This document shows positions 1 through 64,000 of a stretch of 64,000 nucleotides of DNA, one piece after another. The position numbers and the translations under genes were made by a program. The number at the start of each line of letters is the position of its first letter. The stretch's first letter is position 1. Below the pieces are notes generated by a model. That model did no database searches and was not told the DNA's origin. It saw nothing but the letters and a program-made list of their open reading frames with translations. Source of the stretch: Bosea sp. 124 (lineage in GTDB: Bacteria > Pseudomonadota > Alphaproteobacteria > Rhizobiales > Beijerinckiaceae); contig NZ_PZZM01000001.1 in assembly GCF_003046175.1 (NCBI RefSeq), positions 1,993,001 to 2,057,000 on the forward strand, in the 5' to 3' direction.

Positions 1-220
1 CGTGATAGTCAAATGCGGCGCAGCCATCGCTGACAAAGACGTGGTTTCCGCTGAACCCTTCGGCCGGCCTGATCCAGACCGCCCGAAAGCCGCGATCCGG
101 ATAGGTCTCCAGAAATGCGTGGGCGAGAATGTGGCAGGCGCCACAGGCAAAGAAGACGCGCTCGGGCAGATTCCAGCGTTTCTCCGGGTTGCTCTTGATA
201 CCGGGCTTCAGTCTGAACAT
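1..220 (-). CDS. Conserved hypothetical protein, partial (runs off left edge)
   Basis: Reading leftward from an ATG at 218-220, an open frame runs to the window edge without a stop, giving at least 73 residues beginning [16 protein letters not shown]. It contains a CGACH sequence near residue 26 and has no signal peptide or obvious membrane segment. It is divergent from hslV, with only 39 bases between the two start codons, so the promoters must overlap. I do not recognise the family. The CxxCH motif would suggest cytochrome c, but without an export signal it is more likely a metal site or chance. The C-terminus is outside the window. Confidence 0.6.
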
Positions 221-259
221 GTTGGCTGCTCCCGCCGACGGATTCCGGACCCGAATCGC

Positions 260-825
<566 letters not shown>

Positions 826-829
<4 letters not shown>

Positions 830-1914
830 TCGCCGAGGAGGATCTCCAGGCCGCCGTCGCGGAGGGCATCATCGACCAGGCCCAGGCGGTGCGCATCGCG
901 CATCTGGCGCGGCTGCGACTCGCGGCGGAGGCCTCGTCACCGCCGCGCCTCGGCGCCAGCGTCACGGCCGAGGACCGCCTCGCCGTCGATCCCGATGACG
1001 AGCGCTTCCGGCTGATCGGCGGCTTCAACGACGTGTTCGTCGCGATCGGGGTCTGCCTGCTGGCCGGCGCCCTGCTTGGTTTGTCGCGCGTGGTCGGTTT
1101 CGGCGACGCGTTTTCAGGCGTGGCCGTTCTCGCCGCCTGGGGGCTCAGCGAGGTGTTCGCACGGCGGATGCGGCTGGCGCTGCCCTCGATCCTGCTCGCC
1201 GCGATGTTCTGCGCGGCAGCGGCGCTGCTGGTCGCGCAGTTGACGGCCGACCGGGCGCTCCCCGCCATCCTCTATGGCGGCTGGGTGCCGGCGGCGGCGG
1301 CCTTTGCCGGCGCGGCGCTGTTGCATCACTGGCGCTTTCGCGTGCCGGTCGACATCGCGCTTGCGGCAAGCGGCGGCATCGGCGTCCTGCTCGCGCTGGT
1401 CTCGGCCGTCGCTCCCGCACAGGCGCAGGACTATCTCAACCTGATCCTGCTGGTCTGCGGGCTGTCGGTCTTCACATTGGCGCTGCGCCTCGACATGCGC
1501 GATCCGCAGCGCGTGACGCGGCGGTCCGACGCCGCGTTCTGGCTTCATCTGCTCTCAGCAGGGCTGATCGTACACCCGATCTTCAGGGGCATGGTGAGCA
1601 CGGCGGGCAGCTTCAGCACCACAACATCACTGATCGTCCTCGGCGTCTTCGCCGCGCTCGGCGTCATCGCGCTCGTGATCGACCGGCGCGCGCTCCTGGT
1701 CTCGGCCCTGAGCTACGCCGGCATCGCCGTCGCCTATCTGATCTCGCAGAGCGTCTCGGACAATCTGAGCCTGCCGCTGGCACTGCTCGGCCTCGCCGCG
1801 CTGGTCCTGGCCCTCTCCGCCGGCTGGCGGGCCTTGCGTCGAGCGCTGCTGCCGGTGCTGCCGCTCGGCCGCTGGCGCGACAGGCTGCCCCCGATCGACG
1901 CGACCCCAGCCTGA
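826..1914 (+). CDS. Polytopic membrane protein of unknown function between hslV and hslU
   Basis: A 362-residue protein with a short soluble N-terminus (about 60 residues, acidic and helical) followed by roughly ten hydrophobic segments, for example [30 protein letters not shown] and [16 protein letters not shown]. The last segment is followed by a short basic tail. The start codon overlaps the hslV stop by four bases, so expression is tied to hslV. The overall plan resembles DUF2157-type membrane proteins, but I see no catalytic signature. The position suggests co-transcription with the HslUV protease. Whether it is functionally linked cannot be told from sequence. Confidence 0.8.
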
Positions 1915-1961
1915 CCAGCTGCCGCCGGCCGGCGACCCATGTTTCAGGAAATGCTGCCCCC

Positions 1962-3272
1962 ATGACCAGTTTCTCCCCCCGCGAGATCGTCTCGGAACTC
2001 GACCGCTTCATCGTCGGCCAGAACGACGCCAAGCGCGCCGTCGCCATCGCGTTGCGCAATCGCTGGCGGCGCCAGCAGCTCGAAGGGCCGCTGCGCGAAG
2101 AGGTCAGCCCCAAGAACATCCTGATGATCGGGCCGACCGGCTGCGGCAAGACCGAGATCGCGCGCCGGCTCGCGAAGTTGGCCAATGCGCCTTTCCTCAA
2201 GGTCGAGGCAACGAAATTCACCGAGGTTGGCTATGTCGGCCGCGACGTTGAATCGATCGTGCGCGACCTCGTCGAGATCGCGATCGGGTTGGTGCGCGAG
2301 AGCCGCCGCAAGGATGTGCAGGCCAAGGCTCATGTCGCAGCCGAGGAGCGTGTGCTCGATGCGCTGGTGGGCGCCACCGCCTCGCCGGCCACGCGCGATT
2401 CCTTCCGCCGGAAGCTCAGGGCCAACGAACTCGACGACAAGGAGATCGAGATCGAGGTCATAGCCGGGGCGGGCTTGTCGGCGCCGATGTTCGAGGTGCC
2501 CGGCATGCCCGGCGCCTCGATCGGCGCGATCAACCTCTCGGACATGTTCGGCAAGGCCTTCGGCCAGAAGGGCAAGCCGCGACGCGTGCTGGTCAAGGAC
2601 GCCTACGGCCCGCTGCTGACCGAGGAGAGCGACAAGCTGATCGACCAGGAAGCGATTGTGCAGGCGGCAATCCGCGAGGTCGAGAACAACGGCATCGTCT
2701 TCCTCGACGAGATCGACAAGATCTGCGCCCGTGAAGGCAAGGGCGGCGCCGATGTCTCGCGCGAGGGCGTGCAGCGCGACCTGCTGCCGCTGATCGAGGG
2801 CACGACGGTTGCGACCAAGCACGGCGCGGTCAAGAGCGACCACATCCTGTTCATCGCGTCGGGCGCCTTCCACGTCTCGCGCCCCTCCGACCTGTTGCCC
2901 GAACTGCAGGGCCGCCTGCCGATCCGCGTGGAATTGCAACCGCTCGACGTCGAGGATTTCAAGCGCATCCTGACCGAGACCGAGGCCAGCCTGATCAAGC
3001 AGACCGTAGCGCTGATGGGCACGGAAGAGGTCACGATCGCCTTCACGCCCGACGCCATCGACGCGATCGCGCGCATCGCGGTGGATGTGAATTCGACGGT
3101 CGAAAACATCGGCGCGCGCCGCCTCCAGACGGTGATCGAGCGCATCCTCGACGACATCTCGTTCACGGCGCCGGATCGTTCCGGCGAGACGGTGACGATC
3201 GACGGCGATTACGTGCAGTCGCGCATCGGCGACCTGGCGAAGAACGCCGATCTGAGCCGGTTCATTCTGTAG
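1962..3272 (+). CDS. hslU: HslU, ATPase/unfoldase subunit of HslUV
   Basis: AAA+ unfoldase that caps HslV and translocates substrates into it. The protein has 436 residues. It shows the typical N-terminus [16 protein letters not shown], Walker A GPTGCGKT at residues 57-64, Walker B FLDEIDKI near residue 247, an intermediate domain of about residues 110-240, and the conserved C-terminal RFIL tail that docks into HslV to activate it. The length matches the family. The start is an ATG about 48 bases after the membrane-protein gene, in the same direction, so hslV, the membrane protein and hslU probably form one operon. Confidence 0.97.
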
Positions 3273-3298
3273 ACCCGTCATTGCGAGTGACGAGGCTT

Positions 3299-3335
3299 GC
3301 GCTGTCTTCATTCTTAATCATATTGAAGACAGCGC
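3299..3335. promoter_or_regulatory. 12-bp perfect inverted repeat upstream of the toxin-antitoxin pair
   Basis: GCGCTGTCTTCA at 3299-3310 and its exact reverse complement TGAAGACAGCGC at 3324-3335 flank a 13-base AT-rich spacer. The repeat ends 14 bases before the antitoxin ATG. Autoregulated ParDE operons are repressed by the ribbon-helix-helix antitoxin bound to such dyads at the promoter, so an operator is the likely role. There is no T-run after the right arm, so it is not a typical terminator for hslU, although a hairpin role cannot be excluded. Confidence 0.6.
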
Positions 3336-3349
3336 GATCGGAGACTGAT

Positions 3350-3604
3350 ATGTCCCGCACAACAACGATGACGGTTCGCCTCGGAGGCGCACTGAGCGAC
3401 TTCGTCGCCAGCAATGTCGGGGAGAGCGGCGCTTACGAGAACATCAGCGAGTATGTCCGCGACCTGATACGGCGGGACAAGCAGCGTGCGGAAAACGAAG
3501 CGTTCGAGCGGTTGAAGGCAGAACTGACCCACGCTTTCGTGGCTCCGGATTCGTCGTATCTGCCGCTGACGGCGGCCGAGATCATCGCTCGCAACAAAGT
3601 CTGA
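3350..3604 (+). CDS. ParD-like antitoxin (ribbon-helix-helix)
   Basis: An 84-residue protein beginning MSRTTTMTVRLGG, with the N-terminal beta-strand and helices of a ribbon-helix-helix DNA-binding fold (sequence NISEYVRDLIRRD is typical of ParD/CopG antitoxins), and a charged C-terminal half expected to wrap around the toxin. The ATG at 3350 is chosen because GGAG sits six bases upstream. The open frame starts earlier, but that part spans the inverted repeat. The toxin gene begins seven bases after its stop. The expected roles are neutralising the toxin and repressing the operon. Confidence 0.88.
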   Translation: MSRTTTMTVRLGGALSDFVASNVGESGAYENISEYVRDLIRRDKQRAENEAFERLKAELTHAFVAPDSSYLPLTAAEIIARNKV

Positions 3605-3611
3605 ACGCCCG

Positions 3612-3926
3612 ATGGTTGCCGTTCGCGTCCAGCAAGCGGCGTCTCATCGCCTCGACGAGGTCTACCGCTACACCCGCGATCACTGGGGGACGGAGCAGGC
3701 AGACCGCTATATCGCGGGGCTATTCGAGGCCTACGGCCAGATCCAGACCCATGCCGTCATATCGCGTCCCATCCCCGCGGAGTTCGGCGTGACCGGCTAT
3801 GTGTTCCGCTTCGAGAGGCACTTCGTCTACTGGAGAAGGCTTGCCGATGGCGACATCGGCATCGTGACGATCCTGCACGAGCGCATGCATCAGATTGACC
3901 GCTTCCGCGAGGATTTTGGATCGTGA
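3612..3926 (+). CDS. ParE-like toxin (RelE/ParE superfamily)
   Basis: A 104-residue protein with the family pattern: N-terminal QQAASHRLDEVYRYTRDHWG, central RPIPAEFGV and a C-terminal block ending [10 protein letters not shown]. ParE toxins of this class poison DNA gyrase. RelE relatives cleave mRNA, and the target here cannot be read from sequence. It pairs with the upstream ParD-like antitoxin. Its last 32 bases overlap the longest possible murJ frame, so the toxin pair is tightly joined to murJ. No frameshift or truncation is seen. Confidence 0.87.
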   Translation: MVAVRVQQAASHRLDEVYRYTRDHWGTEQADRYIAGLFEAYGQIQTHAVISRPIPAEFGVTGYVFRFERHFVYWRRLADGDIGIVTILHERMHQIDRFREDFGS

Positions 3927-5514
3927 TGCAGCGGCGAAAGACACGGTCTTGACCGGGCCGCCAGCATCTCGTTCCCGCCTTGCCCGCGATTCCCTTGTCG
4001 TCGGCGTGGCGACGATGCTGTCACGATTGCTCGGCTTCGCTCGCGATGTGCTGATCGCAAGGCTGCTCGGGGCCGGGCCGGTCGCCGACGCCTTCCTCGC
4101 CGCGCTGCGCCTGCCCAATCTGGTCCGGCGCGTGCTCGGCGAGGGCGGGCTGAACGCGCCCTTCGTGCCGCTCTATCTCGCGATCCGGCAGGAGGATGGC
4201 GAGGCCGCGGCACGGCGCTTCACCGGCGAGGCGCTCGGCCATCTCGCGCTGCTGCTGCTGGTTCTGGTCGGACTTGGCGAAGCCTTCGCGCCCTGGGTCG
4301 TGCTCGGGCTCGCCGGCGGCTTCGCGGCCGAACCGGAGACGCTTGCCCTGGCAGCCTCCTACACGCGGCTGATGCTGCCCTTCCTGATGCTGACGACGGT
4401 CGCCGCGATGCTGGCCGCGCTGCTCAATGCCGAGCGCCGATTCGCCATGGCCGCGCTGGCGCCGGCGCTGATGAACGCGATCCTGATCGCGATCCTGCTG
4501 GTGCAGTTGGTCCAGGGCACGGAGCCGGCGATGGCCGCGCGATGGCAGGCGCTGGCGGTGAGCGCGACCGGGTTTGCGCATCTCGCATTGGTTCTGGTCG
4601 CGCTGCGCCGCATCGGCCTGCCGCGCCCGAGCCTACGCTGGTCGCCGCAGATGACCCGACTAGTCACGAATGGCGGGGCGACGCTGCTGGCGGCATCCAG
4701 CGCGCAGCTCGTCCTGCTGGTGGCGACACAGATCGCCTCGACCGAGCAAGGCGCGGTCGCCGCGCTCTACTATGCCGACCGGGTCTTCCAGCTCCCGCTC
4801 GGCTTCGTCGGCGTGGCGATGGGCACCGTCGTGCTCTCCGACATGGCGGCAAGGCGCGCCGACGAAGATGCCATGCTCGGACAGGCGCTGGCGCTCGGGC
4901 TCGCCCTCGCCTTGCCGGCTGCGACGGCGTTGATGACGCTGGCGCAGCCGATCGTCTCGATCCTGTTCGAACATGGCCGTTTCGGCGCTGAGGACAGCGC
5001 GCGCACGGCAGCCGCGCTCGCGGCCTTCGCGGCGGGCCTGCCGTTCGCGGTGGCGGCGAAAGTCTTCGGGCAGGTCTATTTCGCCCGGCAACGGCCGCGC
5101 CTGCCGCTTCTGAGCGGTGGTCTTGCCGTCGGGGTGGCTGCAGCGACGGGCCTTGCGCTCTCACGCGGTGGCAACGCGGCCGCCATGGCCGCGCTCGCCG
5201 CCAGTGTCGCGTTTGCCGTCCAGGCCGTGCTGCTCGGCGGCATGCTGGCCCGCGAGGGGCTGTGGCGGCCCGGCGCGACCCTCCGCCCGATCGCAGGCAT
5301 CGTCCTCGCCAGCCTGCTGATGCTCGGCGTGCTGTCCTGGCTCGAACGGCATCTGGCCGGCGTGCTGACACAGGACCAGCCGACGCTCTGGCGCGCCGCG
5401 GCGCTGCTTCTGCTCTGCGGCGTCGGGCTGGCCTTCTATGCCGCGGCCGGCTGGACGCTTGGCGCCTTCGGAGCGCGCATCCGGCCGGGCCTCTTGCGCA
5501 AGCGGCAGGGTTAA
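3895..5514 (+). CDS. murJ: MurJ (MviN), lipid II flippase
   Basis: Integral membrane flippase that moves lipid II across the inner membrane for peptidoglycan synthesis. The N-terminal signature is present ([16 protein letters not shown], then [19 protein letters not shown]), followed by about 14 hydrophobic segments ending in a basic tail. The start is uncertain: no ATG precedes the conserved region. TTG codons at 3895, 3916 and 3949 are in frame, giving 539, 532 or 521 residues. The first overlaps the parE toxin by 32 bases. The third, starting [10 protein letters not shown] just before the conserved ARDSLVVG block, fits the family better, but its ribosome site is weak. The toxin-antitoxin insertion may have replaced the original translation start. 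Confidence 0.9.
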
Positions 5515-5561
5515 GCCAGAAGCGCCGCTTCCCTTCCCCGTTCGTGACGACGGAGCGCCCG

Positions 5562-6611
5562 ATGGCGACCTTTCACCAGCGCGTCTTCTCAGGCATGCAG
5601 CCGACCTCGACGCTGCATCTCGGCAATTATCTCGGCGCGCTGACCAATTGGGTGGCGATGCAGGAGACGCATGAGTGCATCTATTGCGTCGTCGACATGC
5701 ACGCGATCACGGTCTGGCAGGACCCCGCCGACCTGACCCGCGCCATCCGCGAGGTCACGGCAGCGTATGTCGCCGCCGGCATCGATACGAAGAAGAGCAT
5801 CATCTTCAACCAGAGTCAGGTGCACCAGCACGCCGAGCTGGCCTGGGTGTTCAACTGCGTCGCGCGGCTGGGCTGGCTCAACCGCATGACCCAGTTCAAG
5901 GAAAAGGCCGGCAAGGACAAGGAAAACGCCTCGATCGGGCTTTACGCCTATCCGGCGCTGATGGCGGCCGACATCCTGCTCTACAAGGCGACGCATGTGC
6001 CCGTCGGCGAGGACCAGAAGCAGCATCTGGAGCTGGCGCGCGACATCGCGCAGAAATTCAACAATGATTTCAGCGCGCAGATCGCTGAAAAAGGCCTCGG
6101 CACCGGCGAACTCGGCTTCTTCCCGCAGCCGGAACCGATGATCCAGGGGCCGGCGCCGCGCGTCATGAGCCTGCGCGACGGCACCAAGAAGATGTCGAAA
6201 TCGGACCCGTCCGACTATTCCCGCATCAATCTGACCGACGATGCCGAGACGATCGCAACCAAGGTTCGCAAGGCCAAGACCGATCCCGAGGCGCTGCCGT
6301 CCGAGGAGAAGGGGCTGGAGGGCCGGCCCGAGGCCGATAATCTGGTCGGCATCTATGCGGGGCTCAACGGCCAGACCAAGGCGGAGGTTCTCGGCCAGTT
6401 CGGCGGAGGCCAGTTCTCCGGCTTCAAGGGCGCGCTGGTCGATCTCGCCGTGGCGAAGCTCAGCCCCATCGCCGGCGAGATGCGTCGCCTGCTCGCCGAT
6501 GTCAGCCATATCGACGCCATCCTGGGCGAGGGCGCGCAGCGGGCCGAGGCGATCGCGGCGCCGATCATGCGCGACGTCAAGGACCTCGTCGGCTTCGTTT
6601 CGCGGCGTTGA
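5562..6611 (+). CDS. trpS: Tryptophanyl-tRNA synthetase
   Basis: Class I aminoacyl-tRNA synthetase charging tRNA-Trp. The protein has 349 residues. It shows the HIGH-type motif in [15 protein letters not shown] near the N-terminus, the tryptophan-pocket region around VVDMHAIT, and the KMSKS loop [10 protein letters not shown] near residue 210. The ATG at 5562 ([14 protein letters not shown]) is the canonical start. The same frame is open further upstream, but that part only shadows murJ. It lies 47 bases after murJ on the same strand. Confidence 0.97.
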
Positions 6612-6717
6612 TCGATGCTGATTGCGCAAGCTCAATGAGGATCGCGAGGCGGGCTTGCGCTGACGTTGCGGCGCGGTTCACCATGCGCGCTCCTGAAGCG
6701 GCGGCAGGGCAGGCGAC

Positions 6718-7212
6718 ATGGTGAAGCGACGGCGGTCCTATGAAACGGGCCATCGCCCGAAATTCCTCGCGGTGGTGGACGACAGCGCCGAATGCGCCAA
6801 GGCCGTCCGCTTCGCGGCCCGGCGCTGTGCGCGAACCGGGGCGGCGATGGTGCTGCTCGGCGTGGTGACCCCACCCGAGCACGAAACCTGGCTCGGCGTC
6901 GGCGAGGTCATGCAGGCGGAAGCCGAGGCCGAGGCCGAGAAGCTGATCGACACCGCCGCCGCCGCCGTACGGACCTTCGCCGGGCTCGAGCCGGAGCGGG
7001 TCGTGCGGACCGGTGACAAGGCCGACGAGGTGGTCAAGCTGATCGAGGCCGACGAGGACATCTCGCTGCTCGTGCTGGCGGCCGGCGCCGGCCGCGACGG
7101 GCCTGGCCCGCTGGTCAGCGCGCTCGCCGGCAAATCGGCCGCGAGCTTTCCGATTCCGGTCGCGATCGTGCCCGGCCATCTCGAGGACGAGGAAATCGAC
7201 GCGCTGGCGTGA
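6718..7212 (+). CDS. Universal stress protein (UspA family)
   Basis: A 164-residue single-domain protein with the Usp fold pattern: a first beta-strand KFLAVVDDS, then a helix with CAKAVRFAARRC, a strand with MVLLGVV, a strand with LLVLAAGAGRDG in the position of the nucleotide-binding glycine region, and the closing strand IPVAIVPGHL. Members of this family bind ATP or respond to stress, but the specific role is unknown. It stands alone between trpS and nfu, with 106 bases upstream that could hold its own promoter. Confidence 0.85.
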   Translation: MVKRRRSYETGHRPKFLAVVDDSAECAKAVRFAARRCARTGAAMVLLGVVTPPEHETWLGVGEVMQAEAEAEAEKLIDTAAAAVRTFAGLEPERVVRTGDKADEVVKLIEADEDISLLVLAAGAGRDGPGPLVSALAGKSAASFPIPVAIVPGHLEDEEIDALA

Positions 7213-7216
7213 CCAT

Positions 7217-7250
7217 GCGCGAACGCATGCCCGGCGGCGATCGTTCGCGC
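7217..7250. repeat. Inverted repeat (9 bp) after the stress-protein gene
   Basis: GCGCGAACG at 7217-7225 and CGTTCGCGC at 7242-7250 form a perfect 9-bp stem with a 16-base loop directly after the universal stress protein stop. No T-run follows, so it could be a Rho-dependent 3' end structure or part of the nfu control region. Confidence 0.4.
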
Positions 7251-7279
7251 TGGAATGATTCCATGCAGACGCCTATATC
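7251..7279 (+). promoter_or_regulatory. Candidate promoter/operator of nfu
   Basis: TGGAATGATTCCA (7251-7263) is a 13-base palindrome around a single central base. Seventeen bases after its first hexamer lies TATATC (7274-7279), which fits a -10 box. The palindrome would overlap the -35 region. Its GAA-N2-ATTC geometry loosely resembles iron-response (Irr/ICE-like) sites of Rhizobiales, which would suit an Fe-S scaffold gene. This is inference only. Confidence 0.4.
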
Positions 7280-7327
7280 GAAGCTTGGAACGGCGGCCTT
7301 GAACCGTCCGCGACCGGAGATTCCACC

Positions 7328-7888
7328 ATGTTCATCCAGACCGAAGCCACCCCCAATCCGGCGACCCTGAAATTCCTGCCCGGCCGCGCCGTGATGCCGG
7401 ACGGGACGCTTGAGCTGCGCGATCCCGAGCAGGCGGAGCGTTCGCCGCTGGCCCAGCGCCTGTTCGGCGTCAACGGCGTCTCCGGCGTGTTCCTCGGCTC
7501 GGATTTCATCACGGTGACCAAATCGGGCGGCGAGTGGCCGCATCTGAAGCCGGCCATACTGGGCGCGATCATGGAGCATTTCATGTCGGGCGCGCCGGTG
7601 CTCTCGGACGGCTCGCGCGCCGACGTGGTCGAGGAGGGCGAGTTCTTCGCTCCCGAAGACGCGCAAACCGTCGAGACGATCAAGGATCTGCTGGAGACCC
7701 GCATCCGCCCGGCGGTCGCGGGCGATGGCGGCGACATCACCTTCCGCGGCTTCAAGGACGGAACCGTCTATCTGGCGATGAAGGGCTCCTGCTCGGGCTG
7801 CCCGTCCTCGACCGCGACGCTGAAGCACGGCATCCAGAACCTGCTGCGCCACTTCCTGCCGGATGTGCGCGAGGTCGAGGCGATTTGA
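7328..7888 (+). CDS. Nfu-type Fe-S cluster scaffold/carrier (NifU C-terminal domain)
   Basis: A 186-residue protein with two domains: an Nfu N-terminal domain (about residues 1-88, starting MFIQTEATPNP) and a NifU-like C-terminal domain (about 112-180) with the cluster-binding motif CSGC at C155 and C158. Such proteins hold or hand over [4Fe-4S] clusters to apo-enzymes. A possible client is MiaB, encoded 2.4 kb downstream, but no direct link is shown. The start ATG follows a plausible promoter with a palindromic site. Confidence 0.93.
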   Translation: MFIQTEATPNPATLKFLPGRAVMPDGTLELRDPEQAERSPLAQRLFGVNGVSGVFLGSDFITVTKSGGEWPHLKPAILGAIMEHFMSGAPVLSDGSRADVVEEGEFFAPEDAQTVETIKDLLETRIRPAVAGDGGDITFRGFKDGTVYLAMKGSCSGCPSSTATLKHGIQNLLRHFLPDVREVEAI

Positions 7889-7979
7889 ACGAACGCATGG
7901 TTTTGGCTTGATCGGCCTGCCATTATAGCTTTGGTGCATCTTTCACCCGCCACAGACCCGACAGGCTGATCCGAACCTG

Positions 7980-8663
7980 ATGCGCATCCTCGCGATCGAC
8001 ACCGCGCTCGGCGCCTGTTCGGCCTGCGTGCTCGAAGCCGGCCGTCCCGAGCCGCTCGCGATCGAGCAGATCGCGATGGAACGCGGCCATGCCGAGGCGC
8101 TGATGCCGCTGATCGAGCGCGTCATGAACGCGGTCGAAGGCGGCTTCTCCTCGCTCGACCGTGTCGCGGTGACCGTCGGCCCCGGCAGCTATACCGGCCT
8201 TCGCGTCGGCGTCAGTGCGGCCCGCGCCATCGCGCTCGCCGCCGGCATCCCTGCGGTCGGCGTCACCACGCTGGCCGCCTGCGCCGCGCCGCTGGTCGGA
8301 CGCGAGACCGGTCGCGTGATCGCGGCCGCACTCGATGCCAGGCACGGCCAGGTCTGGTTTCAGGCGCTGAGTTCGGAAGGCCGACAGATCGTGGCGCTGC
8401 GCCAGGTCAGCTATCGCGATGCGGCTCGTGCCATCGGCGCCGGGCCGGTCAGTCTGGTCGGATCGGCTGCGCTTCCCGTGGCGAACGAAGCCTGGGCGAT
8501 CGGGCTCGATGCGCTGGTGATCGACGATTCGCGGGCCCCGGACGTGACCTGGGTAGCGCGGCTCGGCATGATCGCCGATCCGGATTCGGCGCCGCCGCGC
8601 CCACTCTATCTCAAGGCGCCGGAGACGACGCCGCAGGACCGCGCCCGCCTGCCGCGTCGCTAG
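7980..8663 (+). CDS. tsaB: TsaB, tRNA threonylcarbamoyladenosine biosynthesis protein
   Basis: A 227-residue ASKHA-fold protein that partners TsaD and TsaE to make t6A37 in tRNAs reading ANN codons. The N-terminus MRILAIDTALGACSACV and the conserved block VTVGPGSYTGLRVGVSAA are diagnostic. Downstream is rimI, the usual neighbour. The stop codon TAG forms the first bases of an intergenic palindromic repeat. Confidence 0.95.
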   Translation: MRILAIDTALGACSACVLEAGRPEPLAIEQIAMERGHAEALMPLIERVMNAVEGGFSSLDRVAVTVGPGSYTGLRVGVSAARAIALAAGIPAVGVTTLAACAAPLVGRETGRVIAAALDARHGQVWFQALSSEGRQIVALRQVSYRDAARAIGAGPVSLVGSAALPVANEAWAIGLDALVIDDSRAPDVTWVARLGMIADPDSAPPRPLYLKAPETTPQDRARLPRR

Positions 8664-8700
8664 AGCATCGGCCCGAAAAGTGGCATGCGGTTTTCGGGAA
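8661..8700. repeat. Palindromic intergenic repeat, AGAGCAT type (copy 1)
   Basis: TAGAGCATCGG followed by CCCGAAAA (8672-8679) and TTTTCGGG (8691-8698). The 8-bp stem encloses a GC-rich loop. The same design, with an AGAGCATGG start and a GTGGGAACCGGTTTT core, occurs at 47361-47410. This looks like a short interspersed palindromic element of the kind common in Rhizobiales genomes. Here it shares the tsaB stop codon. Confidence 0.65.
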
Positions 8701-8830
8701 AGCCGCTGCACAAGCAAAGAGCTCCGGCAGCGGCCCGACAAGGTGCGACGACGTGCGCGGACAAGGCGATGCGACCCTGCGAATAACGCAACAGGACTTG
8801 CCAGCCGGCGCGGCTGTGCCATCAAGCGCC

Positions 8831-9328
8831 ATGGACTGGCTGCGTCGACTGCTACACCCCCATGCGAGCCCGGCGCGGACCGGCCATCTCGACGCGCGCC
8901 ACGCCCGCGACGTCGCGGCGCTGCATGGCCAGGGCGGCTTCGCGCGAGGCTGGGAGCCCGGCGAATGCGCGGCGCTGCTGGCGGATGCGAGCGTTGCGAC
9001 CGACGGCGTCTTTCCGGGGCAGGCGTCGCAACCGACCGGTTTCGTGATGTCGCGCAAGGCGGCCGACGAGGCCGAAATTCTCTCGATCGTGATTGCGCCC
9101 GGGCATCGCCGAAACGGATTGGCGGCGAGCCTGCTCGGCGCGCATCTCTCGCGGCTGGCCGGCAGCGGCGTCGCGCAGGTCTTCCTCGAGGTCGAGGAGG
9201 GGAATGTCGCAGCCGAGCGGCTCTACCGGCATCTCGGCTTCCGCGAGGTCGGCCGCCGCAAGGGCTACTACCCGAAGCCCGACGGCAGCCGGGCCACGGC
9301 GGTCGCGATGCGGCTCGATCTCGCGTGA
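8831..9328 (+). CDS. rimI: GNAT acetyltransferase, RimI-like
   Basis: A 165-residue GCN5-type N-acetyltransferase. The acetyl-CoA-binding signature is present as IVIAPGHRRNGLAASLL, and the C-terminal motif VEEGNVAAERLYRHLGF is typical of RimI, which acetylates the N-terminal alanine of ribosomal protein S18. The ATG at 8831 (MDWLRRLLHPH) is chosen. An upstream in-frame start would include the intergenic repeat region. Its place between tsaB and plsC is the usual one, but other GNAT substrates are possible. Confidence 0.85.
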   Translation: MDWLRRLLHPHASPARTGHLDARHARDVAALHGQGGFARGWEPGECAALLADASVATDGVFPGQASQPTGFVMSRKAADEAEILSIVIAPGHRRNGLAASLLGAHLSRLAGSGVAQVFLEVEEGNVAAERLYRHLGFREVGRRKGYYPKPDGSRATAVAMRLDLA

Positions 9329-9344
9329 GCGGGGAGGCGCGGAC

Positions 9345-10163
9345 ATGAAGGGCCTGCGCGCCGGCGCGATCCTGCGGCTGTCGCTTCTGTCGCTGAGCAC
9401 GGCCGCGCTGCTGCCGGCACAGCTTCTCGTCGCCCGGCTGGCGCCGGCGCATGGCGCCGTCATCCCGCGGCTGTTCCACCGCATCACCTGCCGCTGCCTC
9501 GGTGTGCGGCGGCACGTCCGGGGCACGCCGCCGCCATCCGGCAGCAGCGGGCTGATCGTCGCCAACCACGTGTCCTGGCTCGATATCTCCGTGCTCGGCG
9601 CCGAGAGGCCGGTCTGCTTCGTCGCGAAGAGCGAGGTGGCGGGCTGGCCGGTGATCGGCTTCCTCGCAAGGCTGCAGCGCACCGTCTTCATCGACCGCTC
9701 GCGCCGCGCGGCGACGGCCGATGTCGCAGCGCAGATGGGCGCGCGCCTTTCGGCCGGGGAGGCCGTCGTGCTCTTCGCCGAAGGTACGACCGGCGACGGC
9801 ACGCGCATCCTGCCGCTGCGGTCCTCGCTGCTGGGCGCGGCGCATGAGGCGCTCGGCAAGGGTGCGGGCGACCCGGACGGCGACGGCGACATCGCGGTCT
9901 ATCCGCTGGCGATCAGCTATACCGGCTTCCACGGCATGGCGGGCGGGCGGGTCGAGCGCACGGCGCTGGCCTGGTATGGCGACACCGAGCTCGCGCCCCA
10001 TCTCAGGACGGTCCTCGAGGTCGGCGCGATCGATGTCGAACTCGCCTGGGGCGAGCCGATCGCGATGGGGCGCAAGACCTCGCGCAAGGAGGCGACGCGG
10101 CAGGCCGAGGCCGCGATCCGCAAGGCCCGGCAGGAGACGGTGAGCGGGCGGCCCTTGGCGTGA
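9345..10163 (+). CDS. plsC: 1-acyl-sn-glycerol-3-phosphate acyltransferase (PlsC family)
   Basis: Membrane-associated acyltransferase making phosphatidic acid from lysophosphatidic acid. The 272-residue protein has a hydrophobic N-terminal segment (residues 10-32), the catalytic NHVSWLD (H75, D80 of the H-X4-D motif) and FAEGT near residue 145, the substrate-phosphate motif. The ATG at 9345 lies 16 bases after rimI. The frame is open further upstream but overlaps rimI. Some PlsC relatives act on ornithine lipids, so the exact substrate is not certain. Confidence 0.9.
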   Translation: MKGLRAGAILRLSLLSLSTAALLPAQLLVARLAPAHGAVIPRLFHRITCRCLGVRRHVRGTPPPSGSSGLIVANHVSWLDISVLGAERPVCFVAKSEVAGWPVIGFLARLQRTVFIDRSRRAATADVAAQMGARLSAGEAVVLFAEGTTGDGTRILPLRSSLLGAAHEALGKGAGDPDGDGDIAVYPLAISYTGFHGMAGGRVERTALAWYGDTELAPHLRTVLEVGAIDVELAWGEPIAMGRKTSRKEATRQAEAAIRKARQETVSGRPLA

Positions 10164-10267
10164 GGCCGAGCACGGCATCGACCGGCGCGATGGCCCGGGC
10201 ATTGCTTGATCGAAGGATCAGGCGGCCGGGCGTTTCCTCGGGACGTGATCCGGAGTAAGGAGACGGT

Positions 10268-11695
10268 TTGGAGACCAGACCCGGCGCGATGAAGAAAGTC
10301 CACATCAAGTCCTTCGGCTGCCAGATGAACGTCTATGACGGCCAGCGCATGGCCGACATCCTGGGCGAGCAGGGCTTCGAGGAAACAGCGACGCCGGAAG
10401 GCGCCGACCTGATCCTGCTGAACACCTGCCATATCCGCGAGCGCGCGGTGCAGAAGGTCTATACCGAGCTCGGCAAGCTGCGGGACATCAAGAACGCGCA
10501 GAAGGCCGAGGGCCAGGACACCCGCATCGTCGTCGCCGGCTGCGTCGCGCAGGCGGAGGGTGCCGAGATCCAGCGGCGCCAGCCCGCCGTCGATCTCGTC
10601 GTCGGCCCGCAGGCCTATCACCGGCTGCCGGAGCTGCTGGAGCAGGCGCGCGCCAGGCGCATCGTCGATACCGACCTGCCGGTCGACGACAAGTTCGGCC
10701 ATCTGCCGGCGCCGAAGCCGCAGGCCATCCGCCAGCGCGGCATTTCCGCCTTCGTCACCGTGCAGGAGGGCTGCGACAAGTTCTGCGCCTTCTGCGTCGT
10801 GCCCTATACCCGCGGCGCCGAGTTCTCGCGGCCGGTGGCCCAGATCATGGCCGAGATCGAGCGGCTGGCGGCATCGGGCGTACAGGACGTCACGTTGATC
10901 GGCCAGAACGTCAACGCCTATCATGGCGAGGGGCAGGACGGGCGGGTCTGGGGCCTGGCGCGGCTGATGCACCGTGTCGCCGAGGTGCCGGGCATCGCCC
11001 GCATCCGCTACAGCACGAGCCACCCGCGCGACATGGACGACGACCTGATCGCCGCCCATCGCGATCTGCCGCAGGTGATGCCGTTCCTGCATCTGCCGGT
11101 GCAGGCGGGCTCGGACCGCATTCTCGCCGCGATGAACCGCAAGCACAGCGCCGACGAATACCGCAGGCTGATCGGCCGCATCCGCGAGGCCCGGCCCGAC
11201 ATCGCCCTGTCGTCGGACTTCATCGTCGGCTTTCCGGGCGAGAGCGACGCCGATTTCGAGGATACGATCGCACTCGTCGACGAAATCGGTTTCGCTTCGA
11301 GCTATTCCTTCAAGTACTCGGCGCGTCCCGGCACGCCCGCCGCCGATCTCGGTGGGCAGGTTCCGGCCGCCGTGATGGACGAGCGGCTCTATCGCCTGCA
11401 GGCGCGCATCGAGCATCACCGGCAGGCCTTCAACCATGCGATGGTCGGGCGCACCGTCGAGGTTCTGCTGGAACGGGCCGGGCGTCATCCGGGACAGCTT
11501 GCGGGAAAATCGCCCTACCTTCAGGCTGTGCAGATCGAGACGGAGGCGAATCAGATCGGCGACCGGGTGCAGGTGGTGATCGAGCGGGCGGGCTCCAACT
11601 CGCTCTTCGGCCGCAAGGCCGGCGCGCCTGCGCCCTCGGCACAGGCGCTGTCCTCGACAGAGCAAGAGCCATCCTCGAAGGAGATGGCCGCGTGA
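10268..11695 (+). CDS. miaB: MiaB, tRNA-2-methylthio-N6-isopentenyladenosine synthase
   Basis: Radical-SAM methylthiotransferase that converts i6A37 to ms2i6A37 in tRNA. The 475-residue protein has an N-terminal MTTase domain with three cluster cysteines (FGCQMN, NTCHIRE, AGCVAQ), a radical-[11 protein letters not shown] motif near residue 170, and a C-terminal TRAM domain. TTG at 10268 is chosen because AAGGAGA stands about six bases upstream. The ATG at 10289 ([10 protein letters not shown]) has no ribosome site. The fur gene often found before miaB in relatives is not present here. Confidence 0.95.
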
Positions 11696-11854
11696 ACGCC
11701 ATCCCGACACAAAATGCGGCCCCGCCGCTCGCCGCCGTCACGGCCTGTCATCAGGCTGAAACCGGCACGCCCGCTGATAACGACGACCGATCCGCTCAAC
11801 GACCCGGCCTCACGCTCCTGTCCGGCCGGAACAGGCGCCAGGGAGACGACGCTT

Positions 11855-13027
11855 TTGGCACAGGCTGACTCGACGAATCCGAGACCGGAACGCGGAACGC
11901 GGCGCGATCTCGCGCCCGCCCCGATGGATGCCCTCGCCCGCGACGGGTTGCCGGCGACCGAAGTCCTGCTCTCCTTCGACGACAACCGTCTGGCGAGCCT
12001 GGTCTTCGGGCACTACGACCAGAATCTGGCGCATATCGAGCGCCGGCTCGGCGTCGTGATCAGCCCGAACGGCAACCATGTCACCATCAAGGGGCCGCGC
12101 GAGACCGCCGAACAGGCCGGGCGCGTGCTGAAGACGCTCTATACGCGCGCCAAGGCCGGTGCTCCCGTGACGCTGGGCGAGGTCGACGGCGCGATCGAGG
12201 AGAGCAATGTCCAGCGCTCGCTCTTCCCGGCCGCCGATACGGGCAAGGCCTCGTTCGACGCGATCGTGACGCGAAAGCGCGGTCCCGTCAGGGCGCGGAA
12301 TGCGGCGCAGGACGCCTATCTGCGCCAGCTCAAGCGCAACGAGCTCGTTCTCGCCGAAGGCCCGGCCGGCACCGGCAAGACCTGGCTCGCAGTCGGTCAC
12401 GCCGTCTCGCTGATCGAGCAGGGCGTGGTCGAGCGCATGGTGCTGTCCCGCCCTGCAGTCGAAGCCGGCGAGCGGCTCGGCTTCCTGCCCGGCGACATGC
12501 GCGAGAAGGTCGATCCGTATCTCAGGCCGATCTACGACGCGCTGAACGACTTCATGGAGGCGCGCCATGTCGAGCGCGCGCTGCAGACCGGCATGATCGA
12601 GATCGCGCCGCTCGCCTTCATGCGCGGGCGCACGCTGACCAACGCCGTGGTGCTGCTCGACGAGGCGCAGAACGCGACTTCTGTGCAGATGAAGATGTTC
12701 CTGACCCGCCTCGGCGAAGGCTCGCGCATGATCATCACCGGCGATCCAACGCAGATCGACCTGCCGCCGGGCCAGCGCTCGGGGCTGATCGAGGCGGTTC
12801 GTCTGCTGTCGGGCGTCGAGGGCGTCGGCTATGCCAAGTTCGAGGAAGGCGACGTCGTCCGCCACGACCTCGTGCGCCGCATCGTCATGGCATATGAGAG
12901 CGCGTCGCGCCGCGAGCGCGAGGAACGGGAGGAGCGGATGCGCGCCGCCGTGCCCGAGCCGCAGGCCCCGATCGAAAGCGAGACCGAAGGGCTGAAGCGC
13001 ACCCTGTCGCGGGAGCGCCCGCGATGA
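11855..13027 (+). CDS. phoH: PhoH-like ATPase
   Basis: P-loop ATPase of the PhoH/YbeZ family, usually paired with the RNase YbeY, as here. A KH-like N-terminal region (about residues 35-100) is followed by the ATPase with Walker A GPAGTGKT and Walker B VVLLDEAQN. The TTG at 11855 (MAQADSTNPR) has GGGAG about eight bases upstream, giving 390 residues. An ATG at 11924 would give 367. The open frame extends to 11714 without a clear start. It overlaps ybeY by four bases, so the two are translationally coupled. It is probably involved in RNA or ribosome maturation. Confidence 0.92.
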   Translation: MAQADSTNPRPERGTRRDLAPAPMDALARDGLPATEVLLSFDDNRLASLVFGHYDQNLAHIERRLGVVISPNGNHVTIKGPRETAEQAGRVLKTLYTRAKAGAPVTLGEVDGAIEESNVQRSLFPAADTGKASFDAIVTRKRGPVRARNAAQDAYLRQLKRNELVLAEGPAGTGKTWLAVGHAVSLIEQGVVERMVLSRPAVEAGERLGFLPGDMREKVDPYLRPIYDALNDFMEARHVERALQTGMIEIAPLAFMRGRTLTNAVVLLDEAQNATSVQMKMFLTRLGEGSRMIITGDPTQIDLPPGQRSGLIEAVRLLSGVEGVGYAKFEEGDVVRHDLVRRIVMAYESASRREREEREERMRAAVPEPQAPIESETEGLKRTLSRERPR

Positions 13028-13638
13028 CCGACCGACCTCGCGCGCGGCGTCCGGCGCCGCGCCCCAAGACCAAACCGGCCGCGCCTGTGATGGCGCTCAG
13101 GGCCCAGTCGCGCCAGTGGCGCGCGCTCGGCGACCTCGCCGCCCTGCGCGCACGAGTCAGGCTGGCGGTCGAGGCCGCTCTGGCCGTCGCGCCGGTGCAG
13201 CCCTGCGACGGCGCCGAACTCAGCCTGCTCCTGACCGACGACAGGCGCATCCGTATCGTCAACCGCGACTGGCGCGGCTTCGACAAGGCGACGAACGTGC
13301 TGTCCTTCCCGGCCGCGCCGCCCGAGCGGATCGCGACCAGCCCGATCCTCGGCGACATCGTCATCGCCTATGAGACCGTCGAGCGCGAGGCTCAGGCCGA
13401 GGACAAGAGCCTTGTCGACCATTTCAGCCATCTCGTGATTCACGGCCTGCTGCATCTGCTCGGCGAGGACCATGAGACCGAAGCCGAGGCCCAGCGCATG
13501 GAAGGGCTCGAGATCGCAGCGCTCGCCCGACTCGGCATCGCCGACCCCTATGCCGGCGGCGAGCTGATCGCGCGCACGCAGGCCCCTTCCCCGACTTCTC
13601 CGCAAGCCGCAACACCGGACCACCTCCCAAGATCATGA
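13024..13638 (+). CDS. ybeY: YbeY, endoribonuclease / rRNA maturation factor
   Basis: Zinc-dependent endoribonuclease acting in 16S rRNA 3'-end processing and ribosome quality control. The diagnostic HGLLHLLGEDH motif has zinc ligands at H140, H144 and H150. The 204-residue protein carries a basic, proline-rich N-terminal extension of about 35 residues that is longer than in E. coli. An internal ATG (M23) could be an alternative start, but the ATGA overlap with phoH supports the longer form. It also overlaps corC by four bases. Confidence 0.95.
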   Translation: MTDRPRARRPAPRPKTKPAAPVMALRAQSRQWRALGDLAALRARVRLAVEAALAVAPVQPCDGAELSLLLTDDRRIRIVNRDWRGFDKATNVLSFPAAPPERIATSPILGDIVIAYETVEREAQAEDKSLVDHFSHLVIHGLLHLLGEDHETEAEAQRMEGLEIAALARLGIADPYAGGELIARTQAPSPTSPQAATPDHLPRS

Positions 13639-14612
13639 GCGACGACAGTCGACAGACCGAGGCCGCCGGGCGCGGCCTCTCCCATTGGCTCAGCCAGTTC
13701 CTCGACAGGCTCGGCCTGCGCGGCAGCGGCACGATCCGCGAGGACATCACCGAAGCCCTGGCGCAGGGCAGCGGACAGCTCGCGGACCTCAGCGCCCAGG
13801 AGCGCGCGATGCTCTCCAACGTGCTCAGCCTGCGCGAACGCCGTGTCGGCGACGTCATGATCCCGCGCGCCGACATCATCGCCGTCCCGGCCGACGCGAC
13901 GCTCGACGAGGTCCTGGCTCTGTTCCGGACGGCGGGTCATTCGCGCCTGCCCGTCTTCGACGATTCGCTCGACGACCCGCGCGGCATGGTCCATATCCGG
14001 GACTTCCTCGAGTTCATCGCGGGCCAGGCCAAGGCCGAGGTCACGCCCGGCCTCTCCGAGCCGGCCTTCCACGATCTTTCCGCCGTCGATCTGCGAATGA
14101 CGCTGGCCGAGTCCAAGATCCTGCGCCCGGTGCTCTATGTGCCGCCCTCGATGCCGGCGGTCGACCTGCTGGTGCGGATGCAGGCAACGCGGACGCATAT
14201 CGCGCTGGTGATCGACGAGTATGGCGGCACGGACGGGCTGATCACGATCGAGAACCTGATCGAAATCGTCGTCGGCGACATCGAGGACGAGCACGATCTC
14301 GAGGAAGCGCCAGCGATCACCGCAGCCGGCGAAGGCCGCTTCACCGCCGATGCCCGCGCAACCCTGGAAGAGCTCAAGGAAGCAACCGGGATCGACCTCT
14401 CCGACAGCCCGGTCGCCGGCGACGTCGATACGCTGGGCGGGCTGATCGTGACGCTCGCCGGCCATGTCCCGGCCCAGGGCGAGGTCATCGAAGGCCCGGA
14501 GGGGCTCAGCTTCGAGATCATCGAGGCCGACCAGCGGCGGGTGAAGCGCCTGAGCATCCACCAGCGCGCGCCGTCGGCGCCCGAGACCACCGCCCCGGCG
14601 GAGCCCGATTGA
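13635..14612 (+). CDS. CorC/HlyC-type CBS-domain protein (hemolysin family)
   Basis: A 325-residue soluble protein with an N-terminal linker, tandem CBS domains (about residues 70-200, beginning RVGDVMIPRADI and ending LVIDEYGGTDGLIT) and a C-terminal CorC_HlyC domain (about 215-300). Family members are linked to magnesium/cobalt handling, and the phoH-ybeY-corC-lnt order is the classic one. There are no membrane segments. It overlaps ybeY by four bases and lnt by one, so it sits inside one operon. Confidence 0.92.
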   Translation: MSDDSRQTEAAGRGLSHWLSQFLDRLGLRGSGTIREDITEALAQGSGQLADLSAQERAMLSNVLSLRERRVGDVMIPRADIIAVPADATLDEVLALFRTAGHSRLPVFDDSLDDPRGMVHIRDFLEFIAGQAKAEVTPGLSEPAFHDLSAVDLRMTLAESKILRPVLYVPPSMPAVDLLVRMQATRTHIALVIDEYGGTDGLITIENLIEIVVGDIEDEHDLEEAPAITAAGEGRFTADARATLEELKEATGIDLSDSPVAGDVDTLGGLIVTLAGHVPAQGEVIEGPEGLSFEIIEADQRRVKRLSIHQRAPSAPETTAPAEPD

Positions 14613-16207
14613 TGCGCCTTCCCGCGCTGGCCGACAGCGTCATCCTCGCCTGGGGCTGGCGCAAGCGACTGATCGCGCTCGCGGCTGGCGCCAGCGGCGC
14701 GCTCGCCCTGCCGCCGCTCGACCTCTGGCCGCTGATCGTCGTGCCGATGACGATCGCGGTCTGGCTGATCGACGGCGCCGTCGGCACGAGCATGGCCGGG
14801 CGCTTCCGCGCCGCAATGGCGGTCGGCTGGTGGTGGGGCTTCGGTTTCTTCCTCGCCGGGCTCTGGTGGCTCGGCGCCGCCTTCCTGGTCGAAGCCGACA
14901 AGTTCGCCTGGGCCATGCCGCTCGGCGTCGTGGCGCTGCCGACCTTTCTCGCCTTTTTCCCGGCGCTGGCCTTCGGCTGCGCCCGGCTCGCCTGGCCTGC
15001 GGGGGCCGGACGCATCCTGGTTCTGGCCGTCGCGCTCTCGCTCAGCGAATGGCTGCGGGGCCATGTGCTGACCGGCTTCCCCTGGAACATCTACGGGATG
15101 ATGCTGGCCGGGCAGGCCCATATCGCGCAATTCGCCTCGATCGGCGGCCTCTACGGGCTGACGCTGCTCGCGGTCGCGATCGGCGCGGCGCCAGCGACGC
15201 TGGGAACCGCGGAGAGTGGCGCCGGCCGCTGGCGCGCGCCGCTCACGGCGCTGATCGTCCTGGCCGGACTAATCGGTTTCGGGTTCTGGCGCGTGCCAAC
15301 GGGGCCAACGCCGCTGGTTGCGGGGGTCAAGCTGCGGCTGATGCAGCCCAATCTGCCGCAGGACGCCAAGTTCAGTGCGCGCAACGGCGAGGCGATCCTG
15401 AACCAGTATCTGGCGCTGAGCGACCGGGCGACGAGCCCGGCCACGCCCGGCGTCCAGGCCGTCACCCATCTGATCTGGCCGGAATCGGCGTTCCCCTTCC
15501 TGCTCGGGCGCACGCCGCAGGCGCTCTCGCGGATCGCAGCGCTGCTGCCGCCGAACACGACGCTGATCACCGGCGCTGCGCGGGCGGGCGAGGCCCTTCC
15601 CGGCGAGAGCCGACCACCGATCTTCAATTCCATCCAGGTCGTGGATGACGAAGGCACCATCGTCTCGAGCTACGACAAGATCCATCTCGTGCCGTTCGGC
15701 GAGTATCTGCCGGGGCTGCTCGAACGGCTCATCCGCAGCCTCGGCCTGTCCGAGTTCGTGTCCGTACCGGGCGGCTTCGCATCGGGCACGCGGCGGCTGC
15801 CGCTTTCGATCCGCGGTCTGCCGCCGGCAGCCCCGTTGATCTGCTACGAGGTGATCTTTCCCGGCGACGTCGCCCCGCAGGGGCCACGCGCCGGATTTCT
15901 GCTCAACCTGACCAATGACGGCTGGTTCGGCCAGACCAGCGGCCCTTACCAGCATTTCGCCCAGGCGCGGTTGCGGGCGATCGAGGAGGGGCTGCCGCTG
16001 GTTCGCGTCGCCAACACCGGAATCTCGGCGGTGGCCGACGGGCATGGCCGGATCATCGCAAGCCTGGCGCTCGGCACAGAAGGGGTGCTCGACGCGGGCC
16101 TGCCGCGCGCCGGGCCCGCCACGCCTTACGCCCGGTTCGGCGATCTGATCTACGCGGCCCTGCTTGCAGGATTCTTGCTTCTGTCGCGTCTGCTGCCGCA
16201 CCGTTAA
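14612..16207 (+). CDS. lnt: Apolipoprotein N-acyltransferase
   Basis: Inner-membrane enzyme that adds the third acyl chain to lipoproteins. The 531-residue protein has about six N-terminal membrane segments, then a periplasmic nitrilase-like domain. The catalytic residues are in place: the glutamate of WPESAFP (near 290), the lysine of YDKIHLVPFGEY (near 354) and the cysteine of ICYEVIFP (near 411). A final membrane segment follows. The ATG at 14612 overlaps the corC stop by one base. It is the last gene of the phoH-ybeY-corC-lnt operon. Confidence 0.96.
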   Translation: MRLPALADSVILAWGWRKRLIALAAGASGALALPPLDLWPLIVVPMTIAVWLIDGAVGTSMAGRFRAAMAVGWWWGFGFFLAGLWWLGAAFLVEADKFAWAMPLGVVALPTFLAFFPALAFGCARLAWPAGAGRILVLAVALSLSEWLRGHVLTGFPWNIYGMMLAGQAHIAQFASIGGLYGLTLLAVAIGAAPATLGTAESGAGRWRAPLTALIVLAGLIGFGFWRVPTGPTPLVAGVKLRLMQPNLPQDAKFSARNGEAILNQYLALSDRATSPATPGVQAVTHLIWPESAFPFLLGRTPQALSRIAALLPPNTTLITGAARAGEALPGESRPPIFNSIQVVDDEGTIVSSYDKIHLVPFGEYLPGLLERLIRSLGLSEFVSVPGGFASGTRRLPLSIRGLPPAAPLICYEVIFPGDVAPQGPRAGFLLNLTNDGWFGQTSGPYQHFAQARLRAIEEGLPLVRVANTGISAVADGHGRIIASLALGTEGVLDAGLPRAGPATPYARFGDLIYAALLAGFLLLSRLLPHR

Positions 16208-16267
16208 TCCCATTTGGAACTTCTTGGCAGATTGGGTAACGTCGGGTCCGTCGTCGTCTCAAACCAA

Positions 16268-16295
16268 TTGACTATGCGGCCTTCGGAGCTAATGC
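16268..16295 (+). promoter_or_regulatory. Candidate sigma-70-type promoter of the XRE regulator gene
   Basis: TTGACT at 16268-16273 and TAATGC at 16290-16295 are separated by 16 bases, 36 bases before the regulator ATG. The -35 box is a good match. The -10 box is modest, as is common in alphaproteobacteria. Confidence 0.45.
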
Positions 16296-16331
16296 ATCCG
16301 GGGCGGCGCTCCCGAGCCAAGGCTGTCATTC

Positions 16332-16745
16332 ATGCTGAAGAAAATCCCGAACCCGATCGACCGCCATGTCGGCAGCCGCGTGCGCATGCGCCGCATGCTC
16401 GCCGGGGTCAGCCAGGAGAAGCTCGGGGACGCATTGGGACTGACCTTCCAGCAGGTGCAGAAATACGAGAAGGGCTCGAACCGCATCAGCGCGAGCCGGC
16501 TGCAGCAAATCGCCAAGATGCTCGATGTGCCGGTGTCGTTCTTCTTCGAAGGCGCGCCGACCGGCGACATGCCGACGGGCGGGTTCTCCGACGCCGCCTC
16601 AAGCGCCTATGTTTCCGATTTCATGGCGAGCAGCGAGGGCGTGCAGCTGACCAAGGCCTTCGTCCGCATCAAGAACGGCAAGGTGAGGCGCCGGATCATC
16701 GACCTCGTCGAGTCGCTGGCCGAGGAAGACGGCGGAAACGCCTGA
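16332..16745 (+). CDS. XRE-family helix-turn-helix transcriptional regulator
   Basis: A 137-residue DNA-binding protein with a Cro/C1-type HTH domain at about residues 13-67 (motif [20 protein letters not shown]) and a helical C-terminal part. This type is widespread in Rhizobiales, often near metK, and includes the acid-induced PhrR of Sinorhizobium. It lies between lnt and metK. A 22-bp near-palindrome 12 bases after its stop could be its binding site. Confidence 0.88.
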
Positions 16746-16757
16746 TTCAGCGCAAAT

Positions 16758-16779
16758 TTCGTTCGTCCTGACGAACGAA
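16758..16779. promoter_or_regulatory. Near-perfect 22-bp palindrome upstream of metK
   Basis: TTCGTTCGTC (16758-16767) and GACGAACGAA (16770-16779) are exact reverse complements separated by CT. It lies 130 bases before the metK start and immediately after the XRE gene. The two-base spacing favours binding by a dimeric protein over an RNA hairpin, and no T-run follows. I suggest an operator, possibly for the neighbouring XRE regulator. Confidence 0.5.
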
Positions 16780-16908
16780 GCTCCCGATAAACGGATTGCC
16801 GTGCTTGACGGCGAACGCGTCCACTGCAAAGAGGATGGCCGTTTCCGTCGATCGGCCCCGTTTCCGAGCCGGTCTCCCGTCTCACGCCTGCAAAAGGGCA
16901 GACCGACC

Positions 16909-18114
<1,206 letters not shown>

Positions 18115-18138
18115 TCCCCGGATCGCGAACTCTTTGAG

Positions 18139-18174
18139 AAAGGCCGGGGCCTGCGCTCCGGCCTTTTTCTTTTG
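18139..18174 (+). terminator. Rho-independent terminator after metK
   Basis: AAAGGCCGG (18139-18147) pairs with CCGGCCTTT (18158-18166) around a 10-base loop, followed by a T-rich tract. It lies 24 bases after the metK stop and upstream of trmB, so trmB probably has its own promoter or relies on read-through. Confidence 0.88.
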
Positions 18175-18238
18175 GGCGCTTGCGCTACAAGCGCCGTCAT
18201 TTCCTATCAAAGACCGCATTCCCTCGCAAAGACAGCTC

Positions 18239-18931
18239 ATGACGAACGATTACGACCCCGACCGCGCCTTTTTTGGCCGGCGCAAGGGCAAGGCGCTGCG
18301 CGAAGGCCAGAACGCGATGATCGACACCGTGCTGCCGCGACTGCGGCTGCCGGAGGGCGAGATCGCCGGGCTGGCGGCGCTGTTTCCGCAGACGGTGACG
18401 GCCGTGCGGCTGGAAATCGGCTTCGGCGGCGGCGAGCATCTCCTCTCCCGCATGCGCGAGAGCCCCGAGATCGGATTCATCGGCGTCGAACCCTTCATCA
18501 ACGGCATGGCGAAGTTCCTCGCCGTAATCGAACGCGAGGGCCTGACCAATATCCGGATCTGGGATGGCGATGCGGCGCTGATGCTGCCGCGTCTGCCCGC
18601 TGGCTCGCTCGACGCGATCGACCTGCTCTATCCCGATCCGTGGCCGAAGCGACGCCAGCGCAAGCGCCGCTTCGTCTCGGACCGGACGCTGGCCCTGTTT
18701 GCGCGCGCCTTGCGCGACGGCGGCCGTTTCCGCTTCGCCAGCGACATCGACGATTATGTCGGCTGGACGCTGGCGCGACTGGCGCGATCACCCGATTTCG
18801 ACTGGACGGATACACGCGCGGACGACTGGCGCCAGCCCTATCCCGGCTGGATCCGCACCCGCTACGAGGCCAAGGCCGTCGCGGCGGGCCGGGTCCCGAG
18901 CTATCTCACTGCTGCGCGTCGCGCATCCTGA
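18239..18931 (+). CDS. trmB: tRNA (guanine-N7-)-methyltransferase
   Basis: SAM-dependent enzyme making m7G46 in tRNA. The 230-residue protein has motif I EIGFGGGEHLLSRM, the family signature YPDPWPKRRQRKRRF and a C-terminal TRYEAKA block. The ATG at 18239 (MTNDYDPDRAFFGRRKGK) is the conserved start. Its last 26 bases overlap the 3' end of the convergent DUF2336 gene. Confidence 0.95.
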   Translation: MTNDYDPDRAFFGRRKGKALREGQNAMIDTVLPRLRLPEGEIAGLAALFPQTVTAVRLEIGFGGGEHLLSRMRESPEIGFIGVEPFINGMAKFLAVIEREGLTNIRIWDGDAALMLPRLPAGSLDAIDLLYPDPWPKRRQRKRRFVSDRTLALFARALRDGGRFRFASDIDDYVGWTLARLARSPDFDWTDTRADDWRQPYPGWIRTRYEAKAVAAGRVPSYLTAARRAS

Positions 18932-19994
18932 GGAAGCCGAGAACGCGCTGGGCGGTCGGCTGGGCGAGGTTGCGGAAGTGCTGGCGGGCGCGCTCAACCG
19001 CCGGCGCCGATTTGCCGAAATCCTTGCGCAGGCCGATCAGCGCGGCTGCGGTCTCCCACGACCAGCCGAGCCCCCGGGCGACGAGCAGCACCGCGTCCCG
19101 GTCCGAGCCGAGGATGATCTGTTCCGTTGCCGGCAGCCCGAGCTGGGCGAGAGCGGCGACGGCGCAGATGGCATGCTCGGTCGCGCCCGCCGTGGCAAAG
19201 CTCGCGACCTTGCTCTCGTCGAGCTCGCCGGCCTCGTTCAGACGGTTGATCTCGACCAGCGCCTCATTCACCGCACCGAGATCACCCTGGATCTGCGCCT
19301 GGGCGGCAACTGCCTGCGCACCCCGCTCGACCGCGCCATCGACCGCGCCGGCCAGGCCGGGCTCGAGGCTCGCGGTCAGACGGCGGCGGGCAGAGTTCTT
19401 CGCCGCGGCCATGAGCTGGCCGGCGAGTTCCGCCGGAATGTCACGCCTCGCGCCGAGCGCCGTCTGCAACGCATCGTCCTGGACCGCGCGCATGACGAGG
19501 ACGCCCATGCCGTGATGGGAGAAGCGGGCGGTATGATTGGCCGCGATGGCGTGGGTCACGACCCGGCCGCCGCGCAGGATCAGAAAATCGGTCACCGGCT
19601 CGCCGAGATCCGGCCGCTCCGTGATCGCCAGCATGTGATCGCGACCCTTGGCCGCCGAGATCGCGACGAGGTCCTGATCGGTCAGGCGGCTGGAGCCGAC
19701 CAGCACCGGCCGCGCCACCGCGATCTCGTCGAGCGCCAGTTGACGCACGACCCCGGTCGGCGCGTTCGGGACGGGAGCGAGCCGCTCCGAGAGCTCGATG
19801 CGGGCCCTGAGCTCGATGGCACGCGAGAGCCGCCCGATGACGACGTCGAAAATGCCGACCTGGTCCTCGTCCATGACCGAGGCCGTGCTCAGGAAAAGAT
19901 CGGTCAGGCGCGACACGATCTGGGCGCGATCGTCGGTCGAGCCGCGCAGCATCGTCGTCTCGAGATCACGCAACAGCGTACTGACAGAACTCAT
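18906..19994 (-). CDS. DUF2336-domain protein
   Basis: A 362-residue, largely helical soluble protein with repeated HEAT-like helices, beginning MSSVSTLLRDLETTML. The arrangement (an N-terminal leucine-rich helical region, central RRDIPAELAGQLM segment and the end PTAQRVLGFLRMRD) matches the alphaproteobacterial DUF2336 family, whose function is unknown. The ATG at 19994 is chosen. The upstream frame extends to 20117 but overlaps the region of the leader terminator. It is convergent with trmB and overlaps it by 26 bases, so the two mRNAs are antisense at their ends. Confidence 0.82.
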   Translation of the reverse strand: MSSVSTLLRDLETTMLRGSTDDRAQIVSRLTDLFLSTASVMDEDQVGIFDVVIGRLSRAIELRARIELSERLAPVPNAPTGVVRQLALDEIAVARPVLVGSSRLTDQDLVAISAAKGRDHMLAITERPDLGEPVTDFLILRGGRVVTHAIAANHTARFSHHGMGVLVMRAVQDDALQTALGARRDIPAELAGQLMAAAKNSARRRLTASLEPGLAGAVDGAVERGAQAVAAQAQIQGDLGAVNEALVEINRLNEAGELDESKVASFATAGATEHAICAVAALAQLGLPATEQIILGSDRDAVLLVARGLGWSWETAAALIGLRKDFGKSAPAVERARQHFRNLAQPTAQRVLGFLRMRDAQQ

Positions 19995-20101
19995 ACCGCA
20001 TCCCCAAACAACGCGTAGCGCCCGACCATGACGCAGAAGGATGACCAGCGGGTTAGCGGCGGCGGAAAAGCTCCGCCATGGTCCGCATCGGCCAAGAACG
20101 C

Positions 20102-20130
20102 TTGCATGCGCGGCCAAGGCGGACTAAATA
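20102..20130 (+). promoter_or_regulatory. Possible promoter of the rimP-nusA leader transcript
   Basis: TTGCAT (20102-20107) and TAAATA (20125-20130) stand 17 bases apart, about 40 bases before the orphan terminator at 20170. Both boxes are weak matches, but a rightward transcript must begin in this stretch for the terminator to have any purpose. Confidence 0.3.
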
Positions 20131-20169
20131 GCAGGCCAACAGCTCTGGTTTCGGTATCAGCCGATGATC

Positions 20170-20199
20170 AAGAGCGGGCCTGCCGGCCCGCTCTTTTTT
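20170..20199 (+). terminator. Rho-independent terminator in the leader of the rimP-nusA-infB operon (attenuator candidate)
   Basis: AAGAGCGGGCC (20170-20180) and GGCCCGCTCTT (20185-20195) form a perfect 11-bp stem with a TGCC loop and six Ts (20194-20199). It points rightward, yet no rightward gene lies upstream because the DUF2336 gene is divergent. It therefore ends a short leader RNA starting within about 170 bases, 92 bases before the rimP ATG. It may be an attenuator or the 3' end of a small RNA. Confidence 0.9.
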
Positions 20200-20291
20200 A
20201 TTGGCCGCAGCCCAGCCGGGACTGGAGCATGACGGCCCGTAACAGCCAGCGGCATCATGTTCCGATAATGGTTGGAGCCGGCAGCCCAGGC

Positions 20292-20996
20292 ATGAACGAG
20301 CCGACAGCGAATAACGATCTTTCAGAGCCGCGCCTCGTCGTCGAGACGGGCGTCGCCGCGCGCATCGCGGTCATTGTCGAGCCTGCCATCGCCGATCTCG
20401 GCTACCGGCTGGTGCGCGTGCGCGTCTCTGCCCAGAACGGCTGCACCGTTCAGATCATGGCCGAGAAGCCCGACGGCACGATGAATGTCGAGGGCTGCGA
20501 AGCCGTCAGCCAGGCAGTCTCGCCGGCGCTCGACGTCGACGATCCCATCCAGGCGGCGTATCATCTCGAAGTGTCATCGCCGGGGATCGACCGGCCGCTG
20601 GTGCGGGCGAGTGATTTCGAGCGCTGGGCCGGGCATCTCGCCAAAATCGACACCGAACAGCTCGTCGCCGGCCGCAAGCGCTTTCGCGGCATCCTGCGCG
20701 GCGTCGAGGGCAGCAATGCGCTGCTCTCCCGCGACGATGCCAAGTCGACCGAGGAGCGCGACGTCGCGATCCCGATGACGTTGATCGCCGATGCCCGCCT
20801 CGTGCTGACCGATGCGCTGGTCACCGAGTCGCTGCGCCGCGGCAAGGCGGGCCTGCCGCCTGAAATGCCGGCGGCCGACGAGATCGCCACCCCCAAGAAG
20901 GGTCGCGGCAAATCTCTCGGGCCTCGTCCTGATAAAAAGCCTGATCCGGACAAGAAGCGCGGACCTGATCCGCAAGACACGAACGAAGAGGAGTGA
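20292..20996 (+). CDS. rimP: Ribosome maturation factor RimP
   Basis: Needed for 30S subunit maturation. First gene of the nusA-infB operon, its classic place. The 234-residue protein has the RimP N-terminal domain with [17 protein letters not shown] and [14 protein letters not shown], then the SH3-like C-terminal domain (about 110-175) and a lysine-rich tail of about 50 residues that is longer than in E. coli. The ATG at 20292 ([18 protein letters not shown]) is chosen. The open frame upstream runs through the leader terminator and cannot be coding. Confidence 0.93.
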
Positions 20997-21001
20997 GCGT
21001 C

Positions 21002-22606
21002 ATGGTCGTCAGCGCCAACAGGCTCGAACTGCTGCAGATCGCCGACGCGGTCGCCCGCGAGAAATCCATCGACCGGCAGATCGTCGTCGATGCGATGCAG
21101 GACGCGATCGCCAAGGCGGCACGCTCGCGCTACGGCGCCGAGACCGACGTCCATGCCGAGATCAACACCAAGACCGGCGAGCTGCGGCTCGCCCGCCACC
21201 TCCAGGTGGTCGAGCAGGTCGAGAACGGCGCCGTCGAGATCACGCTCGACGAGGCCAAGCGCCACAATCCGGCGGCCCAGGTCGGCGACGTCATCGCCGA
21301 TCCGCTGCCGCCCTTCGATTTCGGCCGCATCGCGGCGCAGTCGGCCAAGCAGGTGATCGTGCAGAAGGTGCGCGAGGCCGAACGCGACCGGCAATATGAC
21401 GAGTACAAGGATCGCATCGGCGAGATCGTCAACGGCGCGGTCAAGCGCGTCGAATACGGCAACGTCTTCGTCGATCTCGGCCGTGGCGAGGCGATCATCC
21501 GCCGCGACGAGATGATCCCGCGCGAGACCTTCAAGGTCGGCGACCGCGCCCGCGCCTATGTCTACGACGTGCGCCGCGAGCCGCGCGGCCCGCAGATCTT
21601 CCTGTCCCGCACGCATCCGCAGTTCATGGCCAAGCTGTTCGGCCAGGAAGTGCCGGAGATCTATGACGGGATCGTCGAGGTCAAGGCGGTCGCCCGCGAT
21701 CCGGGCTCGCGCGCCAAGATCGCGGTGATTTCCCGCGATTCCTCGATCGACCCGGTCGGCGCCTGCGTCGGCATGAGGGGATCGCGCGTGCAGGCCGTCG
21801 TCGGCGAACTGCAGGGCGAGAAGATCGACATCATCCCGTGGTCGCCGGACGTCGCGACCTTCGTCGTCAATGCGCTGCAGCCGGCGGAAGTCGCCAAGGT
21901 CGTGCTCGACGAGGAGGCCGACAAGATCGAGGTCGTGGTGCCCGACGAGCAGCTCTCGCTCGCCATCGGCCGGCGCGGCCAGAATGTCCGCCTCGCCTCG
22001 CAGCTCACCGGCTGGGACATCGACATCCTGACCGAGGCCGAGGAATCGGAGCGCCGCCAGAAGGAGTTCCTGGCCCGCACCGAGATCTTCATGAACGCGC
22101 TGAACGTCGACGAGACGGTCGGCCAGCTCCTTGCCTCGGAAGGCTTCCGGACCGTCGAGGAGGTCGCCTATGTCGACCCCTCCGAGCTGGCCTCGATCGA
22201 GGGCTTCGACGAGGACACCGGCGCAGAGATCCAGTCTCGCGCGCAGGACTATCTCGCGGCTGTCGAGGCCGAGTTCGACGAGAAGCGGCGTGCGCTCGGC
22301 GTGGAAGACGCCTTGCGCGAGGTCGCCGGGATCACCACCTCGATGATGGTGGCACTGGGCGAGAACGACGTGAAGAGCGTCGAGGACCTCGCCGGCTGCG
22401 CCACCGACGACCTGATCGGCTGGACCGAACGCAAGGACGGCGAGACCACCCGCCATTCCGGTTATCTCGACGGTTTCGACCTGTCCCGGCAGGATGCGGA
22501 GGCAATCATCATGGCCGCCCGCGTCCTGGCCGGCTGGATCGAGGCACCGGCCGAAGAGCCTGAGGAGGCCGGGCTTCCGGCCGATGGCGAAACGGCCGAG
22601 GCCTGA
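21002..22606 (+). CDS. nusA: Transcription termination/antitermination factor NusA
   Basis: Binds RNA polymerase and modulates pausing, termination and antitermination. The 534-residue protein has an N-terminal RNAP-binding domain (about 1-130), an S1 domain (about 135-200, [16 protein letters not shown]), two KH domains (about 205-350, including [14 protein letters not shown] and [15 protein letters not shown]) and C-terminal acidic repeats. The ATG at 21002 is preferred over GTG at 20993 because GAGGAG stands eight bases before it. Confidence 0.97.
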
Positions 22607-22620
22607 GCCGGACGGCGGCG

Positions 22621-23394
22621 ATGAAAGCGGCCGCGGCGCGTGGCGCGCGCGAGACGCGCCTGGATCGCAAGGATGGTCCGGAGCGGAGCTGCGTCGTCAC
22701 GAGGACGGTCAAGGCGCCGGACGATCTGATCCGTTTCGTCATCGGTCCCGATGGCGTGCTGGTGCCGGATCTGCGGCGCAAGCTGCCGGGACGCGGCGTC
22801 TGGGCGAGCCTCAGCGCCGCGACGGTGGCCGAGGCGATCAAGCGCCGGGCCTTCGAGCGCTCGCTCAAGGCCAAGGTCGTCATACCGCCCGATTTGGTTG
22901 CGATGATCGACACCCTGATGCTGAAGGATGCGCAGCAGGCGCTGGCGATGTCGAACAAGGCAGGACTGGTTCAGGCCGGTTTCGCCAAGGTCGAGGCGGT
23001 GATCGGCTCCGGCCGCTGCGCGGCGGTGATCGAGGCCAGCGACGGCGCCGAGGACGGCCGTCGCAAGATCGGGCAGGCACTCCGGAGGGCGGAGCTCGCC
23101 CGCGAGGAGGCCGGCCTCAAGCCGCGAAGAGTGCCCGTCGTGGCAATTTTCGCGGGCATAGATTTGGAATTGGCGTTGGGCCGGACACATGTGATACATG
23201 CGGCGCTTGCTCCGGGACCGGCGGCCGAGGGTTTCCTCTCCCGCTGGCGTCGGCTCGTCCGCTACCGGACGGACGATGCCGGTGCAATCCACCCGGATGA
23301 GCCGGCTTTCTCCGACTCCATCGACGACGATTCCGTAGACCAACGAACGACCGAACCGGCTGGACCGAACGCGGCAGGACCGAGCACAGAATGA
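22621..23394 (+). CDS. ylxR: YlxR-family RNA-binding protein (DUF448) with L7Ae-like domain
   Basis: A 257-residue protein with an N-terminal YlxR/DUF448 domain (about residues 15-90; [19 protein letters not shown], then [10 protein letters not shown]) and an L7Ae/L30e-like region (about 105-195). It sits between nusA and infB, as in many bacteria, and overlaps infB by four bases. YlxR proteins bind RNA, but their precise role is unsettled. The two-domain form is usual in alphaproteobacteria. The last 60 residues are acidic and of low complexity. Confidence 0.92.
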
Positions 23395-26240
23395 GCGATA
23401 CCAAGACCCCGGGCGACAAGACCTTGACCGTCAGCCCCCCGAAGACCCTGACGCTGAAGCGTCCTGTCGAGCAGAGCACTGTTCGGCAGAGCTTTTCGCA
23501 TGGGCGCTCCAAGCAGGTGGTCGTCGAGGTCAAGCGGCGCGTCGCCGGCACCGAGGTCAAGGAGCAGCCGGTTGCCCGCGCGCCCGCCCCGCAGGTCCAG
23601 CAGGCGGCTCCCCGCCCGGTGCCTCCGGCGCCGCCGACACCGCCGCGTCCCTCTTCCGGCATGCTGCTGCGCACCCTGTCCGAGGACGAGAAGGACGCCC
23701 GTCAGCGCGCCCTGACCGACTCGCGCAGCCGCGAGGCCGAAGCCCGCCGTATCGCCGAGGACGAAGCCCGCCAGCGTGCGCAGATTCTCGAACGCGAGCG
23801 GCAGGAGCGCGAATCCGCCCTCGCCCGCCAGCGTGAGGAAGAAGAGCGTCGCCGTCAGGAAGAAGACCGCAAGCGCCGTGCCGAAAGCACCGCGCGCCAG
23901 CGGATGGACGAACCGCAGGCTCCGCGCCCGGTGCAGGCGCCGCGTGAGTTCACGCCGGCCCCGCAGCAGGCCGAGAGCTCCGCCCCCGCGGCGGCCGCTC
24001 CCGCCTATGCCCCTTCGCCGCGGCCCGCGCCCTCCGGTCCGCGCCCCGATTTTGCGCCGCGCACCCCGATGCGCGATGTCGGCGCACGGCCGCCACGCCT
24101 CGACTCGCGGCCGCCGCGTCTCGATACGCCGCGCCCGCCGCGCCCCGTCGATACGACGGCCCCGGCCGAGCCCGCCATCACCCGCCCGACCCGCCAGGCG
24201 CCGTCCACGACCGCGCCGCGCAGCCGGCCGGATGACGGTGAGGCACGGCCCGCCTTCCGCCGCCCTGGCGGCGGCGCGGGCGGCCCGCCCCGCGGCGCGC
24301 CTGTTCCGGCTCCCAAGACTCCCAAGGTCGGCGAGAAGCCGCGCGGCCGCCTGACGCTGTCGACCGCCACCGGCGGCGACGACGAGCGGACCCGTTCGGT
24401 CGCGGCCTTCCGCCGCCGCGTCCAGCGCATGACCGGGCACCGTGCTTCGGACGTCGCCAAGGAGCGCGTGATGCGCGAGGTGATCGTTCCCGAGACGATC
24501 ACCATCCAGGAACTCGCCAACCGCATGTCGGAGCGCGGCGTCGACGTCATCCGCCTGCTGATGAAGCAGGGTGCGATGCACAAGATCACGGATGTGATCG
24601 ATGCCGATACCGCCCAGCTCGTGGCCGAGGAAATGGGCCACACCGTCAAGCGCGTCGCCGATTCCGACGTCGAAGGCGGTCTGTTCGACACACCCGACAC
24701 CGACGATGCGCTGACCTCGCGCCCGGCCGTCGTCACGATCATGGGTCATGTCGATCACGGCAAGACCTCGCTGCTCGACGCGATCCGCCAGACGCATGTC
24801 GTCACTGGCGAGGCCGGCGGCATCACCCAGCATATCGGCGCCTATCAGGTTCTGACACCGTCCGGCGCCAAGGTGACCTTCATCGACACGCCCGGCCACG
24901 CCGCCTTCACGGCGATGCGCGCCCGTGGTGCGAAGGTCACGGACGTCGTGGTGCTGGTGGTCGCGGCCGATGACGGCGTCATGCCGCAGACGGTCGAGGC
25001 CATCAACCACGCCAAGGCGGCCGGCGTGCCCCTGATCGTGGCGATCAACAAGATCGACAAGCCCGATGCGAACCCCGATCGGGTCCGTTCCGAGCTGCTG
25101 CAATACGAGATCCAGGTCGAGACGCTCGGCGGCGAGACACTGGAGATCGAGGTCTCGGCCAAGACCGGCCAGAATCTCGACAAGCTGCTGGAAGCCATTG
25201 CGCTGCAGGCCGAACTGCTCGACCTGAAGGCCAATCCCGACCGGCCGGCCGAAGGTACCGTGATTGAGGCCAAGCTCGACCGTGGTCGTGGCCCTGTCGC
25301 GACGGTTCTCGTCCAGCGCGGCACGCTGCGCACGGGCGACATCGTCGTGGCGGGCTCCGAATGGGGCCGCGTGCGCGCCCTGATCGGCGACACCGGGGCT
25401 CATATCAAGGAGGCCCCACCCTCGCTTCCGGTCGAGGTGCTCGGCTTCAACGGCACGCCCGAGGCCGGCGACCGCGTCGCGGTGGTCGAATCCGAGGCCC
25501 GCGCCCGCGAGATCACCGATTACCGCGAGCGCCAGAAGCGCGACCGCATCGCCGCTCGTGGCGGTGGATCGGCGGCGGGCCGTTCGCTCGCCGACATGAT
25601 GCGCGACCTTAAGGAAGGCGCCGGCCGCAAGGAATTCCCGCTCGTCGTCAAGGGCGACGTGCAGGGCTCGGTGGAAGCCATCGTCGGAACCTTGGAGAAA
25701 GTCGGCAACGACGAGGTGCGCGCCCGCGTGCTGCAGTCGGGCGTCGGCGGTATCACCGAATCCGACATCACGCTGGCCCAGGCTTCGGGCGCGGCCGTGA
25801 TCGGCTTCAACGTGCGTGCCCACAAGGAAGCGCGCGAGGCGGCCGAACGGGCCGGCGTCGAAATCCGCTACTACAACATCATCTACAACCTCGTGGATGA
25901 CGTGAAGGCGGCGATGTCGGGCCTGCTGGCCCCGACGCTGCGCGAAACCATGCTCGGCAACGCGCAAATCCTCGAGATCTTCGCGGTCTCGAAGGTCGGC
26001 AAGATCGCCGGCTGCCGCGTCACCGACGGCACGATCGAGCGTGGCGCGAATGTCCGCCTGATCCGCGACAATGTCGTGGTCCATGAGGGCAAGCTCGCCC
26101 AGCTCAAGCGCTTCAAGGACGACGCCAAGGAAGTGGTGGCGGGCCAGGAGTGCGGCATGTCCTTCGAGAACTACCAGGACATGCGCCCGGGCGACGTGAT
26201 CGAGTGCTATCGCGTCGAAGAGATCAAGCGGACGCTGTAA
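23391..26240 (+). CDS. infB: Translation initiation factor IF-2
   Basis: GTPase that brings fMet-tRNA to the 30S initiation complex. The 949-residue protein has a long N-terminal region (about 1-330) rich in proline, arginine and glutamate, with a coiled-coil-like charged stretch near 85-165. The IF2-N subdomain follows (about 365-420), then the G domain with GHVDHGKT near 451, DTPGHAAF and NKID, and finally the C-terminal domains ending [12 protein letters not shown]. The ATG at 23391 overlaps ylxR by four bases. Confidence 0.97.
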
Positions 26241-26271
26241 GGCGCTTCGCTTCCCCCAATGCAGAGCGCGT

Positions 26272-26361
26272 CATGGCCGGGCTCGCCCGGCCATCTCGTG
26301 ACGATAAGAGCGCGTCTGGCGCCTCATCCTTCGAGAGATGGTCGGGTCAAGCCCGACCGTG
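26272..26361. repeat. Two palindromic repeat hairpins between infB and rbfA
   Basis: Two GC-rich hairpins occupy the 157-base gap: GGCCGGGC/GCCCGGCC near 26276-26293 and GGTCGGG/CCCGACC near 26339-26360. They have no T-runs and look like interspersed palindromic units rather than terminators. The rbfA start is 37 bases beyond, so the operon may still continue through them. Confidence 0.55.
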
Positions 26362-26397
26362 ACGTTTGATCCGGTCCGATCCCGGAGAACGAGAATC

Positions 26398-26826
26398 ATG
26401 GCAAAACCTTCAAAGACATCCGGCCCCTCGCAGCGGCAGTTGCGTATCGCCGAACTGATCCGGCACGCGCTGGCGGAGATGCTTGCGCGCGGCGACATCC
26501 ATGACGAGGTACTGGCCAAGCATGTCGTGACCGTGCCCGAGGTGCGGCTGTCGACCGACCTCAAGCTCGCGACCTGCTACATCATGCCGCTCGGCGGCGG
26601 CGACGTGAAGCCGGTGCTCAAGGCACTGACCGACCACAAGCGCTACATCCGTGGCGAGATCGCCCATCGCGTGAACGCCAAATACGCTCCCGATGTCCGT
26701 TTTCTGGCCGATGAGAGCTTCGCCGAGGCCGAGCACATCGATGCGCTGCTCTATTCCGACAAGGTGCGCCAGGACATCCTGAAGCAGCCCCTCAGAATCC
26801 AGCCGGACGATCAGGACGATGACTGA
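26398..26826 (+). CDS. rbfA: Ribosome-binding factor A
   Basis: KH-fold factor for late 30S assembly, binding near 16S helix 1. The 142-residue protein begins [20 protein letters not shown], then has [20 protein letters not shown] and the end [17 protein letters not shown]. The ATG at 26398 is the conserved start. It overlaps truB by eight bases, so rbfA and truB are coupled. Confidence 0.95.
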
Positions 26827-27766
26827 ACCGACTTCTCCGGACGTCCTCGCGCCGCAGGAACAGAGCTTCGCGCCGCGGCCGAAGAAGCGCGACGTCCATG
26901 GCTGGGTCGTGCTCGACAAGCCCGTCGGCATGACCTCGACCCACGCCGTTGCGGTCGTCAAGCGCGCCTTCTCAGCCAAGAAAGCCGGCCATGCCGGCAC
27001 GCTCGATCCGTTAGCCTCCGGCCTGCTGCCGATTGCGCTCGGCGAGGCGACCAAGACGGTCCCTTTCGTGATGGACGGCCGCAAGGCCTATCAGTTCACT
27101 GTCGCCTGGGGCAGCCAGACCGATACTGACGATACCGAAGGCAAGGTCATCGCGACCTCCGACGAGCGCCCCGATGAGGCCTCGATCGTGGCGCTGCTGC
27201 CGCGCTTCACCGGCACGATCAGCCAGGTGCCGCCGAAATACTCAGCCATCAAGATCGCCGGCGAGCGGGCCTATGATCTCGCCCGCGAGGGCGAGGAGGT
27301 GGTACTGGAGGCGCGTCCGGTCGAGATCGACGCGCTGCGCATCGTCTCCCATTCGGCCGAGACCACGACCTTCGAGGCCGAATGCGGCAAGGGCACCTAT
27401 GTCCGGGCGATCGCGCGCGATCTCGGCCTGGCGCTCGGCTGCCTCGGCCACGTCGCGCATCTGCGGCGCACCCGCGTCGGCCCGTTTCGCATCGCGGATG
27501 CGGCCAGCGTCGAGACGTTGCGCGAGAGCCCCGAGCAAGCGGCGACGGCGCTGCTGCCGGTGAAGGCTGCGCTTTCGCTGATTCCGGAGATCGCGATCCA
27601 TCGCGACGCGGCGCTCCGGCTGAAACGCGGCCAGAGCGTGCTGCTGCGTGGCCGCGACGCGCCGGTCGAGAGCCAAGCCGTCTACGCAACCTCCGCTGGT
27701 GTCCTCATCGCCACGGGCACGGTCGAGCAGGGCGAATTCGTGCCGCACAGGGTCTTCAACCTCTGA
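26819..27766 (+). CDS. truB: tRNA pseudouridine-55 synthase
   Basis: Makes pseudouridine 55 in the T-loop of tRNAs. The 315-residue protein has the motif [11 protein letters not shown], the catalytic-loop sequence [18 protein letters not shown] with the conserved aspartate, and the [19 protein letters not shown] block. It ends the rimP-nusA-ylxR-infB-rbfA-truB group. In many relatives rpsO follows directly, but here 6.4 kb of accessory genes separate them. Confidence 0.96.
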
Positions 27767-27921
27767 TTCCAGCGCCTTTGATGCCCCGTTTGAAAGGTGA
27801 CGTTAACGGCCGGTTCGTTATGTCTCTCTGACAACGCTCCAGCATCTTTCTGGTCCCGCCGCGCGTCAGCGGCACGACCGCATGCCGGATTCGAGGCGGC
27901 GGCCGTAGGGACAGAAACGCC

Positions 27922-30414
27922 ATGCGCGTAACGCACTTCCTGATCTGCACCATCGCGGCCGGCGGCGCGGCGATCCTTGCCAGCGGCTATGTCGCCTACA
28001 CCCAGATGCAGGCGCTTTCGACGGCCCGCGAGACCCGCAGCCTTGTCGTGGCCTCGGACGCCGTGAGCCGCGTCATCGAGCGCGCCGCAATCGAACGGGG
28101 CGCGATCACGCAGGTCGTCCTGGCCGCCGATCCCGACGGGAAGATCGCTGCCGCAGCCACCCAGGCGGCCCGTGACACCGATGCCCGCATCGTGCAGATG
28201 CAGGAAGGCTTCGCGGCCACCACCTTCGCCAGGCGTCCCGACCTCGCGGGATCGGTGAACCAGATCGGCCAACGTCTGGCCGAGGCGCGCAAGCTCGCCA
28301 CGGCGGAAGGCAACAAGCCCCTGGAGCAGCGCGACCCCAAGGCGTCACAGCTCTTCAGTGCCTCAGTGCTCGAACTGCTCAACCAGCAATCCTCGCTGCA
28401 GCGCCAGATCGGCGCGCGCATTGGCAATCTCAACCCCGACGTCAGCAACACCGTCTCGCTCGGCGAGCTCGCGACGACGATGCGCGAGGCAGCCGGCAGC
28501 CGCTCGGTTCACTACACTCAATTTGTCGGCAGCGGCGTGAAGCTAACGCCGATCGCAGTGTCCCAGGTCGACCGCTCCAGCGGGCGCATCGAGCAGCTCT
28601 GGCTGCTGATCGACCAGGCCCTGGCGCAGATGCAGACGACGGCCCAGCTCAAGACTGCGCTGGAGGCCGCCAAGACCGGCTTCCGCGACGAGGAGGCTCG
28701 GACCTATGGTGCAATGCATGAGGCCGCCCGCGACGGCAAGCCGGCCGGCATAAGCCTCGCCGACTGGCGTGCCTGGACGCAAAAGTCGCTCGCGACCATT
28801 CTGCAAATGCGCGATGCCGCCTTCGAGCAGGCGAGGGCCGAAATCGACGCCGACCTGTCGCTCGCCGGCTGGCGGCTGGTGCTCTCGCTCCTCGCCATCC
28901 TCGTCGTCACCGGCGTCGTAGTCGGGGTCGTCCTGCTGTTCCATCGCGGCGTGGTCAGGCCCCTCGGCCAACTGGCCAATTCGGTCGGCCTGATGCTGTC
29001 GGGCGCCGACGATGCCAAGATCCCGGCCAAGGTCAACATGGTCGAGATCGACGCGATCAGCCATGCGCTCGGCGATTTCCAGGCCAATATCCAGCGTGTG
29101 CGCGCGCTTGAGGAGCAGGAGCGGACTGCTGCGGCGGCGCGCCTGGCGCGGGCGCAGTCGATGGAGGCCGTGGTCTCCGATGTCGGCGAGGTCGTGGCAG
29201 CGGCTGCGGCCGGCGACTTCTCGGCCAGGCTCCAGATCGACCAGGCCGACGAGCAGATGCAGAAGCTCGTCGCCGGCATCAACGAGATCAACGCGGTTGT
29301 TGATTCGGCGACGAGCGAGTTCGCGCGGACGCTGTCGGCCGTGGCGGGCGGCGACCTGACGGTGCGGGTCGATGCGGCCTATCGCGGCAAGTTCGCCGAA
29401 CTCAAGGGCGCGATCAACGAGACGGTGGACCGCCTGTCCTCGACGGTGCGCACGATCCAGGTGACCTCGGCCGATGTCGGGCTGGCGGCGCGCGAGATCA
29501 ACATGGGCGCCGACGATCTGTCGAAGCGCACCGAGGAGCAGGCCTCCTCGCTGGAGGAGACCGCCGCCACCACCGAGGAGCTCGCAGCCTCGGTCAAGGC
29601 CTCGGCCCAGGCCTCGCGGGATGCCGCCGCGATCGCCAATGATGCGATGCAGGCGGCCCAGTCGGGTGGCGCCATCGCCGGCCAGGCGGTCGACGCCATG
29701 GCCCGCATCGAGACCGCCTCGCAGAAGATCTCCGACATCATCCGGGTGATCGACGACATCGCCTTCCAGACCAATCTGCTGGCGCTGAACGCCGCCGTCG
29801 AGGCAGCCCGGGCCGGCGATGCCGGCAAGGGCTTCGCCGTCGTCGCCTCGGAGGTGCGCACCCTGGCGCAGCGCTCCAGCGCCGCCGCCAAGGACATCTC
29901 CGGCCTGATCTCGTCGTCCAACATGGAGGTCGGCGAGGGCGTCAAGCTGGTGCGCCAGGCCGGCGACCAGCTCAGCCAGATCCTCAGCCACTCGCAGAAG
30001 GTCGCCGCCACCATCGCCGACATCTCGGCCGCCTCCGGCGAACAGGCCAACGGCATCGACGAGATGAGCCAGGCCGTCGCCCATCTCGACGAGATGACCC
30101 AGCAGAACGCAGCCCTCGCCGAACAGAGCGCCGCATCCGCCGGCTCGCTCTCGGGACGCATCGGACAGCTCAACGACCTCGTCGCAGCCTTCAGGACAGG
30201 GCCGGACGAGGCGCCCCGGGCGCGGGCTCCGGCGCCACCGGCAGCAGCCCCCGCCGCCTCCGAGCCGGAACGCCTGCGCAAGCTCGCCGAGGCCGCCTTC
30301 GTGCAGCCGAAGGCCCAGCCGGCCAGGGTCAGGTCCGCCACGCCGGCGCCCACCCCCCCGGCCCGCAAGGTCGCCAACAGCCGCGCCAGCGACGCCGGAT
30401 GGGAAGAGTTCTGA
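27922..30414 (+). CDS. Methyl-accepting chemotaxis protein
   Basis: An 830-residue transmembrane receptor. A first membrane helix (about residues 6-28) is followed by a periplasmic helical sensor region (about 29-310), a second helix (about 315-337), a HAMP domain and two further HAMP-like segments (about 338-520). The signalling domain ends at about 740, with the hairpin tip DDIAFQTNLLALNAAVEAAR near 611-630. A proline/alanine linker leads to the C-terminal GWEEF, which resembles the NWETF pentapeptide that tethers CheR. No che genes lie nearby, so it is an orphan receptor with unknown ligand. Confidence 0.95.
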   Translation: MRVTHFLICTIAAGGAAILASGYVAYTQMQALSTARETRSLVVASDAVSRVIERAAIERGAITQVVLAADPDGKIAAAATQAARDTDARIVQMQEGFAATTFARRPDLAGSVNQIGQRLAEARKLATAEGNKPLEQRDPKASQLFSASVLELLNQQSSLQRQIGARIGNLNPDVSNTVSLGELATTMREAAGSRSVHYTQFVGSGVKLTPIAVSQVDRSSGRIEQLWLLIDQALAQMQTTAQLKTALEAAKTGFRDEEARTYGAMHEAARDGKPAGISLADWRAWTQKSLATILQMRDAAFEQARAEIDADLSLAGWRLVLSLLAILVVTGVVVGVVLLFHRGVVRPLGQLANSVGLMLSGADDAKIPAKVNMVEIDAISHALGDFQANIQRVRALEEQERTAAAARLARAQSMEAVVSDVGEVVAAAAAGDFSARLQIDQADEQMQKLVAGINEINAVVDSATSEFARTLSAVAGGDLTVRVDAAYRGKFAELKGAINETVDRLSSTVRTIQVTSADVGLAAREINMGADDLSKRTEEQASSLEETAATTEELAASVKASAQASRDAAAIANDAMQAAQSGGAIAGQAVDAMARIETASQKISDIIRVIDDIAFQTNLLALNAAVEAARAGDAGKGFAVVASEVRTLAQRSSAAAKDISGLISSSNMEVGEGVKLVRQAGDQLSQILSHSQKVAATIADISAASGEQANGIDEMSQAVAHLDEMTQQNAALAEQSAASAGSLSGRIGQLNDLVAAFRTGPDEAPRARAPAPPAAAPAASEPERLRKLAEAAFVQPKAQPARVRSATPAPTPPARKVANSRASDAGWEEF

Positions 30415-30448
30415 GACGCAGGCTATCTGACCGAGACGACGCATTTTA

Positions 30449-30479
30449 GGGGCCTGAACCGCTTAGCGGTTCAGGCCCC
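30449..30479. terminator. Strong hairpin shared by convergent mcp and araC-type genes
   Basis: GGGGCCTGAACCGC (30449-30462) pairs perfectly with GCGGTTCAGGCCCC (30466-30479) around TTA. It lies 35 bases after the chemotaxis gene and contains the stop codon of the opposing AraC gene (30471-30473). Neither side has a full T-run, so it is a bidirectional 3'-end hairpin rather than a classic intrinsic terminator. Confidence 0.6.
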
Positions 30480-31376
30480 AACCATGTCGAAGGCAGAGCC
30501 GTCTCGCAGGCGGGCGGCATCGCGCAGGGGCGGAGCGCCGAACAGGCGACGATATTCCCGGCTGAACTGCGACGGGCTCTCATAGCCGACGCGAAAGCCG
30601 GCGGAAGCCGCGTCCAGCGCCGTGCCGAGAATGAGCCGCCTGGCCTCCTGCAGGCGTAGCTGCTTCTGGTATTGCAGCGGGCTCATCGCCGTCACCGCCT
30701 TGAAATGCTGATGCAGGGCAGACGGGCTCATGCGGGCTTCCTGCGCCAGGGCCTCGACGCTGAAGGCCTTGTCGTAATTGCGCTTGATCCAGCCGATCGC
30801 CCGGTTGACCTGCTGCAGCCGGCTCTCGGCGGTGGCGATCTGGCGCAGCCGCGCCGCCTGCTCGCCCGTCATCAGGCGATAGAGGATTTCGCGCTCGGCG
30901 AGAGGGGCCAGAATCGCGATGTCGCGCGGGGTCTCCAGCAACCGGACCATCCGGAGCATCGCATCGAGCAGTTCCGGCGCCACCGGGTTGAGGGCGAGAC
31001 CCGGCCCCGCATCGCTGCCGCCCATGCCATCGCCGCCAGCTTCCAGCATGATCGCGCCGAGCAGCACCGGGTCGAGATCGAGCCGAATGCAGAGATAGGG
31101 GTGCTCGGGGCTCGCCTCGAGGACCTGGCCGACGACCGGCAGATCAACCGACACCACCAGATACTGGCTGCGGTCATAGCGGTAGACACGGTCTCCCAGC
31201 ATCACCTGCTTGCGGCCCTGGAGGATGATGCAAAGCGCCGGCTCGTGCAGCGCATGCAGGGGCTCGGTCGGCCGGCTGGAGCGGATCAGCGCGAGGCGCG
31301 GGATCGCCGTCTCGTGAATGCCATCCGTATCGGCAAGGCGCCCGGCCAACGCCGCCAGTTCGTCGATCTGCCGCAT
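30471..31376 (-). CDS. AraC-family transcriptional regulator
   Basis: A 301-residue regulator with an AraC-type N-terminal ligand/cupin domain (about 20-160; TEPLHALHEPALCIILQGRK is typical of the subgroup) and two C-terminal helix-turn-helix motifs (about 200-290; FSVEALAQEARMSPSALHQH and AGFRVGYESPSQFSREY). It is divergent from the SDR gene at 31604, which it probably controls. The last codons lie in the shared hairpin. Confidence 0.92.
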   Translation of the reverse strand: MRQIDELAALAGRLADTDGIHETAIPRLALIRSSRPTEPLHALHEPALCIILQGRKQVMLGDRVYRYDRSQYLVVSVDLPVVGQVLEASPEHPYLCIRLDLDPVLLGAIMLEAGGDGMGGSDAGPGLALNPVAPELLDAMLRMVRLLETPRDIAILAPLAEREILYRLMTGEQAARLRQIATAESRLQQVNRAIGWIKRNYDKAFSVEALAQEARMSPSALHQHFKAVTAMSPLQYQKQLRLQEARRLILGTALDAASAGFRVGYESPSQFSREYRRLFGAPPLRDAARLRDGSAFDMVGA

Positions 31377-31603
31377 GCCCGCTCCTCTGGCTCATCGTCG
31401 CGGTGGGTCTGATCGCCGCCGCGATGGGCTTTCATACAATGATCCGCCGCCATCCTGCGACCGGAAAGCGGCTCTTCTGGAGGATCAGGCAATCCTTGCG
31501 TCGCATCGGTCTACCGCATCGAGGCCTCGCCGCGGCATTGGTCGTCTCACGCCAGCCGGGATTTCTGCCCGGCGGCCCCACAGCAGGACCACAGGAGAGC
31601 ATC

Positions 31604-32338
31604 ATGTCGCACATCGAAGGCAAGGTCGTCGCCATCACAGGCGCGAGCAGCGGCATCGGCGAAGCCACCGCCCGGCTGCTGGCGGCGCGGGGCGCTCATG
31701 TCGTGATCGGCGCGCGCCGCGGCGATCTCCTGGCGGCGTTGGCCGGCGAGATCGCAGCCGCCGGCGGCTCGGTCCGGCAGAAGACGGTCGACGTCACCGC
31801 TGCAGCCGACGTCGCGGGCTTCCTCGGCTATGCCGAGGCCGAGTTCGGGCGCCTCGACGCCGTCGTCAACAACGCCGGGCTGATGCCGCTCTCGCGGCTC
31901 GACGCCGGCAAGATCGACGAATGGGACCGGATGATCGACGTCAACATCCGCGGCGTCCTGCACGGCATCAAGGCCGGGCTGCCGATCATGAAGCGGCAGG
32001 GCTCCGGCCAGTTCGTCAACATCTCGTCGATCGGCGGCCATCAGGTCTATCCGACCGCGGCGGTCTATTGCGCGACGAAATTCGCAGTGCTCGCCATCTC
32101 CGAGGGCTTGCGCCAAGAGCATGACGACATACGTGTCACGGTGATCTCGCCCGGCGTCACCCGTTCCGAGCTCGCCTCCACCATCACCGATCCGGGTGCA
32201 CAGGCCGCGATGGCCGAATTCCGGCAGATCGCCATCGAGCCGGATGCCATCGCCCGCGCGATCGCCTTTTCAATCGAGCAACCCGGTGACGTGGACGTCA
32301 GCGAGATCATCGTTCGGCCGACGGCCAGCCCGTATTGA
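31604..32338 (+). CDS. Short-chain dehydrogenase/reductase (SDR)
   Basis: A 244-residue classical SDR with the cofactor motif TGASSGIG at residues 11-18, NNAG near 85, the active-site serine in ISSIGG and the YCATK catalytic Tyr-X3-Lys. The ATG at 31604 (MSHIEGKVVAITG) follows AGGAGAG. The frame is open to 31403 but without family similarity. Substrate unknown. The AraC-regulator/SDR divergent arrangement suggests inducible detoxification or catabolism. Confidence 0.93.
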   Translation: MSHIEGKVVAITGASSGIGEATARLLAARGAHVVIGARRGDLLAALAGEIAAAGGSVRQKTVDVTAAADVAGFLGYAEAEFGRLDAVVNNAGLMPLSRLDAGKIDEWDRMIDVNIRGVLHGIKAGLPIMKRQGSGQFVNISSIGGHQVYPTAAVYCATKFAVLAISEGLRQEHDDIRVTVISPGVTRSELASTITDPGAQAAMAEFRQIAIEPDAIARAIAFSIEQPGDVDVSEIIVRPTASPY

Positions 32339-32437
32339 ACCTGCAGGCCGCTTCGCGCGACTTCCGGTTCTGAGACATTCGATCTGCATTCGATTTTGCG
32401 ATCTGCATTCGATTTTTAAAAGACCAGGAGACCCGCC

Positions 32438-32839
32438 ATGTCCATTGCTCCCCGCCCCCTCGCCCAGGTGCTTTGCTCGCTAAGCCATTTCGCTGCCGCC
32501 CTCGTCCCATCCGCCCGGCCGAGCCGTTCGCTGGAGATCGCGCTGGTCGACGAGGCCGACGCCTTCGAGCGCGCAGCGCTTGGCCGCTGGGCGACAGAGG
32601 ACGGCGGCATCGTGATCGAGCTTCGGCCCGATGGCCGCTACAACAAGGCCAAGCAGACCGTTCCTGCCTGGCATCACGGCCGCTATCAGGTCGATCGCTC
32701 GCGGCTCTACTTCGAGAGCGATAGCGGGCATCTGGCCAAGGGCGAGATGCGCCGTGGCGTTCTCAGCATCGGCGAGATGCAGTTCCGGCGCGCCAGGAGC
32801 GCCGAAGCCGAGCATTCGGTGATCCAGCAGGATCACTGA
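32438..32839 (+). CDS. Atu4866-like small beta-barrel protein
   Basis: A 133-residue protein. Residues 45-125 (LGRWATEDGGIVIELRPDGR, then HHGRYQV and LYFESDSGHLAKGE) resemble the Agrobacterium Atu4866 domain, a lipocalin/streptavidin-like barrel of unknown ligand. The N-terminal 35 residues are hydrophobic and serine-rich and could act as an export signal, though a clear cleavage site is not obvious. It follows the SDR gene by 99 bases on the same strand. Atu4866 proteins often occur beside SDR enzymes, so co-expression is likely. Confidence 0.7.
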   Translation: MSIAPRPLAQVLCSLSHFAAALVPSARPSRSLEIALVDEADAFERAALGRWATEDGGIVIELRPDGRYNKAKQTVPAWHHGRYQVDRSRLYFESDSGHLAKGEMRRGVLSIGEMQFRRARSAEAEHSVIQQDH

Positions 32840-32882
32840 ATGCCCGTACTTCTCAGATTGGTTCAGCCTGACTAAACCGCTC

Positions 32883-33494
32883 TCAGTAGCCGACCGTGAA
32901 GCGCCGGCGGTTGTGAGCGGGCTGCTCGAGTTCGTCGACCAGCGCGATCGCGTAATCCTCAGCCGAAATCCTGCTTTCGCCCTTCGCGTCGACGAGGAGC
33001 TGATCGAGGCCGAGGCGGAATGTGCCGGTGCGCTCGCCCGGCGCGATCATCGCCGAGGGCGACAGGAAGGTCCAGTCGAGCGCCTTCTCCTGCTTCAGCC
33101 GATCGAGATAGGCCCCACCCTTCCGGGCCTCGTCCAGATAGATCGCCGGGAATTCCGGGGTGTCGACCAGCTTCACGCCCGGCGCCACCTCGAGGCTGCC
33201 GGCCCCGCCGACGACGAGATAGCGCGTCACCCCCGACTGCTTGACCGCGCCCAGCAGCGCGTCGGCATCACTCGCCAGATAATGCACGGAGCTGATCACC
33301 GCCTCATGGCCGGCGAGCAGCCCGGCGAGGCCATCCCTGTCGAAGATGTCGCCCTTGACGGCGGTGACGCCGGGCAAGGCCGGGACCTTGCCGGCATTGC
33401 GGACGATGGCCGCCACCTCATGACCGCGCGAGACCAGTTCGGAGAGGATGCGCGAGCCGATGAAGCCGGTGGCGCCGATCAGTGCAATGGTCAT
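32883..33494 (-). CDS. NAD(P)-binding oxidoreductase (NmrA/YwnB-type)
   Basis: A 203-residue Rossmann-fold protein starting MTIALIGATGFIGSRIL, with the GATGFIG dinucleotide motif, VVGGAGSLEV in the central strand and a C-terminal YAIALVDELEQPAHNRRRF block seen in the NAD(P)H-binding family near HxlR regulators. The ATG at 33494 is chosen. It is divergent from the HxlR regulator and shares a 124-base control region that holds a palindrome. Probably a quinone- or electrophile-responsive reductase. The substrate is not known. Confidence 0.88.
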   Translation of the reverse strand: MTIALIGATGFIGSRILSELVSRGHEVAAIVRNAGKVPALPGVTAVKGDIFDRDGLAGLLAGHEAVISSVHYLASDADALLGAVKQSGVTRYLVVGGAGSLEVAPGVKLVDTPEFPAIYLDEARKGGAYLDRLKQEKALDWTFLSPSAMIAPGERTGTFRLGLDQLLVDAKGESRISAEDYAIALVDELEQPAHNRRRFTVGY

Positions 33495-33512
33495 GACAAG
33501 GGTCCCTTGCTC

Positions 33513-33531
33513 TGGTATCCAACGGATACCA
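33513..33531. promoter_or_regulatory. Palindromic operator candidate between oxidoreductase and hxlR
   Basis: TGGTATCC (33513-33520) and GGATACCA (33524-33531) form a perfect 8-bp dyad with a 3-base centre, and a further half-site GGATAC follows at 33533-33538. It sits 19 bases upstream of the oxidoreductase ATG. HxlR-type dimers bind such GTATCC/GGATAC dyads in divergent promoters, so autoregulated repression of both genes is likely. Confidence 0.7.
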
Positions 33532-33618
33532 AGGATACGATAGAACCCACATGGCTCGCCCGGCGCCGCCCGTAAAGAAGGCACTTTCGCGAGACATGGT
33601 CACCCATGGGAAACTGCC

Positions 33619-34059
33619 ATGCTGCAACGACCCGACGCTTTCAACGCAGAATGCCCGACACGACAGGTGCTCGACCGCATCGGCGACAAATGGGCCGTGC
33701 TGATCCTGATTATGCTCGAGCGCGAGACGCTGCGTTTCAACGAATTGCGCCGCCGCATCGAAAGAGTCTCGCAGAAGATGCTGTCGCAGACGCTGAAGAG
33801 CCTCGAACGCGATGGCCTTGTGCGGCGCGAGGTCTTCGCCACCGTCCCCGTGACGGTCGAATATTCCCTCACCGATCTCGGCCGGACGCTGGCGCATACG
33901 GTCCAGGGCCTGACGCTCTGGGCCGAGACCCATATCGGCGCGGTGCAGGAGGCACAGCGGCGCTATGATCGCGGCGAGAGCCCGGGCCCGATTCCAGCGG
34001 CCGTGTTCGCCCCGGCAGGCAGGGCGCCGGCCGGGCCTGGAACGCTTCGCGAGGGTTGA
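33619..34059 (+). CDS. HxlR-family winged-helix transcriptional regulator
   Basis: A 146-residue regulator with the HxlR winged helix at about residues 13-100: CPTRQVLDRIGDKWAVLILI, FNELRRRIERVSQKMLSQTL and EYSLTDLGRTL. An N-terminal cysteine (C12) is at the position used for redox or electrophile sensing in some members of the family. The C-terminal 30 residues are a proline/alanine-rich tail. It is divergent from the NAD(P)-binding gene, the typical regulator-target pair. Confidence 0.92.
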   Translation: MLQRPDAFNAECPTRQVLDRIGDKWAVLILIMLERETLRFNELRRRIERVSQKMLSQTLKSLERDGLVRREVFATVPVTVEYSLTDLGRTLAHTVQGLTLWAETHIGAVQEAQRRYDRGESPGPIPAAVFAPAGRAPAGPGTLREG

Positions 34060-34068
34060 GGCGGGCCG

Positions 34069-34097
34069 CTGGCGTTTCCCGCCATTTCGTGTATATC
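34069..34097 (+). promoter_or_regulatory. Candidate promoter of rpsO
   Basis: CTGGCG (34069-34074) and TATATC (34092-34097) are spaced by 17 bases, about 130 bases before the S15 start. The -10 box is good and the -35 box is weak. A small hairpin CCGG/CCGG follows in the leader near 34107-34123. Confidence 0.4.
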
Positions 34098-34225
34098 CCC
34101 GCCATCCGGTTTAAAAAGCCGGCCGCGCAGCCTCTCCTCGATGAGAACGCTGCGGGCTTCGGACCCAGCTGGACGACATCCCGGCTAAGGCCCGCCAGAT
34201 CAACATCCAACCGAAGGATCACACG

Positions 34226-34495
34226 ATGTCGATTACTGCCGAGCGCAAGACCGCGCTCATGAAAGAGCATGCCACCAAGCCGAACGACACCGGCTCGCCG
34301 GAAGTCCAGGTCGCGATCCTGACGGAGCGCATCAACAACCTGACCGGCCACTTCAAGTCGCACACCAAGGACAACCATTCGCGTCGTGGCCTGCTCAAGA
34401 TGGTCTCGCAGCGCCGTTCGCTGCTCGACTACCTGAAGAGCAAGAGCGAGCCGCGCTATCGGACGCTGATCGAGAAGCTCGGCATCCGCCGCTGA
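34226..34495 (+). CDS. rpsO: 30S ribosomal protein S15
   Basis: An 89-residue primary 16S rRNA-binding protein of the 30S central domain. The signature [39 protein letters not shown] and the C-terminal [12 protein letters not shown] are present. It precedes pnp, as in most proteobacteria. The long leader (about 130-165 bases) would allow the S15 translational autoregulation known in E. coli. Confidence 0.98.
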
Positions 34496-34514
34496 TCGAG
34501 GCCTGACGATCACA

Positions 34515-34580
34515 CGCCCGGTGCGACATCGCTCCGGGCGCTTCTACAAGACGACAGGGGCAAAGCCGCAATGGTGCGGC
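34515..34580 (+). promoter_or_regulatory. Two hairpins in the rpsO-pnp intercistronic leader
   Basis: CGCCCGG/CCGGGCG (34515-34521, 34534-34540) and GCCGCA/TGCGGC (34565-34570, 34575-34580) can form stems in the 272-base gap. In E. coli a leader stem before pnp is cut by RNase III and used by PNPase to autoregulate its mRNA. Similar use here is an inference. The first stem has no T-run, so pnp can be co-transcribed with rpsO. Confidence 0.45.
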
Positions 34581-34767
34581 GACGAGCCCCGATCCATTGC
34601 GAAAAGCCGCATGGGGCGGCCTTCCGCATGACCCGCCGGACGATCCCAGTCCATGGCAGGATCGCCGAGCGCTCGGGCGCGAACCCAACCGTCATACCGA
34701 GCGCTTCGCCGTCTTGCTCATGGACAGGAATCCCGGCCGGGTCGCATCCGATCCGAAAGATAATCTC

Positions 34768-36936
34768 ATGTTCGATGTACAGACCGAAGAACTGATGTGG
34801 GGCGGGCGCAAGCTCGTGCTCGAAACCGGCAAGATCGCCCGCCAGGCCGACGCCGCCGTGCTCGCGACCTATGGCGAGACCGTCGTGCTCGCGACCGTGG
34901 TCTCGGCCAAGTCGCCCAAGGCCGGGATCGACTTCTTCCCGCTGACCGTGAACTACCAGGAAAAGACCTTCGCAGCCGGCCGCATTCCCGGCGGCTATTT
35001 CAAGCGCGAAGGCCGCCCGACCGAGAAGGAGACGCTGGTTTCGCGCCTGATCGACCGGCCGATCCGCCCGCTCTTCGTCGAGGGCTACCGCAACGAGACG
35101 CAGGTCGTCTGCACCGTGCTGCAGCATGACCTCGAGAACGACCCCGACATCGTCGCCATGGTCGCCACCTCGGCTGCCCTGACCCTGTCGGGCGTGCCCT
35201 TCATGGGCCCGATCGGCGCGGCCCGCGTCGGCTATTTCGACGGCGCCTACAAGCTCAACCCGCTGGTCGACGAGATCAAGGAATCGGCGCTCGACCTCGT
35301 CGTCGCCGGCACCCCCGACGCCGTCCTGATGGTCGAGTCGGAAGCCAAGCAGCTCTCGGAAGAGATCATGCTCGGCGCCGTGATGTTCGGCCACAAGCAC
35401 TTCCAGCCGGTGATCGACGCGATCATCCGCCTGGCCGAGAAGGCCGCCAAGGAGCCGCGCGACTACACCCCGGCCGACAACTCCGTCGTGCTCGACGCCG
35501 TGCTCAAGCTGGTCGACAAGGACATCCGCGCCGCCTACCAGATCAGAACCAAAGCCGAGCGCTACAAGGCACTGGATGCCGCCAAGGCCAAGGTCGCCTC
35601 GCTGATTTCCGACACGCCGGACGGCAAGACCACCTTCACCAAGGAGCAGGTCGGCGGTCAGTTCAAGGAAGCGCAGGCCAAGGTCGTGCGCTGGACCATC
35701 CTCGACGACGGCGTCCGTATCGACGGCCGCGACCTCAAGACGGTCCGCAAGATCGTCTCGGAAGCCGGCATCCTGCCGCGCACCCATGGTTCGGCGCTGT
35801 TTACCCGCGGCGAAACGCAGGCGCTGGTCGTGACCACGCTGGGCACCGGCGACGACGAGCAGTACATCGACTCGCTGGAGGGCACCTACAAGGAGACCTT
35901 CCTGCTGCATTACAACTTCCCCCCCTATTCGGTGGGTGAAGCCGGCCGCATGGGCTCGCCCGGCCGCCGCGAAATCGGCCATGGCAAGCTCGCCTGGCGC
36001 GCCATCCGGCCGATGCTGCCGGCGAAGTCGGAGTTCCCCTACACCATCCGCGTCGTCTCGGAGATCACCGAGTCGAACGGCTCCTCCTCGATGGCCACCG
36101 TCTGCGGCACCTCGCTTGCCCTGATGGATGCCGGCGTGCCGCTCAAGGCGCCGGTCGCGGGCATCGCCATGGGCCTGATCCTGGAAGGGAAGCGCTTCGC
36201 CGTGCTCTCCGACATCCTGGGTGACGAGGACCATCTCGGCGATATGGACTTCAAGGTGGCCGGCACGGCCGAGGGCATCACCTCGCTGCAGATGGACATC
36301 AAGATCGCCGGCATCACCGAGGAGATCATGAAGGTCGCCCTCGATCAGGCCAAGGGCGGTCGCGACCACATCCTGGCCGAGATGAACAAGGCGCTCGCGA
36401 CCTCGCGCGGCCAGCTCGGTGAGTATGCGCCGCGCATCGAGACGATGAAGATCCCGGTCGACAAGATCCGCGAAGTCATCGGCTCCGGCGGCAAGGTCAT
36501 CCGCGAGATCGTCGAGAAGACCGGCGCCAAGGTCAACATCGAGGACGACGGCACCATCAAGATCGCCTCGGCAGACGGCAAGTCGATCGAAGCCGCGATC
36601 AAGTGGATCAAGTCGATCGTCTCGGAAGCCGAGCCGGGCATGATCTATGACGGCACGGTCGTGAAGATCATGGAGTTCGGCGCCTTCGTGAACTTCTTCG
36701 GCGCCAAGGACGGCCTGGTCCATATCTCGGAGCTGGCCGCGGCCCGCGTCCAGAAGGTCTCGGACGTGGTCAAGGAAGGCGACAAGGTCAAGGTCAAGTT
36801 CCTCGGCCAGGACGATCGCGGCAAGATCCGCCTCTCGATGAAAGTCGTCGACCAGGAGACCGGCGAAGATCTGACCGAGAAGCTCAAGGCCCAGCGCGAT
36901 ACCGAGAAGAGCCGCGAGAAGCAGCAGGCCGAGTGA
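34768..36936 (+). CDS. pnp: Polyribonucleotide nucleotidyltransferase (PNPase)
   Basis: Phosphorolytic 3'-5' exoribonuclease of the RNA degradosome. The 722-residue protein starts [16 protein letters not shown], with two RNase PH domains (about 1-230 and 310-540, the second containing [20 protein letters not shown]), a KH domain (about 555-610, [15 protein letters not shown]) and an S1 domain (about 620-690). The ATG at 34768 is the conserved start. The longer open frame reads into the leader. A strong terminator and a parS-like site follow its stop. Confidence 0.97.
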
Positions 36937-36956
36937 TCGGTCCGCATGTGAGCCTC

Positions 36957-36972
36957 GGCTTCACGTGAAACA
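36957..36972. other. parS-like site (14 of 16 bases) after pnp
   Basis: GGCTTCACGTGAAACA matches the alphaproteobacterial ParB-binding consensus TGTTTCACGTGAAACA at 14 of 16 positions, including the whole TTCACGTGAA core. It lies 20 bases after the pnp stop and 10.7 kb from the parS-like site in the origin gap. Confidence 0.6.
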
Positions 36973-36977
36973 GGAAG

Positions 36978-37008
36978 CGCCCCGCATCGCAGGATGTGGG
37001 GCGTTTTT
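36978..37008 (+). terminator. Rho-independent terminator after pnp
   Basis: CGCCCCGCATC (36978-36988) pairs with GATGTGGGGCG (36993-37003), with one G-U pair and a GCAG loop, followed by five Ts. It closes the rpsO-pnp unit. Confidence 0.9.
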
Positions 37009-37038
37009 CGTTTGGGCGGCGGCGGAACAACACCGCGA

Positions 37039-37144
37039 CGTCATTCCGGGTGGAGCGAAGCGGATGCCCGGAATCCATCATAAGGCCCTGCGCTCTACGA
37101 AGGATTCCGGATCGACGCCGCTGCGCGGCTTGTCGCGAATGACG
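37039..37144. repeat. Composite palindromic repeat, GTCATTCCGGG type
   Basis: A 106-base element bounded by CGTCATTC (37039-37046) and GAATGACG (37137-37144). Inside are ATTCCGGGT/ATGCCCGGAAT arms around GGAGCGAAGCGG, and a second ATTCCGG with a GCCGCTGCGCGGC stem. It is non-coding and looks like a paired palindromic (REP-doublet or MITE-like) element. A degenerate CCGTCATTGCGAGTGACGAG relic is at about 3278-3297. Confidence 0.7.
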
Positions 37145-37208
37145 CGGGCATGATTTGAGCCAATGGCGCAGTCTCGTACGATAGTCTAGACTTATCCGCG
37201 CCTCGCCC

Positions 37209-37856
37209 ATGGAGACCGGCATGCCCGCCCACGCCATCACCTCGCTCGATGCCCTCGCGGCGCTCTACCCCAACCCGATCGCGCCGGCGTCGGTCGCCAA
37301 GGAGATCGACCATGTCGATGCGAACTATGCGGCGCTGATCGCGGCCTCGCCGTTTTTCGTGCTTGCGACCAGCGGTCTGGAGGGCCTGGATTGTTCGCCG
37401 CGCGGGGATCTGCCGGGGTTCGTTACGGTCCGGGACGCGAAAACGCTCCTGATTCCGGACCGAAGAGGCAATAACCGTCTGGATTCATTGAAGAATATCC
37501 TGTTCAATCCGCGAATCGGAATGCTCTTCCTGGTGCCCGGTTATGGCGAGACCCTGCGCGTCAACGGAGTCGCCACCCTCTCCAGCGACCCTGAGTTGTG
37601 CGGGCGCTTTGAGATGGCCGGAAAGCTTCCGGCCTGCGTCATCGTGGTCGCCGTGGAGAGCGTCTACTTCCAATGCTCGCGCGCAGTGGTCCGGGCCGAC
37701 CTCTGGAACCCCGCCAAGCATGTCGATCGGCGCAGCGTGCCGAGTGCCGGCCAGATCCTGCGCGACATCACGGCACGCGATGCGGCGATCGAGACGTTCG
37801 ACGGCGTGGCCTATGACAAGGCGCTGCCGGAACGGGTTCGGACGACGCTGTATTGA
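37209..37856 (+). CDS. Pyridoxamine 5'-phosphate oxidase-type FMN flavoprotein (MSMEG_1061-like)
   Basis: A 215-residue protein with the split-barrel FMN-binding fold: FFVLATSGLEGLDCSPRGD, then LLIPDRRGNNRLDSLKNIL and IGMLFLVPGYGETLRVNG. These match the MSMEG_1061 class of PPOX-type flavoproteins, whose substrates are unknown. The ATG at 37209 gives METGMPAHAITSL; the ATG at 37221 is also possible. It is isolated between the composite repeat upstream and paired hairpins downstream. Confidence 0.85.
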   Translation: METGMPAHAITSLDALAALYPNPIAPASVAKEIDHVDANYAALIAASPFFVLATSGLEGLDCSPRGDLPGFVTVRDAKTLLIPDRRGNNRLDSLKNILFNPRIGMLFLVPGYGETLRVNGVATLSSDPELCGRFEMAGKLPACVIVVAVESVYFQCSRAVVRADLWNPAKHVDRRSVPSAGQILRDITARDAAIETFDGVAYDKALPERVRTTLY

Positions 37857-37868
37857 GAGCGCGCGGGA

Positions 37869-38007
37869 TCCCCTCTCCTGTAAGGAGAGGGGTAGGGGTG
37901 AGGTGTCGGCCCCTATCCGGTCGAGCACCGAATTCCAGGCGCAGCAGCGGTGAGGTTACGGCTACCGTGTCAATCGGCGGACCCCTCTCCCTACGGGAGA
38001 GGGGTCC
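37869..38007. repeat. Pair of CCCCTCTCC...GGAGAGGGG hairpin repeats
   Basis: Two related hairpins fill the gap between convergent genes. CCCCTCTCCT (37869-37878) pairs with AGGAGAGGGG (37882-37891), and GGACCCCTCTCCC (37979-37991) pairs with GGGAGAGGGGTCC (37995-38007). Each has a three-base loop. They are about 100 bases apart, the layout of a REP doublet. They may also serve as 3' ends for the flavoprotein gene and the kinase gene. Confidence 0.7.
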
Positions 38008-38035
38008 CCGCGCCGGACTCGCTAACCGCTGCTGC

Positions 38036-39034
38036 TCAGAGCAGCCCTTCGTTGCCCGCCAGCACCTTCAGGTTCACATCCGGCCGCGCCCCGACATGGC
38101 TGATGATCTCGGCGGCGGCGAGTGCGCCGAGGCGCAGCGAATCGCGGACCTCGCGGCCAGAGGTCAGGCCGAACAGGAAGCCGGCGGCAAAAAGGTCGCC
38201 CGCGCCGGTGGCATCGACCACGCGGGCGACCGGGAAGACCGGCTCCTCGACGATGCCGTCCGGGGTCACGGCCAGCGCGCCCTTCTCCGAGCGCGTGACC
38301 ACGGCGAGGATGTTCTCGGCCCGCAGCGCCGAGAGCGCGTCCTCGAAGGCGGGCGCCTGGTAGAGGCTCTTCAGCTCGTGCTCGTTGGCGAAGACGATAT
38401 CGACCATGCGGTTGCGGATCAGCCCGACGAATTCGTCGCGGTAGCGGTCGACGCAGAACGAGTCCGACAAGGTGATCGCGACCTTGCCGCCGGCCTTGTG
38501 GGCAATCTCGGAGGCCTTGCGGAAGGCGTCCTTGGCTGCCGGCGGGTCCCAGAGATAGCCCTCGAGATAGATGATATCGGCATTCTCGATCGCTTTCGCA
38601 TCGACATCGGCGACGGTGAGGCCCTGGCAGGCGCCGAGATAGGTGTTCATGGTGCGCTCGCCATCGGGTGTGACGATGATGAAGGAGCGAGCCGTCGCCG
38701 CGCCCTCTGTCGCCGCAGGCGTAGCGAAGGCAACGCCGAGCGAGGTCAGGTCATGCCGGTAGAGCCGGCCGAGCTCGTCGGCCTTGACCTTGCCGATGAA
38801 GGCGCCCCTGCCGCCAAAGGAGGCGAGACCGGCGATGGTGTTGGCGGCCGAGCCGCCCGAGATGACCTTGCCCGGCCCCATCGCGGCATAGAGAGATTCG
38901 GCGCGGGCCTCGTCGATCAGCGCCATCGCACCCTTGGTCAGGCCGTGCTTCGCCAGGAAATCCTCTTCGGCGGAGGCGATGACGTCGACGATGGCATTGC
39001 CGAGGGCGAGGACGTCGGTGCGCGTGCTGGTCAT
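38036..39034 (-). CDS. PfkB-family carbohydrate kinase, adenosine kinase-like
   Basis: A 332-residue ribokinase-fold enzyme. The N-terminal motif GGSAANTIAGLASFGG and the C-terminal DATGAGDLFAAGFLFGL with catalytic aspartate are both present. The overall sequence resembles the adenosine kinase/ribokinase-like proteins common near the alphaproteobacterial origin. The substrate (adenosine, inosine or a sugar) is inferred. The ATG at 39034 (MTSTRTDVLALGNAIVDV) is chosen, with the longer reading to 39082 less likely. The downstream hairpin repeat may end its mRNA. Confidence 0.9.
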   Translation of the reverse strand: MTSTRTDVLALGNAIVDVIASAEEDFLAKHGLTKGAMALIDEARAESLYAAMGPGKVISGGSAANTIAGLASFGGRGAFIGKVKADELGRLYRHDLTSLGVAFATPAATEGAATARSFIIVTPDGERTMNTYLGACQGLTVADVDAKAIENADIIYLEGYLWDPPAAKDAFRKASEIAHKAGGKVAITLSDSFCVDRYRDEFVGLIRNRMVDIVFANEHELKSLYQAPAFEDALSALRAENILAVVTRSEKGALAVTPDGIVEEPVFPVARVVDATGAGDLFAAGFLFGLTSGREVRDSLRLGALAAAEIISHVGARPDVNLKVLAGNEGLL

Positions 39035-39119
39035 GAGGAAGCCCGATGCTGTGCGGAGGGGGATGGCAGAACGGAAAGGCAAGGAGTGGCGCGGCGTGTC
39101 GCATCCATGGCTGTGCGGG

Positions 39120-39506
39120 TCAAGCGGACCCTCCCGGGCGGCTGCGCCGGGCGGACGCCTCGTCCAGCACGGCGGCGAGACGCCTGAGGTCGTCGGCCTC
39201 CAGTTCGGCGATCTCGCGCGCCAGACGGTTGGCGAGTAGCGTCGCGTCCGGCTCGAGCCCGGCTGTGTCGACGGTGACGCGCGGATGGGAGAGATCGGCC
39301 AGGCGCACGAGTTCGTCGGCCTCGTCCCAGATCACGCCGAGAACGTGGATGACGCCCTGAATCAGCGTGAAGGTCGGGCGGCCGCGCTTGCCATGCTCCA
39401 GCGCGGAGAGATAGGCGGGCGTCACGCCGAGCACACCGGCCATCTCAGCCAGCGTGATGCCGCGCTGCGCCCGGTGATCGCGAACCCGCCGGCCGAAGGG
39501 CGTCAC
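39120..39506 (-). CDS. XRE-family helix-turn-helix protein
   Basis: A 128-residue protein with an N-terminal Cro/C1-type HTH (about residues 8-65; GITLAEMAGVLGVTPAYLSAL) and a C-terminal helical region rich in glutamate and arginine. The GTG at 39506 (MTPFGRRVRDH) overlaps the smr stop by four bases, so it is translated with smr. The target is unknown. Confidence 0.85.
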   Translation of the reverse strand: MTPFGRRVRDHRAQRGITLAEMAGVLGVTPAYLSALEHGKRGRPTFTLIQGVIHVLGVIWDEADELVRLADLSHPRVTVDTAGLEPDATLLANRLAREIAELEADDLRRLAAVLDEASARRSRPGGSA

Positions 39507-40057
39507 GGGCCGGCCTCGCGCGCGCGGCGCAGCCTGACATAGAGCGCGCCGGAGCCGCCATGGCGGGCCTGCGCCTCCTCGAAACCCACGACCAGCGGCC
39601 GCAGATCCGGCAGCCGCAGCCAATGGGGCACGACCCGGCGCAGCACGCCGCGCTCCTCCCCGAACAGCACGGTGCCGGCCGCGCCCTTGCCGGTGACGAC
39701 GAGAGCGAGGCGGGTGCCCCTGCCCTGCTCGCGCCGGAGGAAGGCACGCAGCGCCAGATGGGCCTCGTCCTGGCGCATGCCATGCAGATCGATGACCGCC
39801 TCGACGCCCTGCTGGCCACGCCGGAGCTGCGTACGCAGGCGGTTTTCGAGAGGCGCGAGCGGCGGCGGCGCAGGCGCCGCCGGTGCCGATCGCATCGAGG
39901 CGGCGGCGATCACGGTTTTCGTCTCCTCGGCGACGGGCGCGGCCACAGGCTCGGGCTCGACCGGCGCGCGGCCCGGCAGCGGCGTCACCGAGCGCGCGAC
40001 CTGACGCCAGAGCGCGAGATCGGCCTCCGACAATGTCCTGCCCCGCCGCGCGCGCAT
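39503..40057 (-). CDS. Smr-domain protein
   Basis: A 184-residue protein. The proline/alanine-rich N-terminal half has low complexity, and a C-terminal Smr domain (about 88-175) carries the DLHGMRQDEAHLAL motif and VVTGKG. Smr domains act as RNA or DNA nicking modules in other proteins, but the function of this short stand-alone form is unknown. It lies two bases after mltA, in the mltA-smr-xre order that is conserved in Rhizobiales. Confidence 0.9.
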   Translation of the reverse strand: MRARRGRTLSEADLALWRQVARSVTPLPGRAPVEPEPVAAPVAEETKTVIAAASMRSAPAAPAPPPLAPLENRLRTQLRRGQQGVEAVIDLHGMRQDEAHLALRAFLRREQGRGTRLALVVTGKGAAGTVLFGEERGVLRRVVPHWLRLPDLRPLVVGFEEAQARHGGSGALYVRLRRAREAGP

Positions 40058-40059
40058 CG

Positions 40060-41238
40060 CTATCGCCCGGGGTCGGTCGGCCAGAGCACGGTGAAATTGA
40101 CTGGATGGCGGATCAGGCCGGCGCGGTGTCCGGCGCTGGCCCCGGAGCCGACGAAGAGATCGAGCCGGGCCGGGCCGAGAATGGCCGAGCCGGTATCCTG
40201 CGCAACCATCAGGCGGGCGAGGCGCTCCATGCCGCCAGTTCCATCCGGCAGCGTCGCATCGATCCAGACCGGCAGCCCGTAAGGCCAGACGGTGCGGTCG
40301 ATCGCAATGCTGCGCAGCGGCGTCAGCGGCAGGCCGGCTCCACCGATCGGCCCCGAATCCGGCGGGAGATCGTCGCGGCGTGCGAAGAAGACGAAGGAGC
40401 GGTTGAGCCGGATCAGGTCGCGAGCGAAGCCGGCATCGGCCTTCAGCCTTGCGATCAGCCGGTCCATGGTCATCTCGGCCGGCGGAATGCCCTCGCGCTC
40501 GCTCAGGATACGGCCGAGCGAGGTATAGGCGTGGCCATTGCGGCCGGAATAGACCAGACGCGTCACCGAACCGTCCGGTAGGCGAATGCGGCCGGAACCC
40601 TGGACCTGCAGGACGAAACGGTCGACCGGATCACGCAGCCAGAGAATTTCGAGATCGCGGCCGTCGAGCGCACCCGTCTCGATCGCACTGCGATCCGGGA
40701 AGGGCTCGAGGCCCGTGGCGGTGCGTCGGGCGGCCGAGAGAAAGGCGTCGAGGCCGGGCCAGTCATCGCCCGGCATGCGCGTCACCAGCTCGGGCGGGCG
40801 GCCGTAGAGCGGCGTCGGATAATCGTCCGAACGGGTTTGCGAACCCTCGATTTCGGGCTCGAAATAGCCGGTCATGAAGCCGCTCTGCGCGGCGGGCGGG
40901 CGGATGCGCCAGAAGGAGAAGTGGCGCTCGAAGAAACGTCTCGCCGTATCGGGCTCGACCGGCCCGGCCGCCGCCAGGCGCTTCGCCTGCTCGCAGATGG
41001 CCGCCAACGCGGGGGGAACCGCGACCGAGGCTCTCAGCGGGGGATCGGCCTGACAGCCGCGGACGAAGATAGCAAACGCGGCGCGCTGGTCGTCATCCGC
41101 CCAGCCGGCAACCTGCGCGGGCGTCAGAGGCTCGGCGCTGGCGCCCGGAGGCAAAGGCGGGGGAGAAGCGGCCATGCCACTCACCGGCCCCCAGCAGGCT
41201 GCGAGCAGCGCCAGTACGACACCGGCGCCATCGATCAC
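40060..41238 (-). CDS. mltA: MltA-type lytic murein transglycosylase
   Basis: Peptidoglycan-cleaving lytic transglycosylase. The 392-residue protein has an N-terminal hydrophobic segment (about 4-24) consistent with export. I see no clear lipobox. The MltA domain spans about 110-265 (FSFWRIRPPAAQSGFMTGYFEP) and the 3D domain about 275-375 contains the catalytic-site block AQDTGSAILGPARLDLFVGSG. It starts by overlapping the Tim44-like gene by four bases, so the two are co-translated. Confidence 0.92.
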   Translation of the reverse strand: MIDGAGVVLALLAACWGPVSGMAASPPPLPPGASAEPLTPAQVAGWADDDQRAAFAIFVRGCQADPPLRASVAVPPALAAICEQAKRLAAAGPVEPDTARRFFERHFSFWRIRPPAAQSGFMTGYFEPEIEGSQTRSDDYPTPLYGRPPELVTRMPGDDWPGLDAFLSAARRTATGLEPFPDRSAIETGALDGRDLEILWLRDPVDRFVLQVQGSGRIRLPDGSVTRLVYSGRNGHAYTSLGRILSEREGIPPAEMTMDRLIARLKADAGFARDLIRLNRSFVFFARRDDLPPDSGPIGGAGLPLTPLRSIAIDRTVWPYGLPVWIDATLPDGTGGMERLARLMVAQDTGSAILGPARLDLFVGSGASAGHRAGLIRHPVNFTVLWPTDPGR

Positions 41239-41966
41239 GCGGCGGATTCGGTGGCGACCAGGAGCCAGTTGGGATCGCGGCTGCCGAGCTGGCGCGAGAA
41301 GGTCCAGAAGTCGTTGACCTCGGAGACCGCCTCGGCGCTGCCGTCTACGACCGTCCCCTCCGCGTCGCGGGTCACGCTGATGAGCTGCGAGACGAAGGCG
41401 ATGGTGATCTGCGCGGTCTTGGCCTTGACCTCGACCGCGGTGACCTCGGCCTTGTCGATCGAGACGAAGTTGGATTCGGCCTTCTCGCCGCGCTTCTCGC
41501 GCTCGGTGATGGCCTGCTCGAACCCATCATAGACCTCCTTGGCGAGGAGGCCCTTCAGTGTCTTGCGGTCGCCGCGGGCGAAGGCGGTCACGATGGTCTC
41601 GTAGGCCGCCTTGGCGCCGCCGAGGAAGCCGCGCGGATCGAAGGACGGCTCCTGCCGAACAATCGCGTCGATGCCGGCGATGATCGGTGAATCCGGCGGG
41701 GCGATGTCGGTCCAGCGATCGGCGGCCTGCTGCGGGGCGGCTGCCGGATCATTGGCGGCACCCGGCAGGCGGATGACGTTGTCGCGCTTGGCGTCGGCGG
41801 GCCCGGCCTGGTCCGGCCGCAGCGGCGGCGTCTCACGGCGGGAAAAGGGATCGGCCGGTGGCTGCTCGTTGCCGGTCTTCTGGCCGAGGACGGAGCGCAG
41901 CTTCCAGGCGACGAAAACGGCCAGAGCCAGGAAGACCAGAGTCGTCATGTCGAAGGAATTTTGCAT
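41235..41966 (-). CDS. Tim44-like (TimA) membrane-associated protein
   Basis: A 243-residue protein with one N-terminal membrane helix (about 8-24, TTLVFLALAVFVAWKLRSVLG), a variable proline-rich linker and a C-terminal Tim44/TIM44-like domain (about 90-235, GFLGGAKAAYETIVTAFARGDRKTLK). The bacterial homologue TimA is associated with the inner membrane, and its role is not settled. It is divergent from secB, the usual neighbour. The fxsA gene often found between them in relatives is not visible. Confidence 0.9.
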   Translation of the reverse strand: MQNSFDMTTLVFLALAVFVAWKLRSVLGQKTGNEQPPADPFSRRETPPLRPDQAGPADAKRDNVIRLPGAANDPAAAPQQAADRWTDIAPPDSPIIAGIDAIVRQEPSFDPRGFLGGAKAAYETIVTAFARGDRKTLKGLLAKEVYDGFEQAITEREKRGEKAESNFVSIDKAEVTAVEVKAKTAQITIAFVSQLISVTRDAEGTVVDGSAEAVSEVNDFWTFSRQLGSRDPNWLLVATESAA

Positions 41967-42008
41967 CGAAAGCTGACCCGAGGCTCCAGTCGCGGTAACA
42001 CACCAGCG

Positions 42009-42028
42009 GCTCCCTTCAGGGAGTGCTG
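42009..42028. repeat. Small inverted repeat in the Tim44/secB divergent region
   Basis: CTCCC and GGGAG flank TTCA in the stretch GGCTCCCTTCAGGGAGTGCT, within the 245-base gap between the Tim44-like gene and secB. The rest of that gap shows no clear motif to me. Confidence 0.35.
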
Positions 42029-42211
42029 CTACGCGTCATATGGTGAGCTAGGCTCGTAACATCCACCCCCCTGCTTGTGAAGGCGGCTTCTTGTGCCGCG
42101 CTTTCGTCCATGATAGCCGACGCCGCGTTGCACCGGAGAGCGGAGCGCAGTCCCGGACGCCAGCCACGGCGCGGGATTTCCCGAGACAGCCTGCCAGAAG
42201 CGATGGGACCG

Positions 42212-42703
42212 ATGGCCAACGAACTCCCCAACGGCAACGGTGCCGGCGAGCTTGCGCCGAGCATGAGCGCCCTGATCCAGTACACCAAGGACTTCTCCTT
42301 CGAGAACCCGAAGGCGCCGCGCGGCCTCGGCCAGCAGCAGGCCCAGGAAGGCCCGCAGATGTCCCTGCAGGTCAACGTGTCGAGCAACGCCCTCGGCGAG
42401 AACGACTACGAGACCGTGCTCCAGCTCGAGGGCAAGGCCGAGGTCAACGGCGAGACGCTGTTCGCGTTCGACCTCAGCTATGGCGGCGTGTTCCGCCTGC
42501 TCAACGTTCCGCAGGAGCATATTCACCCGGTGCTGGTGATCGACTGCGCCCGGCTGCTCTTCCCCTTCGCCCGGCAGATCATCGCCGAGGCCGTGCAGAA
42601 CGGCGGCTTTCCGCCCTTCTATGTCCCACCGATCGACTTCGCGGCCCTGTTCCAGCAGCGCATGCAGGAGTTCCAGGGTCAGCCAGGCGCGCCGCTCGCC
42701 TGA
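42212..42703 (+). CDS. secB: SecB, export chaperone
   Basis: Cytoplasmic tetrameric chaperone that keeps preproteins unfolded and delivers them to SecA. The 163-residue protein shows YTKDFSFENPKAP near the N-terminus, the peptide-groove region and LLFPFARQIIAEAVQNGGFPP, all diagnostic. The ATG at 42212 (MANELPNG) is chosen. Another ATG lies nine bases upstream. A strong terminator follows. Confidence 0.96.
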   Translation: MANELPNGNGAGELAPSMSALIQYTKDFSFENPKAPRGLGQQQAQEGPQMSLQVNVSSNALGENDYETVLQLEGKAEVNGETLFAFDLSYGGVFRLLNVPQEHIHPVLVIDCARLLFPFARQIIAEAVQNGGFPPFYVPPIDFAALFQQRMQEFQGQPGAPLA

Positions 42704-42728
42704 GCCGCCGCTGACCGGCACGACGACC

Positions 42729-42752
42729 AAAGGGCCCTGCGGGGCCCTTTTT
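42729..42752 (+). terminator. Rho-independent terminator after secB
   Basis: AAAGGGCCC (42729-42737) and GGGCCCTTT (42742-42750) pair around TGCG, with a run of five Ts ending at 42752. Confidence 0.88.
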
Positions 42753-42891
42753 CATGCGTTTTTCCTGCGCGTTAGCCGTTTTGTTCCTGACGCGTTTCCC
42801 TTGCGACCCCGGCAGGCACTCTCCATCTCGGCAGCATCGACAGGCGGACGGCCCCACAGCCGCCCGCCGTTTTCATGATGCTGGAGGATAG

Positions 42892-43635
42892 ATGGACTAC
42901 CTTATGACGCTCGCCGCCGATCCCGCCGTCTGGGCTGCGCTCGGTGCCTTGATCGCCATGGAGGTCGTGCTCGGCATCGACAATCTGATCTTCATCTCCA
43001 TCCTGACCAACAAGCTGCCGGAGCATCAGCGCTCGCGCGGCCGCAGGATCGGCATCGGGCTGGCGCTGATCCTGCGGCTCGCCTTGCTCGGCACGGTCGC
43101 GATCATCGTGCAGCTCACCGCGCCGATCTTCTCGGTCTTCGGCCAGGCGTTCTCCTGGCGCGACCTGATCCTGATCGCCGGCGGCCTGTTCCTGGTCTGG
43201 AAGGCGACGGTCGAGATCCATCACAAGGTCGACCCCGATCACGGGCCGGACATGTTCGACGGCGGCCGGGCGGCAGCCGTGACCTTCGGCGGCGTCATCG
43301 TCCAGATCCTGCTGCTGGACCTCGTCTTCTCGATCGATTCGATCATCACCGCCGTCGGCATGACGGACCATATCCCGGTCATGGTCATCGCCGTCATCTT
43401 CGCGGTTCTGGTGATGCTGCTCGCGGCCGACCCGCTGGCACTGTTCATCGAGAAGAACCCGACCATCGTGATGCTGGCGCTAGGCTTCCTGCTGATGATC
43501 GGCGGTACGCTGATCGGCGAGGGCTTCGGCGCGCATGTGCCCAAGGGCTACATCTACGCCGCGATGGCCTTCTCCGCCGCGATCGAGGGCCTGAACATGC
43601 TGTCGCGCCGCGCCCTCCGGCGGAAGGGGGACTGA
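42892..43635 (+). CDS. TerC-family integral membrane protein
   Basis: A 247-residue protein with about seven membrane segments. The signature [20 protein letters not shown] near the start and [18 protein letters not shown] in the middle carry the acidic residues conserved in TerC, implicated in metal (manganese) export or tellurite resistance. The upstream gap holds no recognisable yybP-ykoY riboswitch. It is convergent with dnaQ, 14 bases away. Confidence 0.92.
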
Positions 43636-43649
43636 GCAGCGGCGGCGCC

Positions 43650-44357
43650 TCAGCCCTCCTCGACGATGCCGAGATAGCCGCGCCAGAGCTGGCTCTTGCC
43701 GAGCGAGCGGACGAAAGCCTCATGGGCCGCGATCGCCGCCTCGTCGAGGCGGGGCGCCAGAGGCCGCAGCCGCTGCGGGCGCTCGACCACGACGCCGGCC
43801 AGGCCGCCACGGCCGGAATCGGCCGAGCCCAGGCCGAGCGAGGCCTGCTTGCCGCCGATCAGCTCGATATAGACCTCCGCCAGGATCTCGGCGTCGAGCA
43901 GGGCGCCGTGCCTCGTGCGGCGGCTGTTGTCGATGCCGTAGCGCGAGCAGAGCGCATCGAGGCTGTTGGAGGCACCCGGGTGCTTGCGGCGTGCCATGGA
44001 GAGCGTATCGACGACGAGCGAAGGCTCGATCGGCCCGCGCCCGACGCGCCGCAGCTCCATGTTGAGGAAGCCGACGTCGAAGGCGGCGTTGTGGATCACG
44101 AGTCGCGCGCCTTCGATGAATCCGATGAAGTCATCGGCGACCGTGGCAAAGACCGGCTGTGGCGCGAGGAACGCGTCCGACAGGCCGTGGACCTTGAAGG
44201 CGCCCTCCGACATCGGCCGCTCGGGATTGATGTAGCAGTGGAAGCTGCGCCCGCTCGGACAATGGTTCAGCAGCTCGACGCAGCCGATCTCGACGATGCG
44301 GTCGCCGCCATTGGCCTCGACGCCCGTGGTCTCGGTATCGAGAACAATCTCACGCAT
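43650..44357 (-). CDS. dnaQ: DNA polymerase III epsilon subunit (proofreading exonuclease)
   Basis: 3'-5' proofreading exonuclease of the replicative polymerase. The 235-residue protein has motif ExoI DTETTG, Exo[18 protein letters not shown] and Exo[17 protein letters not shown] (H and D metal ligands). It overlaps coaE by eight bases and belongs to the PPSR-maf-aroE-coaE-dnaQ strand, reading away from the origin. Confidence 0.96.
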
Positions 44358-44976
44358 GGTTTGGCGCCCGGTTTGGCCGCGCCTGGCCAGGCCGGCCGGC
44401 GAGCACGCTCAGGATAGAGCCGACCTGCCGGCGCGCGGCCAGCACGCCCCGCGCGGTGTCCACAATGAAATGGGCGCGGCGACGTTTCTCCGCATCCGGC
44501 ATCTGCCGGGCGAGGATGGCGGCAAGCCTCGCTTCCGTCATCTCAGGCCGGGCAAGCACGCGCTGGCGCTGCACCTCCGGCGGGGCACTGACGACGAGCA
44601 CGGCATCGCAGCGGCCCTCGCCTCCCGCCTCGAACAGGAGCGGGACGTCGAGCACGGCGAGCTCAGCGCCAGCTTCACGGCAGCGGAGCAGGAAGGCTTC
44701 CTCTTCCGCACGCACCAGGGGATGAATGATGGCTTCCAGCCGGCGCAGGGCCTCGGGTTTGCCGAGCACGGCGGCCGAGAGGTTCTGACGGTCGACGACA
44801 CCGTCGCGGACGACGCCGGGAAAGGCCTCCCCGACCGGCCCGACGGCGCGCCCGCGATAGAGCGCGTGCACCGAGGCGTCGGCATCGTGGACCGGGATGC
44901 CGCGTTCGCGGAACAGGCCCGATGTGGTCGATTTTCCCATCCCGATCGAGCCGGTGAGTCCGAGGATAAAAGTCAT
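44350..44976 (-). CDS. coaE: Dephospho-CoA kinase
   Basis: Last step of coenzyme A synthesis. The 208-residue protein begins [18 protein letters not shown], with P-loop GSIGMGKS, then [12 protein letters not shown] and the adenine/CoA region [12 protein letters not shown] 46-base gap separates it from aroE, and it overlaps dnaQ. Confidence 0.95.
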
Positions 44977-45022
44977 CGCGTCCGGGCCGTCGTCAGTCTG
45001 GCCATGGCTCGCCCCCGCCGAA

Positions 45023-45856
45023 TCAGTGCCCGAGGATATCGGCTTCGAGCAAGGCGCGCAGCGCCGGCGTTACCGCGGGCGTGACCCCGAACCAGCGCGC
45101 GAAGCCCGGCACCGCTTGATGCAGCAGCATGCCGAGCCCGTCGACCGCGACGCCGCCACGGCGCTCGGCATCGACCAGCAGGGGCGTCTTCAACGGCACA
45201 TAGACGATGTCGTCGACGATGGTGCCGGGACGCAAGCGCGCCAGATCGAGATCGAGCGGTGGCTGGCCCTGCATGCCGAGGGCGGTGGTGTTGACGATCA
45301 GATCCGCCTCGCCGACGAGGGCATGCCGCTGCGCCCAGTCAGCTGCCACGAGCGGAGCCCCGAGGGCCGCCGCCAGATCGTCGGCACGCCTCCGGCTGCG
45401 ATTGACCAGGACGATCCGGTCGAAGCCGCGGGCCTTGAGTCCGAAGGCGATGCCCCGCGCTGCGCCGCCGGCGCCGAGAATCAGAGCGGTTCCTCCCTTG
45501 CCGTCCCAGCCAGGGGCGGAAGCGTCGAGATGGGCGAGGAAGCCGGCGACGTCCGTATTGTCCCCGCAGATGCGCGCCCCCTCGCTCCAGAGTGTGTTGA
45601 CCGCTCCAATGGCACGCGCCGCCGCGCTGACCTCGTCGACGAGAGGCAGCATCGCTTCCTTGTGTGGCACCGTGACATTGCCGCCGGTGAATTCGCCGGC
45701 ACGCAGACGCAGGACGAACCCGGGCAGGTCGGCCGGTGCGACATCGACGCGCTCATAGCAGCCAGCAAGCCCGTGCTCGGCGAGCCAGGTGCCATGGATC
45801 AGCGGCGAGCGAGAATGGGCCACCGGGTGGCCGATGATGAAGCAGCGGGGAGGCAT
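45023..45856 (-). CDS. aroE: Shikimate dehydrogenase
   Basis: NADP-dependent reduction of 3-dehydroshikimate in aromatic amino-acid synthesis. The 277-residue protein has the shikimate-binding block [20 protein letters not shown] with the catalytic lysine, NTDVAGF, and Rossmann motif [13 protein letters not shown]. The ATG at 45856 is chosen. A TTG at 45883 overlapping maf would give nine more residues. Confidence 0.95.
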
Positions 45857-45872
45857 CGGCGGTCCGTCGGGT

Positions 45873-46499
45873 TCAGCGGGCAAGCATGTCCAGATCGCGG
45901 AGCGCCGCGAGGACGTGAAAGAGCGGCAGGCCGAGAATGGTGAAGTGATCGCCCTCGACGCTTTCGAAGAGCTGGGCGCCAGGGCCTTCGATCTGGTAGC
46001 CCCCGACGCTTTCCAGAGCTGTCTCTCCGGCCTGACCGAGATAGCGCAGGATGAAGCCGGGCGAGAGGCTGCGCATCGTCAGGCGCGCAGTGCTGACACC
46101 CTCGACGATCGGCGACCCGTCCTGCGCCAGGACGAAGGCGCTGTGCAGTTCATGCGTCTTCCCGGCGAGCGCCGCAATCTGGTCGGCCGCGCCGGCAAGC
46201 GTGGCCGGCTTGTGGAAGGCGATGCCATCGCAGGTGAGGGTCTGGTCGGCACCGAGCACGAGACGTCCGGGTTTCGCTTGCGAGACGGCCAGAGCCTTGG
46301 CGCAGGCCAGAGCCGCCGCCACGGCATCGGGCGGTGACCCTTGCGCGAGCAGCGGCGCTTCGACGGCGCGCTCGTCGATCGCGGGTCTGACGATCTCGAC
46401 CGGAATGCCCGCCGCCCGCAGCATGTCGCGCCGGGTCGGGCTGCCCGAGGCCAGAAGCAAGGGCTCTGCCGCGAGCCAGAGCGTGGCACCGGTGATCAT
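45873..46499 (-). CDS. Maf-family nucleotide pyrophosphatase
   Basis: A 208-residue protein with the Maf motif [19 protein letters not shown], the substrate region LGADQTL and [10 protein letters not shown]. Maf proteins hydrolyse non-canonical or methylated nucleotides. The YceF-like branch prefers 7-methyl-GTP, but the exact specificity here is inferred. Its start overlaps the PPSR gene by four bases, which fits the conserved PPSR-maf-aroE-coaE order near the alphaproteobacterial origin. Confidence 0.92.
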
Positions 46500-47326
46500 G
46501 TCGCAATGAACTTCATGCGGTGGTCGCGCAGCAGATCGAGGATCGAGGCGGCCGTTTCCTCGATCGAGCGGCGCGTCACGTCGATCACCGGCCAGCCCTT
46601 GCGGGCGCAGAGTCGGCGCGACTGGGCGACTTCGTCGGCGACGGAGGCCGGATCGACATAGGGGGTTTCGTCATCTGCCTTGAGCGAGAGCAGCCGGTTC
46701 TGACGAATCTGGACGATGCGGTCGGCGCTGGCGACGAGGCCGACGATCAGCGGCTTTCGGACAAGCTCCAGTTCGGCTGGCAGCGGCACGTTGGGGACCA
46801 GTGGGATATTGGCGGTCTTGATGCCGCGATTGGCGAGATAGATCGAGGTCGGCGTCTTCGAGGTCCGGCTGATACCGACGAGGATGATGTCGGCGCTTTC
46901 GAGATCGCCACCGAGTTGGCCGTCATCATGCAGCAGCGTGTAGTTCATCGCATCGATGCGGCGGAAATACTCGGCGTTCAACACATGCTGGGCGCCGGGC
47001 TTCGGGGCCGAGGCCTGGCCGAGATAGGACTGGAACAGCGAGAGCACCGGCTGCAGCACCGACAGGCAAGGGCAGCCGAGCTCGCGACAGAAATTCTCCA
47101 AACGGGCTGACCATTCCGGCTCGACCAGAGTGTAGAGCACGACACCGGGCGAAGCCTCGATCTCCGCCAGCACGCGCGCGAGCTGCGCCTCAGAGCGTAC
47201 CAAAGGGTAGACATGCTCGATCGCCGAGACGGTCTCGTATTGCGCGGCTGCGGCGCGGCTGACCGCGATCAGGGTTTCGCCAGTCGCGTCCGAGACGAGA
47301 TGGAGATGGAAGTAGTTACGGGCCAC
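46496..47326 (-). CDS. Pyruvate,phosphate dikinase / PEP synthase regulatory protein (DUF299, PPSR)
   Basis: A 276-residue bifunctional kinase/pyrophosphorylase that turns PPDK or PEP synthase off and on by ADP-dependent phosphorylation. It has the N-terminal [13 protein letters not shown], the P-loop [11 protein letters not shown] and the end MKFIAT. GTG at 47326 is preceded by GGGAG at a suitable distance. It is the first gene leftward of the putative origin. The equivalent gene (RP001) flanks the origin in Rickettsia and Caulobacter, with hemE on the other side, as here. Confidence 0.93.
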
Positions 47327-47360
47327 GATGGCTCCCGGGTCGGTGCGGCGTCAGCCACCT

Positions 47361-47410
47361 CTAGAGCATGGCGCGAACAAGTGGGAACCGGTTTTTCGCT
47401 GAAGCCATGC
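47361..47410. repeat. Palindromic intergenic repeat, AGAGCAT type (copy 2)
   Basis: Outer arms GCATGGC (47366-47372) and GCCATGC (47404-47410) surround inner arms GCGAA/TTCGC around GTGGGAACCGG. It shares the AGAGCAT start and the GTGG...GGTTTT core with the element at 8661. It lies at the PPSR edge of the origin gap. Confidence 0.65.
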
Positions 47411-47518
47411 CCGGGCTTCGTGTCGACGCCGGGCCGGCAAGGCTGATCGGCTGACAGCGGAACGCCTGAGCCGAAGCCTCGACCCGAGGGCATCGACAGG
47501 GACGGGGCTGGGGAGCGC

Positions 47519-47527
47519 TGTGGACAA
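47519..47527. other. DnaA-box-like site
   Basis: TGTGGACAA, one mismatch from the classical TGTGGATAA box (reverse: TTGTCCACA). An identical 9-mer occurs at 47740-47748. Confidence 0.55.
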
Positions 47528-47613
47528 ACGGACGCGGCCGAGGGGCCGGCCGGCGGCTCTGTATAACCTTAAGATTCCGTCAACAGGCCGGACCCTGTGG
47601 GGAGGATCGGGAG

Positions 47614-47629
47614 TGTTTCACGTGAATCA
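47614..47629. other. parS-like ParB-binding site in the origin gap
   Basis: TGTTTCACGTGAATCA matches the alphaproteobacterial parS consensus TGTTTCACGTGAAACA at 15 of 16 positions. It lies inside the PPSR-hemE gap, 6.7 kb from the perfect site in rsmG. Confidence 0.75.
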
Positions 47630-47666
47630 TTTTGGCGGCATAGCGGTCCGCGCGGATTCCGATGGG

Positions 47667-47681
47667 TTAATAAACCGTTAA
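47667..47681. promoter_or_regulatory. CtrA-type binding box (TTAA-N7-TTAA)
   Basis: TTAA (47667-47670), seven bases TAAACCG, then TTAA (47678-47681) and C. This is the full consensus of the cell-cycle regulator CtrA, which in Caulobacter binds the origin to block initiation and also controls nearby promoters such as that of hemE. Confidence 0.6.
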
Positions 47682-47739
47682 CGGCTCCCGTCGCCTTGCC
47701 GCAGAGCACTCGCGGCGAACCTGCGACCTGTGGACCCGT

Positions 47740-47748
47740 TGTGGACAA
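47740..47748. other. DnaA-box-like site
   Basis: TGTGGACAA, identical to the box at 47519, with a weaker TGTGGACCC just before it (47729-47737), so two sites are spaced by one DNA turn (11 bases). Confidence 0.55.
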
Positions 47749-47840
47749 GCTTGCGCCGGGCTATCTGCCCCCCTCCAAGAGTCAAAGAAGAAGATTCTCT
47801 CTCAAGAATCATATTTAAGAGAGATCGGGATGGACGGCCG

Positions 47841-48896
47841 ATGAGCCCCGCGACACAGGACAGACCGGCCTTGGACAGACCTGCCTTTCTGCGAGCGCTA
47901 TCAGGCGAGGCGCTGCCGACACCACCCATCTGGATGATGCGGCAGGCTGGACGCTATCTGCCGGAATATCGCGCGCTTCGCGCCAAGGCCGGCAGCTTCC
48001 TGTCGCTGTGCTATAATCCGGAATGGGCCGCCGAGGTGACCCTGCAGCCGATCCGGCGTTTTGGTTTCGATGCGGCGATCCTGTTCTCCGATATCCTCGT
48101 CGTGCCTCAGGCGCTCGGGCAGAAGCTCTGGTTCGTCGAAGGCGAAGGTCCGCGGCTCGAGCCGGTCGCCGACGAAAGACGGCTTGGCGAGATTGAGGCG
48201 CAGGCGGATCAGGATGTGCTGGCGCCCGTCATCGAGACCGTCCGGCGTGTACGGGCTTCGCTGCCGCGGGAAACCACCTTCATCGGGTTCTGCGGGGCGC
48301 CCTGGACGGTTGCCACCTACATGGTTGCAGGACGGGGCACCCCTGATCAGGGACCGGCCAAGGCGCTGTTCGGGAGTGACCCGGCGCTGTTTCAGAAAAT
48401 CATCGACCGTATCGTCGACGCCTCGATCGACTATCTCGCCGCACAGATCGAGGCAGGGGTCGACGCCGTCCAGATTTTCGACAGCTGGGCCGGGTCGCTC
48501 GGGCCGGATGATTTCGAGCGCTGGTGCGTCACACCGACGCGCCGTTTGGTCGCGGGCGTAAGGGCGAGGCATCCGCAGGCTCGCATTATCGGGTTCCCGC
48601 GCGGGGCCGGCAGGCTGATCCCGCACTATGTCCAGGCCACGGGCGTCGATGCCGTCGGGCTCGAATCGGATATCGACCGGGCTTTTGCGCGCGACGAGAT
48701 CCAGTCGCTGGTGCCGGTCCAGGGCAATCTCGATCCGCTGGTGCTGCGTGCGGGCGGCCCCGAGCTGGAGCGCGAGGTCGCGGCGGTGCGCGAGGCCTTC
48801 GGCGCAGGGCCGTTCGTCTTCAATCTGGGTCACGGCATCCTGCCGGATACGCCGATCGCGCATGTCGAGCGCCTGCTCGCGGCCGTGAGAGCGTGA
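47841..48896 (+). CDS. hemE: Uroporphyrinogen decarboxylase
   Basis: Fifth-step heme-pathway enzyme converting uroporphyrinogen III to coproporphyrinogen III. The 351-residue protein shows the signature [31 protein letters not shown], and the C-terminal [16 protein letters not shown]. The ATG at 47841 is chosen. The frame opens earlier at 47730 but would cross origin elements. It reads rightward from the origin and is followed by hemJ. Confidence 0.96.
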
Positions 48897-48929
48897 GCAC
48901 CGGACGCCGAGTGAGGGAGCGGATTTTCG

Positions 48930-49352
48930 ATGTATGAATGGATCAAGGCCGTCCATGTCCTGGCGGCAATCTCCTGGATGGCGGGGATGCTCTACCTGCC
49001 GCGGCTGATGGTCTATCACGCCGAATCGGCCGTCGGCTCGATCCAGTCCGAGACCTTCAAGATCATGGAGCGGCGGCTGCTGAAGGGGATCATCAACCCC
49101 GCGATGATCGTCACCTGGCTGCTCGGGCTCTACCTCGCCTGGGCCGCCTTCGGCTTCAAGGGCGGCTGGCTGCACGGCAAGATCCTGCTGGTCTTCCTTC
49201 TGTCGGGCGTCCATGGCTATCTCGTCGGTCGGGTGCGCGACTTCGCGAATGACCGGAATGCGAAGTCGGCCCGCTTCTACCGGATCATCAACGAGGTTCC
49301 TGCGGTGCTGATGGTTGGGATCGTCATCCTGGTGATCGTCAAGCCGTTCTGA
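48930..49352 (+). CDS. hemJ: HemJ, protoporphyrinogen oxidase
   Basis: A 140-residue membrane protein with four hydrophobic segments (KAVHVLAAISWMAGMLYLP, MIVTWLLGLYLAWAAF, ILLVFLLSGVHGYL, VPAVLMVGIVILVIV). The conserved histidines sit in the first and third segments. HemJ oxidises protoporphyrinogen IX to protoporphyrin IX. It follows hemE by 33 bases, a heme mini-operon. Confidence 0.9.
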   Translation: MYEWIKAVHVLAAISWMAGMLYLPRLMVYHAESAVGSIQSETFKIMERRLLKGIINPAMIVTWLLGLYLAWAAFGFKGGWLHGKILLVFLLSGVHGYLVGRVRDFANDRNAKSARFYRIINEVPAVLMVGIVILVIVKPF

Positions 49353-49569
49353 CGATCTGCGGTTTCCCGCTTGAGCAGGACGATGATTCCGGTTATCAGG
49401 GGCTTGCGCTTCTCCAGCGTTCTCCCTGTTGTCGATGGTTCGTGAGCCGACTGCCCTAGCAGCCGCTCGTGGCGCGCAACCTCCGCGCCGTCCGTCCGGG
49501 CCTGTCGATCATTCCATTACCGTCCTGGTTCCGGCCCCTGTGCCGGGACATTTACGATCCGGGTGCCCC

Positions 49570-50835
<1,266 letters not shown>

Positions 50836-51036
50836 CGCGTCGGTTCAGGTTCCCTCGCCTGAGCCCATCGCCGTCGATTCGGACCCGTGACGGGTCGGGC
50901 GCCTCTGCCGGGCGTTTGTGAGCGCAAGCGAGCGAGTCATACCGGGTCGTACCACGGTGAACCGCAGCGAAGCCGTGATTCCTGGACGTGACGGGCGAAG
51001 GCCCCGTGCACAGGCATTCCCACCGCGAGCGCCGGT
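50836..51036. repeat. Intergenic gap rho-mnmE with degenerate palindromic repeat
   Basis: The 201-base gap has no gene. GACCCGTGACGGGTC (about 50881-50895) is a short palindrome, and 50936-50998 holds a diverged repeat beginning GAGTCATACCGGGTCG and running to GGACGTGACGGGCG. This resembles the GTCATTCCGGG elements elsewhere in the window. Confidence 0.4.
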
Positions 51037-52350
51037 ATGACCGAGTCCGACCCTTATCCGACCATTGTGGCGCTGTCATCGGCGGCTGGTCGTGCCGGCG
51101 TCGCGGTCGTCAGGGTCTCCGGACCGCGCGCCCGATTCGCACTCGAAACGATTGCGGGACTCGTGCCCAAGCCCCGTCAGGCGGTGCTGCGCCGGCTCCG
51201 CGATGATGCCGGCGAGGTCATCGACAATGCTCTGGTGCTGCATTTTCCCGGGCCGGCCAGCTTCACCGGCGAGGATATTGCCGAATTCCATGTCCATGGC
51301 GCGCGTGCCGTGCTGGCGCGTCTCCTCGCGGTGCTCTGCGCCCTGCCCGGCGTGAGGCTGGCGGAAGCCGGCGAATTCACCCGCCGTGCCTTCGAGGCCG
51401 GCAAGCTCGATCTCGCAGCCGTCGAGGGACTGGCCGACCTGATCGATTCGGAGACGGAATGGCAGCGTCGCCAGGCGTTGCGGCAGATGGAAGGGGCGCT
51501 GGGCCTATCCGTCGGGCGTTGGCGCCTGCGCCTCACCGAGGCGATGGCGTTGTTGGCGGCCGAGCTCGACTTCTCGGACGAGGGCGACGTCTCGGGGCCC
51601 CTGCTGGAGCAGGCTCAGGCGGTGAGTGCCGAGGTTCTCGCCGATCTGCGCTCGGCCCTCGGTAGCTTCGGAATGGGAGAGCGTGTCCGCGAGGGCTTCG
51701 TCGTCGTCCTGGCCGGACCGCCCAATGCCGGCAAGTCGAGCCTGCTGAACGCGCTGGCGAGACGGGATGTCGCGATCGTCTCGCCGGTCGCTGGCACGAC
51801 GCGGGATGCGATCGAGGTTAGGCTGGATCTGTCCGGTGTGCCGGTCGTGCTCGTCGATACGGCCGGCTTGCGGGAGAGTGCTGACCCGGTCGAGTCGGAG
51901 GGCGTGCGCCGGGCTCGCGCTTTCGTCGCGCGGGCAGATCTGGTCCTCAGTCTTCGTGCGTTCGATTCGGAGCCGGATCGAATCCATCATGATCCCGGTT
52001 CGATTGCGATTGCGACCAAGGCCGATCTTCCGGGCGTGGCACTGCCCGGGGAATTGCCGATCTCCGTCATGGCCGGAGACGGCCTCGATTTACTGCTCGC
52101 GACGATCGTCACGCGTCTCACGGCATTTGCCCAACCCGAGCCGGCCTTGCTGACGCGCGAGCGGCATCGCGCGGCGGTGACCGACGCGGTCGGGGCGCTG
52201 GAGCGCGCAGCGGCTGCGCGTCATGGTCAAGCGGAACTGCTCGCCGAGGATATCCGCCTCGCGGTTCTCGCGCTCGAACGGCTGATGGGGCGCATCGATG
52301 TCGAGGATGTGCTGGACCAGCTTTTCGCGGGGTTCTGCATCGGCAAGTGA
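51037..52350 (+). CDS. mnmE: MnmE (TrmE), tRNA modification GTPase
   Basis: With MnmG it builds cmnm5U34 at the wobble position of tRNAs. The 437-residue protein has the N-terminal folate-binding domain (SSAAGRAGVAVVRVSGP), an inserted G domain with PPNAGKSSLLNAL near 230, and ends with the catalytic FCIGK motif carrying the cysteine. Start ATG at 51037. It is the first gene of the conserved mnmE-mnmG-rsmG-parA-parB set. Confidence 0.97.
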   Translation: MTESDPYPTIVALSSAAGRAGVAVVRVSGPRARFALETIAGLVPKPRQAVLRRLRDDAGEVIDNALVLHFPGPASFTGEDIAEFHVHGARAVLARLLAVLCALPGVRLAEAGEFTRRAFEAGKLDLAAVEGLADLIDSETEWQRRQALRQMEGALGLSVGRWRLRLTEAMALLAAELDFSDEGDVSGPLLEQAQAVSAEVLADLRSALGSFGMGERVREGFVVVLAGPPNAGKSSLLNALARRDVAIVSPVAGTTRDAIEVRLDLSGVPVVLVDTAGLRESADPVESEGVRRARAFVARADLVLSLRAFDSEPDRIHHDPGSIAIATKADLPGVALPGELPISVMAGDGLDLLLATIVTRLTAFAQPEPALLTRERHRAAVTDAVGALERAAAARHGQAELLAEDIRLAVLALERLMGRIDVEDVLDQLFAGFCIGK

Positions 52351-52429
52351 CGCTTCCCAGGCGCTGCTCGGCAGGAGCCCGGGCCCGATAATCATTGACC
52401 CATCGAGGCGCCTTCGCTAGCGATCAGCG

Positions 52430-54319
52430 ATGTCCCGTGAACCTGTCGAGATGCGTTACGACGTGATCGTCGTCGGCGGCGGCCATGCCGGCGTCGAGGC
52501 CGCTGCCGCCGCGGCGCGATATGGCGCGCGTACGGCCCTGGTCACGCACCGCATCGAGACGGTCGGCGTGATGTCGTGCAATCCGGCGATCGGTGGCCTG
52601 GGCAAGGGCCATTTGGTCCGTGAGATCGATGCTCTCGATGGCATCATGGCGCGCGCTGCCGACCGGGCCGGAATCCAGTTCCGGATGCTGAACCGCCGCA
52701 AGGGCCCCGCCGTACGGGGACCCCGCGCCCAGGCCGACCGCAAGCTCTACCGCCAGGCGGTGCAGGACCTCCTCGCCGAGCAAGCCGGCCTCGATCTGAT
52801 CGCCGGAGAGGTCTTCGATCTCGACATCCAGGACGGCCTTGTCGCGGCTGTGTTGATGGCGGATGGGCGTCGATTCGCAACCGGAACAGTCGTGCTGACC
52901 ACCGGTACCTTCCTGCGCGGGTTGATCCATATCGGCGAGGCGAAGATCCCGGCCGGCCGGGTCGATGAGGTGCCCTCGCTGGGCCTCTCGCTGACGCTGG
53001 AGCGCCATGGCTTTCCGCTCGGGCGACTCAAGACCGGCACGCCCCCGCGCCTCGATGGCCGTACGATCGATTGGGCTGCGTTGGAGATGCAGGCGGGTGA
53101 CGATCCCCCAGAGCCATTCTCGGCCCTGACGACGGCCATCACGACGCCGCAGATTTCCTGCGGGATTACACGCACAACGCTGGCGACGCATGACCTGATC
53201 CGCGCCAATCTGCATCGCGCGCCGATGTTCTCCGGTCAGATTGAAGGCCGTGGCCCGCGCTATTGCCCGTCGATCGAGGACAAGGTCGGCCGTTTCGGCG
53301 ATCGCGACGGCCATCAGATCTTCCTCGAGCCGGAGGGCCTCGACGATCCGACCGTCTACCCGAACGGAATCTCGACCTCCCTGCCCGAGGATGTGCAACA
53401 CGGCATCCTGACGACGATCCCGGGGCTGGAGCGCGCGACGATGCTGCGCCCCGGCTACGCGATCGAGTATGATTTCGTCGATCCGCGCGCGCTGCGCAAC
53501 ACGCTGGAAACCCGGGCCATTGCCGGGCTCTTTCTGGCCGGGCAGATCAACGGCACGACTGGCTATGAAGAAGCAGGCGCCCAGGGTCTCTTCGCTGGGC
53601 TCAATGCCGCACGCCGGGCCGGCGGAGCCGAACCCGTCGTGCTGGAGCGGACATCATCCTATATCGGCGTCCTGGTTGACGATCTGGTCACGCGCGGCGT
53701 TACGGAGCCGTACCGAATGTTCACGTCGCGGGCTGAATTTCGCCTGTCTCTTCGGGTGGACAATGCCGATGAGCGGCTGACGGCGCTGGGATCGCAGCTC
53801 GGAATCGTCGGGACGGCGCGTTCTATGGCCTATGCGGAGCGGAGCGCCGCCATCGAAAGGCTCAGAACGCGCCTCGGGGAGCTTTGGCTGACACCGCAGC
53901 AGGCCGAGGTGGCCGGGCTTCAGCTCAACCGGGACGGCGTGCGACGCAACGCCTATCAGATCCTGTCCTATCCGGACATCGGGTTCGAGCGGCTGGCGGC
54001 GATCTGGCCCGATCTGGCGAGCTATGCGCCAGCGATTACGGCGCGGGTAACCGCCGATGCGGTCTATGCCGTCTATCTCGACCGGCAATCGGCCGAGATC
54101 GCGGCCTATCAGCGCGATCAAGCCCTAAAGGTCCCGGCAGATCTGGATTTGGACGGGATTTCTGGATTGTCGAACGAACTCAAGACCAAACTCGCGCATG
54201 AGCGGCCAGCGGATTTGGCGCAGGCCGGCCGGATCGAGGGCATGACGCCTGCCGCCCTGACACTGCTTGCGGCGCACGCGCGGCGCGGCCGGGTTCGTGC
54301 CGCGGCATCGGCGGATTGA
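52430..54319 (+). CDS. mnmG: MnmG (GidA), tRNA uridine-34 carboxymethylaminomethyl modification enzyme
   Basis: FAD-dependent partner of MnmE. The 629-residue protein starts [23 protein letters not shown]..., with the FAD motif [10 protein letters not shown], family signatures [12 protein letters not shown] and [17 protein letters not shown], and a C-terminal helical domain. The ATG at 52430 is used. The ATG at 52451 (MRYDVIV) would also fit. It lies 79 bases after mnmE. Confidence 0.97.
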
Positions 54320-54323
54320 CACC

Positions 54324-54971
54324 GTGGCTGTTGATAATTCGGATCGCGGGCGCGCTTTACGCTTGACGCCTGTTTCACGTGAAACAGAAGAGCGTCTCGC
54401 GCTGCTGGTGTCGGAGCTGGCCCGCTGGCAGGCGGCGAAAAATCTGGTCTCCAGCGCGACCCTGACGGATGTCTGGACCCGTCATATCGCCGATTCGCTT
54501 CAACTCTGCGGACTGGCGCCCGAGGCGTCGCGTTGGCTCGATCTCGGTTCAGGCGGTGGATTCCCGGGCCTGGTCATCGGCATCTGCCTGGCGGAACAGC
54601 CGGGCGGCCGAATTGATCTGGTTGAGAGCAACAGCCGCAAATGTGCCTTCCTGCGTCATGCGGCGCGGCTGACTGGCGCGCCGGTGACGGTTCATGCCGC
54701 CCGGATCGACGATGTCATTGGTGATTTCGTGGGTCGCGTCGATGTGGTCACGGCCCGCGCGCTCGCGCCGCTGCCCCAGCTTCTGGAGTGGTGCAAAGAC
54801 CTGTTGAGAACCGGGACGCTCGGACTCTTTCCCAAGGGACAACATCTAGATACGGAATTGACCGAAGCCTCCAGATATTGGAAGATTCAGGCCTCAACGG
54901 TTTCCTCCGTCACGGATGGTGCCGCCCGGATCCTGATGGTCCGCGCGGCCGAGAAACGGGCCGATCAATGA
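54324..54971 (+). CDS. rsmG: RsmG (GidB), 16S rRNA m7G527 methyltransferase
   Basis: SAM-dependent methyltransferase modifying G527 of 16S rRNA. The 215-residue protein has motif I LDLGSGGGFPGLVIGI, the RHIADSLQL block and VTARALAPLPQLLEWC. GTG at 54324 follows the mnmG stop by four bases. A perfect parS site lies in codons 16-21 (PVSRETE region). Its stop overlaps the parA start by four bases (ATGA). Confidence 0.95.
   Translation: MAVDNSDRGRALRLTPVSRETEERLALLVSELARWQAAKNLVSSATLTDVWTRHIADSLQLCGLAPEASRWLDLGSGGGFPGLVIGICLAEQPGGRIDLVESNSRKCAFLRHAARLTGAPVTVHAARIDDVIGDFVGRVDVVTARALAPLPQLLEWCKDLLRTGTLGLFPKGQHLDTELTEASRYWKIQASTVSSVTDGAARILMVRAAEKRADQ
54371..54386. other. Perfect parS site inside rsmG
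   Basis: TGTTTCACGTGAAACA is identical to the ParB-binding consensus of Caulobacter and most alphaproteobacteria. It lies in the rsmG coding sequence, where it encodes part of PVSRETE. It is 597 bases before parA and 6.5-7 kb from the origin gap. Confidence 0.93.
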
Positions 54972-55798
54972 CCGATCTTACGCCTATCCCCATGCCGCGC
55001 CGGCCGCGCGTGCTGGCACTCGCGAATCAGAAGGGTGGCGTCGGCAAGACGACGACCGCGATCAATCTCGGCACGGCACTAGCGGCGATCGGCGAGAAGG
55101 TGCTGATCGTCGACCTTGATCCGCAAGGCAACGCCTCGACAGGGCTCGGCGTCGACCGAAAGAGCCGTAAATCCTCGACCTATGATGTGCTGTGCGGCGA
55201 TGTCGGGCTGGGGCAGGCGATGCAGGAGACGGCCGTTCCTGGGTTGTTCCTGGCGCCCTCCACGCTCGACCTGCTCGGTGTCGAGCTGGAGATCGCGGCC
55301 TCCAAGGATCGCGCCCATCGCCTGAAGAATGCGATCGACGAGCTGGTCTATGATCAGCGCTGCTCCGATCTGACCTATGTGCTGATCGATTGCCCGCCGT
55401 CGCTCAGCCTAATTACGATCAATGCGATGACGGCCGCGGACGCGGTTCTGGTTCCGCTGCAATGCGAGTTCTTCGCGCTCGAAGGTCTGAGCCAGTTGCT
55501 CAAGACGGTCGAGCAGGTGCGCGCCGGGCTCAACCCCCGCCTGATCATCCAGGGCGTTGTCTTGACGATGTATGACCCGCGCAACAATCTGTCGGGCCAG
55601 GTCATGGCCGATGTGCGGGAATTCCTCGGCGATAAGGTCTATGACACGGTGATTCCGCGGAATGTCCGTGTCTCGGAGGCGCCGTCCTATGGCAAGCCGG
55701 CGCTGCTGTATGATTTGCGGTGCTCCGGCTCGCAGGCCTATCTGAAGCTGGCCTCCGAGGTGATCCGGCGCGAGCGCGCGTTGCGCGCCGCCGCCTGA
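54968..55798 (+). CDS. parA: ParA, chromosome partitioning ATPase
   Basis: Walker-type partition ATPase that moves ParB-parS complexes, and so the origin, to the cell pole. The 276-residue protein has the deviant Walker A KGGVGKTT at residues 22-29 and DLDPQGNASTGLG, the switch region with LIDCPPSL and the C-terminal YGKPALLYD. It starts by ATGA overlap with rsmG. Confidence 0.96.
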   Translation: MTDLTPIPMPRRPRVLALANQKGGVGKTTTAINLGTALAAIGEKVLIVDLDPQGNASTGLGVDRKSRKSSTYDVLCGDVGLGQAMQETAVPGLFLAPSTLDLLGVELEIAASKDRAHRLKNAIDELVYDQRCSDLTYVLIDCPPSLSLITINAMTAADAVLVPLQCEFFALEGLSQLLKTVEQVRAGLNPRLIIQGVVLTMYDPRNNLSGQVMADVREFLGDKVYDTVIPRNVRVSEAPSYGKPALLYDLRCSGSQAYLKLASEVIRRERALRAAA

Positions 55799-55833
55799 GT
55801 TCGATTTGGCGTAGCGATTTGACGAGGATGGCG

Positions 55834-56712
55834 ATGGCCGAAGAACAGGGGCGTTCACGCCTGGGCCGGGGTCTGGCAGCGCTGATCGGCGATGTCGGCG
55901 AGGAAATCGGTGCGCTTGAGCGGGCCCGTGGCCAGCGTCGCGTGCCGGTCGAGTTCCTGCGGCCAAGTGCGCGCAATCCGCGCCGTAACTTCGCCGAGGG
56001 CGATCTGGAGGAGCTGACCGCCTCGGTGCGCGAGCGCGGCATTCTCCAGCCGATCATCGTGCGACCGATTGTCGGCATGCTCGATGCCTATGAGATCATC
56101 GCTGGCGAACGACGCTGGCGGGCGGCGCAACGGGCGGGTCTGCACGACGTTCCGGTCATCCTGGTCGAGGCCGATGACCGCGAGGCGCTCGAAATCGCGA
56201 TCGTCGAGAACGTCCAGCGGACGGATCTCAACGCGATCGAGGAAGCCGCGGGCTATGAGCGGCTGATCGCGGAGTTCAACTATACGCAGAATGATCTCGC
56301 CCGCGTCATCGGCAAGAGCCGCAGTCATGTCGCCAATACGCTGCGCCTGTCGAAGCTGCCGGAATCGGTTCGCCAGATGGTGAGCGATGGCGCCGTCTCG
56401 GCTGGCCATGCGCGTGCACTGCTGTCTGTTTCGGAACCGGAACTGATGGCGCGCAAGATCGTCGACGAGGGGCTGAGCGTCCGCGATATCGAGCGCATCG
56501 TCCAGGACGAGACGCGCGGCGAGAGCAAGGGCATCACCACGAAGCCGAAGCTCGACAAGGACCCGGATACGCGGGCAGTCGAGAAGGCTTTGGAAGAGGC
56601 GCTCGGCCTTTCCGTCTCGATCGTGCATCGCGCCAATGGCGGCGGTGACATGAAGATCAGCTACAAGACGCTGGAGCAGCTGGACGGGCTGTGCCGGCGG
56701 CTCAAGGACTGA
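55834..56712 (+). CDS. parB: ParB, centromere-binding CTPase
   Basis: Binds parS, loads as a CTP-dependent clamp and spreads along DNA. The 292-residue protein has the ParA-activating N-terminal basic motif SRLGRGLAALIGD, the CTP-binding motif GERRWRAAQ at 91-99, ENVQRTDLN, the helix-turn-helix GKSRSHVANTLRLSKL and a C-terminal dimer domain. The ATG at 55834 is preferred to the one at 55828 because GAGG precedes it by six bases. Confidence 0.96.
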   Translation: MAEEQGRSRLGRGLAALIGDVGEEIGALERARGQRRVPVEFLRPSARNPRRNFAEGDLEELTASVRERGILQPIIVRPIVGMLDAYEIIAGERRWRAAQRAGLHDVPVILVEADDREALEIAIVENVQRTDLNAIEEAAGYERLIAEFNYTQNDLARVIGKSRSHVANTLRLSKLPESVRQMVSDGAVSAGHARALLSVSEPELMARKIVDEGLSVRDIERIVQDETRGESKGITTKPKLDKDPDTRAVEKALEEALGLSVSIVHRANGGGDMKISYKTLEQLDGLCRRLKD

Positions 56713-56713
56713 T

Positions 56714-57751
56714 TCAGCGCTCTCCGGCGCGGCTGGCGGCTCGGCCCATCCGAGCCAGCGTCCAGAGCACGCGCGTCGCCCCGGCCCTGCCGGTTTCACC
56801 GTCGCGGCGGGCGGCCAGCGTGGCGGTGCCGAGAAGGCCAACAGCCTCCACCAGTTTTGCCGTGCTCCAGTTCCCCAGAGCTGATTCGGTCGCCGCGATG
56901 CGGGGGTAGGGCAGGCGCATCGCCGCCACCATGTCTCGGGCACTGCGACCGCCATCGATACCCTGCCGTGCCTTGAGCAGCGCCAGCGTGTGCCGCAGGA
57001 CGGCTCCCAGCATGGCACCGGGGTCCAGCCCCTCGCCGGCGAGCTTGGCCTGGGCGAGGTCGAGAGCCGGCAGGCGGCCAGAGAACACGGCATCGACCAG
57101 CATGGCCTGTTCGCGCTGCGCCGTGTCGCCGACGACGGCGTCGATATGAGCCTCGGTGATGGCCGTTTCGGTTCCGACATAAAGCAGGAGCTTCTCGATC
57201 TCGCGACGCGAGGTCTGCCGGTCTCCACCCAGCAGACCGGCGAGATGATCCCGGGCGCCGCGATCAATGGTCTTGCCCGCGGCGCGGACCATCTCGTCGA
57301 TGATGCTGCCGAGATCGCGGGCGGCGTCACCATAGCAGGGCACGGCCAATGCCGTGCGAGCGCGCTCGCAGGCGGTTCGCAGCGGGTTACTACGCTGGAG
57401 ATCGCCGGCCTCGACGATGACGATGGCGTCCTTCGACGGCGTCGTCAGGAGAGGTTCGACGGCGGCCAGCAGCGGCTTGCTGGTGGGCGAGACGCGAATG
57501 GCCCGCCGACCACCGAACAGGCCGATCGTATTGGCCTCGTCGACGAGCTTGAGCGGGTCGGAGGCGATGTCGTCGCCGCTCATGCGTACGAGCTGGAAGG
57601 CGTCGGCGGCGTCGTCGACATGGGCGCGGGCGAGGGCGGTCGCGCGCTCCGAGACAAGGCCGGCATCGGGCCCGTAGATCAGGACGAGCCGACAGGCGGG
57701 ATCGAGCCTGGCCAGGGCGCGGTCGGCCTCATGGGCCTTGATGGCAACCAT
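56714..57751 (-). CDS. holA: DNA polymerase III delta subunit
   Basis: Clamp-loader delta subunit, which opens the beta clamp. The 345-residue protein has the N-terminal motif LVLIYGPDAGLVSERATAL, the central AAA-like domain, and a C-terminal helical domain with DMVAAMRLPYPRIAATESALGNWS. It ends one base from the convergent parB stop. It is in the leuS-lptE-holA group. Confidence 0.93.
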   Translation of the reverse strand: MVAIKAHEADRALARLDPACRLVLIYGPDAGLVSERATALARAHVDDAADAFQLVRMSGDDIASDPLKLVDEANTIGLFGGRRAIRVSPTSKPLLAAVEPLLTTPSKDAIVIVEAGDLQRSNPLRTACERARTALAVPCYGDAARDLGSIIDEMVRAAGKTIDRGARDHLAGLLGGDRQTSRREIEKLLLYVGTETAITEAHIDAVVGDTAQREQAMLVDAVFSGRLPALDLAQAKLAGEGLDPGAMLGAVLRHTLALLKARQGIDGGRSARDMVAAMRLPYPRIAATESALGNWSTAKLVEAVGLLGTATLAARRDGETGRAGATRVLWTLARMGRAASRAGER

Positions 57752-57769
57752 CGCGGCGTTCCGGCCGGC

Positions 57770-58324
57770 TCAGCCAGCGACGAGGTCGGCGGCCATCTGT
57801 CCGCGAATCAGGGTGGCGAGATTCTTCGCGGCGCGGATCTGGGCGTCGCGTGCGGCTCGCACGGTGGCGAAGCGCTGCGAGGAACGCTCATAGGGAGCCC
57901 GGACGATATTGGTTCCCTTGGAGACGACTTTGCCGGAGCCGATCTCGGTCACCGTCCAGGTCGCCGTCGCAACGAGAATTGCCGAATCGGCCCTGCCATT
58001 TGCGTAATCGACCGTGACGACCTCGATCGACTCGGCGATCTTGGTGTCGAATTTCAGGCGTTTGGTGCGATCCGGCTCGCCGCCGCCATCGAGTTCGAAA
58101 ACGAGCTCATTGCGCAGATAATGGCCGATCAACCCCTTGATCTCGGGGACATCGACCTCTTTCAGCGTCTCCTTAATGCTTCCGCCGGTGACGCTCCGGG
58201 TGTTCTCGGCATAGAGTGGCTGCAGGCATCCGCCCGCCAGTGCAGCTACGGCCAGCGCAGCCGCGAGCATCGCGCGGCGGCTCGACAGCGAGGCATCGCG
58301 GCTTCCGGCTTCAGACGACGACAT
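57770..58324 (-). CDS. lptE: LptE, LPS-assembly lipoprotein
   Basis: Outer-membrane lipoprotein that plugs LptD and helps insert LPS. The 184-residue protein has an N-terminal signal (about 15-33) with a lipobox-type LAGGC (cysteine near 33). It overlaps leuS by 14 bases, and the leuS-lptE-holA order is conserved, which supports the call more than the weakly conserved sequence does. Confidence 0.85.
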
Positions 58325-60935
58325 TCACGATTCTCCCGGGCACGACGATGATCTTCCGGATCTCGCGGCCGTCAAGCGCTCTGGTCACGATCTCGGATGC
58401 CCGCACGAGGGCCTCGACCGCCATCGTATCCGCATCGGCGGGCACGGTCACCTCTGCGCGCTTCTTGCCGTTGACCTGCACAGGCAGGACGATGCTGTCG
58501 TCCTTGAGCAGCGCGGCATCGGCATCGGGCCAGGCGGCCTCGCCGACGAGGCCCGGCTGGCCGAGCGCTTGCCAGCATTCCTCGGCCAGATGCGGCATCA
58601 TCGGAGCCACGAGCTGGGTCACGATCACGCCCGCCTCATGCAGCGCAAAAGCGCTGTCCGGAGCCAGGGCCGCATTCTCGGCGGCCGCGTCGAGCGCCTT
58701 TCCGATGGCGTTGGTCAGAGTATAGACATGAGCGATGCAGCGGTTGAAGCCGAGGCGCTCGATATCGTTACCGACCGCATCCAGCGCGCGGTGGCTGGCC
58801 TTGCGCAGGGTCTCGGCCGCCTCGCCGAAGCCGGCAGGCCGCGGGGCATCGTTGCCGGTGCGCTCGGCGATCTCGCCGAGCAGCCGCCAGAGGCGCTGGA
58901 CGAAGCGCGCCGCGCCCTGCACGCCCTCGTCCGTCCAGATCACGTCACGATCCGGCGGCGAATCCGAGAGCATGAACCAGCGCGCGGTGTCGGCGCCGTA
59001 TGAGGCGATGATGTCGTCGGGGTCGACGACGTTCTTCTTCGACTTCGACATCTTCTCGATCGCGCCGATCTCGATCGGTGCGCCGCTGTCGACATGGAAG
59101 CCCGCGCGCTCGGTGCCGGTGCCCTCGATGCGGACATCGCCGGGCTCGACCCAGTTGCCGTCAGTGTCACGATAGGTCTCGTGAACGACCATGCCCTGCG
59201 TGAACATGCCGTCGAAGGGCTCGTCGAGCCCGGCATGGCCGGTCGCCTTCATGGCACGGGTGAAGAAGCGGGAATAAAGCAGGTGCAGGATCGCGTGCTC
59301 GACGCCGCCGATATACTGGTCGACCGGTAGGAAGCGGTCGACCACTGCCCGGTCGGTCGGGCTCTCCGTCCGCCACGGATCGGTGAAGCGGGCGAAGTAC
59401 CAGGACGAATCGACGAAGGTGTCCATCGTGTCGGTCTCGCGCCGGGCCTCCTTGCCGCATTGCGGGCAGGCGACATGCTTCCAGCTCGGGTGATGGTCGA
59501 GCGGGTTGCCGGGCTTGTCGAAGGAGACATCGTCGGGCAGCTTCACCGGCAGGTCGGCGTCGGGCACCGGCAGCGTGCCACAATCGGCGCAATGGATCAC
59601 CGGGATCGGGCAGCCCCAGTAGCGCTGGCGCGAGATGCCCCAGTCGCGCAGCCGGAAATTGACCTTGCGGGCGCCGATCGGGCGGTTGCCGCGCGTCTCG
59701 TTCTCGAGCCGGCGGGCGACGTCTTCTTTCGCTTCCGGAATGGTCATGCCGTCGAGGAAGCGCGAATTGATCATGCGGCCATCATCGACATAAGCGGTAT
59801 CGGTGATGACGAAGCTCGCCGGATCGACGCCTTCGGGAGCAACGACCGGCGTGTTGCCGAGGCCGTATTTGTTGACGAAGTCGAGGTCGCGCTGGTCATG
59901 CGCCGGGCAGCCGAAGATTGCGCCGGTGCCGTATTCCATCAGGATGAAATTGGCGACGTAAACCGGCAAAGTCCATGATGGATCAAAGGGATGCGCGACG
60001 CGCAGGCCAGTGTCGAAGCCGAGCTTCTCGGCCTTGTCGATGTTCTCCTGGGCCGTCCCGGTGCGCTTGCACTCCTCGATGAAGGCCTGCAGCGCGGGAT
60101 TGTTCGCGGCGACCGCCTTGGCGAGCGGGTGATCGGGTGCGATGCCCAGGAACTTCGCGCCGAACAGCGTGTCGGGCCGGGTCGTGTAGACCTCGATCTC
60201 GTCGGTTCCGAAGGCATTCGATTCGAGAGCGAAACGGATCAGCAGCCCTTCCGAGCGGCCGATCCAGTTCTTCTGCATCAGACGGACCTTGTCGGGCCAG
60301 CGGGTCAGACCCTCCAGCGCGTCATGCAGTTCCTGGCCATAGGCCGTGATCTTGAAGAACCACTGCGTCAGCTCGCGGATCTCGACGGGCGCGCCGGAGC
60401 GCCAGCCCTTGCCGTCGATGACCTGTTCATTGGCGAGCACGGTCTCGTCGACCGGGTCCCAATTGACCTTGGCGGTCTTGCGGTCGACCAGCCCGGCCTT
60501 GAGGAAATCCAGGAACATCTTCTGCTGGTGGCGATAATAGGAGGGATCGCATGTCGCGAGCTCGCGGCTCCAGTCGAGCGACAGGCCCATGGACTGCAAT
60601 TGGGCCCGCATCGACGCGATATTCGCATAGGTCCATTCGCGTGGATGGACGTTCTTGGCCTTGGCGGCATTCTCCGCCGGCAGGCCGAAGGCGTCCCAGC
60701 CCATCGGGTGCAGCACGGCGAAGCCCTTGGCTCGCTTGTAGCGCGCCACGACGTCGCCCATCGCATAATTGCGGACATGGCCCATATGGATGCGCCCGGA
60801 CGGATAGGGGAACATCTCGAGGACGTAGTAGCTCGGCCGCGGGTCGTCGTTCCTCGTCTCGAAGAGCTTGCGCTCCTCCCAGACGGCACGCCATTTCGGC
60901 TCGGATTCCTTGGGATTGTAGCGTTCGACGGCCAT
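58311..60935 (-). CDS. leuS: Leucyl-tRNA synthetase
   Basis: Class I synthetase for leucine. The 874-residue protein starts [20 protein letters not shown], with HIGH-type motif [20 protein letters not shown] near residue 45, an editing domain (about 235-430) and the KMSKS loop [11 protein letters not shown] near 620. It is divergent from the YggS-like gene, with 95 bases between them. Confidence 0.97.
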
Positions 60936-61030
60936 GGTAACGGGCTATTCTTGCATGATCAGAGGTGCCCGGACTAGGACACCATTGCAAGCGCGTGGTC
61001 AACGCCGGCCCGGGCATGAAGGGATGTCAG

Positions 61031-61696
61031 ATGAGCGATACGGTTACGCGATGGACCGAGACCCGGGCCGCGATTGCGCGCGCGGCGCGCGATTTCGAGC
61101 GTGAGCCCGATTCGGTCACGCTGATCGCCGTTTCCAAGACGGTGCCGGCGGAGGCGATCCTGCCCGTGCTCGAGGCGGGGCAGAGGGTTTTTGGCGAGAA
61201 CTATGTCCAGGAGGCCAAGGCGAAATGGCCGGCACTGAAGCAGCGCTTTCCCGATGCACAGGTGCATATGATCGGGCCGCTCCAGTCCAACAAGGCGAAG
61301 GAGGCGGTCGAGCTGTTCGACGCGATCCATTCGCTCGACCGTGAGAGCCTGGCCAAGGAACTGGCGCGCGAGATCGGCCGCAGCGGCCGGTCACCTGCGC
61401 TGTTCGTGCAGGTCAACACCGGCGACGAACCGCAGAAGGGCGGGGTCAGCCCGGGTGAGATCGACGCCTTCCTCGATCTCTGCCGGGTGCATCACGGGCT
61501 GGCGATCGAGGGGCTGATGTGCATCCCGCCTGCGGCCGATCCGCCCTCGCCGCATTTCGCGCTGCTGGCGAAGATTGCGGCGCGGCACGGGCTGCGCGGG
61601 CTGTCGATGGGCATGAGCGCCGACTATGAGGCGGCGATCCAGCTTGGCGCGACGCATGTGCGGGTCGGCAGCGCGATCTTCGGGGCGCGGGGCTGA
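61031..61696 (+). CDS. YggS-family PLP-binding protein (PLPBP)
   Basis: A 221-residue single-domain (alanine-racemase N-terminal fold) protein that binds pyridoxal phosphate and maintains vitamin B6 and amino-acid homeostasis. The lysine of VTLIAVSKTVPAE is the PLP site. FGENYVQEAKAKW and the C-terminal LSMGMSADYEAAIQLGATHVRVG are characteristic. The ATG at 61031 (MSDTVTRWTETR) is chosen. Confidence 0.95.
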   Translation: MSDTVTRWTETRAAIARAARDFEREPDSVTLIAVSKTVPAEAILPVLEAGQRVFGENYVQEAKAKWPALKQRFPDAQVHMIGPLQSNKAKEAVELFDAIHSLDRESLAKELAREIGRSGRSPALFVQVNTGDEPQKGGVSPGEIDAFLDLCRVHHGLAIEGLMCIPPAADPPSPHFALLAKIAARHGLRGLSMGMSADYEAAIQLGATHVRVGSAIFGARG

Positions 61697-61715
61697 GCGC
61701 CCTTCCTCGCGCCGC

Positions 61716-62345
61716 TTATGCGATCCGCATCACGCAGCGGCGCGCCAGCCGAGGCAGCACCTTGGCGAAGACGTGGCCTTCGACAGCGACGCAGCCGGCC
61801 GTCGGGCTGAAGCCCGGGCGGGCGAGATGCCAGAAGATCGCGCTGCCACGGCCGCGAATCACCGGCGCGTCGTTCCAGCCGAGCTCGACGATGACGTCAT
61901 AGAGAGGGTCGTCCCGGGTCAGGCGCTCCTCGGCCTCGCCCGGCGGGCGGTCGATCAGCCGGTTGTAGCGGCGGTCGCCGGCATCGTCGCACCAGGCATC
62001 GCGCGAAGCGATGGCGCGCAGGGGCAGAAGGGTGCACGGCCGACCGATCCGGTCGGCCCGGAACAGCACGCTGCGAAGGGGCAAGGCGGCGCGCGGCGTG
62101 CGACCGTCGCCCTCACGTTTGAGCGTCCCGATCCCCGATCGCCCCAGTGCGCAGGGAAAGGCCGCGCCACCGGCGATCAGGAAGCCTTTGCGGCGGTCGC
62201 GGACGGAGGCGAAGACACGCAGCGTGGTCAGGCGGCGGGAGCCGCCAAGGGGCGGGCATAGCGCCCGGGGATCACGGTTTCTCACGGGAATTCCATTGGG
62301 CGTGACTTGCGGTCGCGATTCAGCGGGCTCATGGTGTCGTGTCAT
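61716..62345 (-). CDS. L,D-transpeptidase (YkuD) family protein
   Basis: A small L,D-transpeptidase with the C-terminal catalytic block FWHLARPGFSPTAGCVAV (H and C in the H-X-n-S-X-G-C pattern), preceded by KREGDGRTP. No clear N-terminal signal is seen, so localisation is uncertain. The start is also uncertain: the ATG at 62345 gives 209 residues, while a GTG at 62285 would leave more room for the divergent response-regulator promoter. Possibly involved in 3-3 peptidoglycan cross-links. Confidence 0.75.
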   Translation of the reverse strand: MTRHHEPAESRPQVTPNGIPVRNRDPRALCPPLGGSRRLTTLRVFASVRDRRKGFLIAGGAAFPCALGRSGIGTLKREGDGRTPRAALPLRSVLFRADRIGRPCTLLPLRAIASRDAWCDDAGDRRYNRLIDRPPGEAEERLTRDDPLYDVIVELGWNDAPVIRGRGSAIFWHLARPGFSPTAGCVAVEGHVFAKVLPRLARRCVMRIA

Positions 62346-62366
62346 TTCTCGCACGAACGATGCTTC

Positions 62367-63053
62367 ATGCCCGCCGTCCATCATATCCTTCTGGTCGATG
62401 ACGACCAGACCTTGCGAGAGGCGCTTGCGGAACAGCTCGCACTCTATGACGAGTTCAAGCTCTCGACCGCGGGAACCGCGACCGCAGCGGTCAAGGCGGT
62501 GCAGGCCGAGCGGATCGACCTCGCGATCATGGATGTCGGTCTACCCGACATGGACGGGCGCGAGGCGGTGAAGCTGATGCGCAAGAACGGCTTCAAGAGC
62601 CCGGTGATCATGCTGACCGGACAGGGCTCGGATGCCGACACGGTGCTCGGGCTGGAAGCGGGAGCCAACGACTATGTCGTCAAGCCGTTCAAGTTCGCCG
62701 TGCTGCTGGCGCGGATTCGCGCCCATCTGCGGCAGTACGAGGCCAGCGAGGACGCGGTCTTCCAGGTCGGCCCCTATACCTTCCATCCCGGCTCGAAGCT
62801 GCTCGTCAGCGAGAAGGGCTCGAAGACCAAGCTGACCGAGAAGGAGACGGCGATCCTGCGCTTTCTCTATCGCGCCGGCCGCAAGCCGATTGCGCGCGAG
62901 GTGCTGCTGCAGGAGGTCTGGGGCTATAACAGCCAGGTCACCACCCATACGCTCGAGACCCATATCTACCGGCTGCGCCAGAAGATCGAGCCCGATCCGG
63001 GCAATGCCCGGCTGCTCGTGACCGATGCCGGCGGCTACCGGCTCAATCCTTAA
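62367..63053 (+). CDS. cenR: OmpR-family response regulator, CenR-like
   Basis: A 228-residue regulator with a receiver domain (about 1-118; phosphoacceptor aspartate in LAIMDVGLPDMDG, MLTGQGSD, lysine in VVKPFKF) and an OmpR-type winged helix (about 130-225; TLETHIYRLRQKIE). No histidine kinase is adjacent. Position next to a cyclic-nucleotide-binding gene and xth, on the parB side of the origin, matches the essential cell-envelope regulator CenR of Caulobacter by synteny. That identity is inference. Confidence 0.72.
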   Translation: MPAVHHILLVDDDQTLREALAEQLALYDEFKLSTAGTATAAVKAVQAERIDLAIMDVGLPDMDGREAVKLMRKNGFKSPVIMLTGQGSDADTVLGLEAGANDYVVKPFKFAVLLARIRAHLRQYEASEDAVFQVGPYTFHPGSKLLVSEKGSKTKLTEKETAILRFLYRAGRKPIAREVLLQEVWGYNSQVTTHTLETHIYRLRQKIEPDPGNARLLVTDAGGYRLNP

Positions 63054-63058
63054 GCCCG

Positions 63059-63526
63059 ATGGCGCTGGACGACGACATCAGCCTGCTGGCCCGGCAGCCC
63101 TTGCTGAGCCTGATGGAGCGCGATGCACTGAGGCTCGTCGCCTTCGCTGCGGAAAGCCGTATCCTGCGCGCGGGTGACGTGCTGTTCCGGATTGGTGAGC
63201 CGTCGGATGGCGCCGTTCTGATCATCTCGGGTGCGGTCGCGCTCAACAGCCAGGAGGACGGGCAGCCGGCAGACGAGATCGTCGGGCCGGGTGCCTTGAT
63301 CGGCGAGATGGCGCTGTTCACCTCGGTGGCCCGCCCGGTCACTGCGATCGCGCGCGAACCGACCCAGGTGATGCGGCTGTCGCGCAGCGTGATGCGCCGG
63401 GTCCTCGCCGAATCGCCGGCCTCGGCCGAGGCTGTGGCGACCGCCATCGGCGACAGGCTGCGCGGCTTCGTCGGCCAGTTGACGGCTGTTCAGGATATGC
63501 TGGCGGCGATCGACCGTTCGAGCTGA
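63059..63526 (+). CDS. Cyclic-nucleotide-binding domain protein without HTH
   Basis: A 155-residue protein consisting of one Crp-type cNMP-binding domain (about 15-135), with GEMALFTSVARPVTAIARE in the phosphate-binding cassette. No C-terminal DNA-binding helix is present, so it is not a classical CRP regulator. It begins five bases after the response-regulator gene, so the two are surely co-expressed. Ligand and partner unknown. Confidence 0.85.
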   Translation: MALDDDISLLARQPLLSLMERDALRLVAFAAESRILRAGDVLFRIGEPSDGAVLIISGAVALNSQEDGQPADEIVGPGALIGEMALFTSVARPVTAIAREPTQVMRLSRSVMRRVLAESPASAEAVATAIGDRLRGFVGQLTAVQDMLAAIDRSS

Positions 63527-63557
63527 ACCGGAAAGCCAGGCGGCGCCAGGCCGGCTT

Positions 63558-64000
63558 TCAGAGTTCCAGCGTCACCGTCACCGGGACATGGTCGGAGGGG
63601 CGCTCCCAGCCCCTGGCCTCGCGCAGGAAGGTGACGTCGCGCAGGGCCGGCGTCAGGGCGTCCGAGAGCCAGATATGGTCGAGCCGGCGGCCTCGGTTCG
63701 AGGCCTCCCAATCGGCTGCGCGATAGCTCCACCAGCTATAGAGTTTCTCGGGCTCGGGCCGCAGCTTGCGCGCGGCATCGGTCCAGCCGAGCTCCGAACG
63801 CAGCTTCTCCAGCGTGGTGGTCTCGATGGGGGTGTGGCTGACGACATCCAGGAGCTGCTTGTGGCTCCAGACGTCGTGCTCGTAAGGGGCGATGTTGAGA
63901 TCGCCAAGCAGGATCGCCGGCCGATCGGTCGGCCGCCTGGCGATACCCCAGGCGCCGATCTCGTCGAGGAAGGCGAGCTTGTGGGCGAATTTGTCGTTCT
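63558..64000 (-). CDS. xth: Exodeoxyribonuclease III, partial (runs off right edge)
   Basis: C-terminal 147 residues of an AP endonuclease/exonuclease III of the EEP superfamily. The metal and catalytic motifs LLGDLNIAP, RRLDHIWLSD and RPSDHVPVTV are visible. The frame is open to the window end, so the N-terminal half is outside. It removes abasic sites in base-excision repair. It faces the cyclic-nucleotide-binding gene, 31 bases away. Confidence 0.93.
   Translation of the reverse strand, partial: NDKFAHKLAFLDEIGAWGIARRPTDRPAILLGDLNIAPYEHDVWSHKQLLDVVSHTPIETTTLEKLRSELGWTDAARKLRPEPEKLYSWWSYRAADWEASNRGRRLDHIWLSDALTPALRDVTFLREARGWERPSDHVPVTVTLEL

Follow-up and report, generated by a model that had tools for sequence, protein, structure and literature searches.

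A parS site within the putative hemE/COG1806-type chromosomal origin of replication of Bosea

The origin of replication of Sinorhizobium is located near hemE. Origins flanked by hemE and a COG1806 gene and containing sites for DnaA, CtrA, and IHF have been described in Caulobacter and Rickettsia (PMC1914354). In Caulobacter crescentus, the origin Cori combines these flanking genes with DnaA boxes, CtrA sites, and an AT-rich stretch (PMC1914354). The centromere site parS is positioned approximately 8 kb from the origin in Caulobacter (PMC5815017), whereas in the Bosea chromosome described here it is inside the putative origin. When tested in E. coli, Caulobacter ParB extended over no more than approximately 2 kb around one parS (PMC5815017). 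The origin of Rickettsia prowazekii is also flanked by hemE and COG1806, and the passages describing it do not mention an embedded parS (PMC1914354).

Crosstalk between parS and the initiator of replication is known from chromosome II of Vibrio cholerae and from Caulobacter (PMC6399470, PMC4468827). In the rctA/parS2 region of V. cholerae chromosome II, parS is positioned amid replication-control sites by the origin, and ParB2 influences initiation (PMC6399470, PMC4468827). However, the initiator RctB is unrelated, the replicon is a secondary chromosome, and parS belongs to an adjacent locus. In Hyphomonas neptunium, parAB is approximately 7 kb from hemE, which is marked on the marker-frequency plot, and there are two perfect parS sites (PMC6650430); unlike in Bosea, these are upstream of parAB. 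The ParB complex around the four parS sites (parS1-4) of Pseudomonas aeruginosa is said to overlap oriC, although this is a gammaproteobacterium and the account of the overlap places no parS inside oriC (PMC10419367). Among the matches listed from non-subscription literature, no report of a parS inside the oriC of an alphaproteobacterial main chromosome was recognised in the text available.

The GANTC sites near the origin of Caulobacter are hemimethylated after replication until the methyltransferase CcrM acts late (PMC11514494). Methylation of GANTC has also been assayed at the parS locus of Caulobacter (PMC5172544). In secondary replicons, clusters of GANTC sites near parS or repABC loci have been noted (PMC9040568, PMC11514494).

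Gene order and strand composition around the gap

The window analysed here is a stretch of 64,000 nucleotides, bases 1,993,001–2,057,000 of a complete, single-contig Bosea chromosome of 5,470,773 bases. It contains a 514-base gap between hemE and a PPSR gene of the COG1806 family, located at 2.040 Mb of the chromosome (Table 1). The G+C content of the gap is 62%. The gene dnaA is not at the gap and is located at 1.872 Mb. The gap is very probably an oriC of the type known from Caulobacter and Rickettsia. The broader account, in which the gap is the oriC of Bosea and doubles as a centromere, is held with high confidence and builds on gene order, the break in strand composition, sequence motifs, and their conservation.

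The first-pass annotation had proposed the gap as a chromosomal origin on account of outward-reading flanking genes shared with the Caulobacter and Rickettsia origins, DnaA-box-like sites, a CtrA-type box, a cluster of GANTC sites, a parS-like site, and an AT-rich stretch. The gene orientations, the full CtrA-type box, the GANTC cluster, the parS-like site, and the AT-rich stretch are all present, and the flanking genes and types of boxes match those described for the two origins (PMC1914354). Composition breaks, conserved boxes, and flanking genes support the proposal. Two checks named in the annotation also agree with it: strand composition of this genome breaks approximately 1.5–11 kb from the gap, and the parS and CtrA-type sites, together with at least one copy of the proposed DnaA box, are kept in most of the core relatives.

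The GC skew was fitted to a sample of 89 stretches of 20 kb together with the window. In the eight best two-arm fits, the origin, at which the skew switches from negative to positive, is at 2.03–2.05 Mb, and the terminus is at 4.52–4.54 Mb. The skew of the left arm is approximately zero and not negative. In each arm, most copies of the KOPS-like sequence GGGNAGGG point outward from the gap. When the window is excluded and the arms are set from the proposed origin, there are 119 forward and 38 reverse copies in the right arm, and 43 and 140 in the left. When the stretches are grouped in fives, the prevailing GGGNAGGG orientation changes sign near 2.05 Mb and again in the interval 4.5–4.9 Mb. 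The cumulative KOPS count, which assumes no arms, has its minimum in the window segment and its maximum at 4.65 Mb. The nine KOPS sites within the window do not resolve the place, with two forward and four reverse to the left of the gap, and one and two to the right. A pattern search of the genome for dif gave no match, and the terminus is therefore placed by composition only.

Within a contiguous 304 kb, the local change point of the GC skew is at 36.1–36.6 kb of the window, approximately 11 kb to the left of the gap. A score of six-base words has its change point at 45.8 kb, 1.5 kb to the left of the gap, when its 74 training stretches all lie at distances above 240 kb, or at 45.2 kb if the training includes stretches beside the window. 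Since the arm labels used in training come from the proposed origin, the score fixes the local place and does not prove the arms. The classifier assigns 43 of 44 right-arm stretches and 28 of 45 left-arm stretches to their own arm. A scan of the score over assumed origins is symmetric and thus cannot separate the origin from the terminus.

In a second complete Bosea genome (G011, 20 stretches), the skew is mosaic, and the forward and reverse KOPS counts are 21 and 19 in the right arm and 11 and 13 in the left. The word score of this genome jumps at hemE, from −4.9 and −0.6 to +23.1, and the next stretches (0–1.1 Mb) contradict a simple two-arm model. The mosaic GC skew and KOPS polarity suggest large inversions or an assembly fault.

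Conserved DnaA, CtrA, and GANTC sites in the gap

Sixty genomes of the genus were searched, and the gap was readable in 57; left out were two with a partial or split hemE and one with a contig ending before PPSR. The divergent pair of PPSR and hemE is present in all 57, with gaps of 349–882 bp. Four of these genomes are deep-branching, and after the further removal of two with gaps near 880 bp, 51 were aligned. Blocks conserved in the alignment include TGTGGACAA, CTGTATAACC, CAACAG, parS and the sequence flanking it, the CtrA-type box, CTGTGGACC, TTGTGGAC, CAAGAGTCAAA, and AAGATTCTCTCT. In two relatives (L238 and L239, genomes G016 and G050), PPSR is 90% identical to that of the window, hemE approximately 58–59% identical, and the origin parS identical; hemE seems to have been displaced at this site while the origin gap was retained.

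Table 1 Features of the gap and its surroundings in the window
Feature	Position	Strand	Remarks
Putative oriC, PPSR–hemE gap	47327..47840		Composition breaks and conserved blocks
PPSR (COG1806, DUF299, "RP001" family)	46496..47326	-	NCBIfam NF003742, 5.7e-102, above cut-off
hemE, uroporphyrinogen decarboxylase	47841..48896	+	TIGR01464, 3.3e-118, above cut-off
Dispersed repeat, 66 bp	47361..47426		Near left end of gap, outside conserved origin
DnaA-type box TTGTCCACA	47519..47527	-	Exact in 33/51 relatives, 1–2 bases different in remaining 18
DnaA-like site TTATACAGA	47558..47566	-	One mismatch; within conserved block CTGTATAACC
parS TGTTTCACGTGAATCA	47614..47629	+	One mismatch; contains GANTC site GAATC (47624–47628)
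GANTC (GATTC)	47655..47659		GATTCC in 22/51 relatives; at least 10 others have different GATTC forms
CtrA-type box TTAA-N7-TTAA, TTAATAAACCGTTAA	47667..47681	+	Motif in gap of 50/53 relatives
Conserved TGTGGA block CTGTGGACC	47728..47736	+	From alignment of relatives
DnaA-type box TTGTCCACA	47740..47748	-	Exact in 17/51 relatives
GANTC (GAGTC)	47779..47783		Kept in 45/51 relatives
AT-richest 40 bp	47786..47825		70% AT; possible unwinding stretch and/or hemE promoter
GANTC (GATTC)	47793..47797		A GANTC in 51/51 relatives
Canonical parS TGTTTCACGTGAAACA	54371..54386		Inside rsmG reading frame, 6.8 kb from origin parS
parA, longest reading frame	54788..55798	+	ParA-type ATPase matches, below their cut-offs; true start probably further inside
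parB	55828..56709	+	TIGR00180 parB_part, 2e-53, above cut-off

The exact DnaA-box pattern TTWTNCACA does not occur in the gap. With up to one mismatch, the whole window has 10 matches compared with 12.3 expected, which is at the level of chance, and such loose matching fails to single out the gap, as windows elsewhere also reach its count of three. The gap contains two TTGTCCACA boxes and weaker sites, which are conserved with variation. There are four copies of TTGTCCACA/TGTGGACAA in a genome sample of 1,844,000 bases, two of them inside the gap, and nowhere else in the sample do two fall within one 515-bp window. The first-pass annotation interpreted TGTGGACAA, which occurs at 47519 and 47740, as a lineage-specific DnaA box. 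This holds in part: TGTGGACAA is present at least once in 45 of the 53 core genomes of the genus, but twice in only seven, and conservation of the individual boxes is partial (Table 1).

Two short inverted repeats listed by the annotation are present in the sequence, but their right arms are not conserved (AGAATC in 9 and the AGAGAGA columns in 6 of the 51 relatives), and the repeats were set aside as a feature of the origin. The 66-bp dispersed repeat, which separates the conserved origin blocks from PPSR, is present in none of the 51 aligned relatives. Matches of 45–68 bp in this stretch were obtained for at least nine further locations in the genome, with 40 of 138 candidates scored. An Rfam scan of positions 46400–48900 gave a single match, which is below the gathering threshold (18.8 versus 59.8 bits, E = 0.43) and located over this repeat.

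The gap contains one full TTAA-N7-TTAA box, whereas the Cori of Caulobacter has five CtrA sites; the box is one of eight in the 1,844,000-base sample. Six GANTC sites are present in the gap compared with 0.79 expected per 515 bp, and at least six occur in 39 of 35,980 overlapping 515-bp windows of the genome sample. The window as a whole is depleted in GANTC, with 138 sites compared with 361 in shuffled sequences. The methyltransferase CcrM bears a RAMA domain. The genome has one match to this domain, which Caulobacter alone has among 14 control genomes, and one GcrA. A second cluster of GANTC sites, seven in approximately 345 bp, surrounds the junction of rho and mnmE at 50818–51162. In two genomes of a sister genus (L264 and L265), two parS variants adjoin rho. 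The densest GANTC window of the genome sample is G000:C1:896351-896915, with 11 sites in 515 bp.

The arrangement of the motifs suggests how the origin may function. DnaA would bind the TGTGGA-type boxes on either side, the AT-rich stretch beside hemE would unwind, and two forks would depart in opposite directions. CtrA bound at the TTAA-N7-TTAA box would oppose initiation by repression, and methylation of the GANTC cluster by CcrM would mark the replication state.

The parS site inside the gap

The parS site of the gap, TGTTTCACGTGAATCA, matches parS at 15 of 16 bases and is identical in 53 of the 57 readable genomes of the genus. The four genomes without it are the deep branch, in which PPSR has 73–77% identity. 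As is characteristic of chromosomal parS sites, it is a 16-bp palindrome (with one mismatch) near the origin, with parAB nearby. The genome contains four parS-like places with up to two mismatches, all within 81 kb at 2.030–2.110 Mb, and one of them is inside the gap; the reversed control of this search gave no matches. The perfect parS is 6.6–8.9 kb from the origin parS in 20 of 20 cases among the matches listed from 61 genomes searched. Another parS-like site, GGTTTCACGTGAATCA, at G000:C1:2110219-2110234, is 70 kb from the origin and also holds GAATC.

A divergent pair of PPSR and hemE is present in 22 of 80 named loci examined, a set that may overlap with that of the sampled genomes. The gap contains parS in five of the 22, in which PPSR is 88–96% identical, and not in the other 17, in which PPSR is 54–70% identical. 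Of 30 further genomes of the family and order that were searched, 28 have PPSR, and none of these 28 gaps, 15 of them from the same family, contains a parS with up to two mismatches. Given this distribution, the origin parS was probably acquired once, in the main Bosea lineage. Judged by homology, ParB is likely to load at the parS between the DnaA boxes, and the origin would then also be a centromere. ParB may spread across the DnaA and CtrA sites, and crosstalk between ParB and DnaA would be predicted.

The parS variant, its overlap with a CcrM site, and alternative explanations

Relative to the perfect parS, the origin site has a T at position 14, which creates GAATC. The sole deviation from the perfect parS thus makes a CcrM site. 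Across the order, the identical 16-mer is present in 161 of 397 genomes and 60 of 141 genera, and the reversed control gave none among the matches listed. Thirty loci with the 16-mer were read, three of them from Bosea. In a sample of 46 genomes of the order, 17 of the 35 one-mismatch parS sites among the matches listed are T variants of the TGTTTCACGTGAATCA type. The remaining ones have a change of the outermost base (14 sites), a different base at position 14 or at the mirror position (three), or a change at the centre (one). In a phylum sample of 299 genomes, the T variant is found in 15 of 38 genomes within the order, that of the window included, and in one of 213 beyond the alphaproteobacteria. 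All of the counts for the variant ignore shared ancestry.

The local break of GC skew near 36 kb and a weak parS-like site at 36957 raise the alternative that the gap is a divergent promoter region of hemE and PPSR with cell-cycle sites, and that the true origin is elsewhere within approximately 15 kb, for example at 36 kb of the window. However, the word score breaks at 45.8 kb and not at 36 kb, no DnaA-like match with up to one mismatch is present from 11.9 to 44.1 kb of the window, and the gene order and boxes of the gap fit known origins. This alternative is considered highly improbable, and the gap remains the preferred position of oriC. It is also conceivable, if unlikely, that the palindrome is bound by a regulator other than the chromosomal ParB, as it is one base off the perfect parS and that base is invariant in the genomes of the genus that have the site. 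In contrast, the near-complete match to parS, the clustering of the four parS-like places of the genome around parAB, and, for 23 of the 27 loci read outside Bosea, the position of the identical 16-mer next to gidA, rsmG, parA, mnmE, or rho favour recognition of the site by ParB.

The reason why T is kept at position 14 is a separate question, in which the balance tips slightly towards the explanation that the ParB of the order tolerates or prefers T and that GAATC is coincidental. The T variant occurs in none of 48 genomes of other alphaproteobacterial orders, counted whether or not a parS is present, which argues for an order-specific preference of ParB. Many alphaproteobacteria of other orders should have CcrM, and the absence of the variant from them speaks against CcrM alone as the cause. 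However, the genomes of the order are mostly G+C-rich, and yet changes at position 14 or its mirror are to T in 17 of 20 cases in the order, and those at position 14 in 20 of 22 in the phylum sample, in both among the matches listed. Furthermore, the T is identical at the origin in all 53 core genomes. Methylation control of the origin parS is speculative. A rather doubtful extension of it is that replication, methylation, and partition signals converge on the 16 bp, one half of which contains the CcrM site: parS would stay hemimethylated after the passage of the fork until CcrM acts late, the loading of ParB at the fresh origins would change, and the spreading of ParB over the DnaA and CtrA boxes would limit re-initiation. 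On the same doubtful reading, centromeres gated by methylation might be widespread in the order, where the GANTC-making change recurs in parS sites.

The type of origin is in itself already known, as expected for an alphaproteobacterium. The feature of Bosea that appears unusual at the level of the genus is a centromere site fixed inside oriC in nearly all of the relatives examined. The effect of ParB on initiation at main chromosomes is still being worked out, according to a review (PMC6399470), and a parS fixed in oriC across nearly the whole genus would be a natural system for such effects. The one parS variant that makes a CcrM site recurs across the order, and this offers a testable hint that partition may be sensitive to methylation.
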